NCBI GenBank assembly: GCA_023379805.1
Contig: JAMCPI010000002.1
Span: 62,001 to 126,000 of the forward strand
Direction of reading: 5' to 3'
Length of the DNA stretch: 64,000 nucleotides
Origin: Nitrososphaerota archaeon
GTDB lineage: Archaea > Thermoproteota > Nitrososphaeria > Nitrososphaerales > JACPRH01
A model generated the notes under the pieces. The model was not told the origin of the DNA. It saw only the letters and a program-made list of their open reading frames with translations, and did not search any database. Numbering within the stretch: position 1 is the first letter of the stretch; each line of letters begins with the position of its first letter. Positions 1 to 64,000 of this stretch are shown piece after piece. The position numbers were made by a program, and so were the translations under genes.

Positions 1-812
1 TCAATCATGGGTTCAAGGGCTTTCCGGAGCTTCTCCCAGTCCTTGGTGTCCTCGTCGAGGGTGCGTAGCCTGCCTATGGATTTCTTCTCAACCTCCTGCA
101 CAGGGGTTTCGTCAACACCGTTAGCGGCATCCCACATCCAGGCCCCGTTCTTGCCGAAGCGCTGCACCAGAACGGTTTTGGATGCACGGGCTAGGTCACC
201 GATGGTTTTGACGCCTAGACCATTGAGTTCTTCAGTGGTTTTTCGACCAACACCGGGGATTTTATCGACAGGTAGCGGTTCGAGGAACTTCAATGCTTCC
301 TCGGGGGTGACTACTGTTAAGCCGTCGGGCTTCTGGTAGTCGGATGCGATTTTGGCGATGGTTTTGTTGGGGGCGACTCCGATGCTGCAGGTTAGATACT
401 CCTTCCGTTTTATTGCTCGTTTTATTTCGCGGGCGGTCTTCTCCGCCGCTGTGTAGTCGGGTGTGCTGCTGGTGATGTCGAGGTAGGCTTCGTCGATGCT
501 TGCCTCTTCAACTATGTCCGCGTAGTCTCTGAGAATGTCCATGATGCGGCTGGACACCGCTTCGTAGAGCGTGTGGTTCGGTTTCAGATATACGCCGTCT
601 GGGCACAGTCGGTGAGCGGCTGAGGCGGCTATTCCGGATTTGACTCCGAAGCGTCTCGCCTCGTAGCTGCAGGCGGCTACTGCGCCTCGCTCAAGATTAT
701 GCTGCGGGCCTTCGATGATGATTACCGGTTTGTCCTTCAGCTCCGGCCTCTCACGTTTCTCTACTGCAGTGTAGAAAGAGTCCATGTCTACGTGGAAGAC
801 TATCCGCGGCAT
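1..812 (-). CDS. dinB: DNA polymerase IV (Y-family), 3' end outside window
   Basis: Translesion DNA polymerase of the DinB/Dpo4 family, which copies past damaged bases. About 270 residues are visible from the ATG at 810-812; the gene runs off the left edge, so the C-terminal little-finger domain is missing here. Seen: the N-terminal metal site FHVDMDSFY (residues 6-14), the Y-family signature SIDEAYLD (105-112) with its catalytic Asp-Glu, and the helix-hairpin-helix region IPGVGRKTTEELNGLG with IGDLA after it. The next gene upstream on the same strand ends 18 bases before this start, so they may share a transcript. The family call is firm; the biological role in this organism is inferred. Confidence 0.95.
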   Translation of the reverse strand, partial: MPRIVFHVDMDSFYTAVEKRERPELKDKPVIIIEGPQHNLERGAVAACSYEARRFGVKSGIAASAAHRLCPDGVYLKPNHTLYEAVSSRIMDILRDYADIVEEASIDEAYLDITSSTPDYTAAEKTAREIKRAIKRKEYLTCSIGVAPNKTIAKIASDYQKPDGLTVVTPEEALKFLEPLPVDKIPGVGRKTTEELNGLGVKTIGDLARASKTVLVQRFGKNGAWMWDAANGVDETPVQEVEKKSIGRLRTLDEDTKDWEKLRKALEPMI

Positions 813-830
813 GACGGATGCTCGAACCGG

Positions 831-1076
831 CTATTCTTCGGCGGTCTCTTCTTTAACTTTGGCGCTCGTCGTCGTGCTCGGCTCCTCTTCGTCTTGAAGT
901 CTCTCTTCACGGTCGCCGCCTATGAAGAAGGTGACGACGCCGAGGAGGACAAGGATGATTCCTATGCCGATTACGAGGTTCTCGCGATTACCTTGGGCTC
1001 TCTGAATTGCAGCATATGCAAGAAGAAGGGCTCCAACAGCTATAATACCAATCTTGATTAGAGTTGGCCTATGCAA
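831..1076 (-). CDS. small two-helix membrane protein
   Basis: An 81-residue protein that I do not recognise. It has two hydrophobic segments, IGIIAVGALLLAYAAI (about residues 8-23) and LVIGIGIILVLLGVVTFFIGG (about 34-54), followed by an acidic, Ser/Thr-rich tail (EERLQDEEEPSTTTSAKVKEETAEE) that is probably soluble. It lies 18 bases upstream of dinB on the same strand and could be co-transcribed with it, though nothing links the functions. It resembles other short archaeal two-TM proteins only in a general way. Confidence 0.7.
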   Translation of the reverse strand: MHRPTLIKIGIIAVGALLLAYAAIQRAQGNRENLVIGIGIILVLLGVVTFFIGGDREERLQDEEEPSTTTSAKVKEETAEE

Positions 1077-1206
1077 AGGGGTCGAACTTTTCGTTAAACC
1101 CAGCCTATACTTAAGGATTATCAGACCTGTTTTCAGATCAGCTGGGAACTATCGTATTTTTCAGGTTTAGACGGCTATTCTTCCTTCCTCTGCAGGGACT
1201 TCTCGG

Positions 1207-2319
1207 CTATGGTGCCGCTTCGAGTCGGAGTACATCGCCGCCCCATATCTCCTGAGCGCCTGAAGTTTCGAATACTGTTCGCCCAGTTTCATCGTTGATT
1301 ACGAGGTGAGCTCGAAGCGGCATCTCTAATCCGGCGGTGTCTAAATCTGCTTGATGGCTGCCGTCTGGAACGGTTGCGCGGGAGATCTGCTGAGTGCCGT
1401 TGCGGAGTTCTACTGTCCAGCGAGGTTGGAGCCCGTTGATTGTGAGGTTGTTGCCGTAAATTTTAACGTCTTTGATGATGTGCCAATCGTAGTGAACGTA
1501 GCTTGACGCTCCGAAGCCGAGTCCGCTGAAAGTTCTTTTGAAACTACCCTGCCAGTTTAGAACCGGTTTCCGATCCACGTATATCTGCAAAGTGTTGTTG
1601 CTGACTACTATCTTCGCCTGATGCCACTGCTCTCTGATAGTGATGTTTACGTAAGCCAGATGGTTGCTCACATTATCCTTTATGAGACCTATGTAGCTTG
1701 GAGAAGGATCGTTAACCCAGTCGCCGCCAACGTTGTACAGGGTTTTCCACTCAATTCCGTAGCCCGGCACACTTCTATCGGAACAGGGTCTCTCATCAGG
1801 CCTGCAGGTGAAACCTAGGTATCTACCAGCACCAGGATCGTAGTTGCTCCTCTTGTAGAACATGAATACGAATCCGTTGCCGCTGTTACCACCTCCAACG
1901 TAGTAGCTGAACTCCGCGGTGAACGGCTGGGTGATGTTCTTCTTCAGCCACATCACTCCTGTGGTGTTGAACCGCGGGTAAGCAAGAATCAACGTGTGAT
2001 TCCGGCTGTCCCAGTGAGCGTCTTTCAACAGCGTCCAGTGTGCAGAAGGGTCCTGAGAGAAGTCGTCAACAGTAAGAACAGGGTTAGCCACTCGAATCAA
2101 ACGGTAGCGCGATGCGGATGAGGTGGATGTGATTGTGGTCGGCACCGCTGACGTTGTCGTTGAAGTTAGTGTTGATGCTGATGACGACGACTGCGTTGGC
2201 TTGCCGGTCAAGGGTTGCGGTTGTGAAAGAAAAATTAGTGTCAGAGCAACTGCGATAAACGCGGTTAAGATAACGAGAAGAATTGTAGACCTGTACCTAT
2301 TATTGCTTTTAACGTTCAA
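1207..2319 (-). CDS. membrane-anchored exported protein with concanavalin A-like fold
   Basis: A 370-residue surface protein. The N-terminus has one membrane segment (about residues 11-32, STILLVILTAFIAVALTLIF), then a Ser/Thr-rich stalk (about 40-70), then a beta-rich domain of about 200 residues (WTLLKDAHWDSRNHTLIL to DWHIIKDVKIYG). The pattern of aromatic strands, GNGFVFMFYKR and the YVDRKPVLNW strand resembles concanavalin A-like lectin/glucanase (LamG or DUF1080-like) domains, which bind or cut polysaccharide. A shorter C-terminal beta domain follows. No catalytic pair is evident, so carbohydrate binding is an inference from fold resemblance. It probably sits outside the membrane on its stalk. 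Confidence 0.7.
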   Translation of the reverse strand: MNVKSNNRYRSTILLVILTAFIAVALTLIFLSQPQPLTGKPTQSSSSASTLTSTTTSAVPTTITSTSSASRYRLIRVANPVLTVDDFSQDPSAHWTLLKDAHWDSRNHTLILAYPRFNTTGVMWLKKNITQPFTAEFSYYVGGGNSGNGFVFMFYKRSNYDPGAGRYLGFTCRPDERPCSDRSVPGYGIEWKTLYNVGGDWVNDPSPSYIGLIKDNVSNHLAYVNITIREQWHQAKIVVSNNTLQIYVDRKPVLNWQGSFKRTFSGLGFGASSYVHYDWHIIKDVKIYGNNLTINGLQPRWTVELRNGTQQISRATVPDGSHQADLDTAGLEMPLRAHLVINDETGRTVFETSGAQEIWGGDVLRLEAAP

Positions 2320-2478
2320 ACTTGTTGCTTGACGTTAGGATCAGATCTTAGGCTAAAACATTTCGGATTAAATGCCCAGTCTACCTAATTCTGGGCGCGG
2401 TTTCTGCTCAATCGGGCTCTGGTTAAGGGTTCGCCTCGTTTTTAGTGGAGTGGTTGATGAGCTTGTCGGAGAGGCTGG

Positions 2479-2757
2479 TCATTTAGTGTTTTTTACTGAG
2501 TAGATTATCAGTAATAGACCCGCCACCAATAAGGTGGCTCTTAAGGCGTGTACTTGGAAGACAGTGGCTTTGGTCAGTTCATATAATATGCCTTCTACTA
2601 TGGATGACATCGTGATCAATATGAAGCCTAGCGCTGTTAGTAGGAACGTTTTTCCTCCGCCTCTGCTGTAGGCACTATACGCATAGTATGCGATGATGCC
2701 TCCTAGGCTCAAGCCCACACCCTCCATCAATCGAACATACCAAAGGAGTTCAAACAT
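2479..2757 (-). CDS. small multi-pass membrane protein, coupled to wHTH gene
   Basis: A 92-residue protein with about three hydrophobic helices (VGLSLGGIIAYYAYSAY, FLLTALGFILITMSSIVEGI and LRATLLVAGLLLIIYSV). I do not recognise the family. The ATG at 2755-2757 overlaps the TAA of the upstream wHTH gene (TAATG), so translation of the two is probably coupled and the products may act together, for example as a regulator and a membrane sensor. This functional link is inferred from position only. Confidence 0.75.
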   Translation of the reverse strand: MFELLWYVRLMEGVGLSLGGIIAYYAYSAYSRGGGKTFLLTALGFILITMSSIVEGILYELTKATVFQVHALRATLLVAGLLLIIYSVKNTK

Positions 2758-3179
2758 TATGCCTCACCCAGCCGCCTCCAGTACCGCATGAACTTTTCTG
2801 TAACATCATTATTGAGAACAACATCAACATCCACAGAGCCTTTCTCTCCAAAAGTTACTAGGACAGATTTCACCGTGCTCTCAAAAAGACTGTATTTAGA
2901 ACCTGTGTCTCTAACAACCGATTTTTTAACAACAACCAACCCGGCGTCTCTAAGCGCAGTAACGTATTTGTAAGCGGTACTGAGCGGGATGTTAAATGTT
3001 TTACTAACATCATTGACCGACATAGGATTAGCCATGCGGCTAAGAATAGCCAAACAGATATTGTCACCCATAGCCCCTAGAATCCTAAACTTTTGCCTGT
3101 CGTCTTTAATACGCATCGCGGCATTTCTACAAAACTTAGAAAGTGCCTCTCTTTTTAAACTCTTCAATTCAGCAAGCAT
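2757..3179 (-). CDS. winged-helix transcriptional regulator
   Basis: A 140-residue DNA-binding protein. Residues about 30-100 form an ArsR/TrmB-like winged helix: [29 protein letters not shown], then recognition helix [20 protein letters not shown] and a wing [15 protein letters not shown]. The C-terminal strand segment [18 protein letters not shown] is unlike simple ArsR proteins and may be a dimer or ligand part. It is the first gene of a two-gene unit with the 92-residue membrane protein, and it diverges from the cytochrome gene with only six bases between the two start codons. It probably controls itself and the cytochrome (inference). Confidence 0.85.
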
Positions 3180-3215
3180 GTCATTATGTCAGCCGCATCT
3201 AGAATGAATATTACA
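3151..3215. promoter_or_regulatory. overlapping divergent promoters inside the coding ends
   Basis: The start codons of the wHTH gene (3179, minus) and the cytochrome gene (3186, plus) are six bases apart, so each promoter must lie inside the other gene. A TATA-like stretch CTTTTTAAAC at 3151-3160 is about 30 bases before the plus start, which fits a leaderless transcript. An AT-rich stretch near 3206-3213 sits equally placed for the minus gene. Positions are read from the sequence; promoter function is inferred. Confidence 0.5.
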
Positions 3216-4580
3216 ATTGCAATCGCAGCAATAGCAGTTATTATTGCCGCAACAGGCCTAGTGTTACCCGGTCAGAAAGGTGAAACAGGTCCAGCTGGTC
3301 CCACAGGTCCAGCAGGGTCTCAAGGATCCACCGGTTCTCAAGGTCCAGCTGGTCCCGCTGGCTCTCAAGGTCCAGCCGGTGCCCAAGGTCCAGCTGGTCC
3401 GGCTGGACCCCAAGGGTCTCAGGGTGCCCAAGGTGCTCAGGGTCCAGCTGGTGCAGCAGGAGTTGGTGTTGAGTCTTCCACCCTGAAGGCCACTCACACC
3501 ATCGCTACGCCGTCACTGGACGGTGCTGTAGACCCGGTATGGCTAAAGGCTCCTCCATTAGTCGTGCAAGTAAAGAATGGAGCTAATCTCGCTAACGGTT
3601 CTACAACCGTTCAAATGAGGGCTCTCTACAGTAAAGACACATTGTACATTCTGGCTCAATGGACTGATCCTACTCAATCATCCAGAAGAACTCCTTGGCA
3701 AATGCAGGCTAACGGCACTTGGAAGCAGTTGGTGCCTGCTGGTGAAAACAATCTATACTATGAAGATAAGGCAGCTATTCTCTGGAGTATCAACAACACT
3801 ATAGCTGGCTTCGATAAAACGGGATGCGCAGTCACCTGCCACCCAGGTGAAACCAAGTTATATGGAAACATGTACACACCAGCTGCAGGTCAAGTTGGTG
3901 ATATGTGGCACTGGAAGAGTGTCCGAACCGGTCCCGTAGGCCAAGTGGATGACCAGTACCTGGACAGCACCCGATTCAACGCTACCACCTCACCAGAAGC
4001 TGGAAGGAAGAGTGATCCGAAGACTGCAGGAGGATACGCTGATAACGTCAACGCTGCAAAGAATGGGCCTAAGTATGGTCTCCCAAACAACCAGCCTGCT
4101 CCACCGTATTTTATCTTCGACTCTCAGAAGGTGCCGATCGATGCGTCCAAGTACAAAGCAGGTGACGAAGTCCCAGGAATCGTAATTGCCCCATTAGTGG
4201 GTGACAGAGGCGACATCAAGGCAGGTATGATATGGAAAGACGGCGTCTGGACACTTGAAATCAGCAGAAAGCTAGTAACTGGCTCCAAATACGATGTTCA
4301 ATTCTCCAGCCTAACAGGGAATTACTTCTTCGGATTTGCCGTCTTCGATAACGCACAAGTCCGCCACGCTTGGACAGACGTACCTCTCAAACTGGTCTTC
4401 CAGTCCGGAGAAGCAGGAGTAGCTGGAATCCCAGCAATACCCGCATCCCATGAGGGACGAACGACTTGCAAGGCCTGTCACGAAACAGGTATAGCAGGTG
4501 CACCCGCATTCCCCAGCAGCCCAGATCACAAATCATTCGAAGACATACGTGCAGTGTGCTCAACATGTCACGGCGAGTAA
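3186..4580 (+). CDS. exported c-type cytochrome with collagen-like stalk and EB_dh-type heme domain
   Basis: A 464-residue surface electron-transfer protein. Seen in order: a signal or anchor helix (residues 8-27); about 22 uninterrupted Gly-X-Y triplets rich in GPA, GSQ and GAQ (29-94), a collagen-like rod; a domain of about 300 residues beginning [20 protein letters not shown], resembling the ethylbenzene dehydrogenase gamma/cytochrome c-552 heme domain (EB_dh); and C-terminal CKACH and CSTCH heme c motifs near residues 435-462. Another motif, CAVTCH, has three residues between the cysteines. The protein ends one residue after the last motif (HGE). Likely role: carrying electrons at or beyond the S-layer. 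The fusion is unusual. Start ATG 3186; Met7 is an alternative. Confidence 0.85.
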
Positions 4581-4762
4581 AACCAAGAAGTCAGGCCCAG
4601 AAATGGGCCACCCCATAATTTTCACAATTTTTTAGATGTCTTTCTATCTACAGCTTCACACGTTATATAATCAAATGTCTTGTATGAAACTGTGCTTGCA
4701 TGTCTTTCATCTTTAATATTTAGGCTGTGCAAGGCTTGTTGGTACGACAAACTTCGCTTGCG

Positions 4763-4771
4763 AGTATAAAT
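4763..4771 (+). promoter_or_regulatory. TATA box for NicO-like transporter gene
   Basis: The sequence GTATAAATA lies 36-44 bases before the ATG at 4807 and matches an archaeal TATA element. Apart from it I see no feature in the 226-base gap after the cytochrome gene. Transcription from here is inferred. Confidence 0.55.
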
Positions 4772-4806
4772 ACCTCTTAATATTTGGCTGGAGTAGGATC
4801 TAATAG

Positions 4807-5499
4807 ATGGTTGATTCTGCGTATATTGCTGTAGCTCTTGTTGGTCTTCTGCACGGCTTGGAGCCGGGGCACGGGTGGCCAATCGCTACGATATACGCTA
4901 CTAGGTCTTCTCACCCGCTTTTCCGCGGTTTCATCAGCTCTTGGGTGATTTCGATGGCTCACCTGATTTCTTCTGTAGCGGTGGTTGTGCCGTTCGTTCT
5001 GCTGAAGACTTATGCGGGTTTCACTTTGCCTTATGTGAACATTATAGCCGGGTTCGCTATGATACTCTTATCGTTCAAGATGCTGCTTGAAAAGAAGGGT
5101 GAGGAGGCTCAGCACTACCATTTGCATGAGGATTTCGAAGGCGAGCATGAGCATGAGCATGTTCACCCGGACGGCTCAAAACACAGCCATAAACACAAGC
5201 ACGCGGAGAAGGTCGCTCTTACACTCTCAAGCATAGCGGTGTTTGCTCTGATACTGGGATTCGCGCATGATGAGGAGTTTATGCTGCTGTCGTTGGCGGT
5301 CGCAGGAGTAGATCCGCTGCTCCTAATGATTACCTACTCTTTAGCGGTGATGACTGGGTTAATCGGAGTCTCGATGGTCGCCATAAGGATCTACAAGGTG
5401 TTTGAGCCTAAATTTAAGAGATACGAGCATCTCCTACCTAAGATCAGCGGACTGATACTTCTCGTCCTAGGTATCACTCTTCTCCTTGGTCTACGGTAG
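4807..5499 (+). CDS. NicO/RcnA-like nickel/cobalt transporter with His-rich loop
   Basis: A 230-residue membrane protein with about six helices. Near the N-terminus HGLEPGHG (about residues 16-23) matches the His/acid motif in TM helix 1-2 of NiCoT/UreH/NicO proteins. The central cytosolic loop is very rich in histidine (AQHYHLHEDFEGEHEHEHVH and HSHKHKH, about residues 98-137), as in RcnA-type metal transporters. A second motif, GFAHDEEF, follows. It moves Ni(II) or Co(II) across the membrane; direction cannot be told from sequence. The 3' end overlaps the convergent ABM-domain gene by 26 bases. Confidence 0.8.
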   Translation: MVDSAYIAVALVGLLHGLEPGHGWPIATIYATRSSHPLFRGFISSWVISMAHLISSVAVVVPFVLLKTYAGFTLPYVNIIAGFAMILLSFKMLLEKKGEEAQHYHLHEDFEGEHEHEHVHPDGSKHSHKHKHAEKVALTLSSIAVFALILGFAHDEEFMLLSLAVAGVDPLLLMITYSLAVMTGLIGVSMVAIRIYKVFEPKFKRYEHLLPKISGLILLVLGITLLLGLR

Positions 5500-5824
5500 A
5501 GAGGTATTTTCTCTCCTCACTGGGGTTACGGATTGCGTTAACCATCTTATGTATCTCTAGCTGCGGTGTGGCGCCGAATTTTTTGAATAGTGTTGGAGCT
5601 GCGGGTGCGCTGCCGCTGCTTCTCATTTTTTCAAGGGCTTCACGGCTCTCCCAGATGCTTACGATGATGTATGTTTCAGGCTTCTCACTGTTCTTTAACA
5701 GGTAGGACTGCTCTAGACCCTGTGGAAGAGGCTCCTTCTTGAGAGCGGCGTAGCCTGCTTCAAACTCACGTACTTTAGAGGTTGGAACTTCACCTTTCAC
5801 GAACGTTAATACTTTCACAAGCAT
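5474..5824 (-). CDS. ABM-domain (antibiotic biosynthesis monooxygenase-like) protein
   Basis: A 116-residue protein with the ferredoxin-like ABM fold: VKVLTFVKGEVPTSKVREFEAGYAAL at the start, a strand with ETYIIVSIWESREALEKMR (typical W-S or W-x-S-x-EA pattern), and a C-terminal strand pairing. Such proteins are small dimers that include quinol monooxygenases, heme-degrading enzymes and many of unknown activity. No heme-binding His/Asn set can be identified with confidence, so the reaction is unknown. It converges on the NicO-like gene with a 26-base overlap of 3' ends. Confidence 0.75.
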   Translation of the reverse strand: MLVKVLTFVKGEVPTSKVREFEAGYAALKKEPLPQGLEQSYLLKNSEKPETYIIVSIWESREALEKMRSSGSAPAAPTLFKKFGATPQLEIHKMVNAIRNPSEERKYLSTVDQGEE

Positions 5825-5900
5825 TAATCAGCAGAAAACGTAATATCTGTTATGCACGTAAGATAACGGATTAATTGACTCTTTAAGATAAGATGGGAAC

Positions 5901-6095
5901 ATGAAGGTTCAGGTTTGCCCTTACTGCCATAAGGCTGAGATCAGCCTGTTCCTCGGCGGGTACGGCGGAATCATGTATCGCTGCGGCAACTGCGGCTATG
6001 TCGGCCCAGTAGTGGTTGAGATGAGCAGCGAAGAGTATGAGAAAATGACGTTGAAAAAAAGGAAGGGTAAGCGGAAGAAAATAGATCAAGAATGA
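5901..6095 (+). CDS. small zinc-ribbon protein
   Basis: A 64-residue protein with two CxxC knuckles, CPYC (residues 6-9) and CGNC (28-31), forming one zinc ribbon, then a very basic tail (KKRKGKRKKIDQE). The motif spacing resembles archaeal TFS/transcription-factor-like ribbons, but the protein is too short to assign. It could bind RNA, DNA or a protein partner. It is monocistronic as far as can be seen. Confidence 0.75.
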   Translation: MKVQVCPYCHKAEISLFLGGYGGIMYRCGNCGYVGPVVVEMSSEEYEKMTLKKRKGKRKKIDQE

Positions 6096-6155
6096 AGATA
6101 TTATCAACAGGCATATTAAGCCATTAGACGATTGAAAAGGTATTGAGGTTTTTAC

Positions 6156-6842
6156 ATGAAGCTTAACGCTGGTTTCCTAGTGGTTACGCTGATAATCGGG
6201 CTGGTTGTGGGTTTGGCGTTGAACCCGTACCTGCAGACACCTCTCAACCCTCCGAAGGAGGTAACAGTCACCTCTTCGACAACTTTGACTTCAACATCAA
6301 CCACCACTACGACACAGATCACCACCGAGACGCAGACCAGAACAAGCAGCCAGCAGGTTAAATCAACTGTAACAGCGACTGCGACCGCGACCACCACAGT
6401 CACAGGTAGTCCATCTTGGGATCGGTGGGGTATACACATCAAACCGCCGACCGACATCATAACAGCCGCCTTCAACCCAACTTCAGACGAGAAGACCGGG
6501 TTAGCTCAGTGGAGATGGGATGATTTCAGAAGAGAACTCGACATACTTTGGCAGGAGACTAACTCATCAATCAAAGAGGAGAGCTTCCAAGGCCTATTGA
6601 ACTCCACATCATTAAGCAACGCTGAAGTCAGAGACAAAGGACAGGTAACCATCGACAACCACACCTGGGACTACCAAGTTGTAAGATACGTAAACCCGCG
6701 AGGCCAAGTACAATACATGGTTAACGCAATCAGCTTCTACAAAGAGAAATCAATATCCTACCTACTCATATACGACACACCCAACTCAGAAGCAGTAAAA
6801 GAAATGATGACATACGCATCAACACTCACCATACAAACCTAA
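6156..6842 (+). CDS. membrane-anchored exported protein of unknown function
   Basis: A 228-residue protein. One N-terminal membrane helix (about residues 6-26, FLVVTLIIGLVVGLALNP) is followed by a Thr/Ser-rich stalk (about 37-86) and a C-terminal domain of about 140 residues with no recognised motif (DRWGIHIKPPTDIITAAFNP to MTYASTLTIQT). The layout matches the lectin-like protein at 1207-2319 and HtrA at 36.5 kb. The 207 bases after it hold no evident gene. Confidence 0.7.
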   Translation: MKLNAGFLVVTLIIGLVVGLALNPYLQTPLNPPKEVTVTSSTTLTSTSTTTTTQITTETQTRTSSQQVKSTVTATATATTTVTGSPSWDRWGIHIKPPTDIITAAFNPTSDEKTGLAQWRWDDFRRELDILWQETNSSIKEESFQGLLNSTSLSNAEVRDKGQVTIDNHTWDYQVVRYVNPRGQVQYMVNAISFYKEKSISYLLIYDTPNSEAVKEMMTYASTLTIQT

Positions 6843-7049
6843 CAACCAATCCTAAAGCAAGCCTAGAAGTTCATCCTAATCTCCTCCTTAGCCTCACCAA
6901 TCAGCGCAGCCGCGTTCTCGTCACCCCTCTTAATACAGCAGTTTTCCCTCAGAATATGGCAAAATTATCTGTAACATATGAGATAATTGTATGGAAAATA
7001 TTGGAACTTGTGAAGAAAACGTTAAGAGTTTCGGACGATAAATGTTATT

Positions 7050-7319
7050 GTGACTCTAAAGGGGAGACGCGCTGTTCCTAGGACGCCGATAGCACTGCTT
7101 TTCCTCGGCGCCGCTCTGCTAATTCACGGAGTCACTATCGCAGCCTTCACATCCATATTCCGTTTCTACGTAGATTTCGGCATCATCGGACAACACGAAT
7201 TTCCAATAGTATACTTCCCTCAACTAAGCGGCATAATCGAATACTCTTGGTCAACAGTTACGTTAGGCGCAATACTAATCCTTGTAAGCTATTTAGTACG
7301 CAGACTCAGAGAGAAATAA
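7050..7319 (+). CDS. small membrane protein in frame with following methyltransferase
   Basis: An 89-residue product from a GTG start with two hydrophobic helices (TPIALLFLGAALLIHGVTIAAF and WSTVTLGAILILVSYLV). I do not recognise it. Its TAA at 7317-7319 is followed, in the same frame, by the long frame of the methyltransferase-like pseudogene, which has no start codon of its own nearby. It may therefore be either a separate gene or the N-terminal part of a once longer protein. Confidence 0.5.
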   Translation: MTLKGRRAVPRTPIALLFLGAALLIHGVTIAAFTSIFRFYVDFGIIGQHEFPIVYFPQLSGIIEYSWSTVTLGAILILVSYLVRRLREK

Positions 7320-7907
7320 CAACTGACCTTAGTACTATTCGGCGTAGTTCTTGTCGCAGATTTTCTGCTTCTCCTAGCCATAGCGATCAGCATATTTTTC
7401 CCGAAATCCCGCATCTGGCCACCTCCAAAGAAGAATTCATGGCAGCAATGGGTCAGCTGGACTCTTTTCACCATCTGCATGTTTGGTGCGCCTTTGCTTG
7501 GAATCCTTGATTACGAATCATTAAGTTATGGTCACTGGTCCCGCTTTCCAGTAGGAGTAGCGCTGATCCTGTTTGGATTGGGAGTTGACCTTTGGGGAAC
7601 CAGAACATTAACTGCACAGCAAAGCCTTGGCGAAAAAGGAAAGATAATCACCGACGGCCCTTACCGTTACACACGAAACCCACAATACGTAGGCTTCACA
7701 CTCTTGTACATCGGAGTAATATTAGTAACATCATCACTCTTGGCTTTGGTTACAGGAACCTTCCTTATCTTCCTGTTTTTAATCGCTCCCTTCAGCGAGG
7801 AACCGTGACTACGGCAACAATACAGACAACCATATGAAGAGTACTGCAAAAAGGTTCCTCGATTCATCGGTCTCAGAACCTTTAAACCCGCAACTCGCAA
7901 AAGATAG
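7320..7907 (+). pseudogene. isoprenylcysteine carboxyl methyltransferase-like gene with in-frame TGA and no clear start
   Basis: The frame from 7320 to 7907 encodes a multi-pass ICMT/PEMT-type methyltransferase: hydrophobic helices LVLFGVVLVADFLLLLAIAI and RFPVGVALILFGLGVDLWGT, then the S-adenosylmethionine motif GPYRYTRNPQYVGF. The family C-terminus is split by TGA at 7806-7808, reading APFSEEP-stop-LRQQYRQPYEEYCKKVPRFIG. Relatives commonly have Trp at that place, so TGG to TGA is likely. No ATG, GTG or TTG lies in frame between the previous TAA and the ATG at 7479. These two defects suggest decay; a shorter product from 7479 to 7808 (109 residues) could still be made. Confidence 0.7.
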
Positions 7908-7989
7908 AGCTCCTCGACCAGTTTCCGCTGCGTCATTTTCGGGACGTTTGTGGAGCAACACAGGATTTGAACTTTAGAAATTCATACTC

Positions 7990-8300
7990 TCAAGGTTCAT
8001 CCGCGATAAGGTAAAGCCGAAACACACCTTAATCAAAACAGGAGCTGGAACGCCTCATGCTAACGAATGGGCTGAGAGACTAAACAACACCGTAGGGAAA
8101 GAACAAAAATTCAGAGAGGATGGAAAACTGATGATACACCACTAAGAGAAGGACAGCGATTATACTATAACTTCATACATGAACACCAAAACTTGAAGGG
8201 ATTAACTCCAGCTGAAATGGCTGGACTATTCGATGCAAGCGGTCAAAACAGATGGCTGGAACTACTCAAGAAGGCGATAGAGCGCCGCCCAGAACCGTGA
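7990..8300 (+). pseudogene. degraded IS transposase, C-terminal remnant
   Basis: Pieces of a DDE-type transposase or integrase in two frames: KVKPKHTLIKTGAGTPHANEWAERLNNTVGKEQK, then after a frameshift near 8115 REGQRLYYNFIHEHQNL, KGLTPAEMAGLFDA and NRWLELLKKAIERR, ending at TGA 8298-8300. The NxxAERLNNT and YNFIxxHxxLxGxTPAExAG patterns are the usual 3' end of IS transposases in archaea. The N-terminal two thirds are gone. No terminal inverted repeats were found. A related remnant lies at 41484-41702. Confidence 0.75.
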
Positions 8301-8608
8301 CCTTGAACCATCAAGAAGCTGAGTAGTATCTGGAATTTTATCATCGTCCACAAAATCACGTATGATAGTAGACGATTAGTCAAGATGTGAGTTGTTGTTA
8401 CCCACAACTCTCGCGTGCGTGCGCGCACACGCCGAATCTACCAACGAATGAACAAAATGATACTCTGCTTCATTCTGTTTATATAGGAACGTCGTGTTAG
8501 ATACGCAACTGCCTCAATGTGATTAGATTGTTCGTCTTTGCTGTAGAATGCTTATATCGGGCATCGTCCCCACAATGCAAGGACGCTTGATCTAGAGGTT
8601 ATTAGAGG
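8301..8608. other. non-coding stretch with alternating purine-pyrimidine tract and TATA box
   Basis: No gene is supported here. At about 8411-8431 there is a run of alternating C/G and T/G-C/A steps (GCGTGCGTGCGCGCACACGC), imperfectly self-complementary and of the kind that can adopt Z-DNA. A TATA-like CTTATATC near 8550-8557 and a purine-rich TTAGAGG at 8600-8606 serve the operon beginning at 8609. Confidence 0.5.
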
Positions 8609-8968
8609 ATGGCTGCACAACAACAAACTCCGGGTGAAACTGAGATTCTTCTCGGAACTGCTTCTCAACCGGTTTTTCCGTTCTTCATTCTCAAGTTCGA
8701 GCAGGGGGAAGCGAAAGAAGAGACTTATTTGCTATCAATGAAGGTGAGACCAGAAATTTACAATTACGTCAAAACTGTCTTTGGAAAAGATGAGGTGATC
8801 TTTTACCTAGACCCTCTTGTCGGCCAGATACAGGCATGGACGCCATCGATGCACGCAAGTTTTGAAATGGTTGAGAAACTAGGCTTGATGAGCAGCATTC
8901 GCATCTGGATAATGAACGCACGAGCACACCTTGCAAAATTCCTCGCCCAATTGAGGCCTCCACAATGA
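8609..8968 (+). CDS. unknown protein, first gene of toxin-antitoxin operon
   Basis: A 119-residue soluble protein that I do not recognise. It shows mixed alpha/beta content: ILLGTASQPVFPFFILKFEQGE, then EETYLLSMKVRPEIYNYVKTVFGKDEVIFYLDP, then a helical C-terminus SIRIWIMNARAHLAKFLAQL. It has its own TATA box (about 8550) and ribosome site, and its stop overlaps the next start (ATGA at 8965-8968). It leads a four-gene unit ending in a RelE-like toxin, in a patch with transposon debris. Role unknown. Confidence 0.75.
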   Translation: MAAQQQTPGETEILLGTASQPVFPFFILKFEQGEAKEETYLLSMKVRPEIYNYVKTVFGKDEVIFYLDPLVGQIQAWTPSMHASFEMVEKLGLMSSIRIWIMNARAHLAKFLAQLRPPQ

Positions 8969-9333
8969 GCCAGCCCGCACCAAGAGTCGAAGAAATCCTG
9001 AAACAGGTCGGAGTGATGGATGAGATTATGCAGAAACATGACCTGTTAACAGGAATAGTGAACGTAGTGAACTCGCAAGGGAACATGGATAAAGATACGA
9101 TAACTTACCGCTTGGCCATGACGATTTACCACTCAAAAAGACTGGCGGGAAAGAGCCTAATCACATCTCTAGATGATCCGGGTGCAATCTACCTCAAGGC
9201 CGCGGGTAACCCACGCCTAAAACCACTCATCGAAGAAATGGGCAGCAAATACAAGATGGTTCCTACAATCGAATTAGTGAAAACCCTTATGTGCTTCCTA
9301 ATAGCTTCATATATTGTCGGACTATCCGCATAA
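8965..9333 (+). CDS. unknown protein, second gene of toxin-antitoxin operon
   Basis: A 122-residue, largely helical protein of no family I can name. It begins with PAPRVEEILKQVGVMDEIMQKHDLLTGIVNVVN and has a central segment TYRLAMTIYHSKRLAGKSLITSLDDPGAIYLKAAGN, ending with a hydrophobic helix LVKTLMCFLIASYIVGLSA that could touch a membrane or a partner. The ATG overlaps the previous stop (ATGA), implying translational coupling. Its stop lies 16 bases before the antitoxin-like gene. It probably works with the 119-residue protein (inference from overlap). Confidence 0.75.
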   Translation: MSQPAPRVEEILKQVGVMDEIMQKHDLLTGIVNVVNSQGNMDKDTITYRLAMTIYHSKRLAGKSLITSLDDPGAIYLKAAGNPRLKPLIEEMGSKYKMVPTIELVKTLMCFLIASYIVGLSA

Positions 9334-9349
9334 AGGGGGAAGCGTAAAA

Positions 9350-9640
9350 ATGTCGAGCACATTGAGCTTTGAAAACAGCAGGCCGGCGTTGAACAAGACA
9401 TTTACATCTTCATTCAATACTACTGCAGATATTCCAAGATATTTCGCGAGCTCAACAGCTACCGTTGCCACCAAGGTCTTGCTTGACTGGCTTTCTCTCA
9501 ATCTGATGCAGGGCCGCAGCAATTCCCTGACATCGATTGAGGAAGAGGACATACGCGCCGATAGCGAAGAACGAGAGAAAGGACTGACCAGAAGTTTCTC
9601 TAGCACTGATGATCTTTTCGAATGGCTAGATTCGGATTGA
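9350..9640 (+). CDS. putative antitoxin of RelE-type module
   Basis: A 96-residue protein from ATG 9350; GGGGGA at 9335-9340 is a ribosome site nine bases upstream, which favours this start over the longer frame from 9314. The N-terminus is Ser/Thr-rich, the middle (PRYFASSTATVATKVLLDWLSLNLMQG) is helical, and the acidic C-terminus FSSTDDLFEWLDSD resembles toxin-wrapping tails of type II antitoxins. Its stop is seven bases before the toxin gene. No DNA-binding motif is clear, so the call rests mainly on gene order. Confidence 0.6.
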   Translation: MSSTLSFENSRPALNKTFTSSFNTTADIPRYFASSTATVATKVLLDWLSLNLMQGRSNSLTSIEEEDIRADSEEREKGLTRSFSSTDDLFEWLDSD

Positions 9641-9647
9641 ACGGCAA

Positions 9648-9917
9648 TTGGTATGGAAGACCGATCCATCCAACAGGTTTAAACGTGGATATAAAAACGC
9701 AGGTTCAGAGATGCAGCAACGCATCAAAGTCGCAATAACTGCACTAGTCAACGCGGAAGATCCCTGCACTCTAGGCGAATTGAAACACGGAAATTTGGAC
9801 GATAATTGGGCTTATGAAATAGGAAGAAGCTGCCGCCTGCTCTACATACCGATTAGTGATAGAAACACGATACTCCTTAGAAGAGTATGCAGCCACAACG
9901 AAGTATACGGTAACTAG
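9648..9917 (+). CDS. RelE/ParE-family toxin
   Basis: An 89-residue protein of the RelE/YoeB fold, an mRNA interferase that cuts on the ribosome. Seen: VWKTDPSNRFKRGYKNAG (helix 1), IKVAITALVNAEDPCTLGELKHGNLDDNWAYEIGRSCRLLYIP (the typical L-x-G-D/N-W-x-Y-R/E-I-x-R-x-Y strand run) and the closing strand TILLRRVCSHNEVYGN, where Arg and His/Tyr are catalytic in relatives. Start codon TTG 9648. Partner antitoxin is directly upstream. Confidence 0.8.
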   Translation: MVWKTDPSNRFKRGYKNAGSEMQQRIKVAITALVNAEDPCTLGELKHGNLDDNWAYEIGRSCRLLYIPISDRNTILLRRVCSHNEVYGN

Positions 9918-10007
9918 ACCGGCAAAACCGTCAGCGTCTCACTAGCCGTCAGTTCCTCCAAAGCAAAAATATTCTATTCTTGCTGCACATTTGATCGCTT
10001 GCTCAAC

Positions 10008-10036
10008 AAGAAAGAGCGACTCATAGGCTCTTTCTT
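10008..10036. terminator. perfect 10-bp inverted repeat after toxin gene
   Basis: AAGAAAGAGC at 10008-10017 and GCTCTTTCTT at 10027-10036 are exact inverse complements with a nine-base loop, about 90 bases after the toxin stop. It could be a transcription end or RNA-stability hairpin, or an end of a lost mobile element. The rest of 9918-10163 shows nothing else. Confidence 0.45.
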
Positions 10037-10163
10037 TCACAAAATCAATCGGTTAGCATAAATTCGCTATTCTTGAAACAGGGCTGGAACTTCCCAGCAC
10101 AAACAGCATAAAATCCTGTTTCCCTTATTTTGCCCGAACAAGCGCTGGGTTGCCTTCTCTTCA

Positions 10164-10610
10164 TCAAAGCATACTATGGCATTGGAAAACCTGTTGAGGG
10201 CAATCCCAACGTTCCCTTCTATGTCCGAATTCCCGGTCTCGACGTTGATAGCGATGCTTTGCGATGGTATCTGGAAAGTCTTGAGGTGGTCTCGGTTTCG
10301 GTTCCATGTTATTAGCGGATAACCAGTCGGCCATGGTTTCGCAAGGATGTGTGGCTGACTGGATAATCTCCTTTTTAGCTAGTTTATCCATCTTGCTAGT
10401 CACAAAGAAAGTGTCCCCAGTAGTGCGGTTCATGATTAGTCTTTCACCGTAAGGCCTTAACGGAGAATTATTTCGCCCAAAATAATGGATTGTCAAGCGT
10501 TGATACACCTTTGTTGATATGCGGTTAAACAACAGTTTGAGAAATGAGATTGCGATCATTACTGCTAGCCCTAAAGCGACAAATGACAGATTAGCCTTGA
10601 CAAAAATCAT
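10164..10610 (-). CDS. membrane-anchored protein of unknown function
   Basis: A 148-residue product with one N-terminal membrane helix (about residues 8-28, LSFVALGLAVMIAISFLKLLF) and a basic soluble part (KVYQRLTIHYFGRNNSPLRPYGERLIM). The family is not recognised. The ATG at 10608-10610 overlaps the TGA of the small frame upstream (ATGA), so the two are probably coupled. The C-terminal third is rich in Arg, Pro and His and may have been altered by decay. It diverges from trpE. Confidence 0.5.
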   Translation of the reverse strand: MIFVKANLSFVALGLAVMIAISFLKLLFNRISTKVYQRLTIHYFGRNNSPLRPYGERLIMNRTTGDTFFVTSKMDKLAKKEIIQSATHPCETMADWLSANNMEPKPRPPQDFPDTIAKHRYQRRDREFGHRRERWDCPQQVFQCHSML

Positions 10611-10765
10611 AGTCCTAAGAGTCCGACAAAAGCTAGGATAGCGGTTCCAACTGCAACAACAATATCAGAATCCCCTCATTCCACACCGTTGTTATGGCGA
10701 TTATAAAGCCAAACTGAATTTAAACCAACTGCCACGAAAATAATGATCAGTAGAAGTATCTCCAT
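10607..10765 (-). pseudogene. short two-helix membrane protein frame with internal TGA
   Basis: From ATG 10765 the frame reads 29 residues (MEILLLIIIFVAVGLNSVWL, then YNRHNNGVE), meets TGA at 10676-10678, and continues in the same frame for 22 more residues that form a second hydrophobic helix (GDSDIVVAVGTAILAFVGLL) to a TGA overlapping the ATG of the next gene. The second helix and the ATGA overlap argue that this was one 52-codon gene. It is now broken, read through, or mis-sequenced. Confidence 0.5.
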
Positions 10766-10830
10766 TTCTATCATCTACCACCCGATTCGGACACCCAGAT
10801 AATGAGACAGTGTACATTTTCATACATTAA

Positions 10831-10858
10831 TGTTTAAATAAGTTCCTTTTGATGGAAC
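10831..10858 (+). promoter_or_regulatory. trp operon promoter with palindromic operator
   Basis: A TATA element TGTTTAAATA (10831-10840) is followed directly by GTTCC-N7-GGAAC (10842-10858). The palindrome lies between TATA and the GTG start at 10872, where a bound protein would block initiation. A tryptophan-responsive repressor is plausible but none is encoded beside the operon. Confidence 0.5.
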
Positions 10859-10871
10859 GGTAGAGTGTTTA

Positions 10872-12293
10872 GTGCATTGGGTGACTATCTTTGGCTCCGC
10901 TACCACTGCGAAGCAGGCGTGTAAAGTAGCTTTCCGACGTCTCCACACTCGAAAATCTCCATCTGAACTTTTCCATTCTCTTCAGCAGCGGCATGAATAC
11001 GTGTATCTGCTTGAATCTGTGACGGGTCCGCGTAAGCTTGCTGAATACAGCTTCATCGGCTTCGAACCTCACCACACAGTCACGGTCAAAGACCGCAAAC
11101 TAATCGTAACAGACACCGCCAGCGGCGAAACAACTACGCAAACGGCCGCTGATCCAGTGGCGCATCTTAGAGCTCTTCTAGCCTCAAACCACGTAGTTGA
11201 GACTACTCCGCGGCTGCTCGGCGGCGCAGTCGGATACCTCAGCTATGATGCTATACGTTACTGGGAGCGGCTGCCCGATAAGACGCTTGACGACTCTCAC
11301 TACCCGGACGCTGAGTTCGCTCTCTACGATGACGGTGTCATCTTCAACCACCAGACCCAGCAGATCCACTACTACACTATTGGAGCAGACCGTTCACGCG
11401 AACTCCCCCTAGAAGCTTCAGGTGAGAAGCCTGAGCCTCTATCTCACAGCGAACCGGAGCGTAACCTTAACCAGACGCGGTACGAGGAGATGGTTCTAAA
11501 GGCTAAAGAGTACATTTCAGCCGGCGACATCTTCCAAACCGTATTATCTCAGCGGCTCCACACAACTCTCCGAGGTGATCCGCACGCCTTCTACGAAGCG
11601 CTTCACAGCACCAACCCGTCACCCTACATGTATCATTTGAAGATGGGTGAACGCCGAATAATAGGTTCAAGCCCCGAGATGCTTATCCGCGTCGAAAAAG
11701 ACGTGGTCGAAACCTTCCCGATAGCAGGCACCCGCCCCCGAACCAGCGACACCAGCAGAAACCAGCTGCTCGCACAGGAACTCATCGCCGACCCTAAAGA
11801 CCGCGCCGAACACGTAATGCTCGTCGATCTCGCTAGGAACGATCTGGGGAGAATCAGCCGCTACGGCACCGTCAAAACAACCGAGTTCATGCAGATACAC
11901 GAATACAGTCATGTGCAGCACATCGTCTCCCATGTCTGCGGGAGGCTGAGACCTGAGTATGACGCGTATGATGCGCTGCGCGCTGTTTTTCCAGCAGGCA
12001 CCGTCTCAGGCGCCCCGAAGATCCGCGCAATGGAGATTATTGATGAGCTTGAACCGACTCGAAGAGGCCCTTATGCGGGCGCAGTCGGCTACTTCTCCTA
12101 CAACGGCAACTCAGACTTCGCCATCACCATCCGCACCCTCACCACTAACCGTGAACACGCCTACGTTCAGGCGGGCGCAGGAATAGTCGCTGACTCCGAC
12201 CCCACTAAGGAGTGGATGGAGACCCGGGATAAAGCAGCAGCCCTAGTTAACGCTCTAAACCTAGCGTCGCAGCAAGAGACGGTGAAGAAGTAA
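10872..12293 (+). CDS. trpE: anthranilate synthase component I
   Basis: Makes anthranilate from chorismate with TrpG, the first step of tryptophan synthesis. At 473 residues it is of normal length. Seen: N-terminal feedback region with YLLESVTGPRKLAEYSFIGF (the LLES element contacts tryptophan in relatives), GGAVGYLSYD, and the chorismate-binding domain with SAGDIFQTVLSQR, GSSPEMLIR, PIAGTRPR, LVDLARNDLGR and AVFPAGTVSGAPKIRAMEII near the C-terminus. Starts with GTG at 10872, followed by trpG after three bases. First gene of a seven-gene operon. Confidence 0.97.
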   Translation: MHWVTIFGSATTAKQACKVAFRRLHTRKSPSELFHSLQQRHEYVYLLESVTGPRKLAEYSFIGFEPHHTVTVKDRKLIVTDTASGETTTQTAADPVAHLRALLASNHVVETTPRLLGGAVGYLSYDAIRYWERLPDKTLDDSHYPDAEFALYDDGVIFNHQTQQIHYYTIGADRSRELPLEASGEKPEPLSHSEPERNLNQTRYEEMVLKAKEYISAGDIFQTVLSQRLHTTLRGDPHAFYEALHSTNPSPYMYHLKMGERRIIGSSPEMLIRVEKDVVETFPIAGTRPRTSDTSRNQLLAQELIADPKDRAEHVMLVDLARNDLGRISRYGTVKTTEFMQIHEYSHVQHIVSHVCGRLRPEYDAYDALRAVFPAGTVSGAPKIRAMEIIDELEPTRRGPYAGAVGYFSYNGNSDFAITIRTLTTNREHAYVQAGAGIVADSDPTKEWMETRDKAAALVNALNLASQQETVKK

Positions 12294-12296
12294 GCC

Positions 12297-12884
12297 TTGA
12301 AGACCCTCTTAATCGATAATTACGACTCCTTCACCTACAACCTAGTGCAGCAGGTCGGCGAACTCGGATCAGAGCCGCACGTATACCGTAACGACCAGAT
12401 AACTCTCGAACAGGTGAAGAAGCTGGAGCCTGACAACATCATACTGTCCCCGGGCCCCGGAACTCCTGTTGACCCACATTTCTTCGGGGTCTGCTCAGAC
12501 ATCATACGCCACCTCAGCCCCACAATCCCTACTCTCGGTGTCTGCCTAGGTCATCAAGGCATAATCCACATTTACGGCGGAACTATAACACGAGCCGGGC
12601 GGCTAATGCACGGCAAGGTCAGCCGGATAAGCCATGACGGCCAGGACATCTTTGAAGGGTTAGAGAACCCCTTCACCGCCACCAGATACCATTCTCTGGT
12701 GGGTGAACGCCTCACAATACCTTCCACGCTTGAGGTGGCCGCAACCTCTCTCGACGATAAGGAGGTGATGGCGGTGAGGCATAAATCGCACCCGGTCTAC
12801 GGTATCCAGTTCCACCCTGAATCAATCCTCACCACCGAGGGTCTGAAACTCGTCCAAAACTTCCTGAAGATGAGCCGAATATAG
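12297..12884 (+). CDS. trpG: anthranilate synthase component II (glutamine amidotransferase)
   Basis: Provides ammonia from glutamine to TrpE. The 195-residue class I amidotransferase shows LLIDNYDSFTYNLVQQVGEL at the start, LSPGPGTP (oxyanion region), the nucleophile in GVCLGHQGI (Cys about 82) and the His-Glu pair in FHPESILT near residue 173. Starts with TTG at 12297, three bases after the trpE stop. The TAG abuts the trpD ATG with no gap. Confidence 0.97.
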   Translation: MKTLLIDNYDSFTYNLVQQVGELGSEPHVYRNDQITLEQVKKLEPDNIILSPGPGTPVDPHFFGVCSDIIRHLSPTIPTLGVCLGHQGIIHIYGGTITRAGRLMHGKVSRISHDGQDIFEGLENPFTATRYHSLVGERLTIPSTLEVAATSLDDKEVMAVRHKSHPVYGIQFHPESILTTEGLKLVQNFLKMSRI

Positions 12885-13949
12885 ATGACGATCAAAGAAG
12901 GAATAGGCAAACTCGTAGAGAAGCGAAACCTCGACCCCGAAGAGGCCGAGGCAGTTATGAAGGAGATTATGAGCGGAGCAGCCACCCCATCCCAAATCTC
13001 AGCCTTCCTCACAGCCCTCCGCATGAAAGGCGAAACAATAGACGAAATCACCGCCTTCGCCAAAGTCATGCGGCAGTTCGCTGAACACATTCAACCTAAA
13101 GTGAACGGCAGACTCCTAGACATCGTGGGAACAGGAGGAGACCGCATCAAAACCGTCAACGTAAGCACCACCGCAGCCCTCGTAGCCGCAGGTGCAGGAA
13201 TAGCTGTCGCTAAACACGGAAACCGCTCCTTCACAAGCCGATGCGGCGCAGCCGACATCCTTGAACGGCTAGGCCTCAACCTGAGCAGCGAACCCTCAGT
13301 GGTTGAACGCTCCATCGAAACGGTCGGCATAGGCTTCCTCTTCGCACCCCGCTTCCACCAAGCTATGAAGTATGTCGGCCCAACCCGTAAAGAAATCGGC
13401 ATCCGAACAGTCTTCAACATTCTGGGCCCCCTCACCAACCCCGCTAACGCAGACGCTCAGCTCATCGGCGTGTATGATCCCAGCCTCGTCAAGCCGCTGG
13501 CAGAGGTTACAGCGAAGCTCGGATTGAAGGAGGCGTTAGTAGTCCACGGATTAGACGGTCTCGACGAGATCTCCACGATCGGGGCGACCTCAGCCGCATG
13601 GATGAAGAACGGCGTGGTCAAAACATTGCAGTTGAAGCCGGGTGACTTCGGGGTCGAGACTGCGAAGCCTGAGGAGCTAGCAGGTAACAGCGTGGAGGAG
13701 AACGCGGAGTGCGTATACAAGATTTTGACCGGGCACTCCAGCACCAACTCAAAGTGTAGAGATATGGTGCTGGCTAACGCTGCAGCCGGCATCGTGGTTG
13801 GAGGAAAGGCTGACAGCCTCCAAGACGGAATGAACCTTGCTGAGGAAGCGATTAAAAGCGGCGCAGCCTACGGTAAATTGAAATCTATGGTTAAGATCTA
13901 TGGAGGAGACCTTTCGAAACTTGAAGAACTCGAAACCAAATTCGCCTAA
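12885..13949 (+). CDS. trpD: anthranilate phosphoribosyltransferase
   Basis: Joins anthranilate and PRPP to phosphoribosylanthranilate. 354 residues; a helical N-terminal domain (ATPSQISAFLTALRMKGETIDEI) precedes the PRPP site GTGGDRIKTVNVSTTAALVAA, then KHGNRSFTSRCGAADILE and GPLTNPA. Starts at the base after the trpG stop. The 3' end overlaps the longest possible trpC frame by 50 bases. A separate trpD, not fused to trpG, is as in most archaea. Confidence 0.97.
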   Translation: MTIKEGIGKLVEKRNLDPEEAEAVMKEIMSGAATPSQISAFLTALRMKGETIDEITAFAKVMRQFAEHIQPKVNGRLLDIVGTGGDRIKTVNVSTTAALVAAGAGIAVAKHGNRSFTSRCGAADILERLGLNLSSEPSVVERSIETVGIGFLFAPRFHQAMKYVGPTRKEIGIRTVFNILGPLTNPANADAQLIGVYDPSLVKPLAEVTAKLGLKEALVVHGLDGLDEISTIGATSAAWMKNGVVKTLQLKPGDFGVETAKPEELAGNSVEENAECVYKILTGHSSTNSKCRDMVLANAAAGIVVGGKADSLQDGMNLAEEAIKSGAAYGKLKSMVKIYGGDLSKLEELETKFA

Positions 13950-14730
13950 TCCAAGCTTCCTAGACACTCTGGCTGAGGCCGCTCACGCCTCGGTGAGCTC
14001 CGGCTACTACAACGTGGAGGAGATAGCCTTAGACGAGTACGCTAGGTGCAACCTCACTCAAAGCATCCGTAGATGCAGCAAGAACCCTGTTATCGCTGAG
14101 GTGAAGTTCGCCTCCCCATCGCAAGGAGTAATCCAAAGCAACGGTGATCCCGCCAAAATAGCTCAGGCGATGACTAAAGGCGGAGCGGTAGGTCTCTCAG
14201 TGCTGACTGAGCCGAAGCATTTCGGCGGCTCTCTGGAAAACCTCGTCAAGGTGAGGAACTCAACGAGTCTGCCTGTCCTGATGAAGGACATCGTGGTCTC
14301 ATACGCTCAAATCGACGCGGCCCATTTTTTGGGCGCTGATGCGATACTGCTGATTATCGGCCTCTTCGAGGCGGGTAAATGCGAAATGGGGCTGCACGAA
14401 GCGGTGATTTACGCGCATCTGAAGGGGTTGCAGGTGTTACTGGAGGTGCATAACCGGGAGGAGTTCAATCGAGCAGTCGAGACTGATGCAGACCTGATTG
14501 GAGTGAACAACAGGGATCTCGCCACTCTCTCAGTTGACCTGTCAACCACCGTGAAGATTCTTCAAAACACATCTCGCCACGGCAAACTCGTTGTAAGCGA
14601 AAGCGGAATAGGTTCAGCCGAAGATCTCCGGTTTCTGAAGCAGGCTGGGGCGGACGCCTACCTAGTAGGAACCTCGGTCATGAAGTCCGAAGACATCGAA
14701 TCAAAGGTACGGGAACTGGTAGAGGCGTAA
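13900..14730 (+). CDS. trpC: indole-3-glycerol-phosphate synthase
   Basis: Closes CdRP to indole-3-glycerol phosphate. A TIM barrel of about 270 residues: VIAEVKFASPSQGVI (catalytic Lys), SVLTEPKHFGGSLENL, VLMKDIVVSYAQIDAA (second Lys), LLEVHNREE (Glu), GVNNRDL and VVSESGIGSAEDLRFL. The ATG at 13900 lies 50 bases inside trpD; a TTG at 13921 would give a shorter overlap and is a reasonable alternative start. TrpC and TrpF are separate proteins here. Confidence 0.96.
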   Translation: MEETFRNLKNSKPNSPNPSFLDTLAEAAHASVSSGYYNVEEIALDEYARCNLTQSIRRCSKNPVIAEVKFASPSQGVIQSNGDPAKIAQAMTKGGAVGLSVLTEPKHFGGSLENLVKVRNSTSLPVLMKDIVVSYAQIDAAHFLGADAILLIIGLFEAGKCEMGLHEAVIYAHLKGLQVLLEVHNREEFNRAVETDADLIGVNNRDLATLSVDLSTTVKILQNTSRHGKLVVSESGIGSAEDLRFLKQAGADAYLVGTSVMKSEDIESKVRELVEA

Positions 14731-14737
14731 CTAGCAT

Positions 14738-15391
14738 ATGCCGCGTGTCCGAGTGAAGATCTGCGGAAATACCAAGCGTGAAGATGTTGAGCACGCAATC
14801 CAGTCAGGAGCAGATGCAGTCGGCTTCATCGTCGGCTTCCCTTCAAGCCCCAGGAACCTCTACCTTGAACGGGCTGCCGATCTGATGAAGGATCTACCGC
14901 CGCTAATCGACCGAGTAGTCGTAACCCGTCAGGACGATATGAGCCTGCTTCGAAAGATAGCTGAGAAGCTTCCGGCTGACACGGTCCAACTGATAGGTGA
15001 AACGCCTTACTCGCCGGAGCTGCGGCAGATCTTTCGGAACACCCGTTTGATCAAGGTGGTTCACGCCACTTCATACGGCTTAGCTATGGAACCAGCCATC
15101 GAGGCGTCGAAATATTATGATGCAGTACTTGTGGACACAGGTCTGCAGGGTGTTCCAGGCGGCACCGGGCTGGTGCATGACTGGGATATCAGCAGCAAAG
15201 TTGCGGAGCTGATCCGGCCTAGGCCGTTGATCTTGGCGGGTGGTTTGAACCCGTCTAACGTTGAGGCTGCTATCAGAACAGTGAAGCCGTACGGAGTCGA
15301 TGTTTCAAGCGGGGTTGAGTCATCTCCGGGAGTAAAGGATCGCCACAAGGTTGAAAGGTTCATTGAAAACGCTTTGAAGGTGAGGGTTTAA
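14738..15391 (+). CDS. trpF: phosphoribosylanthranilate isomerase
   Basis: Amadori isomerase converting PRA to CdRP. 217 residues with [20 protein letters not shown] (catalytic Cys about 9), [13 protein letters not shown], the Asp in [20 protein letters not shown], and the phosphate grip [10 protein letters not shown] and [16 protein letters not shown]. It starts seven bases after trpC and ends four bases before trpB. Confidence 0.96.
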
Positions 15392-15395
15392 CAGT

Positions 15396-16604
15396 TTGAC
15401 CAGTAAGAAGAAGCTGAGCGAGAACCCGATCGCGGGCAAATACGGAAAGTTCGGTGGACGCTTCGTCCCTGAGACCTTGATGGGCGCCTTGGAGGAGCTT
15501 GAAGAAGCCTACAACAAGTATAGTGTAGACCCAGCGTTCCGGAAGGAGCTTGACGACTACCTCGCCAACTACGCTGGAAGACCAACCCCGCTGTACTACG
15601 CCAAGAACCTCACCAAAAGGCTCGGCGGCGCCAAAATCTATCTGAAACGCGAAGATCTTCTTCACAGCGGCGCCCATAAGATCAACAACACCCTCGGACA
15701 GGGACTGCTCGCACTCCGAATGAACAAACGCAGAGTAATCGCTGAGACCGGTGCAGGCCAGCACGGAGTCGCCACTGCAATGGCGGCCGCAGTCCTCGGG
15801 TTGAAGGCTGAGATCTACATGGGGAAAGAGGATACTGAGCGGCAGCGGCTTAACGTCTTCAGGATGCGGCTGCTCGGAGCCAAAGTTAACGCTGTCGAGA
15901 GCGGCTCCAAGACTTTGAAGGACGCAATTAACGAAGCGATGCGGGACTGGGTTACAAACGTTGAATCAACCTACTACATCATAGGCTCAGTCGTCGGCCC
16001 CCACCCGTATCCGAAGATGGTGCGTGACTTCCAGAGCATCATCGGCACCGAAATCAAGAGCCAGATAGTTGAGGCTGAAGGCAGATTACCTGATGCGCTG
16101 GTCGCCTGCGTCGGTGGAGGAAGCAACGCTATGGGAACCTTCTACCCCTTCCTAGACGATTCCGAGGTCAGGTTAATCGGGGTCGAAGCCGCCGGCCAAG
16201 GATTAGAGACCGGCAAGCACTCAGCTACTTTGAACGCAGGCAGAGAAGGCGTTCTCCACGGGATGCTCAGCTACCTGCTTCAAGACGAGCACGGTCAAGT
16301 CCTGCCTACACACAGCATCTCAGCTGGACTCGACTACCCCGGAGTAGGACCTGAACATTCGCTGCTGAAGACACTGAAACGAGCAGAATACGTTGCAGCA
16401 ACCGATAAGGAGACCCTCCGAGCCTTCCAACGCCTTTCACAGGAGGAAGGCATCCTACCCGCGTTAGAGTCGGCGCACGCTCTCGCATATGTCGAGAAGC
16501 TGGCGCCGAAACTAGGAAAAGACCAGATAATCGTGGTCTGCCTCTCAGGAAGAGGAGACAAAGACGTAGAGGTTGTCGCCAAAGCCCTAGGTGAAAAGAT
16601 ATGA
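15396..16604 (+). CDS. trpB: tryptophan synthase beta chain
   Basis: PLP enzyme that condenses indole with serine. 402 residues, the length of the TrpB1 class that pairs with TrpA, not the longer TrpB2. Seen: [19 protein letters not shown], the Schiff-base lysine in [24 protein letters not shown], the phosphate loop [10 protein letters not shown], and [14 protein letters not shown] and LSGRGDKD near the end. Start TTG 15396. Its stop overlaps trpA by four bases. Confidence 0.97.
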
Positions 16605-17416
16605 CGAGCAGTAAGATTGAAGATGTTTTCCAAGAGCTGAAGAAAAGGCGTGAAGCCGCCTTAATCGGCTACTTGACCGCGGGACTCCCATCTCCAGAGC
16701 AGGCTCCAGCGGCTGCTGAAGCTCTCATCCGTGGAGGAGTAGATATTCTTGAGCTAGGCGTCCCCTTCTCAGACCCTATCGCGGACGGCCCCACAATTCA
16801 AGCCTCGTCTAACAGAGCGCTCAGCCTAGGCGTAACCCCTGAAACAGTCTTCAACACTGTGAAGAAAATCAGGTCGAAGCACCAACAGATCCCGATAGTA
16901 TTGCTCACCTACTATAACCCGATCTACAAGATGGGTGTAAACCGCTTCATGGAGACCTGCAGAAGCAGCGGCGTCAACGGCCTAGTCGTACCCGATCTAC
17001 CGATTGAAGAAGCTGATGACTACCGCAGCTCAGCCGAGAAGCACGGCGTAGACACAATATTCTTAGCTTCACCAGCAACCTCTGTTGAAAGGCTCCGCAA
17101 AATTGTCGACGCAACCTCAGGCTTCCTATACCTAGTATCACTCTACGGTGTAACAGGAGCCAGATCCCAGATGAACGTTAGCTCCTTGGATCTGGTGAAA
17201 CGGTTCAAACCCTACACTAAAGGAAAAGTGAACTTGGCGGTCGGCTTCGGAATCTCCAAACCGGAGCATGTGAAGAGCGTTATCGCGGCCGGAGCTGACG
17301 GAGCGATAGTGGGCAGCGCCTTCGTAAAATTGCTCAATGAAGACATTCCGGTAAAGCGGATGTTGAAGCAGCTCCAAGATTTGGCGGCATCCCTGAAAGC
17401 GGCAACCAAACCTTAG
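16601..17416 (+). CDS. trpA: tryptophan synthase alpha chain
   Basis: Cleaves indole-3-glycerol phosphate to indole for TrpB. 271-residue TIM barrel with [35 protein letters not shown] (catalytic Glu and Asp), [30 protein letters not shown] and [11 protein letters not shown]. Its ATG overlaps the trpB stop (ATGA), the usual coupling of alpha and beta. Last gene of the operon; it converges with the response regulator 14 bases on. Confidence 0.97.
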
Positions 17417-17430
17417 GGTTTAGGGCCGGT

Positions 17431-17841
17431 TTACGATGATAGGTTTTTCTCAGGATTTTTGATGCTATATTTTTCTTCAATTAACGACAACAAATAATCA
17501 ATCTTCACAGGTTTCACCATATATGCGTCAGCACCCTGCTTCTGGGTTTTAGTTAATGAATCAATCGACGGTATGCCGGTGATCATTATCTTGACGGCGT
17601 TAGGCAAGCTGTCCTGCATCCTGATCAGGAGATCGTCCCCATTCATGTCGGGAAGCCGGATGTCTATCAACGCAATGTCGTAGGATCGCTCGCTCGTTTT
17701 TTCGATAGCGTCTCTGCCTGTTCCAGCAGCATCTACATCGTAGCCGTTACTCTGCAGTATCCCTTTGAAAGACATCTGTAAGGCTTCATCGTCATCAATG
17801 ATCAGGACTGTTTTATTCGCCTTCTTCTTACTACGCGCCAA
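17431..17841 (-). CDS. single-domain response regulator
   Basis: A 136-residue stand-alone receiver domain: VLIIDDDEALQMSFKGIL (acid pocket), phospho-acceptor Asp in DIALIDIRLPDMNG, conserved Thr in KIMITGIPSIDS and Lys in AYMVKPVKIDYLLSLI. There is no output domain, so it works by protein contact. The nearest kinase in the window is the hybrid histidine kinase at 26.8 kb, which is not adjacent. Basic N-terminus MARSKKKANKT precedes the fold. Confidence 0.92.
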   Translation of the reverse strand: MARSKKKANKTVLIIDDDEALQMSFKGILQSNGYDVDAAGTGRDAIEKTSERSYDIALIDIRLPDMNGDDLLIRMQDSLPNAVKIMITGIPSIDSLTKTQKQGADAYMVKPVKIDYLLSLIEEKYSIKNPEKNLSS

Positions 17842-17963
17842 AGCCTTGTAACCCTCTTCACATCCAAGCTTTTAACGTTTTACCTCCACGTAGCCTGAAA
17901 GCAGCCCTAAACCATTTTCTTTGCTGACTTCATTCAGCACCAAGAATAATGGAAGCCTCAAAG

Positions 17964-17985
17964 AAAAGGGTAAGGACACCCTTTT
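17964..17985. promoter_or_regulatory. 8-bp stem inverted repeat between divergent genes
   Basis: AAAAGGGT (17964-17971) and ACCCTTTT (17978-17985) form an exact stem around a six-base loop, and a weaker inverted repeat CACCCTT-ACTG-AAGGTG follows near 17990. They lie between the divergent response regulator and UMP kinase genes, so a control site is more likely than a terminator. Nothing else is seen in 17842-18122. Confidence 0.4.
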
Positions 17986-18122
17986 TCAAACACCCTTACT
18001 GAAGGTGAGTGTCTAAAATTAAATTAGTCTCTGAATTTAAGAAGATTAGCTAACCTGTTTGTTAGTGTTCAGCTATTCATGCTTATTTATCCAAGGTTAG
18101 ACTTGAGTGTCTGATACTGGTT

Positions 18123-18833
18123 ATGCCGAAAAAGGGTTCGTTGGGCAAAGTTGAGCGACTAGTTGTGAAGCTCAGCGGGAGCCTCTTCCAACCTGATGTT
18201 AAATACTCTGACATTCAGCCCTTCACCAAGCTCTTCTCCGATCTGCGGCGCAGCGGCATCAAAATGGTGCTGGTCGCAGGGGGCGGAAAGAACGCGCGCA
18301 CATACATCAACGCGGCTCGCGGACTGGGTGCAGATGAATCGACTCTGGATGAGCTCGGAATAATGGTTTCACGGCTGAACGCGATGCTGATGATAGTGGG
18401 GCTAGGTGAATCCGCATACCCGTCTGTCCCCACCTCGCTCGCCGAGGTTGCGAAGGCATTCAATGAAACAGGGCTTGTCGTGGTCGGTGGGCTTCACCCC
18501 GGTCAAAGCACAAACGCGGTGGCCTGCCTTATCGCGGAGCGAATACGGGCAGACCTATTCCTCAACACCACCTCCGTAGACGGAGTATACACAGCGAACC
18601 CTAAAACCAGCAAAGCAGCCAAGCGGCTAAGCACGGTGTCAACTAAGGAGTTGGAGAAGATTCTTTCAGGCTCAGCGATGGGTGCAGGAACCTATGAATT
18701 GATGGATCCGGTGGCTCTCAGAATAATTGAGCGCTCCAAAATACCGTCGAGAATCACCCTATGCTCCACAGAAGTCATTAAACAGGTATTAAACGGAGAA
18801 AACGTAGGAACCATCCTAACCTCAGGTAAGTAA
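18123..18833 (+). CDS. pyrH: archaeal-type UMP kinase
   Basis: Phosphorylates UMP to UDP. 236 residues of the amino acid kinase fold: LVVKLSGSLF (nucleotide-phosphate binding), MVLVAGGGKNARTYINAARGLGAD (UMP site), LVVVGGLHPGQSTNAVACLIAERI, DLFLNTTSVDGVYTANPKT and YELMDPVALRIIERSKI. The length and the GGxHPGQST variant fit archaeal rather than bacterial UMP kinases. The zinc-ribbon gene follows after seven bases and may be co-transcribed. Confidence 0.93.
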   Translation: MPKKGSLGKVERLVVKLSGSLFQPDVKYSDIQPFTKLFSDLRRSGIKMVLVAGGGKNARTYINAARGLGADESTLDELGIMVSRLNAMLMIVGLGESAYPSVPTSLAEVAKAFNETGLVVVGGLHPGQSTNAVACLIAERIRADLFLNTTSVDGVYTANPKTSKAAKRLSTVSTKELEKILSGSAMGAGTYELMDPVALRIIERSKIPSRITLCSTEVIKQVLNGENVGTILTSGK

Positions 18834-18840
18834 GAAACCG

Positions 18841-19065
18841 ATGAGTGAGACAGCTATTAAGAAAGGATGGATACCACCGCACAGCCACTGCCGAGTATGC
18901 GGCAAATCAGTTCCAGTGAACAAAGAGTTCTGCTCAAAACAATGCGAAGAAGAAGCGGCGAAAATAACTCAGCGAAACAAACGATCAAGCAGACTATACC
19001 TAATCATCTTCATCGTCCTTATGGCAACACTTTTACTATGGTCATTCACCACACGTGGCAGCTAA
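18841..19065 (+). CDS. DUF2116-like zinc-ribbon membrane protein
   Basis: A 74-residue protein with a treble-clef-like ribbon HCRVCGKSVPVNKEFCSKQCEEE (Cys pairs at about 18/21 and 31/35) and one C-terminal membrane helix (LYLIIFIVLMATLLLWSF). This matches the archaeal DUF2116 family, small tail-anchored ribbon proteins of unknown task. It follows pyrH by seven bases, a neighbourhood that suggests co-expression. Confidence 0.85.
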   Translation: MSETAIKKGWIPPHSHCRVCGKSVPVNKEFCSKQCEEEAAKITQRNKRSSRLYLIIFIVLMATLLLWSFTTRGS

Positions 19066-19135
19066 CAGAGACCATCCATCCATCCATCCACACGGCTGAT
19101 CTCTGACACACATCACTGGCTTCCACAAGGTCAAT

Positions 19136-19160
19136 GCGGGGGTAGCGAAGCTAAGCCAAA
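19136..19160 (+). other. tRNA-like 5' half (acceptor strand and D-arm start)
   Basis: GCGGGGG-TA-GCGAAGC resembles the first 16 bases of a class II tRNA, including T8, A14 and G15. GCGGGGG pairs perfectly with CCCCCGC of the tRNA-like 3' half at 19550-19556, 410 bases downstream, with an intact tRNA-Leu between them. The invariant G18-G19 pair is not intact. It may be a tRNA remnant, one half of a split gene, or chance. Confidence 0.3.
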
Positions 19161-19166
19161 GATGTT

Positions 19167-19240
19167 TGTGCGTACGAAATCGTTTATGTGAGGGACCTGT
19201 TGATCTCTCTTGGAAACCGGGTCGATCAAAGATTCGCACA
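19167..19240 (+). ncRNA. possible structured RNA (nested inverted repeats)
   Basis: Two nested perfect repeats define a possible 74-base hairpin: TGTGCG (19167-19172) with CGCACA (19235-19240), and inside it TTGATC (19200-19205) with GATCAA (19224-19229). The 5' side of the internal loop is long. The block lies between the candidate tRNA 5' half at 19136 and the tRNA-Leu gene. It matches neither a C/D box nor a clear H/ACA RNA, so the identity is open. Confidence 0.3.
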
Positions 19241-19300
19241 TTGAGCGTTACCGGCGTTGGAAAACAATAATAGATGCAAAAGGGTAGTCCGTGAAACGGT

Positions 19301-19403
19301 GCAGGGGTAGCAGAGCCTGGTCAATCCTCATACAGGGACTTTATGCGCGGGACTCAAGATCCCGTCCCTTAGGGGTACATGGGTTCAAATCCCATCCCCT
19401 GCA
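19301..19403 (+). tRNA. tRNA-Leu (CAA) with enlarged D-loop
   Basis: Seven-base acceptor stem GCAGGGG/CCCCTGC (19301-19307 with 19396-19402), discriminator A, D-stem GCA/TGC, anticodon stem CGGGA/TCCCG around CTCAAGA (anticodon CAA, 19355-19357), variable arm CCC-TTA-GGG and T-arm ATGGG/CCCAT with TTCAAAT. CCA is not encoded. The D-loop (19313-19343) is 31 bases instead of about 13, so about 18 bases between GGTCAA and ATGC are extra. They may be a small intron; TCCT/AGGG with three-base bulges on each side can be drawn, but the outer helix is weak. Confidence 0.85.
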
Positions 19404-19510
19404 CTCTTCAATAACTTTGCAGGTATACAGAAATAGACAAGCTCCATCATTGCAGTGCCACATAGACAGATTCAAAAACTCACTTTATGAGAAAGATCGC
19501 GAATCGAGGA

Positions 19511-19560
19511 GATCCTCTCCTTTCAGAGGTTCGTGGGTTCGAATCCCACCCCCCGCACCA
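19511..19560 (+). tRNA. tRNA-like 3' half with encoded CCA (Leu/Ser class)
   Basis: Variable arm CCTCT-CCTTTC-AGAGG (19514-19529), T-arm GTGGG-TTCGAAT-CCCAC (19533-19549), acceptor 3' strand CCCCCGC (19550-19556), discriminator A and CCA (19558-19560) are all perfect. The long variable arm marks a tRNA-Leu or tRNA-Ser. No matching 5' half or anticodon arm is found directly upstream; the only GCGGGGG is at 19136. It is either the remnant of a tRNA used as an integration site or part of an interrupted tRNA gene. Confidence 0.55.
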
Positions 19561-19725
19561 ATAATTACTAGTAACACATTATCTGTAGCCAGATTGGCTC
19601 TTCAACGGTCATTAGGGAAGACTTTTGTTTTTAACAACACGTTTTATGATGTATTCGAAGATGAATGAATGAATAGGTGGATGATTGGAAGATTGGTGGT
19701 CTTCTTCTTGGGATTGGAATTCCAC

Positions 19726-19917
19726 TTATAATTGCTGTAAATTTTTACGTTGGGTTACTGGTTTATCCTTGTGCGGGTAGTTGAGTCTTGAGACGGTCCA
19801 AGTTGCTTGTTGCAGCATCTTCTCATCGTAACCTTCTTTCACTAGGAGTGCTTTGGCTCTAACCTTGGCATCATGGACATCATAGGCTAATACTTCAAAC
19901 TCTCTTTCAAGACCCAT
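19726..19917 (-). CDS. short protein of unknown function
   Basis: A 63-residue protein with an alpha/beta start, LEREFEVLAYDVHDAKVRAKALLVKEGYDEKMLQQATW, then a polar tail. The EVxAYDxxDAKxRAxALL pattern suggests a small folded domain, but I cannot name the family. It stands alone on the minus strand in a stretch otherwise occupied by tRNA sequences. Confidence 0.5.
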   Translation of the reverse strand: MGLEREFEVLAYDVHDAKVRAKALLVKEGYDEKMLQQATWTVSRLNYPHKDKPVTQRKNLQQL

Positions 19918-20044
19918 CTGAACCGTATCACTTGCTGTTTGCCTGACACTACCCCTAACGGATTCTTCAAGCTCGCCTTGACTTGAAATTTCCTCACACT
20001 CTCACCTAATCAGAGTATGTACAGCGTAGTTTTGCTAAAAGGTT

Positions 20045-20260
20045 TCAGATTGACTGTATTGTCCCATGTTCTACTATTCTGATACCTGTTTCAGGATATT
20101 TTGACATCTGATTATTAGCGGATTTCTTTGCATGATTCATGTGGTCTTCGCAAAGAAGATATGTCCGCATCTCTTTTGGCAAGGTTGGCCAGCTGTACTC
20201 CACTAAAACCCAGTGTGTGGCTGCTTTTTTACAGCCCTCACTTGACTGACAAATAGCCAT
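20045..20260 (-). CDS. small Cys/His protein, possible zinc-binding
   Basis: A 71-residue protein with CQSSEGCKKAATHWVLVEYSWP and LLCEDHMNHAKKSANNQM. The CxxxxC and CxxHxxH sets could bind one zinc ion. No family is recognised. It is monocistronic; the 450 bases beyond its start hold no complete gene. Confidence 0.6.
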   Translation of the reverse strand: MAICQSSEGCKKAATHWVLVEYSWPTLPKEMRTYLLCEDHMNHAKKSANNQMSKYPETGIRIVEHGTIQSI

Positions 20261-20705
20261 AACTGCATAAGCGTAGAGGGTCTATATATTCATGGCATAA
20301 CTGGCTTACTGTTAAGCTACTTGTGGCGACATTTACCCCGAATAACTGCTCTTCTTGTCAGGTTTTCAGAACCACAGTATTTGCATCGCATCCATAATGC
20401 CGGCATCCTGCAATACGCCTGACACATACATCATCTGATACTCCTAGATACCAATTAACCACAAAAGACAACAGTACCTTGAAGGATTAGGTCTGATAAA
20501 GCTCGAAAAGCACGCGAGACTCAGAGTACCAAAACAGGTAGTCCAAGATATCACAATAAGACTATAAGTGGCGCCTCTTGAGCGCAAACCCATCCTTAGG
20601 CTTCAAGAGGATTATCTAATCATTGAGCAGATAATGCGGATTTAAGTACATTCTCAGTTGTATTTTGAAAAATGCTTATTCCACAATTTTGGATATGTAG
20701 TAAAT
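20261..20705. other. non-coding stretch with a gene fragment
   Basis: No intact gene is visible. On the plus strand about 20460-20567 encodes a C-terminal fragment (HKRQQYLEGLGLIKLEKHAR and RLRVPKQVVQDITIRL, ending TAA) that reads like the end of a winged-helix regulator, without an upstream start. A TATA box GTTTAAATA at about 20705-20713 belongs to the next gene. Confidence 0.4.
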
Positions 20706-20738
20706 GTTTAAATATCGTTGAGTAACGAAGAAAAAAAC

Positions 20739-21248
20739 ATGCCGTTTTGCCAGAATTGTGGGAAAGAATATACTCAGGTTGGGATAGCCTTCTGTCCAAA
20801 CTGTGGCAAGTCGCTTCAAGGAGCCTCGGTGCAACAGACCGCAGTCAAGTATTGCCAAAAATGCGGGGCCGCGAACGATGCAGGAGTCGCTTACTGTCAG
20901 CACTGTGGTGAAATGATATTTGGTTCTACTGCTCCAAGTCGGGTTTCAAGACCGTTAGGCATAACTATTCTTGGAGCAATTCAAATCATTGGTTCTATAG
21001 CTGTGTTGATGATTGGAGTTGGACTCAGCTTTTTACTAGGGCCACTATCGATATTCATGTTCCCATTAGCTGTATTGCCGCTACTCTTTGCTGTCTCGCT
21101 CTTCACGGGAAGAAACTGGGCAAGGGTCTTAATGATGATAGGCGCTGTTCTGGACATCCTCTCCATAGTCGGGGTAATCTGGGGCGCCCTCCTGCTATGG
21201 TATCTAACTAGACCACATGTAGTCGCATACTTCAAGCAACCAAAGTGA
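20739..21248 (+). CDS. double zinc-ribbon membrane protein
   Basis: 169 residues with two zinc ribbons, FCQNCGKEY...FCPNCGKSL and YCQKCGAAN...YCQHCGEMI (roughly residues 3-60), then three membrane helices (LGITILGAIQIIGSIAVLMIGVG, IFMFPLAVLPLLFAVSLF, VLMMIGAVLDILSIVGVIWGALLLWYL). Such zinc-ribbon membrane proteins are common in archaea and of unknown role. The TATA box (20705-20713) puts the transcript start close to ATG 20739, so this start is preferred over the TTG at 20718. Confidence 0.8.
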   Translation: MPFCQNCGKEYTQVGIAFCPNCGKSLQGASVQQTAVKYCQKCGAANDAGVAYCQHCGEMIFGSTAPSRVSRPLGITILGAIQIIGSIAVLMIGVGLSFLLGPLSIFMFPLAVLPLLFAVSLFTGRNWARVLMMIGAVLDILSIVGVIWGALLLWYLTRPHVVAYFKQPK

Positions 21249-21323
21249 CCGAGCCAAGTAAAAGATCAAATTCCAGCCGCAACATCTGATCCTTCATTTC
21301 CTCAACCATTTTGAACACATAGT

Positions 21324-22214
21324 CTACATTAAGGAGAAGAGTTTAGCAAACGCTTCCCCTACTGCATCGGGGAGTCCATGAGCTATACCTGCAGCAATTA
21401 TGCTCCCCGTCTTTTCTCTGACGAACCCGAAGAACAGTCCAGCGAAGAATGTCCACAAGCCCCATCCCCAAGCAAGGTCAAAATTTCCCTTGAACGGGTT
21501 GAACGGGTTAAAAACATGGGCGATGGCGAAGAGCAAAGAAGAGAGAATAAGTCCTATTCCGAAGTTGACGCCTAGGAAACTGTAGGGTCGTCCAAACTCT
21601 TCATTTATCCTCGACTGATAGTATCCTCTGTACCTAATCTCTTCTCCGAAGCCTGAAAAGAAAAATTGCCAAATCACTGTTGAAACGACAATCGGCGTGA
21701 GCTTATTCAGGTAGAGCCCAACAAGAATCGGGAGGAACAGCAGGAAAACAAGGATAAGACCATCCTTCAAAGCGGATTTCTTCTCCTTTTCCCAATGCGA
21801 GCGTCTAAGCGTCAGTAGAAGTAGAAGAATAGCTAGGGTTTCGCCGACAGCTAAAACCAGCCCACCAACTAATCCCATATAGCTAATGTGGAGATAAAAC
21901 AGAAGCAAGAGTAAACTAAATGGGATAAGCCGAATCAAATAGCAGCTCATGCCGACGCTAAGATTGTATTTCCATTCCTTGAGAGAGAAGCCGTAATGCC
22001 CAAAATCTCTTTTAGCTAATAGAAGAATAATAACAGGTATCAGTATCAGAAGAATGCCGCCGATGTAACTCCAGCCCAGTATCGCAATTTCAGATCTCAC
22101 TAAATCGGTAAGAAACAGCCAGCCGAACAAGTAAGACAATATGAATACTGAGAAAACTTCTACCACAGATAGGCCCTTCACCGTACTCCCCCTACTTTCA
22201 ACTGACCGAAACAC
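21324..22214 (-). CDS. CPBP-family intramembrane metalloprotease
   Basis: A 296-residue polytopic protein with about eight helices. The CAAX protease/bacteriocin-processing (ABI) motifs are present: GFGEEIRYRGYYQSRI (EExxxR), the His-containing helix FAIAHVFNPF, and FGFVREKTGSIIAAGIAHGLPD (second His, then Asp). These residues bind zinc and activate water in Rce1-like glutamate proteases. The substrate is unknown. It stands alone on the minus strand with a 310-base empty gap downstream. Confidence 0.85.
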   Translation of the reverse strand: MFRSVESRGSTVKGLSVVEVFSVFILSYLFGWLFLTDLVRSEIAILGWSYIGGILLILIPVIILLLAKRDFGHYGFSLKEWKYNLSVGMSCYLIRLIPFSLLLLLFYLHISYMGLVGGLVLAVGETLAILLLLLTLRRSHWEKEKKSALKDGLILVFLLFLPILVGLYLNKLTPIVVSTVIWQFFFSGFGEEIRYRGYYQSRINEEFGRPYSFLGVNFGIGLILSSLLFAIAHVFNPFNPFKGNFDLAWGWGLWTFFAGLFFGFVREKTGSIIAAGIAHGLPDAVGEAFAKLFSLM

Positions 22215-22524
22215 ACCACTTGAATGTAGGTTATTACAACATCCATAAAGTTTTCAGTGAAACAATGAAATCCTTCACAGCCGGGAGCTTTACCAGTCAA
22301 TCGACGCAATTCTTCACAACCAATTAAAATTTGATTCTGTTGATTCCTTCAGCGCAATTTTCGGGTGATGAAAAACGGGTGATACTTCTTCTGATGCTCG
22401 AGTGTCTCAAACCTCGCTATAAGCTTCGCAAGCTTGACATTTGGTTACGGTTTGAACCGTTGGGATGACTCGATTAAATGTCGTGCGCTTAGAGGCTTCG
22501 ACTATTCAGAGGCTCAATGTACAA

Positions 22525-23394
22525 CTATCTCTGCTTGAGATTCTCAAGTATCTTATGATAATGGACTGTAGCAGCATTGCTAGGAGCTCCTTTTTCGCAG
22601 AAGGATAAGTTGGCCAAGTTTCGATGCGGGTTTTCCACGACAATCTTGCCGTCGAACAGCTTAGACTCCAAGATTTCGAGGGCTTGATGGAAGCGCGAGT
22701 CACATCTTGCACGTTCATAGAATGACAGGACGTAGACGTAGTTCAAGAGATTGTAGCGACGCAGAGGATATTCGACTTGCATAAACAGCGTCCCAATACC
22801 GAAGTGGCATGGGCCCAGTGGCTTGCGAGTCACCCAATGATCGAGGAGAAAGTTCACGGCCCCGTCCAAGATCCTCTCACGATCCAGATACCGAGTGAAG
22901 CGAAAAGCATCTAAGACATGCAGAGTTGGACCTGGATTAGAGAATTCGGTCTCAGGTCCTCTTCCATACTTAAACGAGTTGCAACGCCATCCACCGTCGG
23001 TATGAACCGTATCGAGCAGATGTTTGAACGTGCGCTGAAGCCTCGGATCCTCTGTGTAGCCAACACGGCATAGAACCCTAGCGGCGGCAGCTGTGTAACA
23101 GCGATACATAGGGCCTCTCGGAGCAAGTTGAAAGCGTCCATCTTCACGCCAACAACTCAAAATCAGCTTCGAAGCCTCTCTAAGGGTAGGATCGGAAGAC
23201 TCCATTCCTAAGTCGGAGAGCATCAGCACACATTCAAGCGTGCTGAAGGGGCTACCGACACCAACCCGTCCATCAGGGCTCGCCCAATAATCTCCACCAT
23301 TATCATAACGTTTAGCGAGGATTGCCTCGACATCAGAACGATACTCCTCGGAAACTACCATGAAATCCACCCAGCAAAGATAGACAACCACCAT
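22525..23394 (-). CDS. alpha/alpha-toroid protein (prenyltransferase/terpene cyclase-like repeats)
   Basis: 289 residues of repeated helical pairs: ASKLILSCWREDGRF, AAARVLCRVGYTEDPRLQRTFKHLL, TVHTDGGWRCNSFKYG, LHVLDAFRFTRYLDRERILDGAVNFLLDHW and LLNYVYVLSFYERARCD. The D-G-G-W element and repeat length match the squalene-hopene cyclase/prenyltransferase toroid. The DXDD acid motif of cyclases is absent, so it may bind rather than cyclise. No lipid-pathway genes are near. Function unknown. Confidence 0.7.
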   Translation of the reverse strand: MVVVYLCWVDFMVVSEEYRSDVEAILAKRYDNGGDYWASPDGRVGVGSPFSTLECVLMLSDLGMESSDPTLREASKLILSCWREDGRFQLAPRGPMYRCYTAAAARVLCRVGYTEDPRLQRTFKHLLDTVHTDGGWRCNSFKYGRGPETEFSNPGPTLHVLDAFRFTRYLDRERILDGAVNFLLDHWVTRKPLGPCHFGIGTLFMQVEYPLRRYNLLNYVYVLSFYERARCDSRFHQALEILESKLFDGKIVVENPHRNLANLSFCEKGAPSNAATVHYHKILENLKQR

Positions 23395-23478
23395 TTTTCC
23401 TTATTGGTTATTCTCCTTACGCCTAACCCTTTGGAGTAGAGTCATGCGAAAGTAGGAGTACAGGCGGGTGCTGAAGTT

Positions 23479-24315
23479 CTATTTCGCGTATGCTTCGACA
23501 AGGTCGCGTGCTGTGACGATGCCTACAAGTTTGCCTTTTTCGGAGATGGGTAGTCGTCTAATATGTTTCACCGCCATAGTGGCAGCAGCTTTGTGGACGC
23601 TTGTTCCAGCGGGCGCCGTCACTAGTGGTGACGAGGCTTGTGCACCTACGTTTGTTTCTAGTGGCTCAGCCTTGGCTAGAAGCGTGGTTAGCAGATCTCG
23701 CTCGGTGAAAATCCCAGTCGCTATTCCTCTGCGGGTGATGATGACGCTTCCAATGCGCTGTTCACCCATTGTTTTAGCTACAGCTTTAACTGGAGTTGTC
23801 TCGTCAGCGGTTATGACTCGCTTGGTCATGAAATCATCTACTTTTACCTTTGTTTCGTTAACTTCAGGCAGGCCTCTGATCAGGTCTGAAGAGGTGATTA
23901 TACCTAGGAGTTTTCCGCATTCGAAGACTGCGAGCCGCCCCTTCTCGTTGACCATGGTTTGAGCGGCCTCCTTTATTTTGGCGGTCGAGCATATGGTGAC
24001 GAGAGGATAAGACATGATTTTCTCAACCTTTTCCTCCTGCATATCTTTTTCTCGCGCTAAGACCTCGCTAAGCAGGTCTCTCTCAGTGACTATGCCTACT
24101 GCCGTATCGTATTTCTTCACGATAAGGCTTCCAATGTGCTTTTCCCCCATTATTCTGGCAGCCTCGTACATCGTCGCCTCAGGTGTCGTCGTAACAACGT
24201 TTTTGCTCATAATCTCCTTAACTAACTTATAGCGCTTCAGGTCACGTTTGTATTGCTCGTATGCGCTGTCGAGAACACTGGGGAACTCTTTCTTGAGGGT
24301 TTTAGCTGCTACCAT
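23479..24315 (-). CDS. protein with four CBS domains
   Basis: 278 residues: a short helical start (about 1-30), then four CBS motifs in two Bateman pairs: IMSKNVVTTTPEATMYEAARIM...GIVTERDLL, IMSYPLVTICSTAKIKEAAQTM...GIITSSDLI, FMTKRVITADETTPVKAVAKTM...GIFTERDLL and ASSPLVTAPAGTSVHKAAATMAVKHIRRLPISEKGKLVGIVTARDLV. Such proteins sense adenosine nucleotides and regulate partners. There is no catalytic domain. It stands alone, diverging from the HpaB-like gene. Confidence 0.9.
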   Translation of the reverse strand: MVAAKTLKKEFPSVLDSAYEQYKRDLKRYKLVKEIMSKNVVTTTPEATMYEAARIMGEKHIGSLIVKKYDTAVGIVTERDLLSEVLAREKDMQEEKVEKIMSYPLVTICSTAKIKEAAQTMVNEKGRLAVFECGKLLGIITSSDLIRGLPEVNETKVKVDDFMTKRVITADETTPVKAVAKTMGEQRIGSVIITRRGIATGIFTERDLLTTLLAKAEPLETNVGAQASSPLVTAPAGTSVHKAAATMAVKHIRRLPISEKGKLVGIVTARDLVEAYAK

Positions 24316-24559
24316 AGAAATTCCCTAATACTGTAAGTGCCGTCAGGCTTAATTAAGATTCTACCTGCACATTCCCATGACCAGCGTCTTTGTCTTCTCT
24401 GGAACGCCCTCTCAAATCCCAAAATAATCTAAAAGATCTGTTCAGGTTTGGGCCTTCAAGTAAATTGGTGCTGTAATGTCTCCTCTAGCGTCAATCTGCC
24501 AATATTGCAGTAAAATTTAACTGATAACAAGGGAAAAATGAGGGTAGAGTAAAAAATGC

Positions 24560-26062
24560 ATGGACCGCCGAATCTACATTGACAGCCTCAATGACGGAAG
24601 GGATGTTTGGTATAATGGAAAGAAAGTAACAGATCTAGTGAAGCATCCTGTGCTGGGACGCTGCGTAAAGAACAAGGCCTGCGAATACGATCTTCACCAC
24701 GATCCCGATTTAAAAGAACTGTTTACTGCAAGAGACGATGACGGTAGGAATATTTGTGTCGCATACAAGATACCTAGGTCATCTGATGACCTAGTTAGAT
24801 ACCGACATGCGCTGGAGATTGCTCTCGATAAGGTCGGCGGCGGTGTATCAGATCGCCTCCATTTCGGGTTCGAACTTGGTTCAGGTCTCTTAATCCACAC
24901 CCTTTCTCTTGTAAGGGGAAGCTTCGGCTCTAAAGTTCCCAAGGAGTATGTGCGGAATCTTGAGAGCTTCTATCGTCACTGCAGCGAACAAGACTTGACA
25001 TTGACGACAGCGTTCACTGAACTGAAGGGAGACCAGCGTATACCGCCTTGGAACAGGCCGCTCTACATGCGGATTATCAAGGAAACAAGCAAGGGTTTGA
25101 TTGTTCAAGGTATAAGGAGAATATCGACAGGAGCCGCGTACGCTCACGAAATCTGGACCGCCACCAACCCAGATATCTATCGACAACGCTTCGTCTCCTC
25201 GAAGGAGGTGGATGCACATGCGTCAATGCTGTTTCTATTCGCCGTTCCCATGAACACCCCCGGGCTGAAGATCATCTGCCGACCATCCGAGGTTTCGCTT
25301 CAAGACCGGAAGTTCGACTTTCCTGTCTCATGGTACGATGAAGTCGACGCCATGGTGATTTTTGATAACGTACTAGTTCCTTGGGAAAGAGTCTTTTCAT
25401 ATGGTGATGCGGATTTCATGAAGGCGTACGGGCCGGGTAACAGTGTGCTTAACGAATACTCTCATTGCATAAGCATGGTATCCAGCATGGAGGTGTTGGT
25501 GGGTGCCGCTTACTCGATTGTGGAGCAGAACGGCTTGTGGTCGAATCAAGTTATCAAACAGCAGGTTGCGGATTTGGTGGTGACTCTTTGCACCTCGAAG
25601 GCCACTCTCAGGATGGCTGAGATAGAACCAGTTCAGAAGGAGGCTGGTTTACTGGAACCCTCACCGACAATGACGCATGTAGCGCTTAACCATGGGATTA
25701 ATTCTTACCAGAATATGCTTCCTGTTGTGCGGGATCTTGTAGGCGGAAGCACAACAACAAGCCAGAACTACCGTGACCTCACCTCGCCAGAAATTGGCGG
25801 TTTTGTCGAGCGCGCATTCCGAGGAACCAGAACAGGGAGGGAGCGTCTAGCAGTAATCAAGCTGATTGAAGATCTGACGTCAAGTCTCTTCGCCGCCAGA
25901 AAAAGCCAGTTTCTCAGCTTCTCTCTCGGTGCGCCTCACGCCAAGAAACTGACGCTGGCCGAACATTTTGATTTCAAGCCGTTACTTGACAAGCTGAATA
26001 AGATTCTAAACATCGATAATGCTGAAGATGAAGGAACCCAAAACAAGCAGGTCACCAGTTAG
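24560..26062 (+). CDS. HpaB-family flavin-dependent monooxygenase (or related acyl-CoA dehydratase)
   Basis: 500 residues of the 4-hydroxyphenylacetate 3-hydroxylase/4-hydroxybutyryl-CoA dehydratase superfamily: N-terminal RIYIDSLNDGRDVWYNGKKV, the flavin region LTLTTAFTELKGDQRIPPW, IRRISTGAAYAHEIW, FDNVLVPWERVFSYGDADF, and C-terminal RTGRERLAVIKLIEDLTSSLFAARKSQF. The dehydratase needs three cysteines and a histidine for its 4Fe-4S cluster; I do not see the C-x3-C pattern, so the monooxygenase side is preferred. No flavin reductase partner is adjacent. The substrate is unknown. Confidence 0.8.
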   Translation: MDRRIYIDSLNDGRDVWYNGKKVTDLVKHPVLGRCVKNKACEYDLHHDPDLKELFTARDDDGRNICVAYKIPRSSDDLVRYRHALEIALDKVGGGVSDRLHFGFELGSGLLIHTLSLVRGSFGSKVPKEYVRNLESFYRHCSEQDLTLTTAFTELKGDQRIPPWNRPLYMRIIKETSKGLIVQGIRRISTGAAYAHEIWTATNPDIYRQRFVSSKEVDAHASMLFLFAVPMNTPGLKIICRPSEVSLQDRKFDFPVSWYDEVDAMVIFDNVLVPWERVFSYGDADFMKAYGPGNSVLNEYSHCISMVSSMEVLVGAAYSIVEQNGLWSNQVIKQQVADLVVTLCTSKATLRMAEIEPVQKEAGLLEPSPTMTHVALNHGINSYQNMLPVVRDLVGGSTTTSQNYRDLTSPEIGGFVERAFRGTRTGRERLAVIKLIEDLTSSLFAARKSQFLSFSLGAPHAKKLTLAEHFDFKPLLDKLNKILNIDNAEDEGTQNKQVTS

Positions 26063-26155
26063 ATTGTTGTGAGTAGTGCCGAAGATACTGCTTGCTGTTT
26101 GTCAACAAGTTACCCTTTAGCAAATTCACTCTAAGGTGTACCGGAAAATGTTCAA

Positions 26156-26653
26156 TCATCCTCGTAGGTTCGCAGCAAGCCCGGTAGCGTACCCAAAGGG
26201 AAGAAGAATCTTCGTGGTTACGTTGAATGCTTCTGCGTAAAGGCTCAGCGGTTGAGTGGACGGCAGGTTAAATGGGAATCCAGCTAGAATCCAGAGAAGC
26301 CAATCAGCTAAGAAGGCGGAAAGCAGGATTATCGGCAATCGCTGCGATACAAAATAGTTGCGTGCCTGCATTAGCCCGAGGATGATCGAGCATATGAGTA
26401 ATCCAACTCCCCATAAGGGGAGCATGTCTGTCGGGGGAAACCCTCCTGTGACGTTGAAGAGAACCTCATAGAGAAAGAACGTGAACAGTGCAGCTACAGA
26501 TCCATTGTATAATGCCGCCGTCCACCCCTTACTTCGAAATCTCCAAACCACGAACACAAAGACTAGCAAGAACGTTATGACCGTTGATAGACGAACCGGG
26601 GCTGAACCGAAAAAAACCCACAGCCTGTCAAGATAAATCATTGTCCTCTTCAA
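26156..26653 (-). CDS. five-helix membrane protein of unknown function
   Basis: 165 residues with five hydrophobic helices (LSTVITFLLVFVFVVWRF, ALYNGSVAALFTFFLYEVLF, GVGLLICSIILGLMQAR, IILLSAFLADWLLWILAGF and FNVTTKILLPFGYATGLAANL). I do not recognise the family. It ends convergently 93 bases after the HpaB-like gene and diverges from the histidine kinase. Confidence 0.7.
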   Translation of the reverse strand: MKRTMIYLDRLWVFFGSAPVRLSTVITFLLVFVFVVWRFRSKGWTAALYNGSVAALFTFFLYEVLFNVTGGFPPTDMLPLWGVGLLICSIILGLMQARNYFVSQRLPIILLSAFLADWLLWILAGFPFNLPSTQPLSLYAEAFNVTTKILLPFGYATGLAANLRG

Positions 26654-26849
26654 CTCCGCGTATGAATGCTCTGCAGAGCGCCGCTATACTTGTCAAGACA
26701 AAAACCAATAAACAACCTCAACATACCAATGATTAAATATTACTCGATCATAGAAAAGATCACACAATCACTAAACGAAACGTCAGGTACGACTCGATCA
26801 ACTGAAGCGGATTTAGTTAATCTGCTTCTAGGAAGCGATTACATAAAAA

Positions 26850-29441
26850 ATGAAGCGTATACACAAAGACGAGAAGCAACCGGATATCCATGGCCTCCTA
26901 CTTCAGGCAGCAAACGCTCTGGCTGAATCACTGGATCTGCAGCGCACACTCAACACACTAGCCAGTATTACATCCCAGCTTACTCACTGCAGCCGTGTTA
27001 CCATATGTCTACTTGAGAACCAAAACCAAGATCAGACAAAGTTCAAACTCGTAGCTTCGAGAAAAGGATATGGGATTCTACCTCCGATTGGCCAGTCTTA
27101 CGAGTTCAACGCTTTAACTCCAAAGGTAAGACAGGCTGTAGAAACAAAGAAATCTATGGTTGTTGATTATGAAGAACCTGGAATAGCTCGGGCGAACAAA
27201 GAAAGAGCAGACGCCATTAAGGCTCGACTGCTTCTTGTTACACCTATTGTATACAACGGCGAAGTCATCGGCTTCATGTCTCTTGACGAGCCTGAGCAGC
27301 GAAGGAGTTTCACGACTAAAGAGATAAGACTGATTGAAGGAATAGCCTCTCAAGCGGCAGTCGCCCTTAACCGAGCTAAACTCTTTGAAGAGCACAAACA
27401 ATACGATGAGGCTCTTCTTAAGGCTAAAGAAGAAACCGAGCTTGACAGAAAGCGTTTAGAGACTATACTAGAAACTATCCCCTCCGCTGTAGTTATTCTA
27501 GAAAAGACCGGTAAAATCCCGTACATCAATAAGCGCGCTATGCAGCTGTATGGGCTTGATGGCGATAAGTCTTCTTCAGACGTGTACATGAAGACGATAA
27601 AGGTGAAAACCATCAACGGAGAACCTTATCCGTTTGACCGGAATCCAGCCGCTCGCGCCTTAAGCGGTGAAGTGGTTCGAAACGAGGAGTTGATTATCCA
27701 GAAAGCTGACGGTGCACTTTTACCTATACTCGCAAGTTCAGCACCTATATACAACGCTACCGGCGAGGTAGTATCATCCATTGCTGTCTTTGAAGATATT
27801 TCTAAACCTAAGCAAGCTGAAGAGGCGCTGCGCAAAGCCCACGATGAGCTAGAACTGCGAGTTCGGGAGCGAACTGCAGAACTTGAAAAAACAAATGAAG
27901 CATTACAGCAGTCAGAGGAAAAATACCGCACATTAATCGACAACATTCAGGACGGGGTGTTCATTATTCAAGACCGTAAAGTACGGTTTGTCAATGAAGT
28001 GTTTGCCGGATTAGCCGGATACACTGTCGAGGATGTTATTGGGAAAGACTTCTGGGATTTTGTTGCCCCAGAAGATAGAGATATGGTCGTAGACCGTTAC
28101 TGGCGAAGAATAGGTGGGAAAGGTACGTCAGAAGCGCAAGATGTGCCTCGAGAATATGAATTCAATCTGATACACAAAAACGGGACAACCAGATTTCTTG
28201 TCAACGTCAATGTTGGAGTTGTAAACTACCAAGGCAAAATGACTACTATTGGAACAATGAAGAACGTTACGGAGAAGAAGCTCGAAGCTCAGCTGCTCCG
28301 CGCCCAGAGGATGGAGAGCATCGGCAGATTAGCAGGTGGGATAGCGCATGATCTCAACAACCTACTGACACCCACCACTATCTCACTGCATCTACTGAAG
28401 GAGAAGCTCACAGACGAAGAGAGTAAGGAGGTGCTAAACCTTCTTGAGAAGAACACTTGGCGTGCAGCTGACCTGATGACTAAGCTGCTGACATTTGCAC
28501 GAGGAGTAGAGGTGGACCGCAAACCACTCCAATTATCACAAATAATATGCGAGATCCAGAAACTCATTAGAGAAACGTTCCCAAGAAACATAGAAATCAG
28601 AACCCGCGTGCAAAAAGACCTATGGACTACCTTAGGAGATTCCACGCAGATACTTCAGGTCATTATGAATCTCTGCGTTAATGCTCGAGACGCCATGCCA
28701 AAAGGAGGTATCCTCACAGTTTCAGCGGAAAACATCACTATCAACAAAAACTGTTCGGATGTTAACTCTGAAGCTAAGCCCGGCCAATATGTTGCTATAA
28801 CTGTCTCTGATACAGGTACAGGTATTCCTGACTTCGTCCGTGAGAGGATGTTTGAGCCGTTCTTCACAACCAAGGATCAGAGTAAGGGCTCCGGGCTCGG
28901 GCTGTCAATATCTCTGGGTGTAGTTAAGAGTCATAACGGCTTCATTAACGTGTTTAGTGAAGTAGGAAAAGGATCCGAGTTCAAGGTTCATCTACCCGCC
29001 TACAAGGCAACTGAAGAACTAAAACATAGTAAAAGGGGCAGAGGAGCAGAGCAGGCCAGACCGGCTAGAGGTCAAGGAGCAGTAATTCTCATCGTAGAGG
29101 ATGAGCCTTCAGTACTCAAAGTTACAAGAATGACACTGGAAAACCAAGGATACAGGACAATTACAGCGACAGATGGAACCAAAGCTGTAGATGCATATTC
29201 ACAGAATCAGGATGTGGTCAACGCCGTACTTCTAGACATGATGATGCCGGTAATGGATGGAGACACAACAATCAAAGCTCTGCGTAAAATCAACCCTAGC
29301 GTCAAGATAATAGCGGTGAGCGGCTTCGCCAAGAAAGACAGATACGAGAAGTCAATAGAGGATGCGCAAGCCTTCCTAATGAAGCCGTACACTGCCGATG
29401 AGCTGCTGAAGACCATCAATCAAGTATTGACCGCACAATAA
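26850..29441 (+). CDS. cytosolic hybrid histidine kinase (GAF-PAS-PAS-HisKA-HATPase-receiver)
   Basis: 863 residues, no membrane helix. Order: GAF (about 10-175, ALAESLDLQRTLNTLASITS... to IASQAAVALNRAKLFEE), coiled coil, PAS 1 (200-325), coiled coil (DELELRVRERTAELEKTNEAL), PAS 2 (350-475, EEKYRTLIDNIQDGVFIIQ), dimerisation domain with the phospho-His in GRLAGGIAHDLNNLL, ATPase with NLCVNARDAMPKGG, VSDTGTGIP and GSGLGLSIS, and a receiver (about 745-860) with LLDMMMPVMDG and FLMKPYTADEL. It senses an internal signal, probably small molecule or redox. Its partner may be the stand-alone receiver at 17.4 kb (inference). Confidence 0.93.
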   Translation: MKRIHKDEKQPDIHGLLLQAANALAESLDLQRTLNTLASITSQLTHCSRVTICLLENQNQDQTKFKLVASRKGYGILPPIGQSYEFNALTPKVRQAVETKKSMVVDYEEPGIARANKERADAIKARLLLVTPIVYNGEVIGFMSLDEPEQRRSFTTKEIRLIEGIASQAAVALNRAKLFEEHKQYDEALLKAKEETELDRKRLETILETIPSAVVILEKTGKIPYINKRAMQLYGLDGDKSSSDVYMKTIKVKTINGEPYPFDRNPAARALSGEVVRNEELIIQKADGALLPILASSAPIYNATGEVVSSIAVFEDISKPKQAEEALRKAHDELELRVRERTAELEKTNEALQQSEEKYRTLIDNIQDGVFIIQDRKVRFVNEVFAGLAGYTVEDVIGKDFWDFVAPEDRDMVVDRYWRRIGGKGTSEAQDVPREYEFNLIHKNGTTRFLVNVNVGVVNYQGKMTTIGTMKNVTEKKLEAQLLRAQRMESIGRLAGGIAHDLNNLLTPTTISLHLLKEKLTDEESKEVLNLLEKNTWRAADLMTKLLTFARGVEVDRKPLQLSQIICEIQKLIRETFPRNIEIRTRVQKDLWTTLGDSTQILQVIMNLCVNARDAMPKGGILTVSAENITINKNCSDVNSEAKPGQYVAITVSDTGTGIPDFVRERMFEPFFTTKDQSKGSGLGLSISLGVVKSHNGFINVFSEVGKGSEFKVHLPAYKATEELKHSKRGRGAEQARPARGQGAVILIVEDEPSVLKVTRMTLENQGYRTITATDGTKAVDAYSQNQDVVNAVLLDMMMPVMDGDTTIKALRKINPSVKIIAVSGFAKKDRYEKSIEDAQAFLMKPYTADELLKTINQVLTAQ

Positions 29442-29501
29442 CACGTAAACAAAAGCGAATACAGATATCCAGAAATTAGAAGTAAGGAACCTCTTTTCTC
29501 C

Positions 29502-29822
29502 CTACGATCTTATCATAGTCAGCATCATCTTGAATCTATGTACTGCTTTCAGAGCATGCGGCACATTAGCCGGCATAATGACCGCTTCACCCTCCTTCAA
29601 CTTAATGGCTTCACCTGAAATAATCACCACAGCTTCCCCATCGAGAATGTAGACAAGCGCGTCAAACGGCGCCGTGTGTTCGCTTAACCCTTGATGCTCA
29701 TCAAAAGCGAACAGCGTCACGGTTCCAGTCTTCTTCTCAATGACTGTTCTGCTCACAACAGATCCTTCTTGGTAATCGATCATCTCTACAAGTTTAGACA
29801 CCTTCCCCGGATCAAGACCCAT
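29502..29822 (-). CDS. cupin-domain protein
   Basis: A 106-residue single cupin: GTVTLFAFDEHQGLSEHTAPFDALVYILDGEAVVIISGEAIKLKEG (motif 1, with His and Asp/Glu at the metal positions) and AVIMPANVPHALKAVHRFKMML (motif 2, His in PHAL). Small cupins of this type bind a metal and may be isomerases, dioxygenases or quercetinase-like proteins; the substrate cannot be told. It converges with the histidine kinase gene. Confidence 0.88.
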   Translation of the reverse strand: MGLDPGKVSKLVEMIDYQEGSVVSRTVIEKKTGTVTLFAFDEHQGLSEHTAPFDALVYILDGEAVVIISGEAIKLKEGEAVIMPANVPHALKAVHRFKMMLTMIRS

Positions 29823-29962
29823 CTCTAATCATCTACCCTCCACAACAGCCTAACATAACTTAAAGATACTGCCAAACAGATTATCTAAACTACACTAGCT
29901 GAGAGCAGCTGTTGTTGAAACTCTTTTAGATAGATCATTGTAATAGATGTTGAGGATCATCA

Positions 29963-30352
29963 ATGCGGTTTACAGGATCTAGAAAAATAAGAGTCTTGGC
30001 CATTGTAGCGGTTGTAGCCGCGGTAGTTGCTGCAGCAGGGCTAGGCGCATTCCAATCACTATCAATACCTGGTTTCGTAAACTCGCGGGTCACAGTCAGC
30101 GGCTCACTGCAACCTCTGAACAAGGTGGATATAGTTCCAACCCGTGTCGAGTTCATAAACACCTCGACTGAAGAGAAGTTCTCTGCACCAGTTGAAAAAG
30201 GTAGATACTCAATAGATCTTCAGAACCACGTTTTCTACAGAATCAAAGTCACATGGATCCTGATTCCCGGATCCCGCACAGGAACAAGTGACTCGGGAAC
30301 ATTAAACCTAAACACGAACACCGTTAGCTACACCTACAACATACCTTGGTAG
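29963..30352 (+). CDS. small exported protein of unknown function
   Basis: 129 residues with a signal or anchor helix (about 10-30, VLAIVAVVAAVVAAAGLGAF) and a beta-rich domain, VNSRVTVSGSLQPLNKVDIVPTRVEFINTSTEEKFSAPVEKGRYSIDLQNHVFYRIKVTW. The pattern looks like a small carboxypeptidase-regulatory/transthyretin-like beta sandwich (G-x-Y-x-I/V strand), but it is not certain. It converges with the ABC permease gene. Confidence 0.65.
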   Translation: MRFTGSRKIRVLAIVAVVAAVVAAAGLGAFQSLSIPGFVNSRVTVSGSLQPLNKVDIVPTRVEFINTSTEEKFSAPVEKGRYSIDLQNHVFYRIKVTWILIPGSRTGTSDSGTLNLNTNTVSYTYNIPW

Positions 30353-30444
30353 GAAAGCCTAGACATTAGCCGCCTCTTTTCTTCTATTATCTTTTCAGCA
30401 GTTCACTTGTTAATGTTAACCGGGATTCTAAAGGTCTAGTTTAG

Positions 30445-31218
30445 TTAGACTCGGATTCGCCTGAACGCTAGTACGGCTATGGTGAATATCACTATTGTTT
30501 CGATGGTGAGGAGAGTGAGTTCGGTTGAGATGAAGGGTGTCATTGAGTCGAAGAGACCGGCTCTCAGAAGATCCGTCGCGTAGGTCAGGGGGTTGAGGAG
30601 ACTGACCGACTGAATCACCGGGGGTGCTTTGTTCGCGGGGTAGAATACTGAAGATGTGAAGAGGAAGATGAAGAAGGTGAATGTTGAAACGATGTTGAAG
30701 CTCTCTGATGACTTCAATGCGACGGACAGGGCGAGAGCGAAGCTGCCGAAGAACATTGTTCCTAGAAACAACGCTAATCCTGTTAGAAATATGCTTTGAG
30801 CCGTGAGGTAGAGTGCGCCGCCTAGAACAGGCAGAGCTATGAAGAAGACCAGAAGCGAGCTGGCTATGCCGATTATTAGAGTCGCTAAGATGATGCTCAG
30901 AATGTACTGAAGTCTTGTGAAGGGCCCCATAAGAAGCTGCTCAAACATCCCGTTCTTCCTATCATACCATAGTTGAGTTCCCGCGTTAGTACCCGAGTTG
31001 ATGACGGTTAACGTGATGGCTCCTGCTGCTAGGAAAAGCTGGTAGCTAACGATCCGCCCATTACCAATATCAAATGGAGTAACCAACCCGCTGAGCGCAA
31101 AGCCTTGTACGAAAATGAAGAATAACGGAAACACTAGTTCAAAGAACAGCGAGACACGGTCAAGATTAGCTCGTAGATTCCGATACACCAACCTTACATA
31201 GATATTCACTGCACTCAC
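30445..31218 (-). CDS. ABC-2 type transporter permease
   Basis: 257 residues with six membrane helices of the ABC-2 (DrrB/NodJ-like) fold, including an N-terminal amphipathic start (YVRLVYRNLRANLDRVSLFFELVFPLFFIFVQG) and the conserved segment SSVFYPANKAPPVIQSVSLLNPLTYATDLLRAGLF. It pairs with the ATPase encoded nine bases upstream. Together they probably export a lipid, drug or polymer; the cargo cannot be seen. Confidence 0.9.
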   Translation of the reverse strand: MSAVNIYVRLVYRNLRANLDRVSLFFELVFPLFFIFVQGFALSGLVTPFDIGNGRIVSYQLFLAAGAITLTVINSGTNAGTQLWYDRKNGMFEQLLMGPFTRLQYILSIILATLIIGIASSLLVFFIALPVLGGALYLTAQSIFLTGLALFLGTMFFGSFALALSVALKSSESFNIVSTFTFFIFLFTSSVFYPANKAPPVIQSVSLLNPLTYATDLLRAGLFDSMTPFISTELTLLTIETIVIFTIAVLAFRRIRV

Positions 31219-31227
31219 CCAGCCTCC

Positions 31228-32256
31228 TTAGCCGCCTCGGGGAGGAGAGGCAACGTAGCTCTTCTCACCGCTGTGCACGTGACCGGAATCGTTTCCTGAG
31301 CCGTTCTTAACCAGGCTGATGAACGCATCTTCAAGCGTAGTTTCAGCTATGTAGATCGAGGAGATGTGCAGGTTAAGCTTGTCAGCGAGCCTGTAGAGCT
31401 CAGGTATCACTAGCTCCGGCTTGGATGTGGCTGCTCTGTAGGTGCCGCTCAACTCGTCCAAAACCAGTTTATCCACCGCTTCGGCTGAGGATAATTCTTC
31501 GAAAAGATTCTTCGAGACGCCTTCAAGCAGCCTGAACTCAACGGCCTTAGCGCTTCCAAACCGGCGCTTCAGGTTCCCAGGTGTATCAACCTCAACTATT
31601 TTTCCCTCGTTTATCACCGCTATCCTGTCACAGAGATACTCCGCCTCCTCTATGATGTGAGTGGTGAAGAAGATGGTGAGCCCCTCATTCACCTTCTCTT
31701 TGAAGAAGTCTAGGAAAGCCCTTCTAGCAAGAGGATCTAAGCCGACAGTAGGCTCATCAAGGAAGAGCAGATCCATATCATGGATAAATTCTCGGGCAAC
31801 TTGAAGCCTCCTCCGCTGCCCACCGGACAAATCGACTACAGACTTCTTCCTGAACTCCTGCATCTCAAACCTCTCAATAAGCTCATCAATACGTCTCCTC
31901 CGCAACCGCTTCGGCACATTCCAGACCAAACCGTAGAGGTTCATGCTTGTCTCAACATTCAACCCTTGATCAAAACTATCCTGCTGCTGCACAACTCCTA
32001 TGCGCTGCCGAATCTTCTTCCCCTCGCTCCTCAGATCCAGCCCCAGAATCTTAGCTTGCCCAGACGTTGGAGGCAGCAGTGTGGTAAGCATCTTTATCGT
32101 AGTAGTCTTGCCTGCACCGTTAGGGCCAAGAAACCCAAAGACCTCGGATCGCTTAACCTCAAAGCTCACGCTGTCAACTGCAACCTTGTCCCCGAAACGC
32201 TTGGACAGATCCCTAACATTGACCGCAAAACTGTCGCTAGCCAAATCTGCTACCAA
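31228..32256 (-). CDS. ABC transporter ATP-binding protein (DrrA-like)
   Basis: 342 residues. Walker A GPNGAGKTTTIKML, Q-loop VVQQQDSF, signature LSGGQRRRLQVAREF, Walker B LLFLDEPTVGLDP, and switch His in TTHIIEEAEYLCDR. The C-terminal domain (DTPGNLKRRFGSAKAVEFRL) is typical of DrrA/NatA ATPases, and a Gly/Ser-rich tail ends in PPRGG. Start TTG 32256. It forms a two-gene operon with the permease. Confidence 0.93.
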   Translation of the reverse strand: MVADLASDSFAVNVRDLSKRFGDKVAVDSVSFEVKRSEVFGFLGPNGAGKTTTIKMLTTLLPPTSGQAKILGLDLRSEGKKIRQRIGVVQQQDSFDQGLNVETSMNLYGLVWNVPKRLRRRRIDELIERFEMQEFRKKSVVDLSGGQRRRLQVAREFIHDMDLLFLDEPTVGLDPLARRAFLDFFKEKVNEGLTIFFTTHIIEEAEYLCDRIAVINEGKIVEVDTPGNLKRRFGSAKAVEFRLLEGVSKNLFEELSSAEAVDKLVLDELSGTYRAATSKPELVIPELYRLADKLNLHISSIYIAETTLEDAFISLVKNGSGNDSGHVHSGEKSYVASPPRGG

Positions 32257-32335
32257 CTAATATTTCGCTATCAAGTAATTTAAGAGTAGCAGATTCAAAC
32301 CTTTCTTACAGGTTAATGCGAAGGCGGGCTGGCGT

Positions 32336-32629
32336 CTAGCCTTTCCATAAACCCAGCCCTAGACCTATTAAAAATCCTAGAGATGAGTATGGTAGAACAT
32401 CCAACTCGCTTCTACCTGTCTGTATTAGCCTAGGCAGTATCTCTAAAGCTCTGCTGTAAACATCCTCGAATGTTAGACTAATCGCTCCTATAGACACCAA
32501 CAAGACTATCAAGACTGCAATTACAATGAGCAGTTTGAACGTCCGCTTAACTATCATACCTACAAGGAGCCCTATCACCAAAGGTAGAACCGTTGGGATA
32601 AGCCAAGCTACTTCAGCCGGAATAACCAT
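32336..32629 (-). CDS. small membrane protein
   Basis: 97 residues with three hydrophobic segments: WLIPTVLPLVIGLLVGMIV, LLIVIAVLIVLLVSIGAISL and SSLGFLIGLGLGLWKG. Similar short archaeal proteins resemble the FUN14 family, whose Gly-rich TM helices (G-x-x-x-G) look alike, but the match is weak. It lies upstream of the ABC operon on the same strand, 80 bases away. Confidence 0.65.
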   Translation of the reverse strand: MVIPAEVAWLIPTVLPLVIGLLVGMIVKRTFKLLIVIAVLIVLLVSIGAISLTFEDVYSRALEILPRLIQTGRSELDVLPYSSLGFLIGLGLGLWKG

Positions 32630-32933
32630 ATGAGCCGAAGTACGCTACCCCAGTCTAAATACATATCCCTGAAAATAGATTTACTTGCCGGTGAAAAATC
32701 CTCATCAACTCCAAGAAAAATACTAGTCGATAGCCCAGCTGAACCAGTTAAAACATCCAACAAGCCTTACGATCAAGTAATTCTCAACCAAACCGCTTAA
32801 AACAACAATTATACATATATTTCGAGACTGTTTATCTCCACACCGAGACCATTGGTAACAGGCATGCCGCGAGAGGAAGGAAGATAGAACAACAGATGCT
32901 CATCATCGTCTACTGCTTCGCTTTTAGCTTAGT

Positions 32934-32948
32934 TTCGGATATTCCGAA
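32934..32948. promoter_or_regulatory. operator TTCGGA-N3-TCCGAA (site 1), regulator gene
   Basis: A perfect 6-bp inverted repeat, TTCGGA-TAT-TCCGAA, lies ten bases upstream of a TATA-like TTTAATAC (32958-32965) that serves the membrane wHTH gene at 33005. The same palindrome occurs at 33878, 33912, 37830 and 37863 in front of two other genes. Autoregulation by the wHTH protein is inferred. The remainder of 32630-33004 shows no other feature. Confidence 0.7.
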
Positions 32949-33004
32949 CAAAATGCGTTTAATACTATTCCAGATACGGAGCATGAGGATAGAGGTGACC
33001 TAGC

Positions 33005-33832
33005 TTGGAGGATGAGGTTTCACACTTCTTTACCATGATAGGTCATCCTTTGAGACGAAAGATCATAAAGTATCTTGGAGAAAACGGGCAAGGCGGCTTT
33101 ACAGACCTAAAAGCATACCTGGATGTGAGCACAGGCACACTGTATTACCAAATAGATTTTTTGGCAGAGCTCATTGAGCAGGATGCTACTAAGAAGTACC
33201 GGTTGAACGAGAAAGGCAAATTCGCGTATCGGCTTCTGTCTGAAAGCTACGAGAAGCTAACATCAAGCCGCTTCGTCAAACAAGATCGGACAGTAGCCGG
33301 CTACATCACCCTCTGGCTGATCGGATGGCGGTTCATCTCTAACCTGTATGCGAGACCAAGACTTGCCTCACTCTTCGCTGTGATGGTGCTCCTCTACGGC
33401 ACCCTAGTGGCATACCTGTCGGGATTGTACCCGTTAATCTTCATCTATGTGAACCGGCTGCCTCTCCCGACGCTCTACATACCTTTACTCTTCATAGTAG
33501 GCTACCTGCTGATTAATGCCCTCGCAAACATTCTGTCCTATGTAGCTTACAGAACACAGGGTGGCGCAAAACCTCTTCTGCTAGGATCAGCCTTCGCACT
33601 TGCACCCAGCCTGATCGCACCAACTGTATATGTTATCGCTGAAGGTTTTCAGACTCATTTGACAAGTCTTCAGATACAGATACTCATGCTTATCGGAGTA
33701 GGCTACTCTCTCGGTTTCCTCACCTCAGCAATATCTCTCTCTAAGGGATTAGCTACCGAGAAGGCTGCTCTACTAGCCTCGATCACACTCTACGTATCCT
33801 TAGGATTAGCCTTCTACTTTACAACACTTTGA
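33005..33832 (+). CDS. membrane-embedded winged-helix regulator
   Basis: 275 residues. Residues about 5-80 form an ArsR-like winged helix: FFTMIGHPLRRKIIKYLGENGQGGFTDLKAYLDVSTGTLYYQIDFL and wing TKKYRLNEKGKFAYRLL. A linker (SRFVKQDRTVAGYITLW) leads to five or six membrane helices (LASLFAVMVLLYGTLVAYLSGLY, LYIPLLFIVGYLLINALANIL, LLLGSAFALAPSLIAPTVYVIA, QILMLIGVGYSLGFLTSAISL, KAALLASITLYVSLGLAFYF) with a Yip1-like look. It could read a membrane signal and control genes carrying TTCGGA-N3-TCCGAA. Start TTG 33005. It is followed by the PepSY-like operon. Confidence 0.85.
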   Translation: MEDEVSHFFTMIGHPLRRKIIKYLGENGQGGFTDLKAYLDVSTGTLYYQIDFLAELIEQDATKKYRLNEKGKFAYRLLSESYEKLTSSRFVKQDRTVAGYITLWLIGWRFISNLYARPRLASLFAVMVLLYGTLVAYLSGLYPLIFIYVNRLPLPTLYIPLLFIVGYLLINALANILSYVAYRTQGGAKPLLLGSAFALAPSLIAPTVYVIAEGFQTHLTSLQIQILMLIGVGYSLGFLTSAISLSKGLATEKAALLASITLYVSLGLAFYFTTL

Positions 33833-33877
33833 AGACCTCAATAAACCCTATCACGATGTATGAACCATATTTTTTGA

Positions 33878-33926
33878 TTCGGAAATTCCGAATATACCTT
33901 ACTTTTAGGAGTTCGGAAAAACCGAA
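33878..33926. promoter_or_regulatory. paired operators (sites 2 and 3) flanking TATA of PepSY-like operon
   Basis: Site 2, TTCGGA-AAT-TCCGAA (33878-33892), and site 3, TTCGGA-AAA-ACCGAA (33912-33926), are 34 bp apart centre to centre, about three helical turns on one DNA face. The AT-rich CTTACTTTTAGG between them is the probable TATA region. The stretch from 33909 to 33944 is 35/36 identical to the htrA promoter on the other strand. Confidence 0.75.
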
Positions 33927-33972
33927 AGACAAACCTCAAAAATCGCTTTTTTCTTGCTAAACTCTGGGAAAG

Positions 33973-34989
33973 ATGGGCATGCACCGCAAAATCCTACTTC
34001 TTTCGGTGGCCATCGCAGTAATAGCAGGTTCAATCCTAGCAGCTAACATCACATTCACAGCGGCCGCAGCAACAACAGCAGCAGCTACAAGCAGAAGCGC
34101 AGGCTCACCCTACATGTATAGCCAATCAAGGGAGAGATACAGTTTCAACAACAACCCATCTGGGCAGGCTACAACGTCCCTGACGAACGGTTGGAACCAA
34201 ATGTTAACATTCGGCAGAAACCTCTTCACACATGGAAACTACAGGTTTTCACAATGGGGACAAGGAATGTCTGGAAACGTAACTATCACATCAGTACAAG
34301 CAAAGTCAACAGTTGAAGCGGATATCCCTAACCTGAAGGTAGGTACACCAACCTCCTTCCGGCTAAGCTGGATCGTCCCAATCGAGGATGGAAAAGGCAT
34401 AGTGACAATGATACGTGTAAGCCACGTAACCGCAAATACAACAGAACAAGCCGCGACGGTTGTATCCAATTCACTGGCGAAAGGCTGGACAGCCGGAACG
34501 CCGAAGCTGGTAAGAACACTATACTATGTTCCACTAATCGACTCAAGCAATAAGACAATAAGCTACGTGCGTGTAGACGGCAGGAGTGGAAGCATTGTTA
34601 TGCTGACATCATCATCACCCACTCTCACCGTAACTAGCGCACAGGCCAAGACAATAGTAAGCAACGCTATCAAGAACTTCACGGTGGGCGATGTTAAGGA
34701 AAGAGTCGGCTCCTGGATCGTGAGCATTAAAGACGGAGACAAGACTGTTATGACAGTAATTCTAGGAAAGATCAACACCCCCAAGTCTGAAGACGCTGTC
34801 AACGCTGTGAAAAACTCTCTAGAGAAGGGTTGGACAGCAGGAGAGCCGAAGCAACACAGGTCAGTCTATAACGTACCAATCATCGATTCAAACGGCGACA
34901 CCATCAGCATCATCAGAGTGAACGGCAGAACCGGCGACATACTCGGATTTCCATCGATGTATAGGGTAGGTGTAACAAGAAGTGTTTAG
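33973..34989 (+). CDS. exported protein with two PepSY-like repeats
   Basis: 338 residues: signal helix (about 5-30, ILLLSVAIAVIAGSILAANI), a polar Ser/Asn/Gln-rich region, then two related repeats of about 110 residues. Each has SAQAKTIVSNAIKNF- or VQAKSTVEADIPNL-like helix, a strand set (SWIVSIKDGDKTVMTV), a helix (SLEKGWTAG) and the ending YNVPIIDSNGDTISIIRVNGRTGDILG, which is the hallmark of PepSY domains. PepSY domains often inhibit or guide proteases outside the cell, which fits the shared control with htrA. Ends eight bases inside the next gene. Confidence 0.8.
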   Translation: MGMHRKILLLSVAIAVIAGSILAANITFTAAAATTAAATSRSAGSPYMYSQSRERYSFNNNPSGQATTSLTNGWNQMLTFGRNLFTHGNYRFSQWGQGMSGNVTITSVQAKSTVEADIPNLKVGTPTSFRLSWIVPIEDGKGIVTMIRVSHVTANTTEQAATVVSNSLAKGWTAGTPKLVRTLYYVPLIDSSNKTISYVRVDGRSGSIVMLTSSSPTLTVTSAQAKTIVSNAIKNFTVGDVKERVGSWIVSIKDGDKTVMTVILGKINTPKSEDAVNAVKNSLEKGWTAGEPKQHRSVYNVPIIDSNGDTISIIRVNGRTGDILGFPSMYRVGVTRSV

Positions 34990-36385
34990 GAGAGCGCTAC
35001 TAACCCTGATGCTTGCGGTAGTACTCTCCGATCCTCTTTTTTTGACTCAGGTTTACGCTGAGGAGGGTCCTTCAGTATCTTACGCTAACGCAGGCTACGA
35101 CAGCTCTCTACACACAGGCTTCAACGTCACCACCCCTACTGAAGACGGCGGCAACGTCCAAGTCATCTTCGCATGGCAGATAGCAGCCCCAACGAGGGGG
35201 TGGAGAGACAGCAGCTTCCTAAGAGTCTACGATACCTACCCAACTCTTCAAATGTTGAAAAACACAAAAGACGGAACACTCAACTACTCGGTAACCTACA
35301 TTCCGCTCTACCTAATACAGTACGAGGACGCAAACGGCAACGGCATCTTCGATGTGCAAACAAGGAAAAGCTCGATGAACGAATTCTCCGATCAAAACGT
35401 GAACTGGAACTCGAGCGACGAAATCGTAAGAATCTACTCCTTAGCACCAATGTACACCTACTTCCAGCAAAAAGAACCATCAGGAAGTTGGTCTTGGGAT
35501 GTCAGCAACCTCACCAAAGTTAACAAAGGGGATGCACCTGAATACGATTGGAATCTATCAGCGTCGGTGAAGAGCTACGACTGGCAACTTATGGATGAAC
35601 GATACAGAATCGAACAGAACAACGTTAGCGTACACTTCAGTTACAAGTTGACCATCAAACATGAGGGGCCTACGATTAAGCTTGGATACGGTATTAACGG
35701 TGTAACGTGGGCTCAAGGTCAAGACGTCAAGCTAGCGGTAATCTCAGCTGTGATATACCAAGGCAAAGATGAGGTTGTGGTCAAGACGGAGGGTCAATAC
35801 GAGGGTCTTCCTGGAGCATCCTTCATAGATCAAAGCATCGCGCTTGTGGAGAACGCAACCAAATCCACGAGATCCATGATAACGTACAGCCCAATCGCGG
35901 TCGTAGACGGGGTTACCCGAACTGATGCTGTGAAATCTGCGCTGCAACCAGTATTCGTAGTATCAACACCCGTTGCGGTACCTCAGGGCGTCAATGTCCA
36001 AGGCCTGAACCCGGGCTTCGGTGACCAGATATCTTGGCGATACTCTGTAGCATTCGCAAACCAACTCTCCTTCTCTCGCTTCAACAACAGCGTCTACCAA
36101 GACCCAGAGATCTCCTTAGCAGCACCGCTTCTCCTAACCCTACCTGTTACCTTGGTCAACCCACAATGGTTCATCGTGATCGCTGTAACAATCTTCATCG
36201 CATACGCCGTGGTCAGAGTAGCGCTTCGCAGATGGATACGTGAACCCTTCACAACTGGCAACAATTCGACAGCCGGTAAACTCGCGCAGATTAAGGCTCA
36301 GGTGGCGAGGACAGTGAAGCGTAACACGCTTACTGCTATCTACAAAGCGGCTTCGGAGAAAGTCAGAATCGGATTAGCGGATTAA
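34982..36385 (+). CDS. exported protein with C-terminal membrane anchor, PepSY-gene partner
   Basis: 467 residues from GTG 34982, overlapping the PepSY-like gene by eight bases. A signal peptide (RALLTLMLAVVLSDPLFLTQVYA) is followed by a large beta-rich outside domain, with a calcium-loop-like DANGNGIFDVQT near residue 117, then a membrane helix (about 395-420, WFIVIAVTIFIAYAVVRVAL) and a basic cytosolic tail. I do not recognise the domain. Overlap and shared promoter say it works with the PepSY-like protein. Confidence 0.8.
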   Translation: MFRRALLTLMLAVVLSDPLFLTQVYAEEGPSVSYANAGYDSSLHTGFNVTTPTEDGGNVQVIFAWQIAAPTRGWRDSSFLRVYDTYPTLQMLKNTKDGTLNYSVTYIPLYLIQYEDANGNGIFDVQTRKSSMNEFSDQNVNWNSSDEIVRIYSLAPMYTYFQQKEPSGSWSWDVSNLTKVNKGDAPEYDWNLSASVKSYDWQLMDERYRIEQNNVSVHFSYKLTIKHEGPTIKLGYGINGVTWAQGQDVKLAVISAVIYQGKDEVVVKTEGQYEGLPGASFIDQSIALVENATKSTRSMITYSPIAVVDGVTRTDAVKSALQPVFVVSTPVAVPQGVNVQGLNPGFGDQISWRYSVAFANQLSFSRFNNSVYQDPEISLAAPLLLTLPVTLVNPQWFIVIAVTIFIAYAVVRVALRRWIREPFTTGNNSTAGKLAQIKAQVARTVKRNTLTAIYKAASEKVRIGLAD

Positions 36386-36426
36386 CGATGCCTATCGCTC
36401 AACAAGAACAAAATATTATCGTTCCG

Positions 36427-36443
36427 TTATCATTCGATGATAA
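36427..36443. terminator. palindrome between convergent genes
   Basis: TTATCAT-TCG-ATGATAA is a perfect 7-bp inverted repeat midway between the converging surface-protein gene (ends 36385) and htrA (ends 36534). A shared transcription end or stability hairpin is the likely role. Confidence 0.4.
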
Positions 36444-36533
36444 TTAACACCTTAACCCATCCGACTTCGAGTTAATAGAATCCAGCGATCATAGCGAAAG
36501 AAAAAAGAGGAGTTCAAAAAAATGATGGATCGG

Positions 36534-37778
36534 TTATCCTGTGGGCTGAGGTCTTTCGCCTAGCACTAGGTTAACCGACATTTCTTTGCCGTCGCGGATA
36601 ATTTTCAAGACTACTGTGTCGCCGGGGCTCTTGTTACGTTCAACGTATAGTGAGAGGTCGGAGAGTTTTCTGACGTTTGTGTTGTCTACGCCTATGATTA
36701 CGTCTCCTCCTAGTACAGCGGTTTGTCCAGCTATGGTTGTCTGTGATGTTCCACCTTTTAGACCGGCTTTGTCAGCTGGTCCTCCCTGTAGTACCTGCAT
36801 CAATAGGAAGCCTTTGGTTTGACTTAGCTTCATTGCGGATGCTATCTGCGGTGTTACATCGGTGCCTTGTACTCCAAGGTAGGGGTGTTTGTATTGGCCT
36901 GTAGCTATTAGTGAGGCGGCTACTCGTTTCACGGTGTAGGATGGAATTGATAGGCCGACTCCTTCGAAGCCTCCTGACTGAGACAAAATCATCGTGTTGA
37001 CTCCGACCACTTCGCCCCTCATGTTCAGGAGAGGTCCACCTGAGTTCCCGGGGTCAACTACTGCATCTATCTGAATTAGGTTAATCAGCATGTATCCACC
37101 TGTTCCCTGAGTCTCTCTGCCAAGCTGGCTTACTATTCCCTCCGACATGCTGCCGCTGAGACCGAATGGGTTTCCTATCGCCAGGATCTGGTCACCCACC
37201 TGCAGCTTATCGCTGTCACCTAGAGGTACAGGCGTCAACTTTCTAGAGCTTGTGTCGACCTGTACCACCGCCAAGTCAGCATAAGCGTCTCTGCCGACTA
37301 GCTTCGCCGTAACCGTATCTCCGTTCAAGAAGGTTACATCTATCGATGTAGCTCCTTCAACTACATGGTTGTTGGTTACGATGTCACCTTTGTTGTCGAA
37401 CACGAAGCCGGATCCCTGTGCACCTCCGCTCGGCAACGTTACAGATATCGATACAACCGAGCCTTCGACGTTCTTAAAGATCTGAGGAGGTGTAAGATCT
37501 CCTAAGCTGCCCTGCGCAGTAGCTGTTGTTGTGGTTGAAAGCGTGGTTGAAGAAACCGAGGATGATGAAGAGGAGGATGTTGTTGTAGTTGTGGTGCTGC
37601 TACTAGCGATTTCTGTTGCTGGCGTTGTTGATGAGGCTGTTACGATCACAGTTGGCGATTCTCCTGCGGGTATCAATCCGAGGTTTAACGCCTGTCCTGC
37701 GAGAAGTCCTACTGAGAATATTGCGGCTAATGCGACGACTATAATGACCTTGCTTACAGCCATATTTCGTAGAATCAT
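36534..37778 (-). CDS. htrA: HtrA/DegP-like surface serine protease with PDZ domain
   Basis: 414 residues from ATG 37778: anchor helix (7-32), long Ser/Thr-rich stalk (about 43-88), trypsin-like domain with the triad His138 (IVTNNHVVEG), Asp168 (DAYADLAVVQVD) and Ser246 (VDPGNSGGPLL), and one PDZ domain (about 300-405, HPYLGVQGTDVTPQIASAM ... KAGLKGG ... GVDNTNVRKLSDL). It degrades or refolds damaged proteins outside the membrane. A longer frame to 37859 exists, but it would place the operator and TATA region inside the gene; AAAAGGGA before ATG 37778 supports the shorter start. Confidence 0.93.
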   Translation of the reverse strand: MILRNMAVSKVIIVVALAAIFSVGLLAGQALNLGLIPAGESPTVIVTASSTTPATEIASSSTTTTTTSSSSSSSVSSTTLSTTTTATAQGSLGDLTPPQIFKNVEGSVVSISVTLPSGGAQGSGFVFDNKGDIVTNNHVVEGATSIDVTFLNGDTVTAKLVGRDAYADLAVVQVDTSSRKLTPVPLGDSDKLQVGDQILAIGNPFGLSGSMSEGIVSQLGRETQGTGGYMLINLIQIDAVVDPGNSGGPLLNMRGEVVGVNTMILSQSGGFEGVGLSIPSYTVKRVAASLIATGQYKHPYLGVQGTDVTPQIASAMKLSQTKGFLLMQVLQGGPADKAGLKGGTSQTTIAGQTAVLGGDVIIGVDNTNVRKLSDLSLYVERNKSPGDTVVLKIIRDGKEMSVNLVLGERPQPTG

Positions 37779-37829
37779 TCCCTTTTCCACTGTCCTAAAC
37801 GAGGAAAAGGGGATTTTTGAGGTTTGTCT

Positions 37830-37877
37830 TTCGGTTTTCCCGAACTCTATAAAAGACATACATTCGAAAATACCGAG
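37830..37877. promoter_or_regulatory. paired operators flanking TATA of htrA
   Basis: Read on the minus strand, the near site (37830-37844) is TTCGGG-AAA-ACCGAA and the far site (37863-37877) is CTCGGT-ATT-TTCGAA, a weaker copy; centres are 33 bp apart. A TATA element TTTTATAG (37847-37854) lies between them. The layout copies that before the PepSY-like operon. Confidence 0.7.
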
Positions 37878-38002
37878 TCTGCATCAGTGCAAGCAAACTG
37901 AGACAAATTTCTAGTTCAGATGCAGGTGATTGCCGATTTGACTTTCTTACTTTGGCTCCTTTGCCAAAGGTTAATTATAGTATGCAATCAGGCGAAAGAG
38001 AC

Positions 38003-38248
38003 ATGAGCCTAGACGGGATGAGAGGTAAAGAAGTATCTAAGACCTCGGCAGTATCTGTTCCGGAAACCCTTCTTGCGAGAGCAGAGCCGCTAGTTAAGGA
38101 GAAAGGCTTCGACTCCATTTCTGAATATGTGCTCTCCCTCCTACGCGAAGATATCTCCAGATATGACGCGGATCAGATAACCGAGTATCTTAAACCAGTT
38201 GAGATGGAGCGTATTAAACAGCGGCTCAGGAGTTTAGGTTATCTCTAG
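38003..38248 (+). CDS. ribbon-helix-helix-like small protein upstream of sat
   Basis: An 81-residue protein from ATG 38003; the TATA-like TTAATTATA at 37971-37979 puts the transcript start at about 38001, so this ATG is favoured over longer starts at 37952 or 37982. It has VSKTSAVSVPETLLARAEPLVKEKGFDSISEYVLSLLREDI, a beta strand followed by two helices as in CopG/RHH DNA-binding proteins, then a helical tail (YLKPVEMERIKQRLRSLGYL). It sits six bases before sat and may regulate it or bind its product. Confidence 0.65.
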   Translation: MSLDGMRGKEVSKTSAVSVPETLLARAEPLVKEKGFDSISEYVLSLLREDISRYDADQITEYLKPVEMERIKQRLRSLGYL

Positions 38249-38254
38249 TGAAGG

Positions 38255-39415
38255 TTGAGCTGGATGGTTTCAAGAGTACACGGCGGAAAGCTGGTAAACC
38301 AAGTCGCTGCGAGTAATCGACGGAAAGCTCTGCTCAAGGAGGTTGACGAACTGCCCAAGGTGGAGCTGAACTACGAGTCAGCAGTAGACGTCGAGAGCAT
38401 CGCTTACGGCGTATACAGTCCTTTAGAAGGCTTCATGAACGGTGAAGAATATCGATCTGTTTTAGATGAAATGCGGCTGCCAAATGACCTCCCTTGGACT
38501 ATACCCATAGTTCTAGATGCGTCAAAAGACTCAGTCAAGGATGTAAAGCCGGGTGACACAGTAGCTTTGAGCGCCCCCGGAAACGTGTCGATAGCCGCTA
38601 TGCATATCGAAGACATCTACAGCTACGATAAGCGAGAATACTCAGAGAAGGTCTTTCGAACTGCTGATCCCAAGCATCCTGGTGTAGCTAAAGTTCACCA
38701 GCTCAAAGAAGTATTGTTGGGCGGCCAGATCGAGGTGTTCAAAGATGTAGAGAACCCCTTCGAACGCTATACGCTCAGCCCAGCTGAGACACGTGTCCTG
38801 TTCAAGGAAAAAGGTTGGAAGACGATAGTAGGCTTCCAGACCCGGAACGCTCCTCACATAGGGCATGAGTACATCCAAAAATCAGCTCTAGCCTTCATAG
38901 ACGGTGTATTCGTAAACCCCGTCATCGGCAGAAAGAAGCAGGGTGACTTCAAGGACGAGGTGATAGTGGAGGCCTATAGGAGTCTCATAGACAACTACTA
39001 CCAGAAAGACACTGCGGTTATGAGCATACTGCGCTACGAAATGAAGTACGCAGGCCCCAGAGAAGCTATCTTACATGCGATAATTCGAAAGAACTTCGGA
39101 TGCACACACTTCGCGGTAGGAAGAGACCATGCGGGAGTAGGCAACTACTACGGCCCCTATGATGCTCAAGAAATCTTCAAAGAGTTCCCTGACCTCGGAG
39201 TAACTCCCGTGTTCTTCCGCGAGTTCTACTACTGCAAAAAATGCGTCGCCATAGTTAACGAGAGAATTTGCCCTCACACCGGAGAGGACAGAGTAGGATT
39301 CAGCGGCACGAAAATGCGAGACATGATAGTACAAGGTCTCAGACCGCCGTCAGAAATAATGCGGCCTGAAGTAGCTGATGCGATACTAAAATTCAAGAAC
39401 CCCTTCGTCGAATAG
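38255..39415 (+). CDS. sat: sulfate adenylyltransferase (ATP sulfurylase)
   Basis: Makes APS from sulfate and ATP. 386 residues, single-domain monofunctional type without APS kinase. N-terminal PUA-like part (YGVYSPLEGFMNGEEYRSVL), the ATP site GFQTRNAPHIGHEYIQKSAL (QTRN and HxxH), AVGRDHAGVGNYYGPYDAQ, the cysteine pair YCKKC and CPH of archaeal enzymes (possible zinc), and FSGTKMRDMI. Start TTG 38255 or ATG 38264. Used with the adjacent convergent APS/PAPS reductase for assimilation, or for dissimilation with absent genes. Confidence 0.95.
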   Translation: MSWMVSRVHGGKLVNQVAASNRRKALLKEVDELPKVELNYESAVDVESIAYGVYSPLEGFMNGEEYRSVLDEMRLPNDLPWTIPIVLDASKDSVKDVKPGDTVALSAPGNVSIAAMHIEDIYSYDKREYSEKVFRTADPKHPGVAKVHQLKEVLLGGQIEVFKDVENPFERYTLSPAETRVLFKEKGWKTIVGFQTRNAPHIGHEYIQKSALAFIDGVFVNPVIGRKKQGDFKDEVIVEAYRSLIDNYYQKDTAVMSILRYEMKYAGPREAILHAIIRKNFGCTHFAVGRDHAGVGNYYGPYDAQEIFKEFPDLGVTPVFFREFYYCKKCVAIVNERICPHTGEDRVGFSGTKMRDMIVQGLRPPSEIMRPEVADAILKFKNPFVE

Positions 39416-39512
39416 GTTAAGCGGCAGATCCGACACAGAACGAGACAGCTTGAGCATTAATCAATAGACTACTCTCTAACTGCCTAACTGAATGACAGAT
39501 CTGAACAGCCGG

Positions 39513-40220
39513 TTACTTCTTGTGTAGGCCGCATTCGCTGGCTTCTCGTGGCTCCCACCACCAGCGGCCAGCACGGGGATCTTCTCCGGGTTTGACTGCG
39601 CGTGTACAGGGTTCGCAGCCTATGCTTGGGTAGCCGTTGTCGTGAAGCGCGTTGTAGGGAACATTGTTGTTTCGTATGTATCTCCAGACGTCTTCAGATG
39701 TTTGATCGGCTAATGGGTTAATCTTGATTATGCCGCCGTGGAGCGTGTCAACCTCTACCTTCTGCACCGCTACTCTTGTTGATGCCTGATCTCTTCTCAA
39801 ACCTGTTATCCATGCGTCGAGATCTGAAAGTGCTCGCTTTAACGGCTCAACCTTTCTAACTTCGCAGCACAGTTTTCGCAGCGTCATACTTCTGTAGAAG
39901 AGGTTTAGGCCGTGGTTTCTAGTAATCTCTTCCAGATGAGCGGTATCAGGGTAGAATATCTCGAAGTCGCCGTACTTCTCTCGCGCCTTATCCATTAAAT
40001 CGTATGTTTCTTGGTGAAGCCTCCCTGTTTCAAGAGCAAAGATTCTTGCGTCAGGATTCATCTTTCTAAGCATATCAGTCAATACCATATCCTCGGCTCC
40101 GAAGCTAGATGCGAGCGAGATCTTCGGATGGAACTCACTTAGCGCCCATTCAAGAACCTGTTGAGGAGACTTTTCCTCAAGCTGTCGATTCAAACCCTCT
40201 ACATCTAATGTTTTAGTCAT
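39513..40220 (-). CDS. cysH: APS/PAPS reductase (thioredoxin-dependent)
   Basis: Reduces activated sulfate to sulfite. 235 residues: SLASSFGAEDMVLTDML (P-loop-like), ALETGRLHQETYDLM, two cysteine pairs CCEVRKVEPL and CEPCTRA (4Fe-4S cluster ligands that mark the APS-using type), and C-terminal ECGLH with the catalytic cysteine. There is no thioredoxin domain fused. With sat and no APS kinase in the window, APS is the likely substrate. Convergent with sat; a PstS-like gene lies 100 bases upstream. Confidence 0.93.
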   Translation of the reverse strand: MTKTLDVEGLNRQLEEKSPQQVLEWALSEFHPKISLASSFGAEDMVLTDMLRKMNPDARIFALETGRLHQETYDLMDKAREKYGDFEIFYPDTAHLEEITRNHGLNLFYRSMTLRKLCCEVRKVEPLKRALSDLDAWITGLRRDQASTRVAVQKVEVDTLHGGIIKINPLADQTSEDVWRYIRNNNVPYNALHDNGYPSIGCEPCTRAVKPGEDPRAGRWWWEPREASECGLHKK

Positions 40221-40321
40221 GCGGTCACTCCCTCAGGGATGCAACGTCATTACAGGCGGTAAATAACTATTGCACAGGTCAGTCACGGCAAGGTTCATTG
40301 TCGAGTATCTCGTTCTCGTTT

Positions 40322-41377
40322 CTACCCGACCCTTCCCAGTGAGTCATCAATGGTTTCCTTGGGCAGTTCGATGTAGCCGTTCTCGTCAACAAACCTCTGA
40401 CCCTCAATAAGCACCCATTTGATGAACTCCTTTTCAAGCCCTGATGGTTGGTCTTTTGTCACGAAATACTCCACTCGGGCCGGTGGGTGTGGAAATACGC
40501 CGCTCTTTATCGCCTGAACCGTTTTTGCCTTTGTGCTGATATCCTCGTTCGAATCAACCTTACCGTTCTTATCTACGTCAAACGGAGCGATCTTTACACC
40601 GGCGACGGGCAACCCGCTCTTCATATCAAACACGTAGTTGTAATTGTTGTAACCAATACCCAGAGGATCCTTCTGCACGGCCGCTAGAACTCCAGGATCG
40701 CCGTATACGCCTATGCCCTTCAGATTCTCCTGCTTCTTTCCGAGATATTTCGCCCAGATTTCCGGTGCGCCAGCCGCGTCACTCCTAGTGTACACATGTA
40801 TCTCGTCTTTTATCTCTGGCCTCCCAACTACTTCACCCCAAGTTTTGATGGTTCCGTCGATGAAGATGCCGATGAAAATCTCTCTGGTGACACCCTTAGT
40901 TTCGATGTCCTTCAGCACCGGGTTGTTAGAGTTGATTGTAGCAACTACCGCATCTTTTGTCACAGCAATCGGATAAGCACCTTTAGCCACCTCAGCTGGA
41001 TCAATATCTCTTGAAACCATCCCGATATCAACTAGGCCGCCTAACGCATCAGCCATACCCTTTCCTGCACCTCCAGCTGAAACCTCCACCTTAACATTGG
41101 GATGCAGCTTCTGGAACTCCTCACCCCAAACCACGGCCATCGGATATAACGCCCAAGCACCTGACAATGTAACTTGCCCCTGAAGATTATCAAGAGGTTG
41201 TGAACCAGTAATGCTACTAGAGCTGCTGGTGGCGCCTTTAGACTTATCTTGGAACGGTTGAGGAGAGAAGGCGAAGTATAACAATACCAACCCTACTGCG
41301 ATAATCAGAATCGTCGCTAAGACGAATTTGCCTCTATTTCCGGCAAACCCAGTTTTGAATGACATCTTGTTCGCCAT
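40322..41377 (-). CDS. pstS: phosphate ABC transporter substrate-binding protein (PstS-like)
   Basis: 351 residues. Anchor helix (about 16-35, FVLATILIIAVGLVLLYFAF), then a PBP-like fold: GQVTLSGAWALYPMAVVWGEEF, VEVSAGGAGKGMADALGGLVDIGMVSRDI (anion grip), VYTRSDAAGAPEIWAKYLG and DPLGIGYNNYNYVF. An EF-hand-like loop DVDKNGKVDSNE (about residues 265-276) could bind calcium. The operator ATAAC-N3-GTTAT before it is the same as before wHTH-pstCAB. Phosphate is the likely ligand; another oxyanion is possible. Confidence 0.85.
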   Translation of the reverse strand: MANKMSFKTGFAGNRGKFVLATILIIAVGLVLLYFAFSPQPFQDKSKGATSSSSSITGSQPLDNLQGQVTLSGAWALYPMAVVWGEEFQKLHPNVKVEVSAGGAGKGMADALGGLVDIGMVSRDIDPAEVAKGAYPIAVTKDAVVATINSNNPVLKDIETKGVTREIFIGIFIDGTIKTWGEVVGRPEIKDEIHVYTRSDAAGAPEIWAKYLGKKQENLKGIGVYGDPGVLAAVQKDPLGIGYNNYNYVFDMKSGLPVAGVKIAPFDVDKNGKVDSNEDISTKAKTVQAIKSGVFPHPPARVEYFVTKDQPSGLEKEFIKWVLIEGQRFVDENGYIELPKETIDDSLGRVG

Positions 41378-41384
41378 CCAAGAA

Positions 41385-41403
41385 CATAACGCCGTTATAT
41401 ATC
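41385..41403 (-). promoter_or_regulatory. pstS promoter with ATAAC-N3-GTTAT palindrome on TATA box
   Basis: On the minus strand TATATAAC-GGC-GTTATG covers 41385-41403; the TATA box and the palindrome overlap, and the transcript would begin close to ATG 41377. The same palindrome with the same spacing lies at 42599-42613 before the wHTH-pstCAB operon. This position suits a repressor. Confidence 0.6.
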
Positions 41404-41483
41404 GCTTTTGAACGGTGCCAATCCACCAAAAAACCTACGACTCTCCTGTTTGAATGCAAGCGGAAATATTCACAGCAACAAAA

Positions 41484-41702
41484 TGGAGCGAACAAACGAT
41501 ACTCTAAGAGAGGTCAAAGCTCAATGGGATGGAATTCAATGAACACACCGCTAGCAGAGGGCGCAAGAATCAATTACAATTTCATCAACCGTACGCAGCC
41601 TTAGACGGTCAAACACCAGCTGAGAGAGCAGGATTAGGTAAGGAGAAATGGATGATCTTGCTAAAGAAAAGCCTCAGCAATCAGAACCAGAGAACCGAAT
41701 AA
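41484..41702 (+). pseudogene. degraded IS transposase, C-terminal remnant
   Basis: Two frames hold the end of a DDE transposase: WNSMNTPLAEGARINYNFIN (to about 41590), then shifted by one base HQPYAALDGQTPAERAGLGK and EKWMILLKKSLSN to TAA 41700-41702. The YNFI-H-x-x-L-x-G-x-TPAE pattern matches the remnant near 8.0-8.3 kb. No inverted repeats are seen. Confidence 0.75.
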
Positions 41703-41784
41703 AGCATCTTAGGTTCTTAATTTCGGGGAATACCTTTGTTACTTTAGATACTAAATAATGTGATAAGTTGAAAGTAATCCTCGA

Positions 41785-42351
41785 TTACGGTGAGAGAAGC
41801 GGAGTCATGGCATTAGACAATGTTTCTAGATTCACTACTCCGATGAATTTGCTTTTAACCTCTCCGCTAGGAGAAATAAAGACAGTAACAGGAATATCGC
41901 CGCCTATACTAAAGTCGGAAGTTAGATTTAGGTTAGGGTCTCACAACACAGCCCACTCGATTCCTGTTTTAGTTATGAATTTACGTATGAAATCAGGGTT
42001 GTCGTTTTGATCAATGGTAACCAAAAGGATGACAAGGTTCGTAGAATTATACTTAGGATAGAATTCATTTTTTAAGATCTTTATCTGCTGTCCACTTGAT
42101 AAATCCCAAGTCGTCATAAATTCAAGAACAACTATCTTTCCTTGATAGTTCTTCAGATAGATCTGTTTACCGTTGATATCTTCTAATGGGATGTTTCCGA
42201 AGCCATTTTCTAAGTATGGTTTAGGCGTTGTGGTGTCTGTTGTGGTCTGACTAATCGGTGGATGAGTTGTCGGTGCGCTAAGGATGAACAGGCTAGAGGC
42301 AACTACTACCAAAACAACAACGCTAACAGCCACAATCAGCCTAAAATTCAT
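41785..42351 (-). pseudogene. thioredoxin-fold (TlpA-like) anchored protein with in-frame TGA
   Basis: 188 codons in one frame: anchor helix (LIVAVSVVVLVVVASSLFIL), Thr-rich stalk, then a TlpA/AhpC-like fold with IPLEDINGKQIYLKNYQGKIVVLEFMTTWDLSSGQ and KYNSTNLVILLVTID. TGA at 41941-41943 (codon 137) interrupts GIEWAVL-stop-DPNLNLTSDFSIGGDIPVTVFISPSGEVKSKFIG, the remaining standard strands and helix of the fold. The active-site CxxC is absent (TTWDLSS), so it was not a normal oxidoreductase. The TGA and the missing cysteines suggest decay. Confidence 0.7.
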
Positions 42352-42598
42352 AGGACTACCTCGCCAAGCAAAAAAATGCTACCATGTAATTAACTTAAGT
42401 GATAGAGACCCAACCTCTCAAGAACAACTTCAAATAAGATACAATTCACAAGGCTCAAGATAGTCACATCTCAACTTATTTAGGCAATGACAAATAACGC
42501 AACAGTATCGCCTGTCTTTAGGTGTTCATCACCCTAAACAGGTTAGTCGCGCAAATACTCTCAAGATGAGGCAGGACTGAACCGAACTAATAAATACT

Positions 42599-42613
42599 TA
42601 TAACTCCGTTATA
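42599..42613. promoter_or_regulatory. pst operon operator TATAAC-N3-GTTATA
   Basis: A perfect 6-bp inverted repeat around TCC lies on an AT-rich promoter (TATAAC...GTTATATTTT), 46 bases before the GTG of the wHTH gene at 42659. It matches the pstS site at 41385-41399 in both arms and spacer length. Confidence 0.6.
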
Positions 42614-42658
42614 TTTTAAGAAGGCGGGAAGAGCGAGAAGTGACGATAAGAGTGAACA

Positions 42659-42913
42659 GTGATTTACTTTGTTAACCACCTCTCACCCTCAACTAAACTA
42701 GTTCTCAAGGTTCTCACAGAGAAAGGGCAAATTACACAAAAGGATCTCATAAGGGAGACCTCTCTACCAAAGAGAACGGTTAACCACGCGGTTAGGAAGC
42801 TGAAAAGCTGCAATTTGCTGAAGGTGAAATACAATTTTAATGATCTGAGGCAAAAGTACTACGTTTGCCTCACCTGCGACGAAGAGTGCCCAATTAAACA
42901 GAGGGATGAATAA
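42659..42913 (+). CDS. MarR/TrmB-type wHTH regulator of pst operon
   Basis: 84 residues from GTG 42659: LSPSTKLVLKVLTEKGQITQKDLIRETSLPKRTVNHAVRKLKSCNLLKVKYNFNDLRQKYYVCL, a winged helix with wing, then a tail with three cysteines (CLTCDEECPIK) that could bind zinc or sense redox. It is the first gene of the pstCAB operon, two bases before pstC. It probably represses pst genes through the ATAAC-N3-GTTAT site (inference). PhoU is absent from this operon. Confidence 0.85.
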   Translation: MIYFVNHLSPSTKLVLKVLTEKGQITQKDLIRETSLPKRTVNHAVRKLKSCNLLKVKYNFNDLRQKYYVCLTCDEECPIKQRDE

Positions 42914-42915
42914 CA

Positions 42916-43839
42916 GTGCAGATTAGACGCCTAAAGGACACAATCTCAAGCAGTGCGATGCTGGCTACTACAGCCTTCGCAGGTAGTCTTGCACTCATAG
43001 TTATACTCGCGCTTTACCTGCGATCAAAACCTATTCTTGACACCAAGCCTCTTTCAGAGTTACTTCTTAACAGCAGCTGGCTGCCTTCTCAAGGCAGCTT
43101 CGGGTTATACCCTGCGATACTAAGTACGCTTTACGTAACCGCTATCGCGATGCTTATAGCTGTACCGCTTAGCATTCTAAGTGCAATTTACCTTGCGGAG
43201 TACGCTAAGGAGAGTCTAAGACGAAGAGTTCTACCACTGGTAGACCTACTCGCAGGGATACCGCCTGTGGTTTACGGTGTATGGGGCGTACTTACTATTG
43301 TTCCATTCGTCGCATATATCGCGCCGGTTGCAGGAAGTCTCGGGATACCGCTCATAAGCGCAGGAAGATTCTCTACAGGTTTCAGTCTTCTATCTGGCGG
43401 TATTGTGCTTGCAATAATGGTGTTTCCAGTTATTATTTCGATTACGGTGCAGGTGTTTAGATCGGTGCCCTTTGAGGTTAGAGAGGCTTCTCTTTCCATG
43501 GGGGCTACTCAGTGGCAGACTGTGAAGCATGCTTTGATGCGAGTCGCTTTGCCCGGGATAGCTGCTGCGGTAATCTTAGGATTTTCACGTGCGCTAGGGG
43601 AAACTATGGCTGTCCTTATGGTCGTGGGCAACGTGTTCATGATACCATCGTCGGTGTTTGACCCCGCGTACCCACTGCCTGCGCTTATTGCAAACAACTA
43701 CGGTGAAATGATGTCTATCCCGTTGTACGACTCTGCGCTTCTTCTCGCCGCCCTTATTCTGATGCTCATTATTCTACTATTCACGGTTGCAGCGCGACTA
43801 ATACTGATAAGAATTGAGAGGAGGATAGCAGTTGGATAG
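42916..43839 (+). CDS. pstC: phosphate ABC transporter permease PstC
   Basis: 307 residues with six membrane helices. The permease signature EVREASLSMGATQWQTVKHALMRVALPGIAAAVILGFSRALGETMAVLMVVGN includes the EAA loop and the GETMAV helix characteristic of PstC. The outside loop between helices 1 and 2 contains SSWLPSQGSFGLYPAILSTLYV. Start GTG 42916; the 3' end overlaps pstA by eight bases. Confidence 0.94.
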   Translation: MQIRRLKDTISSSAMLATTAFAGSLALIVILALYLRSKPILDTKPLSELLLNSSWLPSQGSFGLYPAILSTLYVTAIAMLIAVPLSILSAIYLAEYAKESLRRRVLPLVDLLAGIPPVVYGVWGVLTIVPFVAYIAPVAGSLGIPLISAGRFSTGFSLLSGGIVLAIMVFPVIISITVQVFRSVPFEVREASLSMGATQWQTVKHALMRVALPGIAAAVILGFSRALGETMAVLMVVGNVFMIPSSVFDPAYPLPALIANNYGEMMSIPLYDSALLLAALILMLIILLFTVAARLILIRIERRIAVG

Positions 43840-44680
43840 GTTACGTGAAGAACGTCTCTTCAAGGCTCTGATGCGCTTCTCGTTAGCCGTGGTTGTAGGA
43901 AGCCTCTTCGCGGTCGTAGCTGTAGTAATTTTGAACGGCGCTCCAGCCTTAACGCCATCCATGTTAACACAAACACCTAAGGGCGGATACTATCTAGGAA
44001 AGGAAGGTGGAATCCTCAACGCGATCATCGGCTCACTCTACCTGGCATTTGGAAGTGTTCTTCTAGCTCTGACGATTAGTCTGCCAGTTGCTCTTTCACT
44101 GCAAAAAGATTACATTAAGAAGACAAAGATAGCGTATTACATCCGTCTTTCCCTCGACGTTCTATGGGGTACACCCTCAATAGTGTATGGTGCGTTCGGC
44201 TTCACTGTAATGCTATACTTGGGAATGAGGGCGTCACTTCTAGGAGGAATAATCGTTCTAACACTTCTGCAGATCCCTATAATGATACGCGCGATGGATG
44301 AGACCGTGAGGCTGGTTCCAGCTGAGCTGAAGGAAACATCATATTCTTTAGGCACAACAAGGTTCGAAACAGCCTTCAAAGTTGTGATAATACAGGTGTT
44401 ACCTGGTATAGCGACAGCGGTGCTCTTAGCCTTTGGCAGAAGCATCGGAGACGCAGCATCAATTCTTTTCACTGCAGGCTACACTGACAATATACCTGGA
44501 TCTCTTCTAGACCCTGTAGCGTCTCTACCGTTAGCGGTCTTCTTCCAGCTGGGTACACCGTTCCCTGAAGTGCAGCAGCGGGCTTATGCCTCAGCACTTA
44601 TATTACTGATAATTGTCCTTGTGGTGAGCGTTGTTTCGAGAGCGTTGGGACAGAGGTTCTCAAAACACATCTTAAGATAG
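43832..44680 (+). CDS. pstA: phosphate ABC transporter permease PstA
   Basis: 282 residues with six helices. TPKGGYYLGKEGGILNAIIGSLYL is the usual start of the transport domain, and ELKETSYSLGTTRFETAFKVVIIQVLPGIATAVLLAFGRSIGDAASILFTAGY holds the EAA loop and the GRSIGDAA variant of PstA. Start TTG 43832 inside the end of pstC. It forms a heterodimer with PstC in the membrane. Confidence 0.93.
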   Translation: MDRLREERLFKALMRFSLAVVVGSLFAVVAVVILNGAPALTPSMLTQTPKGGYYLGKEGGILNAIIGSLYLAFGSVLLALTISLPVALSLQKDYIKKTKIAYYIRLSLDVLWGTPSIVYGAFGFTVMLYLGMRASLLGGIIVLTLLQIPIMIRAMDETVRLVPAELKETSYSLGTTRFETAFKVVIIQVLPGIATAVLLAFGRSIGDAASILFTAGYTDNIPGSLLDPVASLPLAVFFQLGTPFPEVQQRAYASALILLIIVLVVSVVSRALGQRFSKHILR

Positions 44681-44709
44681 GAAAAGTATGGTAGGTGTTT
44701 GTGTAGGTC

Positions 44710-45558
44710 ATGCCGCATATCAGTATACGTAACTTAAAGGTTAGCTACGGAGAACATAACGCACTTAGAGACATTACAGTAGACATTCCAGATGGAGAGA
44801 TTACTGCTATAATCGGTCCCTCAGGCTGCGGTAAGACGACGCTTCTCAAGAGCTTGAACCGCCTTATTGAGCTGCATGACGAGGTTAAGGTCGAAGGGAA
44901 GGTTTTGATAGACGGGGATAACATCTATGACCCCAAGGCGGATCTTCTTACTCTGAGGAAAAAGGTTGGTTTCCTCTCACAGAAACCCTGCCCATTACCA
45001 ATGTCAATCTACGACAATATCGCATTCGGCCCCAGAATCCACGGAGTTAAAGGCAATAGGATTCTTGAACAGATAGATGAGCTCGAGAAGCACTGCCCCA
45101 ACTATGAAGTATGTCCAGCAAACGCGCGTAAAACAGCTCAAAGCCGTAAGAACGGTGAAATGGATCTACTCGTAGAATGCTACCTACGCCTCGCAGGTCT
45201 ATGGGATGAAGTTAAAGATAGACTGCGCACCCCAGCTTCAAAGTTGTCAGTGGGCCAGCAACAGAGGCTAGCATTAGCCAGAACATTATCGGTCAAGCCT
45301 GAGGTCATCCTTGCTGATGAACCCACCTCATCTCTAGACCCAGTATCAGCCCACCTCATTGAAGAGCAGTTCCAAATGTTGAAGGAGAACTACACTATCG
45401 TACTGGTAACTCACACTCTTCGTCAAGCTCGAAGAATAGCTGATCACGCCATCTTCCTCTATCTTGGAGAACTCATAGAGCAGGGTCCTGCAAACAAAGT
45501 TCTCTGCGCTCCCTGTGAGGCAAAAACATGTTCGTATATCTCCGGCGAAATTAGCTAA
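44710..45558 (+). CDS. pstB: phosphate ABC transporter ATPase PstB with cysteine-rich insert
   Basis: 282 residues. Walker A GPSGCGKTTLLKSLNRL, Q-loop LSQKPCPLPMS, signature LSVGQQQRLALARTL, Walker B VILADEPTSSLDPVS and switch THTLRQARRIAD. Compared with usual PstB (about 250), there is an extra segment near residues 120-150 (HCPNYEVCPANARKTAQSRK) before LWDEVKDRL, and the C-terminus carries CAPCEAKTCSYI. These cysteines could bind metal or a cluster. It follows pstA after 29 bases. Confidence 0.92.
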   Translation: MPHISIRNLKVSYGEHNALRDITVDIPDGEITAIIGPSGCGKTTLLKSLNRLIELHDEVKVEGKVLIDGDNIYDPKADLLTLRKKVGFLSQKPCPLPMSIYDNIAFGPRIHGVKGNRILEQIDELEKHCPNYEVCPANARKTAQSRKNGEMDLLVECYLRLAGLWDEVKDRLRTPASKLSVGQQQRLALARTLSVKPEVILADEPTSSLDPVSAHLIEEQFQMLKENYTIVLVTHTLRQARRIADHAIFLYLGELIEQGPANKVLCAPCEAKTCSYISGEIS

Positions 45559-45781
45559 AAGCAGAACTCAATTTACGACTGCTCGAACATAAAACACATG
45601 TAACTGTTTGACCATGTAATTAGCATATGGTTTGCATTAATGAGGATAGTTCATCTAAAATAACTTTGTTGAAAGAGACCAGAGTGTCACTGGACGAGGA
45701 AGCGATCTCAGTTGAGCGCTGTTCATGCTAGGGCGCGATCGCAGAAGATAGTCTACATTTCGTACGAGGAGATTCCGAGAG

Positions 45782-46996
45782 ATGCCTTGTGAAAACCTCA
45801 ATGTGCTTTACATCACACCTTTCTTCATACCTGTGATAGGCGGAGTCGAATCTGTAGTATACGAAACATCAATCGGGCTTGTGAAGAACGGCCACAAACC
45901 CACTGTTCTCACCAGCAGCATCTCAAACCGCCCTGACCGGGAGCATCTTCAAGGCGTAGAGGTGATTAGGACAAACCTGCTTGATGTCCCTGAAACAGGA
46001 TCTATCGACGCCAACCTGTTCAGCCCCAAAAACGTCTCAAAATTCTTTGAGCAAATTATCAGCGAGTTAGATGTAGATGTCATCCATCTGCATAACTATC
46101 AGATGAAGCAGTACGCAATGTTCCTCATCAGCTTCCTACAAGGAGCGAATACATCACAGCCTCCAATGATCGACACTATACATAACACCACTGAAGACCC
46201 ATTCGCTCACTACCTGCTGTCATATCTCCCCTTCTCGAAGGTAGTTGCCTTAACCTCTAAATCAGCATTCGACCTCATAAAAGGCGGTGTCCCAACCAGC
46301 AAAATCGAGGTCATCCCGAACACTCTTGACACAGACAAGTTCGCTAACGCGGACGGCAGCAACATACGAAAAAAGCTCGGAGTAGACAATGACGAACCCA
46401 TCATCCTATTCCCCTCCAGACTCGTAGGCAGAGAAAAGAACTCATTCAAATACGAGGATGGGAAAGGCCTGCAAATACTGCTAAGAGCTCTGCCCTTAGT
46501 GAAACGCGAAATACCTAACGTTAAGCTACTCCTAATCGGTAATGATCCTGTTTACCCGGACGTAGTGCGTCAAATAAGGGAGGCCATAGCGCAAACAGCC
46601 TCCACACTCGGCGCTAAAGACAGCGTTCTATTCCTAGATCATGACCTACCTCAAGAACAGATACCGTCCGTGTTCGCAGCCTCCGACATAGTTGTCAGCC
46701 TCGGCGCAACCGAATGCTTCGGCATGGTCTTCCTGGAAGGGATGGCCGCTGGGAAACCAGTCATCGGAGCCAACTCAATCGATAATGGTGTACCCGAAGT
46801 TGTTCTCGACGGAAAAACCGGTGTCTTAGTGCCTGCGAACGATCCTTGGAGCACCGCCAAGAGCATCATAAAGCTCCTCTCCGACAAGAAAAAGGCTCAA
46901 CAGATGGGGCGGGAAGGAAGGAAATGGGTAAAACAAAACTTCGATGTGGACGCGATTCTCCCACGGCTGCTCGACCTGTACGGCCGCTGCATATAG
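45782..46996 (+). CDS. family 4 glycosyltransferase
   Basis: 404 residues of the GT-B fold. N-terminal domain YITPFFIPVIGGVESVVYETSIGL and VIHLHNYQMKQYAM; the C-terminal nucleotide-sugar domain begins ILFPSRLVGREKNSFKYEDGKGLQILLRAL and has VSLGATECFGMVFLEGMAAGKPVIGANS with the E-x7-E pair (ECFGMVFLE) of GT4. It probably adds a glucosyl or mannosyl unit to a glycan or small acceptor. It precedes a glycogen debranching enzyme by 200 bases, so alpha-glucan metabolism is a fair guess. Confidence 0.88.
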   Translation: MPCENLNVLYITPFFIPVIGGVESVVYETSIGLVKNGHKPTVLTSSISNRPDREHLQGVEVIRTNLLDVPETGSIDANLFSPKNVSKFFEQIISELDVDVIHLHNYQMKQYAMFLISFLQGANTSQPPMIDTIHNTTEDPFAHYLLSYLPFSKVVALTSKSAFDLIKGGVPTSKIEVIPNTLDTDKFANADGSNIRKKLGVDNDEPIILFPSRLVGREKNSFKYEDGKGLQILLRALPLVKREIPNVKLLLIGNDPVYPDVVRQIREAIAQTASTLGAKDSVLFLDHDLPQEQIPSVFAASDIVVSLGATECFGMVFLEGMAAGKPVIGANSIDNGVPEVVLDGKTGVLVPANDPWSTAKSIIKLLSDKKKAQQMGREGRKWVKQNFDVDAILPRLLDLYGRCI

Positions 46997-47009
46997 CTAG
47001 GAGCAAGCA

Positions 47010-47043
47010 TGCAACTGAGTGAATGAGTGAGTGATCTGTTGCA
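47010..47043. terminator. inverted repeat after glycosyltransferase gene
   Basis: TGCAAC (47010-47015) and GTTGCA (47038-47043) pair around a 22-base loop of GAGTGA-like units, 14 bases after the stop. It may end transcription. Nothing else is evident in 46997-47196. Confidence 0.3.
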
Positions 47044-47196
47044 GATGAATATCGCGACGGTGCCCGACAACCCTAAAACTTTAATGGCCGAAATCGAACC
47101 CCAGTTTAGAAAAATTGGCGTGAACCAGCGGCAATGACTGTCCTCAGTCCACGCAATGACGAACACCATCACCACATACATAGAGAGGGACAATAG

Positions 47197-49242
47197 TTGG
47201 ATACAGACCATGTTACGATAATAGAAGAATCTGTCTTCGCGGTATCAAGCCGTGCCGGGAATATCAGGTCGAGAACCGTTGAAGGACTCTATGCTCACGA
47301 CACCCGTTTCCTTTCAAACTTCGGACTAGCCTTAGAGGGGCTTACTCTAGAGCCCGTGGGAGCGAATCAGCTTGATCATTCAATGGCCACCTTCTACGCA
47401 AGCTCAAGAAGAACAAGAAAACTCCCCTCCTCAGCCTTCAGCGTCATACGTGACCGATACGTAAGCAACGGATTATACGAAGACATCTACATAATGAACC
47501 ACACCACCAAAACCAGCTCCCTGCAGGTTGCGATAACATGCGACGCTGACTTCGCAGACGTATTCGAAGTGCGTTTAGGCCCCGCGATCAGCAAAGAAGG
47601 AAAGGTGACAATTGAGGAAAGAGAAGGCCAAGATCTCTGTCTACACTATCAGAGAGGAGAGTTCACCAGGGAAACTTGGGTGAAGTTCTCAGCAGAGCCA
47701 CAGGTGCATGGTAAAACCTCAATCTTCGACGTAACTCTCCCCCCAAAAGGGGTTTGGAAGACCTGCGTAACCATCCTCCCCGTCGTAGGGGTTCCGCCTA
47801 AATCGACGGGTTGCGTGCAGAACATCTTAGGCTCCCCATTCAGCCCCTACAGGCCGCGTGAAGAAGCCAGAATAGAATCGCTTAGACAAATTGTTCGGGA
47901 AGCACCGTTCGAATACAGTTTACCAAGGCTGGAGACGGACTATCATGATCTCCGCCAAATCTACCAGCAGGCTTTAGCAGATCTCAGGGCCCTCAGGCTC
48001 GAATACCTTCCCGGCTACTACATTTTGGCCGCTGGTGTCCCGTGGTTCATGACACTCTTCGGCCGAGACTCCACCATCGCAGCGATACAGACAAAAATAC
48101 TCGGACCCGAATTCATGATCGGCACCCTGTACACGCTTGCAAGTCTTCAGGCAGACAAGTACGATGCTTTCCGTGAAGCTGAACCCGGCAAGATTCCTCA
48201 CGAAGTACGCAAAGGAGAGTTATCTGTCCTCGAGGTTGTTCCGCACTCCAGCTACTTCGGCAGCGTAGATGCTACCCCTCTCTTCCCAGTACTGCTCTGG
48301 GAAGCATACCGGTGGACAGATAGCGTAAAGATGCTTCAACAGCTAATGCCTGCTGCAGAGAAAGCCCTCAACTGGATCGATCAGTACGGAGATTTGGATG
48401 GCGACGGCTTCGTAGAGTATCAGCTCAGAACAAGGAACGGGTTGAGAAATCAGGGATGGAAAGATTCAAGAGATTCGATATCATTCGCCAACGGGAAGCT
48501 CGCGCCGCCACCTATAGCTCTATGCGAGGTTCAAGGCTACGTTTACGACGCTAAACGCAAGATGGCTGACCTATACAAAGTTCTAGGAAACACTAGCAAA
48601 GCAGACGAACTGGAGCTTCAAGCTGAGGATCTAAAGAGGAGATTCAATGAAGTCTTCTGGATGCCGAATGAGAAGTTCTTCGCTGTGGCGCTGGATCAGC
48701 ATAAACACAGGGTGGACAGCATCACCTCCAACCCCGGTCACTGCCTCTGGAGCGGCATCATCGACGAAGTAAAGGCTCCTCTAGTGGTGAAACGGCTGAT
48801 GGAACCGGATATGTTCGGAGGCTGGGGCATAAGAACACTCTCAACAGAAATGGTGCGGTACAACCCTCTCTCATACCATAACGGAAGCGTTTGGCCGCAT
48901 GACAACTCCCTGATAGCAGCAGGCATGGCTCAATACGGCTTCTACAACGAGGCGAAGACAATCGCGCTATCACTCTTCGAGGCTGCCTCAACATTCCCAC
49001 GATACCGCCTGCCAGAACTGTTCGCAGGCTACCCTAGACGTGAATACTCCTTCCCAGCACCGTATCCTGCAGCCAACTCCCCACAAGCATGGGCCACTGG
49101 AGCAATAATCTACATGCTTGAAATGCTCCTCGGCATCTCGCCTGAACGCGAACGCACAAACTGGGAAGCACACATAAACGGAATATCCATCTTCCTAAAC
49201 GGCGTACGCTACAGAACCCCCAAACAAATCACACAGCAATAA
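47197..49242 (+). CDS. glycogen debranching enzyme-like amylo-alpha-1,6-glucosidase
   Basis: 681 residues. N-terminal beta-sandwich domain of the GDE_N_bis type (VFAVSSRAGNIRSRTVEGLYAHDTRFLS), then an alpha/alpha-barrel of the amylo-1,6-glucosidase/GH63-like kind: AGVPWFMTLFGRDSTIAAIQT, LDGDGFVEYQLRTRNGLRNQGWKDS, ALCEVQGYVYDAKRKMADLYK, GGWGIRTLSTEMVRYNPLSYHNGSVWPHDNSLIAAGM. The acid residues around GRDS and WPHDN match the active site in related barrels. It trims alpha-1,6 branches of a storage glucan or processes another glucan. Start TTG 47197 has weak support. Confidence 0.88.
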   Translation: MDTDHVTIIEESVFAVSSRAGNIRSRTVEGLYAHDTRFLSNFGLALEGLTLEPVGANQLDHSMATFYASSRRTRKLPSSAFSVIRDRYVSNGLYEDIYIMNHTTKTSSLQVAITCDADFADVFEVRLGPAISKEGKVTIEEREGQDLCLHYQRGEFTRETWVKFSAEPQVHGKTSIFDVTLPPKGVWKTCVTILPVVGVPPKSTGCVQNILGSPFSPYRPREEARIESLRQIVREAPFEYSLPRLETDYHDLRQIYQQALADLRALRLEYLPGYYILAAGVPWFMTLFGRDSTIAAIQTKILGPEFMIGTLYTLASLQADKYDAFREAEPGKIPHEVRKGELSVLEVVPHSSYFGSVDATPLFPVLLWEAYRWTDSVKMLQQLMPAAEKALNWIDQYGDLDGDGFVEYQLRTRNGLRNQGWKDSRDSISFANGKLAPPPIALCEVQGYVYDAKRKMADLYKVLGNTSKADELELQAEDLKRRFNEVFWMPNEKFFAVALDQHKHRVDSITSNPGHCLWSGIIDEVKAPLVVKRLMEPDMFGGWGIRTLSTEMVRYNPLSYHNGSVWPHDNSLIAAGMAQYGFYNEAKTIALSLFEAASTFPRYRLPELFAGYPRREYSFPAPYPAANSPQAWATGAIIYMLEMLLGISPERERTNWEAHINGISIFLNGVRYRTPKQITQQ

Positions 49243-49416
49243 AAAAATCACCGTATACCCACTTCCGTTAACACGCAGAAAAGATCGGCCTCTAACGAGT
49301 ATGCTCAGTAACTCAGCTTAACCGACTCCTTTGACAGTTCACTCGAAGCAGAGTCGCTCACTTTCAGGAAAAGGTTATTTTGAAGAATGACGATAGTTAT
49401 CTAAACTTTTTCAGGG

Positions 49417-50694
49417 TTGGTCGCTATGGATGTTGCATCTATCGCATTAAGCAATGAAGAGTTGATGCGACTCTTTATCGCGGTGGTTCTGCTCATCTTT
49501 TCTGGGCAAAGCTTAGGTTATCTTTTTGATAGGTTCGGGATGCCGAAGGTCATCGGTGAAATCTTCGGTGGACTCCTGTTAGGCCCAACTCTCCTAGGCT
49601 TCTTCGCCCCTAACCTCTACACTTGGATATTCAACGCGTTCGCGGTTGAAGGAAAACTCATCTCGATGGTTTCTTGGTTCGGTCTCATCCTGCTGATGTT
49701 TGTTTCCGGCCTTGAGGTGCAAGGCGGCTTCTCAAAAGCGGATCGGAGATTCGCCACTTTAATCCTGTTGTCAGCAACTGCTCTACCGTTTGTAGCCGGA
49801 GTCGCCGCCTCATCTGTTTACGACTTCTCACAGTTCCTAGGTCCGAAAGGCAATCCACTGTCCTTAGCCATCATCATCGGCATAGCTGTAGCGGTCACCT
49901 CTATCCCGGTAATATCAAAGATCTTTATCGATCTCCGAATCATCGACACTCACTTCGCGAGAATTGTGCTGGCTGTAGCGACAGTTGAAGACATCATACT
50001 CTGGGCGGCCTTAGCGATAGCAACTGGATTAGCAAACGAATTAGCACCGTCTTTACTCGGCATACTTTCTACAGTTACTATCACTGTTGGCTTCTTAGCC
50101 GCAGCAATCTTCACTCTGCCAAGACTGACTAGAACCGTCTATAGCTCTAAGGCTAACGTCATAATAAAATCGTCCCCAGCAAGGTACGCGTTATTCCTTT
50201 GCTTCTCCTCGGTCGCTGTAGCAAGCCTGCTTAACGTCAACATCGTGTTCGGAGCATTCCTACCGGGTATTGCTATCGCATCTATGCCGGGCGATGTGTT
50301 CGGAAAGGCGGCTAAGCAGATAAAGACGGTATCCCTAGCCTTCTTCACCCCAGTCTACTTCGCTGTAGTGGGGCTGCAGCTAGACCTAATCCACCAGTTC
50401 AACCCACTCTTCTTCCTAGGCTTCCTTCTTTTCTCAACAGCAATCAAAAGCGTTGCAACCCTGATAGCTGGAAAGATACTGCGAAAAGACTGGTTGTCAA
50501 CCATCAACCTCACCGTAGCATTGAACACTCGAGGAGGACCCGGTATCGTTTTAGCAACCGTCGCGTTCAACCTTGGCTTAATTAACGAAACACTCTTCAC
50601 CACACTAGTCCTAACCGCAATAATCACCTCGCTATTCGCAGGATACTGGTTGAGATACGTGCTATCTAAGGGGTGGACGCTCTTCCACGACTAA
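49417..50694 (+). CDS. CPA2-type cation/proton antiporter (KefB/NapA-like)
   Basis: 425 residues with about 12-13 membrane helices. RFGMPKVIGEIFGGLLLGPTLLGF is the conserved early segment, FGLILLMFVSGLEVQ follows, and AVTSIPVISKIFIDLRIIDTHFARIVLAVATVEDIILWAALA carries the aspartate of the ion site. There is no TrkA domain at the end, so it acts as a stand-alone Na+/H+ or K+/H+ exchanger. The TTG at 49417 or ATG at 49426 may be the start. Confidence 0.9.
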   Translation: MVAMDVASIALSNEELMRLFIAVVLLIFSGQSLGYLFDRFGMPKVIGEIFGGLLLGPTLLGFFAPNLYTWIFNAFAVEGKLISMVSWFGLILLMFVSGLEVQGGFSKADRRFATLILLSATALPFVAGVAASSVYDFSQFLGPKGNPLSLAIIIGIAVAVTSIPVISKIFIDLRIIDTHFARIVLAVATVEDIILWAALAIATGLANELAPSLLGILSTVTITVGFLAAAIFTLPRLTRTVYSSKANVIIKSSPARYALFLCFSSVAVASLLNVNIVFGAFLPGIAIASMPGDVFGKAAKQIKTVSLAFFTPVYFAVVGLQLDLIHQFNPLFFLGFLLFSTAIKSVATLIAGKILRKDWLSTINLTVALNTRGGPGIVLATVAFNLGLINETLFTTLVLTAIITSLFAGYWLRYVLSKGWTLFHD

Positions 50695-50806
50695 GCAAAC
50701 CGAACCCGTAGCGTCATCCTCATCAAGAGCCCACAAATTTTGCGTAGCAATAACTCCGTCTGATTCTTCTTCGACTCATCTGCTTTGCCTCTCCTATCTT
50801 GCATAG

Positions 50807-51217
50807 CTAAGAGGTCAAGATACCTAGGATTATAATCGCCAAGACTATCGAGGTTATCACTACATATTTGCGATCTCTCTCAATGCCAAAGAGAATTATG
50901 GCTGTGACTATCCGCATAATCGGTGTAGCTATTAGCATTATCAAGCCGAAATCTATGATCGCGAAGGGTTTGAGAGTGAGTAGTCCTGTAAGAATTGTTT
51001 GGATGTCTGTGGGGTAGAACCTGTGCGGCACATTGCTCTCATTATACTGAAGGATCTTTTCAATGTCAGCTCCTGCACCATATCCGCTGCGTCCAGTTAG
51101 AAGCATGAGAACCACACCTAGAAATATGACTATCCCGCTTAGGATTACTCCCCACCTTAGAACTAGGCTTAGCGTTGTCTCCATTCTACCGCCAGATTTC
51201 TTAATCTCACCTCCCAT
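50807..51217 (-). CDS. DUF1634 membrane protein
   Basis: 136 residues with three helices (VLRWGVILSGIVIFLGVVLMLL, FAIIDFGLIMLIATPIMRIVTAIILF and YVVITSIVLAIIILGIL). GLIMLIATPIMRIVTAIILFGIERD is the DUF1634 signature. This family is typically encoded beside TauE/SafE permeases, as here, where the permease gene ends two bases upstream; it is presumably an accessory subunit. Confidence 0.9.
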   Translation of the reverse strand: MGGEIKKSGGRMETTLSLVLRWGVILSGIVIFLGVVLMLLTGRSGYGAGADIEKILQYNESNVPHRFYPTDIQTILTGLLTLKPFAIIDFGLIMLIATPIMRIVTAIILFGIERDRKYVVITSIVLAIIILGILTS

Positions 51218-51219
51218 GT

Positions 51220-52065
51220 CTAGACACCTACAGTTAAGCCTCGAACAATCATTTGAATGGCGACTGCGACAAGAACCAACGCGAACAGCTTCCTGACTAT
51301 GCTGCTCTTAACCTTCGGGAGCCATCGTGCACCAATTAATGCACCTAGCAGGGCGCCCAGTGCAACAGGCGCGGCGATAAACGGGTTAACATCTCCTCTA
51401 AGGAAGTAGATGCCGGCGCTCGCCGCCGCCGTAACCCCGATCATGAAGTTACTCGTGGTGCTGGATACCTTCATCGGGAGCCGCATAACCAAATCCATGG
51501 AGAGAACCTTGAAGGGGCCGCTGCCGACGCCGAGCAGAGCTGAGATTAAGCCCGCAGCGTACATCATTCCGAAGCCCAGCGGAGTTCGACTGGCTCTATA
51601 TTCAACGTCTTTCTTCACCACCTCATCATAGTAATGGCCCTCGAGCTTCAGGCTTCTAGACCACCTGTCTCCCTCTGATTTAGCGGGAACCTCCTCTCCA
51701 ATTCTCTTCACCAAAGGTATTACTGTAAGGATTAGGACTGTGCCGAAAATGAGGAAGAGCAGTGATGCTTGAACCAGCACCGCCACCATAGCTCCAGTCA
51801 CTGCACCGATGGTGGTTGCGATCTCAAGAAACATCCCTATCCTGATGTTCGTAAGCCTCTCCTTAACATACGCAGAGGCAGCTCCGCTCGAAGTAGCTAT
51901 GACAGAAACTATGCTGGCCCCGATTGCAAAGTGAATATCCACCTGCAGGAGAAGCGTCAACGCCGGTACTACAATTACTCCACCACCCAACCCCAGTATC
52001 GCACCCAGCAGTCCAGCTGCAATCGAGATTAGAAGAACAACAAAGAGGAAGAGCAAAGGATCCAT
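51220..52065 (-). CDS. TauE/SafE-family anion permease
   Basis: 281 residues with eight helices in two repeats. GAILGLGGGVIVVPALTLLLQV and GVGSGPFKVLSMDLVMRLPMKVSSTTSNFMIG are the paired repeats of the sulfite exporter/taurine permease family, with VALGALLGALIGARW near the end. It probably exports sulfite, sulfoacetate or another anion; the sulfate-activation genes 10 kb away make sulfite reasonable but unproven. Forms an operon with the DUF1634 gene. Confidence 0.9.
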   Translation of the reverse strand: MDPLLFLFVVLLISIAAGLLGAILGLGGGVIVVPALTLLLQVDIHFAIGASIVSVIATSSGAASAYVKERLTNIRIGMFLEIATTIGAVTGAMVAVLVQASLLFLIFGTVLILTVIPLVKRIGEEVPAKSEGDRWSRSLKLEGHYYDEVVKKDVEYRASRTPLGFGMMYAAGLISALLGVGSGPFKVLSMDLVMRLPMKVSSTTSNFMIGVTAAASAGIYFLRGDVNPFIAAPVALGALLGALIGARWLPKVKSSIVRKLFALVLVAVAIQMIVRGLTVGV

Positions 52066-52191
52066 CTATACAGCATCTCGATACGGCTAGAAGATACCAC
52101 TAAGGTAGAGATATTTGTTTTGAGCCACAGCATGTAACTACGATCAGGTATGTATATGGTACATGGCCAGTTGCGATCCGATAATAGTTAG

Positions 52192-52647
52192 TTATCTTAC
52201 GACAAGCACGGGACGGTTGGCGTAGGTGACTACGCCGACAGCTACGCTTCCAAGAATAACCTGTTTCAGGCTTCTGCCTTTTGTGCCCATTACAATGATG
52301 TCAACGTCTAGATCGTCTGCGATTTGACAGATTGATTCCCGAACCGAATAGGTTGTCCGGTAAAGATGTGCTGAAGCGTTGATCTTAACCTTCTCGGCGG
52401 ATCTAAGCGCGTTACGCAAATATTTTTTCGCTGAAACAACATCTTCATTGGCCAGCTCCTCCCAATCCTTTACTTCGAGCGCAACGTTAGCCTCTTTTTG
52501 AGGCATCTGTGAAGCAGGAGTCGAGACAACATGGATGAATCTCACCTCACCTTTGAACTGCTTCGCCAAGGTGATGGCCATCTCCTCAGCCTTCAGCGAC
52601 ATGGGGGAGCCGTCCGTAGGCACCAGAATCCTGCTGATCTGAACCAT
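52192..52647 (-). CDS. universal stress protein (UspA family)
   Basis: 151 residues, one Usp domain: SRILVPTDGSPMSLKAEEMAITLAKQF, IVMGTKGRSLKQVILGSVAVGVVTYANRPVLVVR with the ATP motif G-x2-G-x9-G-(S/T). It probably binds ATP and acts in stress adaptation. It diverges from the site-2 protease gene. Confidence 0.93.
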   Translation of the reverse strand: MVQISRILVPTDGSPMSLKAEEMAITLAKQFKGEVRFIHVVSTPASQMPQKEANVALEVKDWEELANEDVVSAKKYLRNALRSAEKVKINASAHLYRTTYSVRESICQIADDLDVDIIVMGTKGRSLKQVILGSVAVGVVTYANRPVLVVR

Positions 52648-52765
52648 GGTAGCTCATTTAATGAGTTCTAACGTATTATCCGTTGCTCGGATACTTCTCA
52701 TCTCCGAGTTAGGCTTCAAAATGTTGGAAACTGTTATCTAACCGCTGTTCTCATACAACAGCTGT

Positions 52766-53893
52766 ATGTCGCTGAAGATCGGCAAGGTAATCGGTGTGGA
52801 GATTCGTATCCATTATACTTGGATTCTCATCTTCATGCTGGTTAGCTTCAGCCTCGCTGAAGGCTTTATGCCGGCTGAGTATCCTAATCACTCAACCTTA
52901 GTTTACTGGGTCACAGGCATCACTGCATCGATTTTGCTCTTCGCCTCCGTCCTAATCCATGAGCTCTTCCACTCTTACGTTGCGATCAAACGCGGTATCC
53001 ATGTCCCCAGAATTACTCTGTTCCTCTTCGGAGGTGTCTCCCAGATAGAGGAGGAGCCAAGAGATCCCACAGCTGAGTTCAGAATCTCGGTGGTCGGACC
53101 GCTTTCAAGCTTCGCTCTTGGCGGAATCTTCGGTCTCCTGTGGTTCATGTTTAACACGCTTAATTTCCCAGTAGTGATAATCGCCCCGATCTACTATGGC
53201 TTCATAATTAACTTCCTACTCGGACTCTTCAACCTTCTACCTGCCTTCCCGCTTGATGGCGGCCGCATACTGCGCGCCCGACTTTGGTCTCGAAAGAAAG
53301 ATGTCATAGCGGCAACTCAGCTTGCTACGAGAATTAGCTCCTTCTTCGCCTACGGTCTGATGCTGCTAGGCTTCATCTCCATAGCAACAGGCTCACTCTT
53401 TAACGGTCTATGGCTTCTCTTCGTCGGATGGTTCCTCAGAAATGGAGCCGAAGCTACACTTCAACAGACAACCATTAACCAAACGCTAACCGGCCTAAAG
53501 GTCAAGGACATAATGACGCCTGAAGTGATAACCATAAACCCGGATATCACAGTGATCGAAGCGGTTCGAGACTATTTCTACCGCTACAAACACGGTGGGT
53601 ACCCTGTTGTCGGTGACGACCAGCTCAAAGGCATCATCACTTCACACGACATCCAGAACCTTCCTAGAGAACGATGGGGCTCAACCTACGTCTGGGACGC
53701 TATGACCCCTGCTGAACGACTAATCAGTCTCTCACCTGACGACCCTGCTACTGAAGCACTCTCCAAAATGTCGAAGCATGACCTTGGACGACTCCTCGTA
53801 ATTGAAAACGGCAAGCTAGTAGGCATAGTCACTAGAAGCGACATCATGAGAGCAATTCGGAGACGAATTGATCTCAAGGTCGAGCAGACTTAG
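52766..53893 (+). CDS. site-2 protease-like M50 metalloprotease with CBS domains
   Basis: 375 residues. About six membrane helices hold the active site HELFHSYVAIKRG (HExxH) and FNLLPAFPLDGGRILRA (third zinc ligand Asp in NxxPxxxLDGG). Residues about 245-370 are two CBS domains (IMTPEVITINPDITVIEAVRDYF and AMTPAERLISLSPDDPATEALSKM) that likely bind adenosine nucleotides and gate the protease. Related enzymes cut membrane-bound regulators, so the membrane wHTH protein at 33 kb is a conceivable type of substrate (speculation). Confidence 0.93.
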   Translation: MSLKIGKVIGVEIRIHYTWILIFMLVSFSLAEGFMPAEYPNHSTLVYWVTGITASILLFASVLIHELFHSYVAIKRGIHVPRITLFLFGGVSQIEEEPRDPTAEFRISVVGPLSSFALGGIFGLLWFMFNTLNFPVVIIAPIYYGFIINFLLGLFNLLPAFPLDGGRILRARLWSRKKDVIAATQLATRISSFFAYGLMLLGFISIATGSLFNGLWLLFVGWFLRNGAEATLQQTTINQTLTGLKVKDIMTPEVITINPDITVIEAVRDYFYRYKHGGYPVVGDDQLKGIITSHDIQNLPRERWGSTYVWDAMTPAERLISLSPDDPATEALSKMSKHDLGRLLVIENGKLVGIVTRSDIMRAIRRRIDLKVEQT

Positions 53894-53987
53894 CTGCAAA
53901 ATCACTTCTTAACGAGGCTGTTAGGAAACAAGTGAAATGGCTAATGCCATCCACTCGTACAACCTGTTTTCGTCTACTCTCTATTTG

Positions 53988-55553
53988 TTAAAGGTATCGT
54001 CTCTTCGCCTTTCCGAGGCCAGCTGGTTCAAGGTTGAAGACGATGGTCTTCAGATAGGTCATTTCATCAATAGAGAAGCCGATGCCCTCTCGACCGATTC
54101 CGGACTCTTTCGAGCCGCCGAAGGGGAAGAAGCCTACTCCATGCTTTGGCAGATCGTTGATTGTGATTCCGCCTACTTTTAGCTGCTTAGATATCTTCCA
54201 CATTCTGTAGAAGCTTTCGGTGAAGATGCAGGAGTCCAGTCCGTACCTTGACTTGCTGCCTATATCAATAGCTTCGTTCTCATCTTTTACCCTCATTACT
54301 GTGACGACGGGGCCGAAGGTCTCCTCCCACGCGATCCGCGCTGACTGAGGCACCTTGTCTAGAAGGGTAGGTTCATGGTAGCAGTCCTTGAAGTTTCCTC
54401 CTTTGCGGAGATCTGCACCTTTATCGATAGCGTCTTGGACTAGGCTGTGCACCCACTCTGCTGCTCTCTGCGAGATGAGCGGGCCCACTCTGGTATCCTT
54501 GTTACGCGGGTCTCCGCCCACCCATTTATCCATCTCCTTATCGACCTTATCCACAAACTCATCAGCAACGTTTTCTTGGACTAGTACTGCGCTGATTGCA
54601 TCACATCTTTGACCAGCGTTCTTCAAGGAACCGGCGACGCATTTGTTGGCTGCAAGATCAAGGTTTGCGTCATCTAGGACAATGGCCATTCCTTTCCCAC
54701 CGAGCTCTAGGTGAAGCTTCTTGATGCCTGCATGCTGCGCAATGAATTTACCTACGCCAGTGCTTCCTGTGAAGTTTATCGCGCCTACACGTTCATCCGA
54801 GACCAGCGCACTGCCAATGTCGTCACCTGTGCCGGTTACGATGTTCAACACACCTTTGGGCAGGCCAGCCTCCTCCAGAACCCTACCGTACATCAACATA
54901 ACCAGCGGGTCGGCGCTGGCGCATTTAGCGACCACCGCATTCCCAGCTAGGAGCGACGGAATAATCTTGGCTGATCCGATGAAGAGCGGATAGTTGAAGG
55001 GTGATATAGCGGCCACTATGCCCACAGGTTGCCTGATAACTAGCGCCATCTTCTGGGTAGTGTCTTCAGACCAGTCTCCAGGGATGTATTCGCCGAAGAT
55101 GCTCCTAGCCTCCTCCATAGTCAGTTTCATCCGGTCGATTGTGGCTTGAACCTCTCCTTCAGCATCCTCCCTAATTTTGCCGGATTCAAGCATCAACGTG
55201 TTGATGAACTCCTCCATATGTTGGCTCAGAATATCAGCTGCTTTCCTAAACATCTCAACTCTTCCGATGCCTGGGATGTCTCGAATCTTGTTCTGATTCT
55301 TATCCGCCGCGTCAATAGCGGACTTGACATCCTCGGGAGAAGCCATCTGAGCTCGGGCGACGGTGCTGAGGTCTATCGGGCTTTTGACCTCGAACGTTTC
55401 ATGGTTTTCAGCTGATCTCCACTTTCCGTCGATTAAGAGTTTGAAGACTGGGACATCGTGAACATTGTCGTAGATTGGTTCAAAGAAACTGTTCAACTGT
55501 ATCTCGAGCTTGCCTTTTACCTTCATCCCTGTTTCCATTCTATATCTGACCAA
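53988..55553 (-). CDS. gapN: non-phosphorylating glyceraldehyde-3-phosphate dehydrogenase-like (GapN) aldehyde dehydrogenase
   Basis: 521 residues. ALDH fold with IVAAISPFNYPLFIGSAKIIPSLLAGNAVVAK, GAINFTGSTGVGKF, catalytic Glu in HLELGGKG, catalytic Cys in GSLKNAGQRCDAISAVLV and ETFGPVVTVMRV. The NAGQRCDA context is typical of archaeal GapN, which oxidises glyceraldehyde 3-phosphate straight to 3-phosphoglycerate in the modified glycolysis; lactaldehyde or succinate semialdehyde dehydrogenases are close alternatives. The true start may be Met10 (about 55526). Confidence 0.85.
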   Translation of the reverse strand: MVRYRMETGMKVKGKLEIQLNSFFEPIYDNVHDVPVFKLLIDGKWRSAENHETFEVKSPIDLSTVARAQMASPEDVKSAIDAADKNQNKIRDIPGIGRVEMFRKAADILSQHMEEFINTLMLESGKIREDAEGEVQATIDRMKLTMEEARSIFGEYIPGDWSEDTTQKMALVIRQPVGIVAAISPFNYPLFIGSAKIIPSLLAGNAVVAKCASADPLVMLMYGRVLEEAGLPKGVLNIVTGTGDDIGSALVSDERVGAINFTGSTGVGKFIAQHAGIKKLHLELGGKGMAIVLDDANLDLAANKCVAGSLKNAGQRCDAISAVLVQENVADEFVDKVDKEMDKWVGGDPRNKDTRVGPLISQRAAEWVHSLVQDAIDKGADLRKGGNFKDCYHEPTLLDKVPQSARIAWEETFGPVVTVMRVKDENEAIDIGSKSRYGLDSCIFTESFYRMWKISKQLKVGGITINDLPKHGVGFFPFGGSKESGIGREGIGFSIDEMTYLKTIVFNLEPAGLGKAKRRYL

Positions 55554-55649
55554 ATAACGGGTTTCCTGCTAATAGTGTTTTTGCCTTGAATATTCATTCG
55601 ATTGAAGAAGAGATGTCAAATACAATTATCCAAGGAATAACAAGTATTA

Positions 55650-55672
55650 TGAACAAACGTAAGATTAATATA
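55650..55672 (+). promoter_or_regulatory. amt1 promoter with shared TGAACAAA element
   Basis: TGAACAAA (55650-55657) lies 16 bases before TAATATA (55666-55672), which is 29 bases before ATG 55695, implying a leaderless transcript. The same element, spacing and TATA-to-ATG distance recur before amt2 (57465, 57481, 57510). A common nitrogen-responsive site is inferred. Confidence 0.5.
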
Positions 55673-55694
55673 CTGAAGAGCTGATCGCCTAGCC

Positions 55695-56915
55695 ATGGCC
55701 GTTGATAGCGCTGACACCGCATTCGTATTAATTTCAGCAGCACTCGTACTGCTGATGACTCCTGCCCTCGCCTTCTTTTACGGAGGACTCGTTAGGCGAA
55801 AAAACGTTCTCAGCACTATAATGTACAGTTTCATCACAATCGCAGTCATAACTCTACAATGGGTCATATTCGGATACTCACTATCTTTCGGCCCTAACAT
55901 AGGCGGTTTCATAGGTAACCTCGACTGGCTTGGTCTCAAAGGCGTCGGAGGGGCACCATCAGCCTACGCCCCTACCATCCCCGCCCAAGCCTTCATGATA
56001 TTCCAGATGATGTTCGCAATCATAACTCCAGCGCTAATTACCGGTGCCTTCATAGACCGGATGAAGTTCTCAACATTTCTGGTCTTCACTCTTGCTTGGA
56101 CTACTGTTGTGTATGATCCTGTTGCTCACTGGGTTTGGGCTGACGGCGGCTGGCTTAGAAGCTTAGGCGCATTGGACTTTGCTGGAGGAACTGTCGTTCA
56201 CATCAGCTCAGGCATATCAGCCCTAGCTGCGGCACTTGTCATCGGTAAACGAAAAGGCCTAGGCAACGATCCTATGGAGCCTCATGACATTCGGTTAATG
56301 GTGCTCGGAGTTGGGCTTCTATGGTTCGGCTGGTTCGGTTTCAACTCAGGGAGCGCCTTATCCTCTGGAACATTAGCTACAAGCGCCTTCGTTGTCACCC
56401 ATGTTGCCGCCGCAGCGGCTGCACTTTCATGGATGGTTATGAGTTGGCTTAGGGTAGGTAAACCCAGTGTCACCGGTGCAGCGACAGGCGGCGTTGCAGG
56501 TCTAGTAGCTATTACTCCTGCATCAGGCTTCGTGGACCCGATGGGCGCCATAGCAATAGGACTTGGTGTAGGTGTAATCTCGTTCTTAGCTATTGAGCTA
56601 AAGTCAAGGTTAGGCTTTGATGATGCACTAGATGTCTGGGCTTGCCACGGAATAGGTGGAACCTGGGGTGCGTTGGCAACAGGCCTCTTCGCTCAGCTTG
56701 CAATCAACCCCGCGGGCGCCGATGGACTGCTCTACGGTAACCCGGCGTTGCTAGGCTCACAGGCTATTGCGGTAGGCGTCACTTGGGTGTATTCTTTCAC
56801 AGTTACGTTTATACTTCTAAAGGTTCTCGACCGGGTGATGGGTCTCAGAGTCACAGGCGATGAGGAGGAGATCGGATTGGATCTAACACAGCACGGGGAG
56901 CGGGTCCCAGTCTAA
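55695..56915 (+). CDS. amt: ammonium transporter (first copy)
   Basis: 406 residues, 11 helices. FFYGGLVRRKNVLSTIMYSF begins the pore; the twin histidines are in DFAGGTVVHISSG (about residue 161) and DVWACHGIGGTWGALATGL (about 309); the gate Phe/Trp region AWTTVVYDPVAHWVWADGGWLRS is intact. The C-terminus GDEEEIGLDLTQHGERVPV is the regulatory tail contacted by GlnK. glnK follows after 15 bases. Two long blocks are identical at DNA level to the second copy. Confidence 0.96.
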   Translation: MAVDSADTAFVLISAALVLLMTPALAFFYGGLVRRKNVLSTIMYSFITIAVITLQWVIFGYSLSFGPNIGGFIGNLDWLGLKGVGGAPSAYAPTIPAQAFMIFQMMFAIITPALITGAFIDRMKFSTFLVFTLAWTTVVYDPVAHWVWADGGWLRSLGALDFAGGTVVHISSGISALAAALVIGKRKGLGNDPMEPHDIRLMVLGVGLLWFGWFGFNSGSALSSGTLATSAFVVTHVAAAAAALSWMVMSWLRVGKPSVTGAATGGVAGLVAITPASGFVDPMGAIAIGLGVGVISFLAIELKSRLGFDDALDVWACHGIGGTWGALATGLFAQLAINPAGADGLLYGNPALLGSQAIAVGVTWVYSFTVTFILLKVLDRVMGLRVTGDEEEIGLDLTQHGERVPV

Positions 56916-56930
56916 GAGGTGTAACTTAGG

Positions 56931-57269
56931 TTGAAGAAGATTGAAGCAATAGTTAGACGAGAGAAGCTAAAGGATGTCCGTAAGGCACTGGTTGCAGCCG
57001 GCTTTCTAGGAATCACCGTCTACGACGTATATGGTCGAGGACGCCAAAAAGGTCTAGATCTCCAGTTCCGTGGTCGAGAATACCAAGTAGATCTGCTGCC
57101 AAAAACAAAACTTGAGCTTCTACTAGCCGACAAAGACGTAGAGAAGGCTGTAGACATCATAATCAAGAACGCAGCAACAGGCAGAATAGGCGACGGCAAA
57201 ATCGCAATACTCCCCGTAGACGACCTCATCAGGATCAGAACCGGCGAACGCGGCGACGAAGCTGTCTAA
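56931..57269 (+). CDS. glnK: nitrogen regulatory protein PII
   Basis: 112 residues: KKIEAIVRREKLKDVRKALVAAGFLGITVYDVYGRGRQKG, the T-loop with Tyr in GREYQVDLLPKTKLELLLADKDVEKAV, and the nucleotide motif NAATGRIGDGKIAILPVDDLIRIRTGERG. PII senses ATP/ADP and 2-oxoglutarate and blocks Amt. Start TTG 56931. It lies between the two amt genes, adjacent to amt1. Confidence 0.96.
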   Translation: MKKIEAIVRREKLKDVRKALVAAGFLGITVYDVYGRGRQKGLDLQFRGREYQVDLLPKTKLELLLADKDVEKAVDIIIKNAATGRIGDGKIAILPVDDLIRIRTGERGDEAV

Positions 57270-57464
57270 TAACCTCACTACCAAACAGCGACTGCTCGAA
57301 AAGGCGCGATTGTACTTCAATTACGCCTCCACCTTTTCATTTATCCACTCTACTCCTCTTTTCCATATCTATTTGTTCAGACGGTTCCATTCAAATTTAT
57401 CTTGAATAAACGTCTGTTAGAGCAAATAGAGTAAATACATTTATTCACTAAATCATGTTAAAAG

Positions 57465-57488
57465 TGAACAAAACTAAAACTAATATAT
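57465..57488 (+). promoter_or_regulatory. amt2 promoter with shared TGAACAAA element
   Basis: TGAACAAA (57465-57472) and TAATATAT (57481-57488) repeat the arrangement of amt1. Upstream, GAGTAAAT-AC-ATTTATTC (about 57429-57446) is an imperfect inverted repeat that may be a further control site. No other feature is seen in 57270-57464. Confidence 0.45.
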
Positions 57489-57509
57489 TTCAGTATAGTC
57501 GCGGTAGCC

Positions 57510-58730
57510 ATGGCGGTAGACGGAGCAGACACCACCTTTGTACTGATATCAGCTGCACTTGTTCTTTTGATGACTCCTGCCCTCGCCTTCTTTTACGGAG
57601 GACTCGTTAGGCGAAAAAACGTTCTCAGCACATTGATGTACACATTCATCACAATCGGTTTAGTCAGCATACAATGGGCCTTCATAGGATACACATTGGC
57701 ATTCAACCCTAACGGAAGCAGCTTCATCGGTGGATTAGACTGGCTTGGTCTCAAAGGCGTCGGGTTCAACCCCGGCCCTTACGCACCGACAATTCCACAT
57801 GAAGCCTTCATGGTTTTTCAGATGATGTTCGCAATCATAACCCCGGCCCTCATAATCGGCGCTTTTGTCGATAGAATGAAGTTCTCAACATTTCTGGTCT
57901 TCACTCTTGCTTGGACTACTGTTGTGTATGATCCTGTTGCTCACTGGGTTTGGGCTGACGGCGGCTGGCTTAGAAGCTTAGGCGCATTGGATTTCGCTGG
58001 CGGTGTTGTTGTCCACATTAGCTCCGGAGTCTCCGCTCTCGCCGCAGCAATAGTTGTCGGTAAACGGAAGGGGTTAGGTAACGATCCGATGGAACCGCAT
58101 GATATCAGGGTGATGGTACTCGGCGCCGCCCTTCTATGGTTCGGTTGGTTCGGTTTCAACGCAGGGAGCGCCTTAGCCTCTGGGTCGCTTGCCTCAAACA
58201 CCTTCGTTGTCACACATATGGCTGGCGCCGCTGCGTCTCTCGTTTGGACGATAATGAGCTGGCTGCGGACGGGTAAACCTAGTGTTGTAGGTGCGGCAAC
58301 AGGCGGTATCGCTGGGTTAGCCGCTGTCACTCCGGCATCCGGATTCATTGATCCCTTGGGTGCTATAGCGATAGGAATCGGTGTAGGTGTCATTTCATTC
58401 TATGCAATGGGATTGAAGACGCGGTTAGGTTTCGATGATGCGCTTGATGTTTGGGCCTGTCACGGTATAGGCGGAACCTGGGGGGTTCTGGCGACAGGAC
58501 TATTCGCTCAGCTCGCAATCAACCCGACAGGCGCAAACGGTTTACTCTACGGAAATGCGGCCCAACTCGGTGTTCAAGCGCTTGCAGTGGTCGTTACCTG
58601 GGTCTACTCGTTTGCGGTTACCTTCATACTTCTGAAGGTTCTCGATCGAGTGATGGGTCTCAGAGTTACCGGCGACGTGGAGGAGATCGGGCTGGACATA
58701 GCGCAGCACGGAGAAAGAATCCCAACCTAG
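57510..58730 (+). CDS. amt: ammonium transporter (second copy)
   Basis: 406 residues, same length as the first copy and about three quarters identical in sequence by eye. It keeps the twin His (DFAGGVVVHISSG, DVWACHGIGGTWG), the aromatic gate and the GlnK-contact tail GDVEEIGLDIAQHGERIPT. A DNA block of about 115 bases (57876-57990) and one of about 62 bases (57569-57630) are identical to amt1 even at silent sites. No second glnK follows, so both pumps probably share the one PII protein. Confidence 0.95.
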   Translation: MAVDGADTTFVLISAALVLLMTPALAFFYGGLVRRKNVLSTLMYTFITIGLVSIQWAFIGYTLAFNPNGSSFIGGLDWLGLKGVGFNPGPYAPTIPHEAFMVFQMMFAIITPALIIGAFVDRMKFSTFLVFTLAWTTVVYDPVAHWVWADGGWLRSLGALDFAGGVVVHISSGVSALAAAIVVGKRKGLGNDPMEPHDIRVMVLGAALLWFGWFGFNAGSALASGSLASNTFVVTHMAGAAASLVWTIMSWLRTGKPSVVGAATGGIAGLAAVTPASGFIDPLGAIAIGIGVGVISFYAMGLKTRLGFDDALDVWACHGIGGTWGVLATGLFAQLAINPTGANGLLYGNAAQLGVQALAVVVTWVYSFAVTFILLKVLDRVMGLRVTGDVEEIGLDIAQHGERIPT

Positions 58731-58865
58731 AGGTCGAGAGTAAAGCACTCTCCAATCTTCCATTCAGACAGAGTTACCTGTCTATTCATACCTTTCATTT
58801 GATGAACGTTTGTCTACAAATTAACGTATACGGTTTATATATGTCAATACCTCTCCCCGTGTGAC

Positions 58866-59273
58866 ATGGGTGGACAAACATCGATAATAACACGGAATGA
58901 ATGCTTAGACGGACAAACCACTCAAATAACTATGTATGAACGTAAAGAAGAGACATCACCAACCGTCGGAAACCTAAGACTCACCAACGGACAAACAACA
59001 ATCGGAGAACTCACCTTCACAAGCTCCAACGATAAAATGCTTATAGAAGAAATATTCGTAAAACCATCCTACCGAGAAAGAGGCTTCGGCACACGTCTCC
59101 TCAAAATGGCCGAAGAATTCGCAGCAAAACACAACCTACGCCAAATCTGCCTAAAACCCTCACCAATCGACACCGTAAACCTAGAAGCCCTGAAAGACTG
59201 GTATCGACGCAGAGGCTACACCCCATCCAGCTTCAACCTAATGAAGAAGCCAGTAAGCGCTAAATTCACTTGA
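58866..59273 (+). CDS. GNAT-family acetyltransferase
   Basis: 135 residues. LRLTNGQTTIGELTFTSSNDKMLIEEIFVKPSYRERGFGTRLLKMAEEFAAKHNLRQICLKPSP carries GNAT strand 4 and motif A (R-x-x-G-x-G/T). NLEALKDWYRRRGYTPSSFNLMKK is motif B. It transfers an acetyl group to an unknown amine, peptide or small molecule. TATA-like TTTATATA is at about 58834-58841. The N-terminal 40 residues are poorly conserved in kind. Confidence 0.88.
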   Translation: MGGQTSIITRNECLDGQTTQITMYERKEETSPTVGNLRLTNGQTTIGELTFTSSNDKMLIEEIFVKPSYRERGFGTRLLKMAEEFAAKHNLRQICLKPSPIDTVNLEALKDWYRRRGYTPSSFNLMKKPVSAKFT

Positions 59274-59313
59274 CTTTGAAAGGTTTAAACGGTTCTGACG
59301 CATACAAAGTTCT

Positions 59314-60147
59314 ATGCCTAGTTTGGAAAAGGTCGGTGTTATCGGGGTCGGAAAGATGGGTGAAGCCTTGGTCTCTGGGCTTCTCAGGTCGTCTAAGTAT
59401 TCTCCAAGCGATATTTACGTCTACGATGTTATTCCGGATAGACTCAGCTATATGAAGTCCAAATACGGTGTGCAGATTCTTGACAGCATTGCAGATGTTG
59501 TCTCGGCCGCCGACATAGTCACGTTAGTTGTTAAGCCACAGGATCTCCTGAGCGTGACACAGGAGTTGAACAAGACCTATCTGAAAGACAGGATTATTCT
59601 TTCTCTCGCAGCTGGGATCAACACAGCCTACCTCTCTAAGAATCTTCAGAAGTACACAGAGATTGTCAGGTGTATGCCTAACCTCGCCTGCTCAGTCGGA
59701 GAAGGCATGATATGCGTCACACGCGCTCAAGGCACCTCTCAGGAGAGCCTCGACCGGATCACCAAGATCCTAAGCCTAACCGGCCACGCTGTACAGATTG
59801 ACGAAAAGTTTCTCGACGCAGCTACAGGACTATCCGGAAGCGGCCCAGCCTACGTATACACCTTCATCGAAGCCTTAGCGGATGCAGGAGTTCGCCTCGG
59901 CTTGAAGAGAGATTTAGCGTTCACGCTGGCAGCTCAAACCACCCTCGGCGCAGGAAAAATGGTCGTCGAGACAGGGGAGCATCCGGCTAAGCTGAAGGAC
60001 ATGGTGGTGACACCCGGCGGAACCACAATCGAAGGCTTAGTTGAGCTTGAAAAAGGCGGGTTACGCGCAACAGTCATCGAGGCTGTATCAAAAGCAGCTG
60101 AACGATCACGTCAACTCCAAGCTGCAGCCAGCGAGAAAACCAGTTAA
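59314..60147 (+). CDS. proC: pyrroline-5-carboxylate reductase
   Basis: Last step of proline synthesis. 277 residues: VGVIGVGKMGEALVSGLLRS (NAD(P) fold), VKPQDLLSVTQEL, LAAGINTAYLSKNL, VRCMPNLACSVGEGM and the catalytic C-terminal ATGLSGSGPAYVYTFIEALADAGV, TLGAGKM and VTPGGTTIEGLVELEKGG. It precedes the P5C dehydrogenase gene by 55 bases, so proline synthesis and breakdown genes are side by side. Confidence 0.96.
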   Translation: MPSLEKVGVIGVGKMGEALVSGLLRSSKYSPSDIYVYDVIPDRLSYMKSKYGVQILDSIADVVSAADIVTLVVKPQDLLSVTQELNKTYLKDRIILSLAAGINTAYLSKNLQKYTEIVRCMPNLACSVGEGMICVTRAQGTSQESLDRITKILSLTGHAVQIDEKFLDAATGLSGSGPAYVYTFIEALADAGVRLGLKRDLAFTLAAQTTLGAGKMVVETGEHPAKLKDMVVTPGGTTIEGLVELEKGGLRATVIEAVSKAAERSRQLQAAASEKTS

Positions 60148-60202
60148 AGAAAAGGAAGAAAAAGAGTGATAAGGGACGAATTTAAAAGAAACCAGTTGCT
60201 GA

Positions 60203-61810
60203 ATGGTAACAAAGTTGGCTGAAAATATGGAAAAAAAGGGGTTTGAGAACGAGAACACCTGGACTAAAGCCTTGGACGCCGGCGAGGTTGAGAGGTTCCA
60301 CCGAAGATACGATGCGGCTGTCACCGCGGTTAGAAAGCAGTTCGGGCGAAAATACCCGAACATCATCGACGGCAAAGAAGTGTACTCTAGCGGCGGCGAG
60401 TTTGAAGATTGTTCACCAAACGATACTAGAATTGTGCTCGGCAAGTTCCAGAAGGGCACCCGTGAAGACGCTGCTGAAGCGGTAGAAGCTGCCGCAAAAG
60501 CCTTCCGCGATTGGAGTCAAACCGATTACCGGAAACGAACCGCGATACTGCAGCGGGCTGCTGATTTCTTCTCTGAGCGGAAGTTTGAGTTAGCCGCTTG
60601 GATGAGCTTCGAGAACGGGAAGAACCGGTTCGAAGCCATCGGCGACGTAGACGAAGCTATCGATTTGACTAGATACTACTGTCATATACTGAATGCGGAG
60701 AAGGGTTTCGACCGACCAATGGGACGCGTATTCCCCGGCGAAACCACCCGCAGCATCCTAAAGCCCTACGGTGTCTGGGGAGTAGTATCACCCTTCAATT
60801 TCCCACTAGCAATCGCAGCGGGCATGACTATGGGTGTCATCGTCACCGGTAACACCGCGGTCTTCAAGCCCGCAAGCGATACTCCGCTGATGGGCTTCAA
60901 GCTCTACGAAGCGTTGAAGGATGCTGGTTTACCTAAAGGAGTATTCAACTACGTAACAGGGCCAGGAGGCACCGTCGGAGAAGAGCTCGTAGAGAACCAG
61001 ACCGTAAAAGGAATAGTTTTCACCGGCTCCAAAGACGTGGGCTTCAAAGCCTACAAGAAGTTCAGCGAAAAAGTGCCTCGAACCTTCATCGCGGAGCTAG
61101 GCGGCAAAAACCCGGTCATAGTCACCGCGAAAGCAGATATCGACAAGGCTGTTGAAGGCGTCTTCAAAGCATCCTTCGGATACAGTGGACAGAAATGCAG
61201 CGCCGCCTCAAGAGTCTACGTGGAGAAAAGCGTCAAGAAGCAGTTCACCGAGAAACTGGTCGCTAAAACGAAGGAGCTAACTGTGGGTAACTCCGTAGAA
61301 AAGGGCACCTTCGTAGGCCCGGTCATCAACGAAAAGGCATACAAGAACTTCCGGAGCTACTGCGAAACAGCCTTCAAAGACGGAAAAGTCCTAACCGGAG
61401 GCCACGCAATAACCGAAGGTGACAAGAAGTACGGCTACTATGTCGAGCCAACCGTCATCGACAGATTAGCTAAAGATCACAGGCTCTTCAAAGAGGAGCT
61501 CTTCGTCCCAATCGTATGCATCGCAGAGATCAAGAACCTAGACGAAGGCCTACAACTAGCTAATGACGTTGAGTACGGCCTCACCGCCGGCATCTTCACC
61601 CAAGACCAAGCTGAAGCAAAGAAGTTCCTAGACGAAATCGAAGCCGGAGTAGTCTACGTCAACCGAAAAGTCGGAGCCACAACAGGCGCAATGGCAGGCG
61701 CACAACCATTCGTAGGATGGAAGATGAGCGGCACCAGCGGAAGAGGAGCAGGAGGCCCGTACTACCTCCAGCAATTCCTGAGAGAACAGAGCCAGACAGT
61801 CTATCCATAA
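60203..61810 (+). CDS. 1-pyrroline-5-carboxylate dehydrogenase
   Basis: 535 residues of the ALDH4-like group. VWGVVSPFNFPLAIAAGMTMGVIVTGNTAVFKPAS, FTGSKDVGFKAYKKF, Glu in FIAELGGKNPVIV, Cys in SFGYSGQKCSAASRVYVEKS (the GQKCSAASR form is diagnostic for P5C dehydrogenases) and EELFVPIVCIAEI. Oxidises P5C/glutamate semialdehyde to glutamate. Adjacent to proC; no proline dehydrogenase in the window. Start ATG 60203; a later Met (ENMEKKG) is possible. Confidence 0.92.
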   Translation: MVTKLAENMEKKGFENENTWTKALDAGEVERFHRRYDAAVTAVRKQFGRKYPNIIDGKEVYSSGGEFEDCSPNDTRIVLGKFQKGTREDAAEAVEAAAKAFRDWSQTDYRKRTAILQRAADFFSERKFELAAWMSFENGKNRFEAIGDVDEAIDLTRYYCHILNAEKGFDRPMGRVFPGETTRSILKPYGVWGVVSPFNFPLAIAAGMTMGVIVTGNTAVFKPASDTPLMGFKLYEALKDAGLPKGVFNYVTGPGGTVGEELVENQTVKGIVFTGSKDVGFKAYKKFSEKVPRTFIAELGGKNPVIVTAKADIDKAVEGVFKASFGYSGQKCSAASRVYVEKSVKKQFTEKLVAKTKELTVGNSVEKGTFVGPVINEKAYKNFRSYCETAFKDGKVLTGGHAITEGDKKYGYYVEPTVIDRLAKDHRLFKEELFVPIVCIAEIKNLDEGLQLANDVEYGLTAGIFTQDQAEAKKFLDEIEAGVVYVNRKVGATTGAMAGAQPFVGWKMSGTSGRGAGGPYYLQQFLREQSQTVYP

Positions 61811-61855
61811 TCAACTTAGGCGTTAATTCGAGCTATACCGTAGTATACAAAGGAG

Positions 61856-62290
61856 TTACCTAGCAAATTCCGAGCTGCGCAGTGTTTCATAGTGGTCGAA
61901 AGCAAGCCTATCGGGAACTTGCTTAAAGCTCTTAACTTCCATCGCATCCGAACCGGCTCTCAGTTCACCGCCCACTTCTCTAGCCAGAAGAACTATTGAG
62001 ATGACATGCCCTCGTGGATCTCTTTTAGGATCGGAAGAAACTCTAACTACTCTTTCTATCTTGATGTCAAGACCAGTTTCTTCCTTTGCTTCCCGATCTG
62101 CAGTGTCTTCTATGGTTCCGCCAAATTTCAGGAAACCACCTGGGAGAGCCCATTCACCTTTGTGGGGTTCAAAAGCTCGTTTTACTAACACTATAGAATT
62201 GTCGCTTCTCTGGATAATTATATCTACAGTAATGAATGTCCTTTTTAACAGAATAGACATGTGTCTTAATATCTCTACGTATAGCCCCAA
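61856..62290 (-). CDS. Nudix hydrolase with altered Nudix box
   Basis: 144 residues. The fold is clear: FITVDIIIQRSDNSIVLVKRAFEPHKGEWALPGGFLKFGGTIEDTADREAKEETGLDIKIERVV. In GX5EX7REUXEEXGU the first Glu is Gly (the second G of FGG), while REAKEETGL is intact. Relatives are ADP-ribose pyrophosphatases or 8-oxo-dGTPases. The missing Glu is not one of the core metal ligands of REUXEE, so activity may remain. Start uncertain; MSILLKR (Met11) is possible. Confidence 0.85.
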   Translation of the reverse strand: MGLYVEILRHMSILLKRTFITVDIIIQRSDNSIVLVKRAFEPHKGEWALPGGFLKFGGTIEDTADREAKEETGLDIKIERVVRVSSDPKRDPRGHVISIVLLAREVGGELRAGSDAMEVKSFKQVPDRLAFDHYETLRSSEFAR

Positions 62291-62427
62291 ACTAATACCT
62301 CACCAAAAATTACTATGTAGAGAAATCCAGAAATTGCCTTGCTTAAAAGCAAATAATCGACGCAATATTTCTGACTTCTGGCACTCTTTTATTTAGTAGT
62401 CTTTCTATAGATACCCGTGGTTTAGGT

Positions 62428-63177
62428 ATGCTTCTGGTTCAGATATCGGATATCCACTGCGGCCCTCAGTTCCGGAAAGCTGTCTTCGAAGAAGCGGTAA
62501 AAGAGATTAACGCGTTGAAACCTGACGGCGTACTCGTCACCGGCGACCTGACTGAGGATGGGCTGGTCAAAGAGTATCAGCAAGCCTACCAGGTTCTTGA
62601 GCAGATAGAGGCAAAGAAAATAGTTCTCTGCAGCGGAAACCACGATTACCGCTCAACCGGCTACTACCTCTACCGCCACTATTTCCGGCCTAAGCCGATT
62701 GTCGAGATCGGCGACACCGTATTCGTAACCATCGGCACAGCGAGACCTGAGCGAAACGACGGTGAAGTAGGCTACCGCCAAATAATGTGGCTTAAAGAAA
62801 CCCTCGACAAATACGAGAACAAGCGGAAAATAGTTGCCATGCATCACCACGCCCTGCCTGTTCCAGACACCGGCACCGACCGCATAGTATTGGTAGATGC
62901 AGGCGACCTGCTAAGAGTCCTCAACCGCTCAAAGGTGGACGTAGTGTTCTGCGGCCACCGACATCGACCTTGGATATGGCGGCTCGAAGACTTTAGCGTA
63001 ATCAACGCCGGCACACTATCATCGGAGCGGACTCGCGGCTTCTTCGTGAACAGCTACAACATAGTTGAGCTCCTAGATGATGAGGTTAAAGCTGATCTAA
63101 AGGTGGTTGGCGGAAAAAGGTTCCCGCTCCAAAACGTCTTGGAGCATGAGTATCTTCACCTTCCCCCGAAGAAGTAG
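62428..63177 (+). CDS. calcineurin-like metallophosphoesterase
   Basis: 249 residues with all five motifs of the two-metal fold: VQISDIHCG (D-x-H), LVTGDLTEDG (GD), LCSGNHDYRS (GNHD), AMHHHALPV (H) and CGHRHRPW (GHxH). The nearest group is CpdA/YfcE-like phosphodiesterases, perhaps for cyclic nucleotides. TATA-like TTTTATTTAG precedes at about 62388-62397. Confidence 0.92.
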   Translation: MLLVQISDIHCGPQFRKAVFEEAVKEINALKPDGVLVTGDLTEDGLVKEYQQAYQVLEQIEAKKIVLCSGNHDYRSTGYYLYRHYFRPKPIVEIGDTVFVTIGTARPERNDGEVGYRQIMWLKETLDKYENKRKIVAMHHHALPVPDTGTDRIVLVDAGDLLRVLNRSKVDVVFCGHRHRPWIWRLEDFSVINAGTLSSERTRGFFVNSYNIVELLDDEVKADLKVVGGKRFPLQNVLEHEYLHLPPKK

Positions 63178-63268
63178 GGACTAAACAAATAAGCTGGCTA
63201 GCGGAACCTCCACCACAACGAGGAACAATATAAATGCACCTAGTTTTTCTTTAACGGTTGGAGAAACA

Positions 63269-63838
63269 TTGTCTGCTAAGATCTTGGAGATCCGCTGGCA
63301 TGGCCGTGGAGGTCAAGGGGTCGTTACAGCTAGTCAGCTCCTCGCCCGCTCAGCTATGAGAGAAGGCAAGTACGTTCAGGCCTTTCCTGAGTTCGGACCT
63401 GAACGTATGGGTGCGCCAATCAAGGCCTATACTCGCATCAGCGATAATCAAATCAAGATTCACAGCGGTGTCAAGACACCCAACATTGTCATAGTTCTCG
63501 ATCCATCCCTCATCGGTCAAGTAGACATCGGAGAAGGCTTGGCTGATGATGGGCTGATCTTGGTTAACAGCGAAAAGAACCCCGATACCATATCAAGAAT
63601 CGCGGGTCTAGCAGGCAAGAAGGTTTTGGCGATTGATGCTTCGAAGATTGCGCTAGAAACCATTGGCCGCAACATTGTGAACACCAGCATAATGGGTGCA
63701 CTTGTCAAGGCCACTGGAGTAGTCAGCCTCGACGCACTTCTAAAAGAGATAGAGGCATCATTCGGTACAAAGCTCAATAGGAAAGTGATTGACGGTAACC
63801 TTGCGGCAGCTAAACGCGCCTACGAGGTGTTGAATTAA
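63269..63838 (+). CDS. porG: pyruvate:ferredoxin oxidoreductase, gamma subunit
   Basis: 189 residues: EIRWHGRGGQGVVTASQLLARSAMREGKYVQAFPEFGPERMGAPIKAYTRIS, then VIVLDPSLIG and DASKIALETIGRNIVNTSIMGALVK. The GRGGQG loop binds CoA in this family. It oxidises pyruvate to acetyl-CoA with ferredoxin (or runs in reverse) as part of a four-subunit enzyme. Start TTG 63269. porD starts one base after the stop. Confidence 0.93.
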   Translation: MSAKILEIRWHGRGGQGVVTASQLLARSAMREGKYVQAFPEFGPERMGAPIKAYTRISDNQIKIHSGVKTPNIVIVLDPSLIGQVDIGEGLADDGLILVNSEKNPDTISRIAGLAGKKVLAIDASKIALETIGRNIVNTSIMGALVKATGVVSLDALLKEIEASFGTKLNRKVIDGNLAAAKRAYEVLN

Positions 63839-63839
63839 G

Positions 63840-64000
63840 ATGACAACAGAAAGAAAGAAGTGGCGAGACCTCCCAATCGGCGGAGTAATCATAACCGGCG
63901 GCAACGCCCAAGTATATCAGACCGGGAACTGGAGAACCAAGAAACCAGTCATCGACTTGAAACGGTGCACCAACTGCATGACCTGCTGGGTGTACTGCCC
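63840..64000 (+). CDS. porD: pyruvate:ferredoxin oxidoreductase, delta subunit (cut at window end)
   Basis: 53 residues are visible from ATG 63840: MTTERKKWRDLPIGGVIITG and the first 4Fe-4S motif CTNCMTCWVYCP. The usual PorD has two such ferredoxin clusters, so the rest and the alpha and beta subunits should lie beyond the edge. The start is two bases after the porG TAA. Confidence 0.9.
   Translation, partial: MTTERKKWRDLPIGGVIITGGNAQVYQTGNWRTKKPVIDLKRCTNCMTCWVYC

Follow-up and report, generated by a model that had tools for sequence, protein, structure and literature searches.

Do the copies of the palindrome TTCGGA-N3-TCCGAA that stand before a gene for a membrane-embedded winged helix-turn-helix (wHTH) protein, a PepSY operon and an htrA gene mark out a regulon, and if so, which protein acts through them, in which direction and to what end? 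The locus lies in a window of 64 kb, the whole stretch of DNA analysed here, on contig C2 of the 2.34-Mb genome (95% complete) of a groundwater archaeon of the class Nitrososphaeria (G000). A first-pass annotation had listed five palindromes before these three units. All five were found where it had placed them, the htrA copies in degenerate form.

Palindromes and promoter architecture

The 2.34-Mb genome contains just two exact copies of the palindrome, one ahead of the membrane wHTH gene and one ahead of the PepSY operon, and an exact search of the genome with the reversed control pattern gave no match. The wHTH gene has a single copy, TTCGGATATTCCGAA (32934..32948, + strand, no mismatch), followed after exactly 9 nt by the TATA-like octamer TTTAATAC (32958..32965, +). 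Both are conserved in the sister species G001, where they form an island in an otherwise diverged intergenic region. The PepSY operon has two copies 34 bp apart. The distal one (33878..33892, +) is exact, keeps its position in G001 and G009 and is half conserved in G023 and G015; the proximal one (33912..33926, +) has one mismatch and is kept in five genomes, with the TCAAAAA-type octamer TCAAAAAT (33936..33943, +) 9 nt beyond it. On the opposite strand, htrA has a distal copy with three mismatches (37863..37877, −), a proximal copy TTCGGGAAAACCGAA with two (37830..37844, −) that is identical in G001, and 9 nt further on the octamer TCAAAAAT (37813..37820, −). Both htrA sites lie upstream of the gene because its start was moved to the ATG at 37778 (MILRNMAVSK) from the longest-ORF start at 37859.

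Four sites with at most one mismatch were present in the window against a mean of 0.2 per dinucleotide shuffle (the fourth, at 17246, falls within trpA), and two pairs spaced by 33-34 bp against one pair across 60 dinucleotide shuffles. Matches with three mismatches numbered 25 in the window against a chance expectation of 27. The htrA copies are degenerate and the three-mismatch copy would carry no weight alone, so the reality of the htrA sites rests on conservation and on profile searches. A genome scan for single sites with one mismatch was noisy, reversed control patterns scoring equally often, and a paired profile was therefore adopted. One such profile, R2, was trained on PepSY/surface-operon promoters alone, from five genomes. 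A fuller one, R1, was trained on promoters of G000 and G001, which belong to one genus, and of G009, G023 and G015, which lie outside it; the five represent three families in total.

Searching the whole of G000 with R2 returned its own promoter, the htrA promoter (E = 2.1e-12, a match that contains the distal copy) and the promoter of an unannotated RNA candidate on contig C7 (2.8e-11), and the next match (0.013) was inside a gene. The same three promoters were returned from G001, the ortholog of the C7 promoter, on contig C11, being weaker (7.5e-7). A sample of 400 genomes of the order served for the wider searches for wHTH protein, motif and RNA. Among these, R1 gave E ≤ 1e-13 in the five genomes named above only, the next match being at 4e-4 in G063. 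Since R1 was trained on promoters of those five, its independent information is limited to the absence of the motif elsewhere; this absence and the R2 test are the only results independent of R1 training. Two weak profile matches, G000:C5:4051 and G029:C21:9321, were both within genes and were taken as noise. In another genome, G030, at least eight occurrences of a near-identical word, read as TTCGGGAGATCCGAA or in reverse complement as TTCGGATCTCCCGAA, are scattered over contigs C5, C9, C11, C15, C17 and C18; the word may be recognised by an unrelated regulator or may belong to a repeat element.

Alignment of the paired promoters gave a single arrangement: two palindromes separated by an unconserved 19-bp spacer, then 9 nt resembling AGACAA or AGAAAA, and an octamer of the TCAAAAA type, the last at constant distance in 9/9 paired promoters. 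The spacer varies in sequence between different genes but is constant in length, and the palindrome-9 nt-octamer spacing is identical at the wHTH, PepSY, htrA and RNA promoters. The 9 nt between the proximal palindrome and the octamer are room for a BRE, and the octamer would serve as the TATA box. Weak TATA-like strings (AATATA- or TTTATA-like) are also found between the paired sites of the PepSY and htrA promoters.

Extent and content of the predicted regulon

The five R1-positive genomes are exactly those of the 400 searched that encode a wHTH ortholog of at least 58% identity, and in each of them the wHTH gene adjoins the motif. This co-occurrence supports the first-pass annotation in its choice of the wHTH protein as the controlling protein. 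Its expectation that the motif would be conserved in relatives held for the PepSY/surface operon, before which the paired sites are kept in five genomes of three families, but not so widely for the wHTH self-control site and the htrA sites, which, like the C7 RNA unit, are seen in the genus only. Its regulon of wHTH gene, PepSY operon and htrA was supported in all three members yet incomplete, a candidate non-coding RNA being a fourth target; four units were thus found in the 2.3-Mb genome. Because the three genomes outside the genus carry the motif before the PepSY/surface operon alone, the predicted ancestral circuit is control by the wHTH protein of the neighbouring operon for a PepSY protein, a surface protein and an ABC exporter. 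No palindrome with two or fewer mismatches was found near the starts of an htrA paralog in G000 (60%, C2:27910) or at the HtrA loci of G009, G023 and G015.

The first gene of the operon (33973..34989, +) encodes a secreted protein of 338 aa with two PepSY-like repeats. Its PepSY score (PF03413) of 17.7 bits is under the 24-bit cut-off, and 4/4 orthologs match the family, the best at 1.4e-12. The overlapping second gene (34982..36385, +) encodes a surface protein of 467 aa of no known family, with orthologs in 5/5 genomes. Hydropathy gives it a signal peptide and a C-terminal membrane helix (397-415), and the AF2 model, which says no more than all-beta at pLDDT 55, makes the extracellular part all-beta; no Pfam match and no significant Foldseek match were obtained. 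The order in relatives, with some rearrangement, is wHTH, PepSY protein, beta-rich surface protein, small membrane protein or domain, ABC ATPase, large surface protein (927-1370 aa, with CARDB/NPCBM-type repeats) and FtsX/MacB permease. The operon of G015 is without PepSY and retains the sites. The exporter of G009 is of the MacB/FtsX type (ABC_tran 1.6e-35, FtsX 1.2e-20, MacB_PCD 7.9e-20), and that of G001 exceeds the cut-offs for ABC_tran and FtsX with no match to MacB_PCD. In G001 the exporter and a surface protein of 1110 aa lie between the surface-protein gene and htrA (L032:4685-10920). In G000 the exporter is missing, a gap of 148 bp (36386-36533) separating the end of the surface-protein gene from that of htrA, and elsewhere in the genome only a 32% paralog was found. 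This absence is a recent loss at the locus.

The htrA gene (36534..37778, −) encodes an HtrA/DegP-type protease with an N-terminal membrane anchor, judged by hydropathy, a trypsin domain (Trypsin_2, 119 bits) and a PDZ domain (PDZ_2, 48 bits), both past cut-off. The match to TIGR02037, 302 bits, is under its cut-off of 416. The catalytic His, Asp and Ser are found in the translation in NNHVVEG, DAYADLAV and GNSGGP. There are no stress markers in the regulon besides htrA.

The RNA candidate (L103:2935-3085, − strand of C7) has a promoter with two palindromes 34 bp apart and the octamer, and its ortholog in G001 (L105:3308-3462, +) has the same promoter architecture. About 110-150 nt are highly conserved between the two species, with a length change of 1 nt and no apparent reading frame, and the 3' end is a hairpin followed by T-rich sequence. 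The 3' half has a second copy in G000, G001 and G003 and a single copy in G002 and G004, and the eight copies in total show compensatory changes at four base pairs. No Rfam match was obtained at the gathering threshold or at E ≤ 5. Because the single-sequence folding energy is unexceptional (z of −0.1 and −1.5), it is conservation and covariation that justify calling the RNA structured. A gene for a small secreted protein begins about 250-300 nt downstream, which makes a long leader an alternative to an RNA gene. Any function of the RNA in the regulon is speculative. The second 3'-half copy in G000 (C2:31176-31247; L153:1501-1572) has no palindromes and lies downstream of a cluster with the second htrA (60% identical), a gene for a soluble wHTH protein and an hsp20 gene. 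Genes for secreted PQQ-type beta-propeller proteins of about 720-735 aa (L103:3226-5397, L154:776-1921, L165:12255-14459) adjoin RNA copies on G000 C7 and G001 C16 and are near an ABC/surface-protein cluster on G000 C12.

The operon content and the exporter of relatives support a function in surface maintenance or export, and we infer such a function for the regulon. The operon content also weakens the idea of PepSY as an HtrA inhibitor, and an interaction of PepSY with HtrA is speculative. That the input is membrane or surface stress is an evenly balanced proposition. The sites may instead be real but not serve stress, the regulator controlling assembly or turnover of a surface structure or an export system with HtrA as a maturation protease. 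This is a respectable though minority possibility: the core conserved target is a secreted/surface-protein operon with an ABC exporter, and ArnR, the nearest analogue among studied systems, regulates surface structures when cells starve (PMC6396743). Both HtrA and PepSY are modules typical of quality control, which speaks for stress, but their presence fits either reading.

The wHTH protein and the probable direction of control

The wHTH gene (33005..33832, +) has a TTG start and encodes a protein of 275 aa. The start and the recognition helix are conserved in the five orthologs, the recognition helix GTLYYQ being invariant in 5/5. An N-terminal ArsR/DUF7347-like winged helix (about residues 1-75) is followed by linker helices and five membrane helices predicted from hydropathy (about 120-138, 159-177, 193-211, 222-244 and 254-272). 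With a wHTH domain and five hydrophobic helices in one chain the protein can be classed as a transmembrane transcription regulator (TTR). Its Pfam wHTH matches are weak, just under cut-offs, and a distant homolog exceeds the DUF7347 cut-off. A Yip1-like membrane domain, suspected from the sequence, received no Pfam support. The AF2 model consists of helices at low confidence (pLDDT 44) and is too poor for use, and sequence searches of the PDB with three family profiles gave no convincing match. The closest named relative of the gene (93%) comes from JACPRH01, a groundwater MAG labelled 'Thaumarchaeota archaeon', and two others come from 'Nitrososphaeria archaeon' MAGs; no relative was found in the plasmid collection. 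More distant homologs (about 25-31%) have no other regulon genes and no paired motif alongside, and in these motif-less proteins H replaces Q in the recognition helix.

We consider it highly probable that the wHTH protein binds and controls these promoters, direct control by it being the economical reading. As a one-component transmembrane transcription regulator it would bind TTCGGA-N3-TCCGAA through its cytoplasmic winged helix, as a dimer. The proximal dimer would sit 9 nt upstream of the TATA-like octamer, beside the BRE, and at paired-site targets a second dimer would sit 33-34 bp, or about three helical turns, further upstream. Most likely the bound regulator recruits TBP/TFB to a weak promoter and so activates transcription. 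The likely input would be an alteration of the membrane or surface layer, detected via the membrane helices, and the output the regulator itself, the secreted PepSY protein, the beta-rich surface protein, the HtrA protease and the candidate non-coding RNA, joined in relatives by the MacB/FtsX ABC exporter with its large surface subunit. Taken as a whole, a one-component membrane regulator activating a surface regulon is the best explanation and a fairly probable one. The computations establish the motif, its geometry, its conservation and its exclusive co-occurrence with this wHTH protein, and binding, activation, the signal and the role in surface maintenance are inferences.

Among archaeal activators, Ptr2, Ss-LrpB and LysM occupy positions immediately upstream of the BRE and have additional sites at a distance of two or three turns (PMC2995911), the palindrome bound by TFB-RF1 keeps a conserved spacing to the weak BRE that follows it (PMC5937170), and ArnR acts through a pair of 15-bp inverted repeats in the region from −84 to −43 (PMC6396743). 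Because the sites here likewise stand just upstream of the BRE/TATA, activation by the predicted regulator is favoured over repression and is judged likely. Many ArsR-like wHTH proteins, for their part, are repressors. The wHTH protein could also repress the surface operon, htrA and itself until released by a membrane signal, and the AATATA- or TTTATA-like strings between the PepSY and htrA sites would set the proximal site over the start. However, such inter-site strings are unconserved across the nine paired promoters whereas the octamer 9 nt downstream is conserved, the conserved RNA sequence starts roughly where an octamer-set transcription start would fall, and the best TATA-like box of the wHTH promoter is downstream of its palindrome. 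Repression is an unlikely, though not negligible, alternative.

That some other DNA-binding protein reads the palindrome is very improbable. The obvious candidate is the ribbon-helix-helix (RHH) protein orf98, divergent from htrA (37952-38248), which adjoins the htrA sites, is kept in G001 and has weak similarity to NikR-type RHH proteins. It has no homolog in G009, G023 and G015, all of which bear the motif, while homologs are found in motif-less genomes, and this phyletic pattern argues strongly against it as the regulator. Its homologs are scattered across other families of the order. Finally, the htrA proximal site lies in a block of about 35 bp that is nearly identical in the htrA and PepSY promoters, but a recent duplication of no regulatory meaning is scarcely credible when the operon promoter is kept across families despite diverged flanks and the same architecture stands before the RNA on another contig in two species.

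Relation to known systems and significance

Membrane-bound transcription regulators are widely known, and those of the ToxR/CadC class of TTRs likewise combine a DNA-binding domain and a membrane region in one protein (PMC10269533). TTRs are mostly single-pass whereas the regulator here is polytopic, and no description of this archaeal subfamily or of its regulon was found. ArnR and ArnR1 of Sulfolobus acidocaldarius are membrane-bound wHTH activators (PMC6396743). The present protein resembles ArnR as a membrane-bound HTH one-component regulator, surface structures being what ArnR controls (PMC6396743), and its paired inverted repeats upstream of the BRE/TATA resemble those of ArnR (TCGAC-N5-GTCGA, −43 to −84) as a functional analogy only. 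In ArnR, HAMP and sensor domains are combined with two membrane helices at the C-terminus; here there are five predicted helices, no separate sensor domain was seen and the Pfam search gave no HAMP match, which places the protein outside the ArnR family by domain content. The targets, half-site and spacing of ArnR are also unlike those here. TFB-RF1 (PF1088) of Pyrococcus furiosus, with ArnR the closest system in logic, is similar in three respects: a palindrome stands a short, fixed number of base pairs before a weak BRE/TATA, the regulator controls its own gene, and it activates an operon for an ABC exporter (PMC5937170). That exporter is of the ABC2 type, and the one in the relatives here of the MacB/FtsX type. 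The part of the account of its regulon that was consulted mentions neither sites paired at 34 bp nor HtrA or PepSY. The Lrp-type activators Ptr2 and Ss-LrpB share a dimer site a few bp upstream of the BRE with a further site two to three turns up (PMC2995911). They belong to a different family, with RAM domains, and have no membrane part.

The bacterial sigma-E and CpxR circuits join an HtrA/DegP-type protease to other envelope factors, with autoregulation and in some cases small RNAs. The predicted circuit would be similar in all of these respects, but is built of unrelated parts, with no sigma factor, anti-sigma factor or two-component pair. In the open literature, with subscription journals mostly outside the search, no report was found of a polytopic wHTH protein with control over HtrA, an RNA and a PepSY/surface/export operon. 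We raise, tentatively, the possibility of an archaeal envelope-stress regulon with a polytopic wHTH activator, an independent invention of sigma-E logic including its small-RNA arm.

As far as comparison of genomes can tell, one conserved signature very probably allows the wHTH protein to turn on four units: the gene that encodes it, the surface operon, htrA and the candidate small RNA. The DNA signature is precise enough for direct testing, and the proposed circuit would provide a worked case of membrane-bound transcription activation at an archaeal promoter. Little is understood of the ways in which archaea sense damage to the surface layer and the single membrane that enclose them, and repair it. 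The regulon proposed here, small and sharply defined, would connect a regulator embedded in the membrane with a protease, a candidate RNA and a module for surface proteins and export. If this is true, archaea would have a compact counterpart, not described before, of the bacterial envelope-stress circuits.
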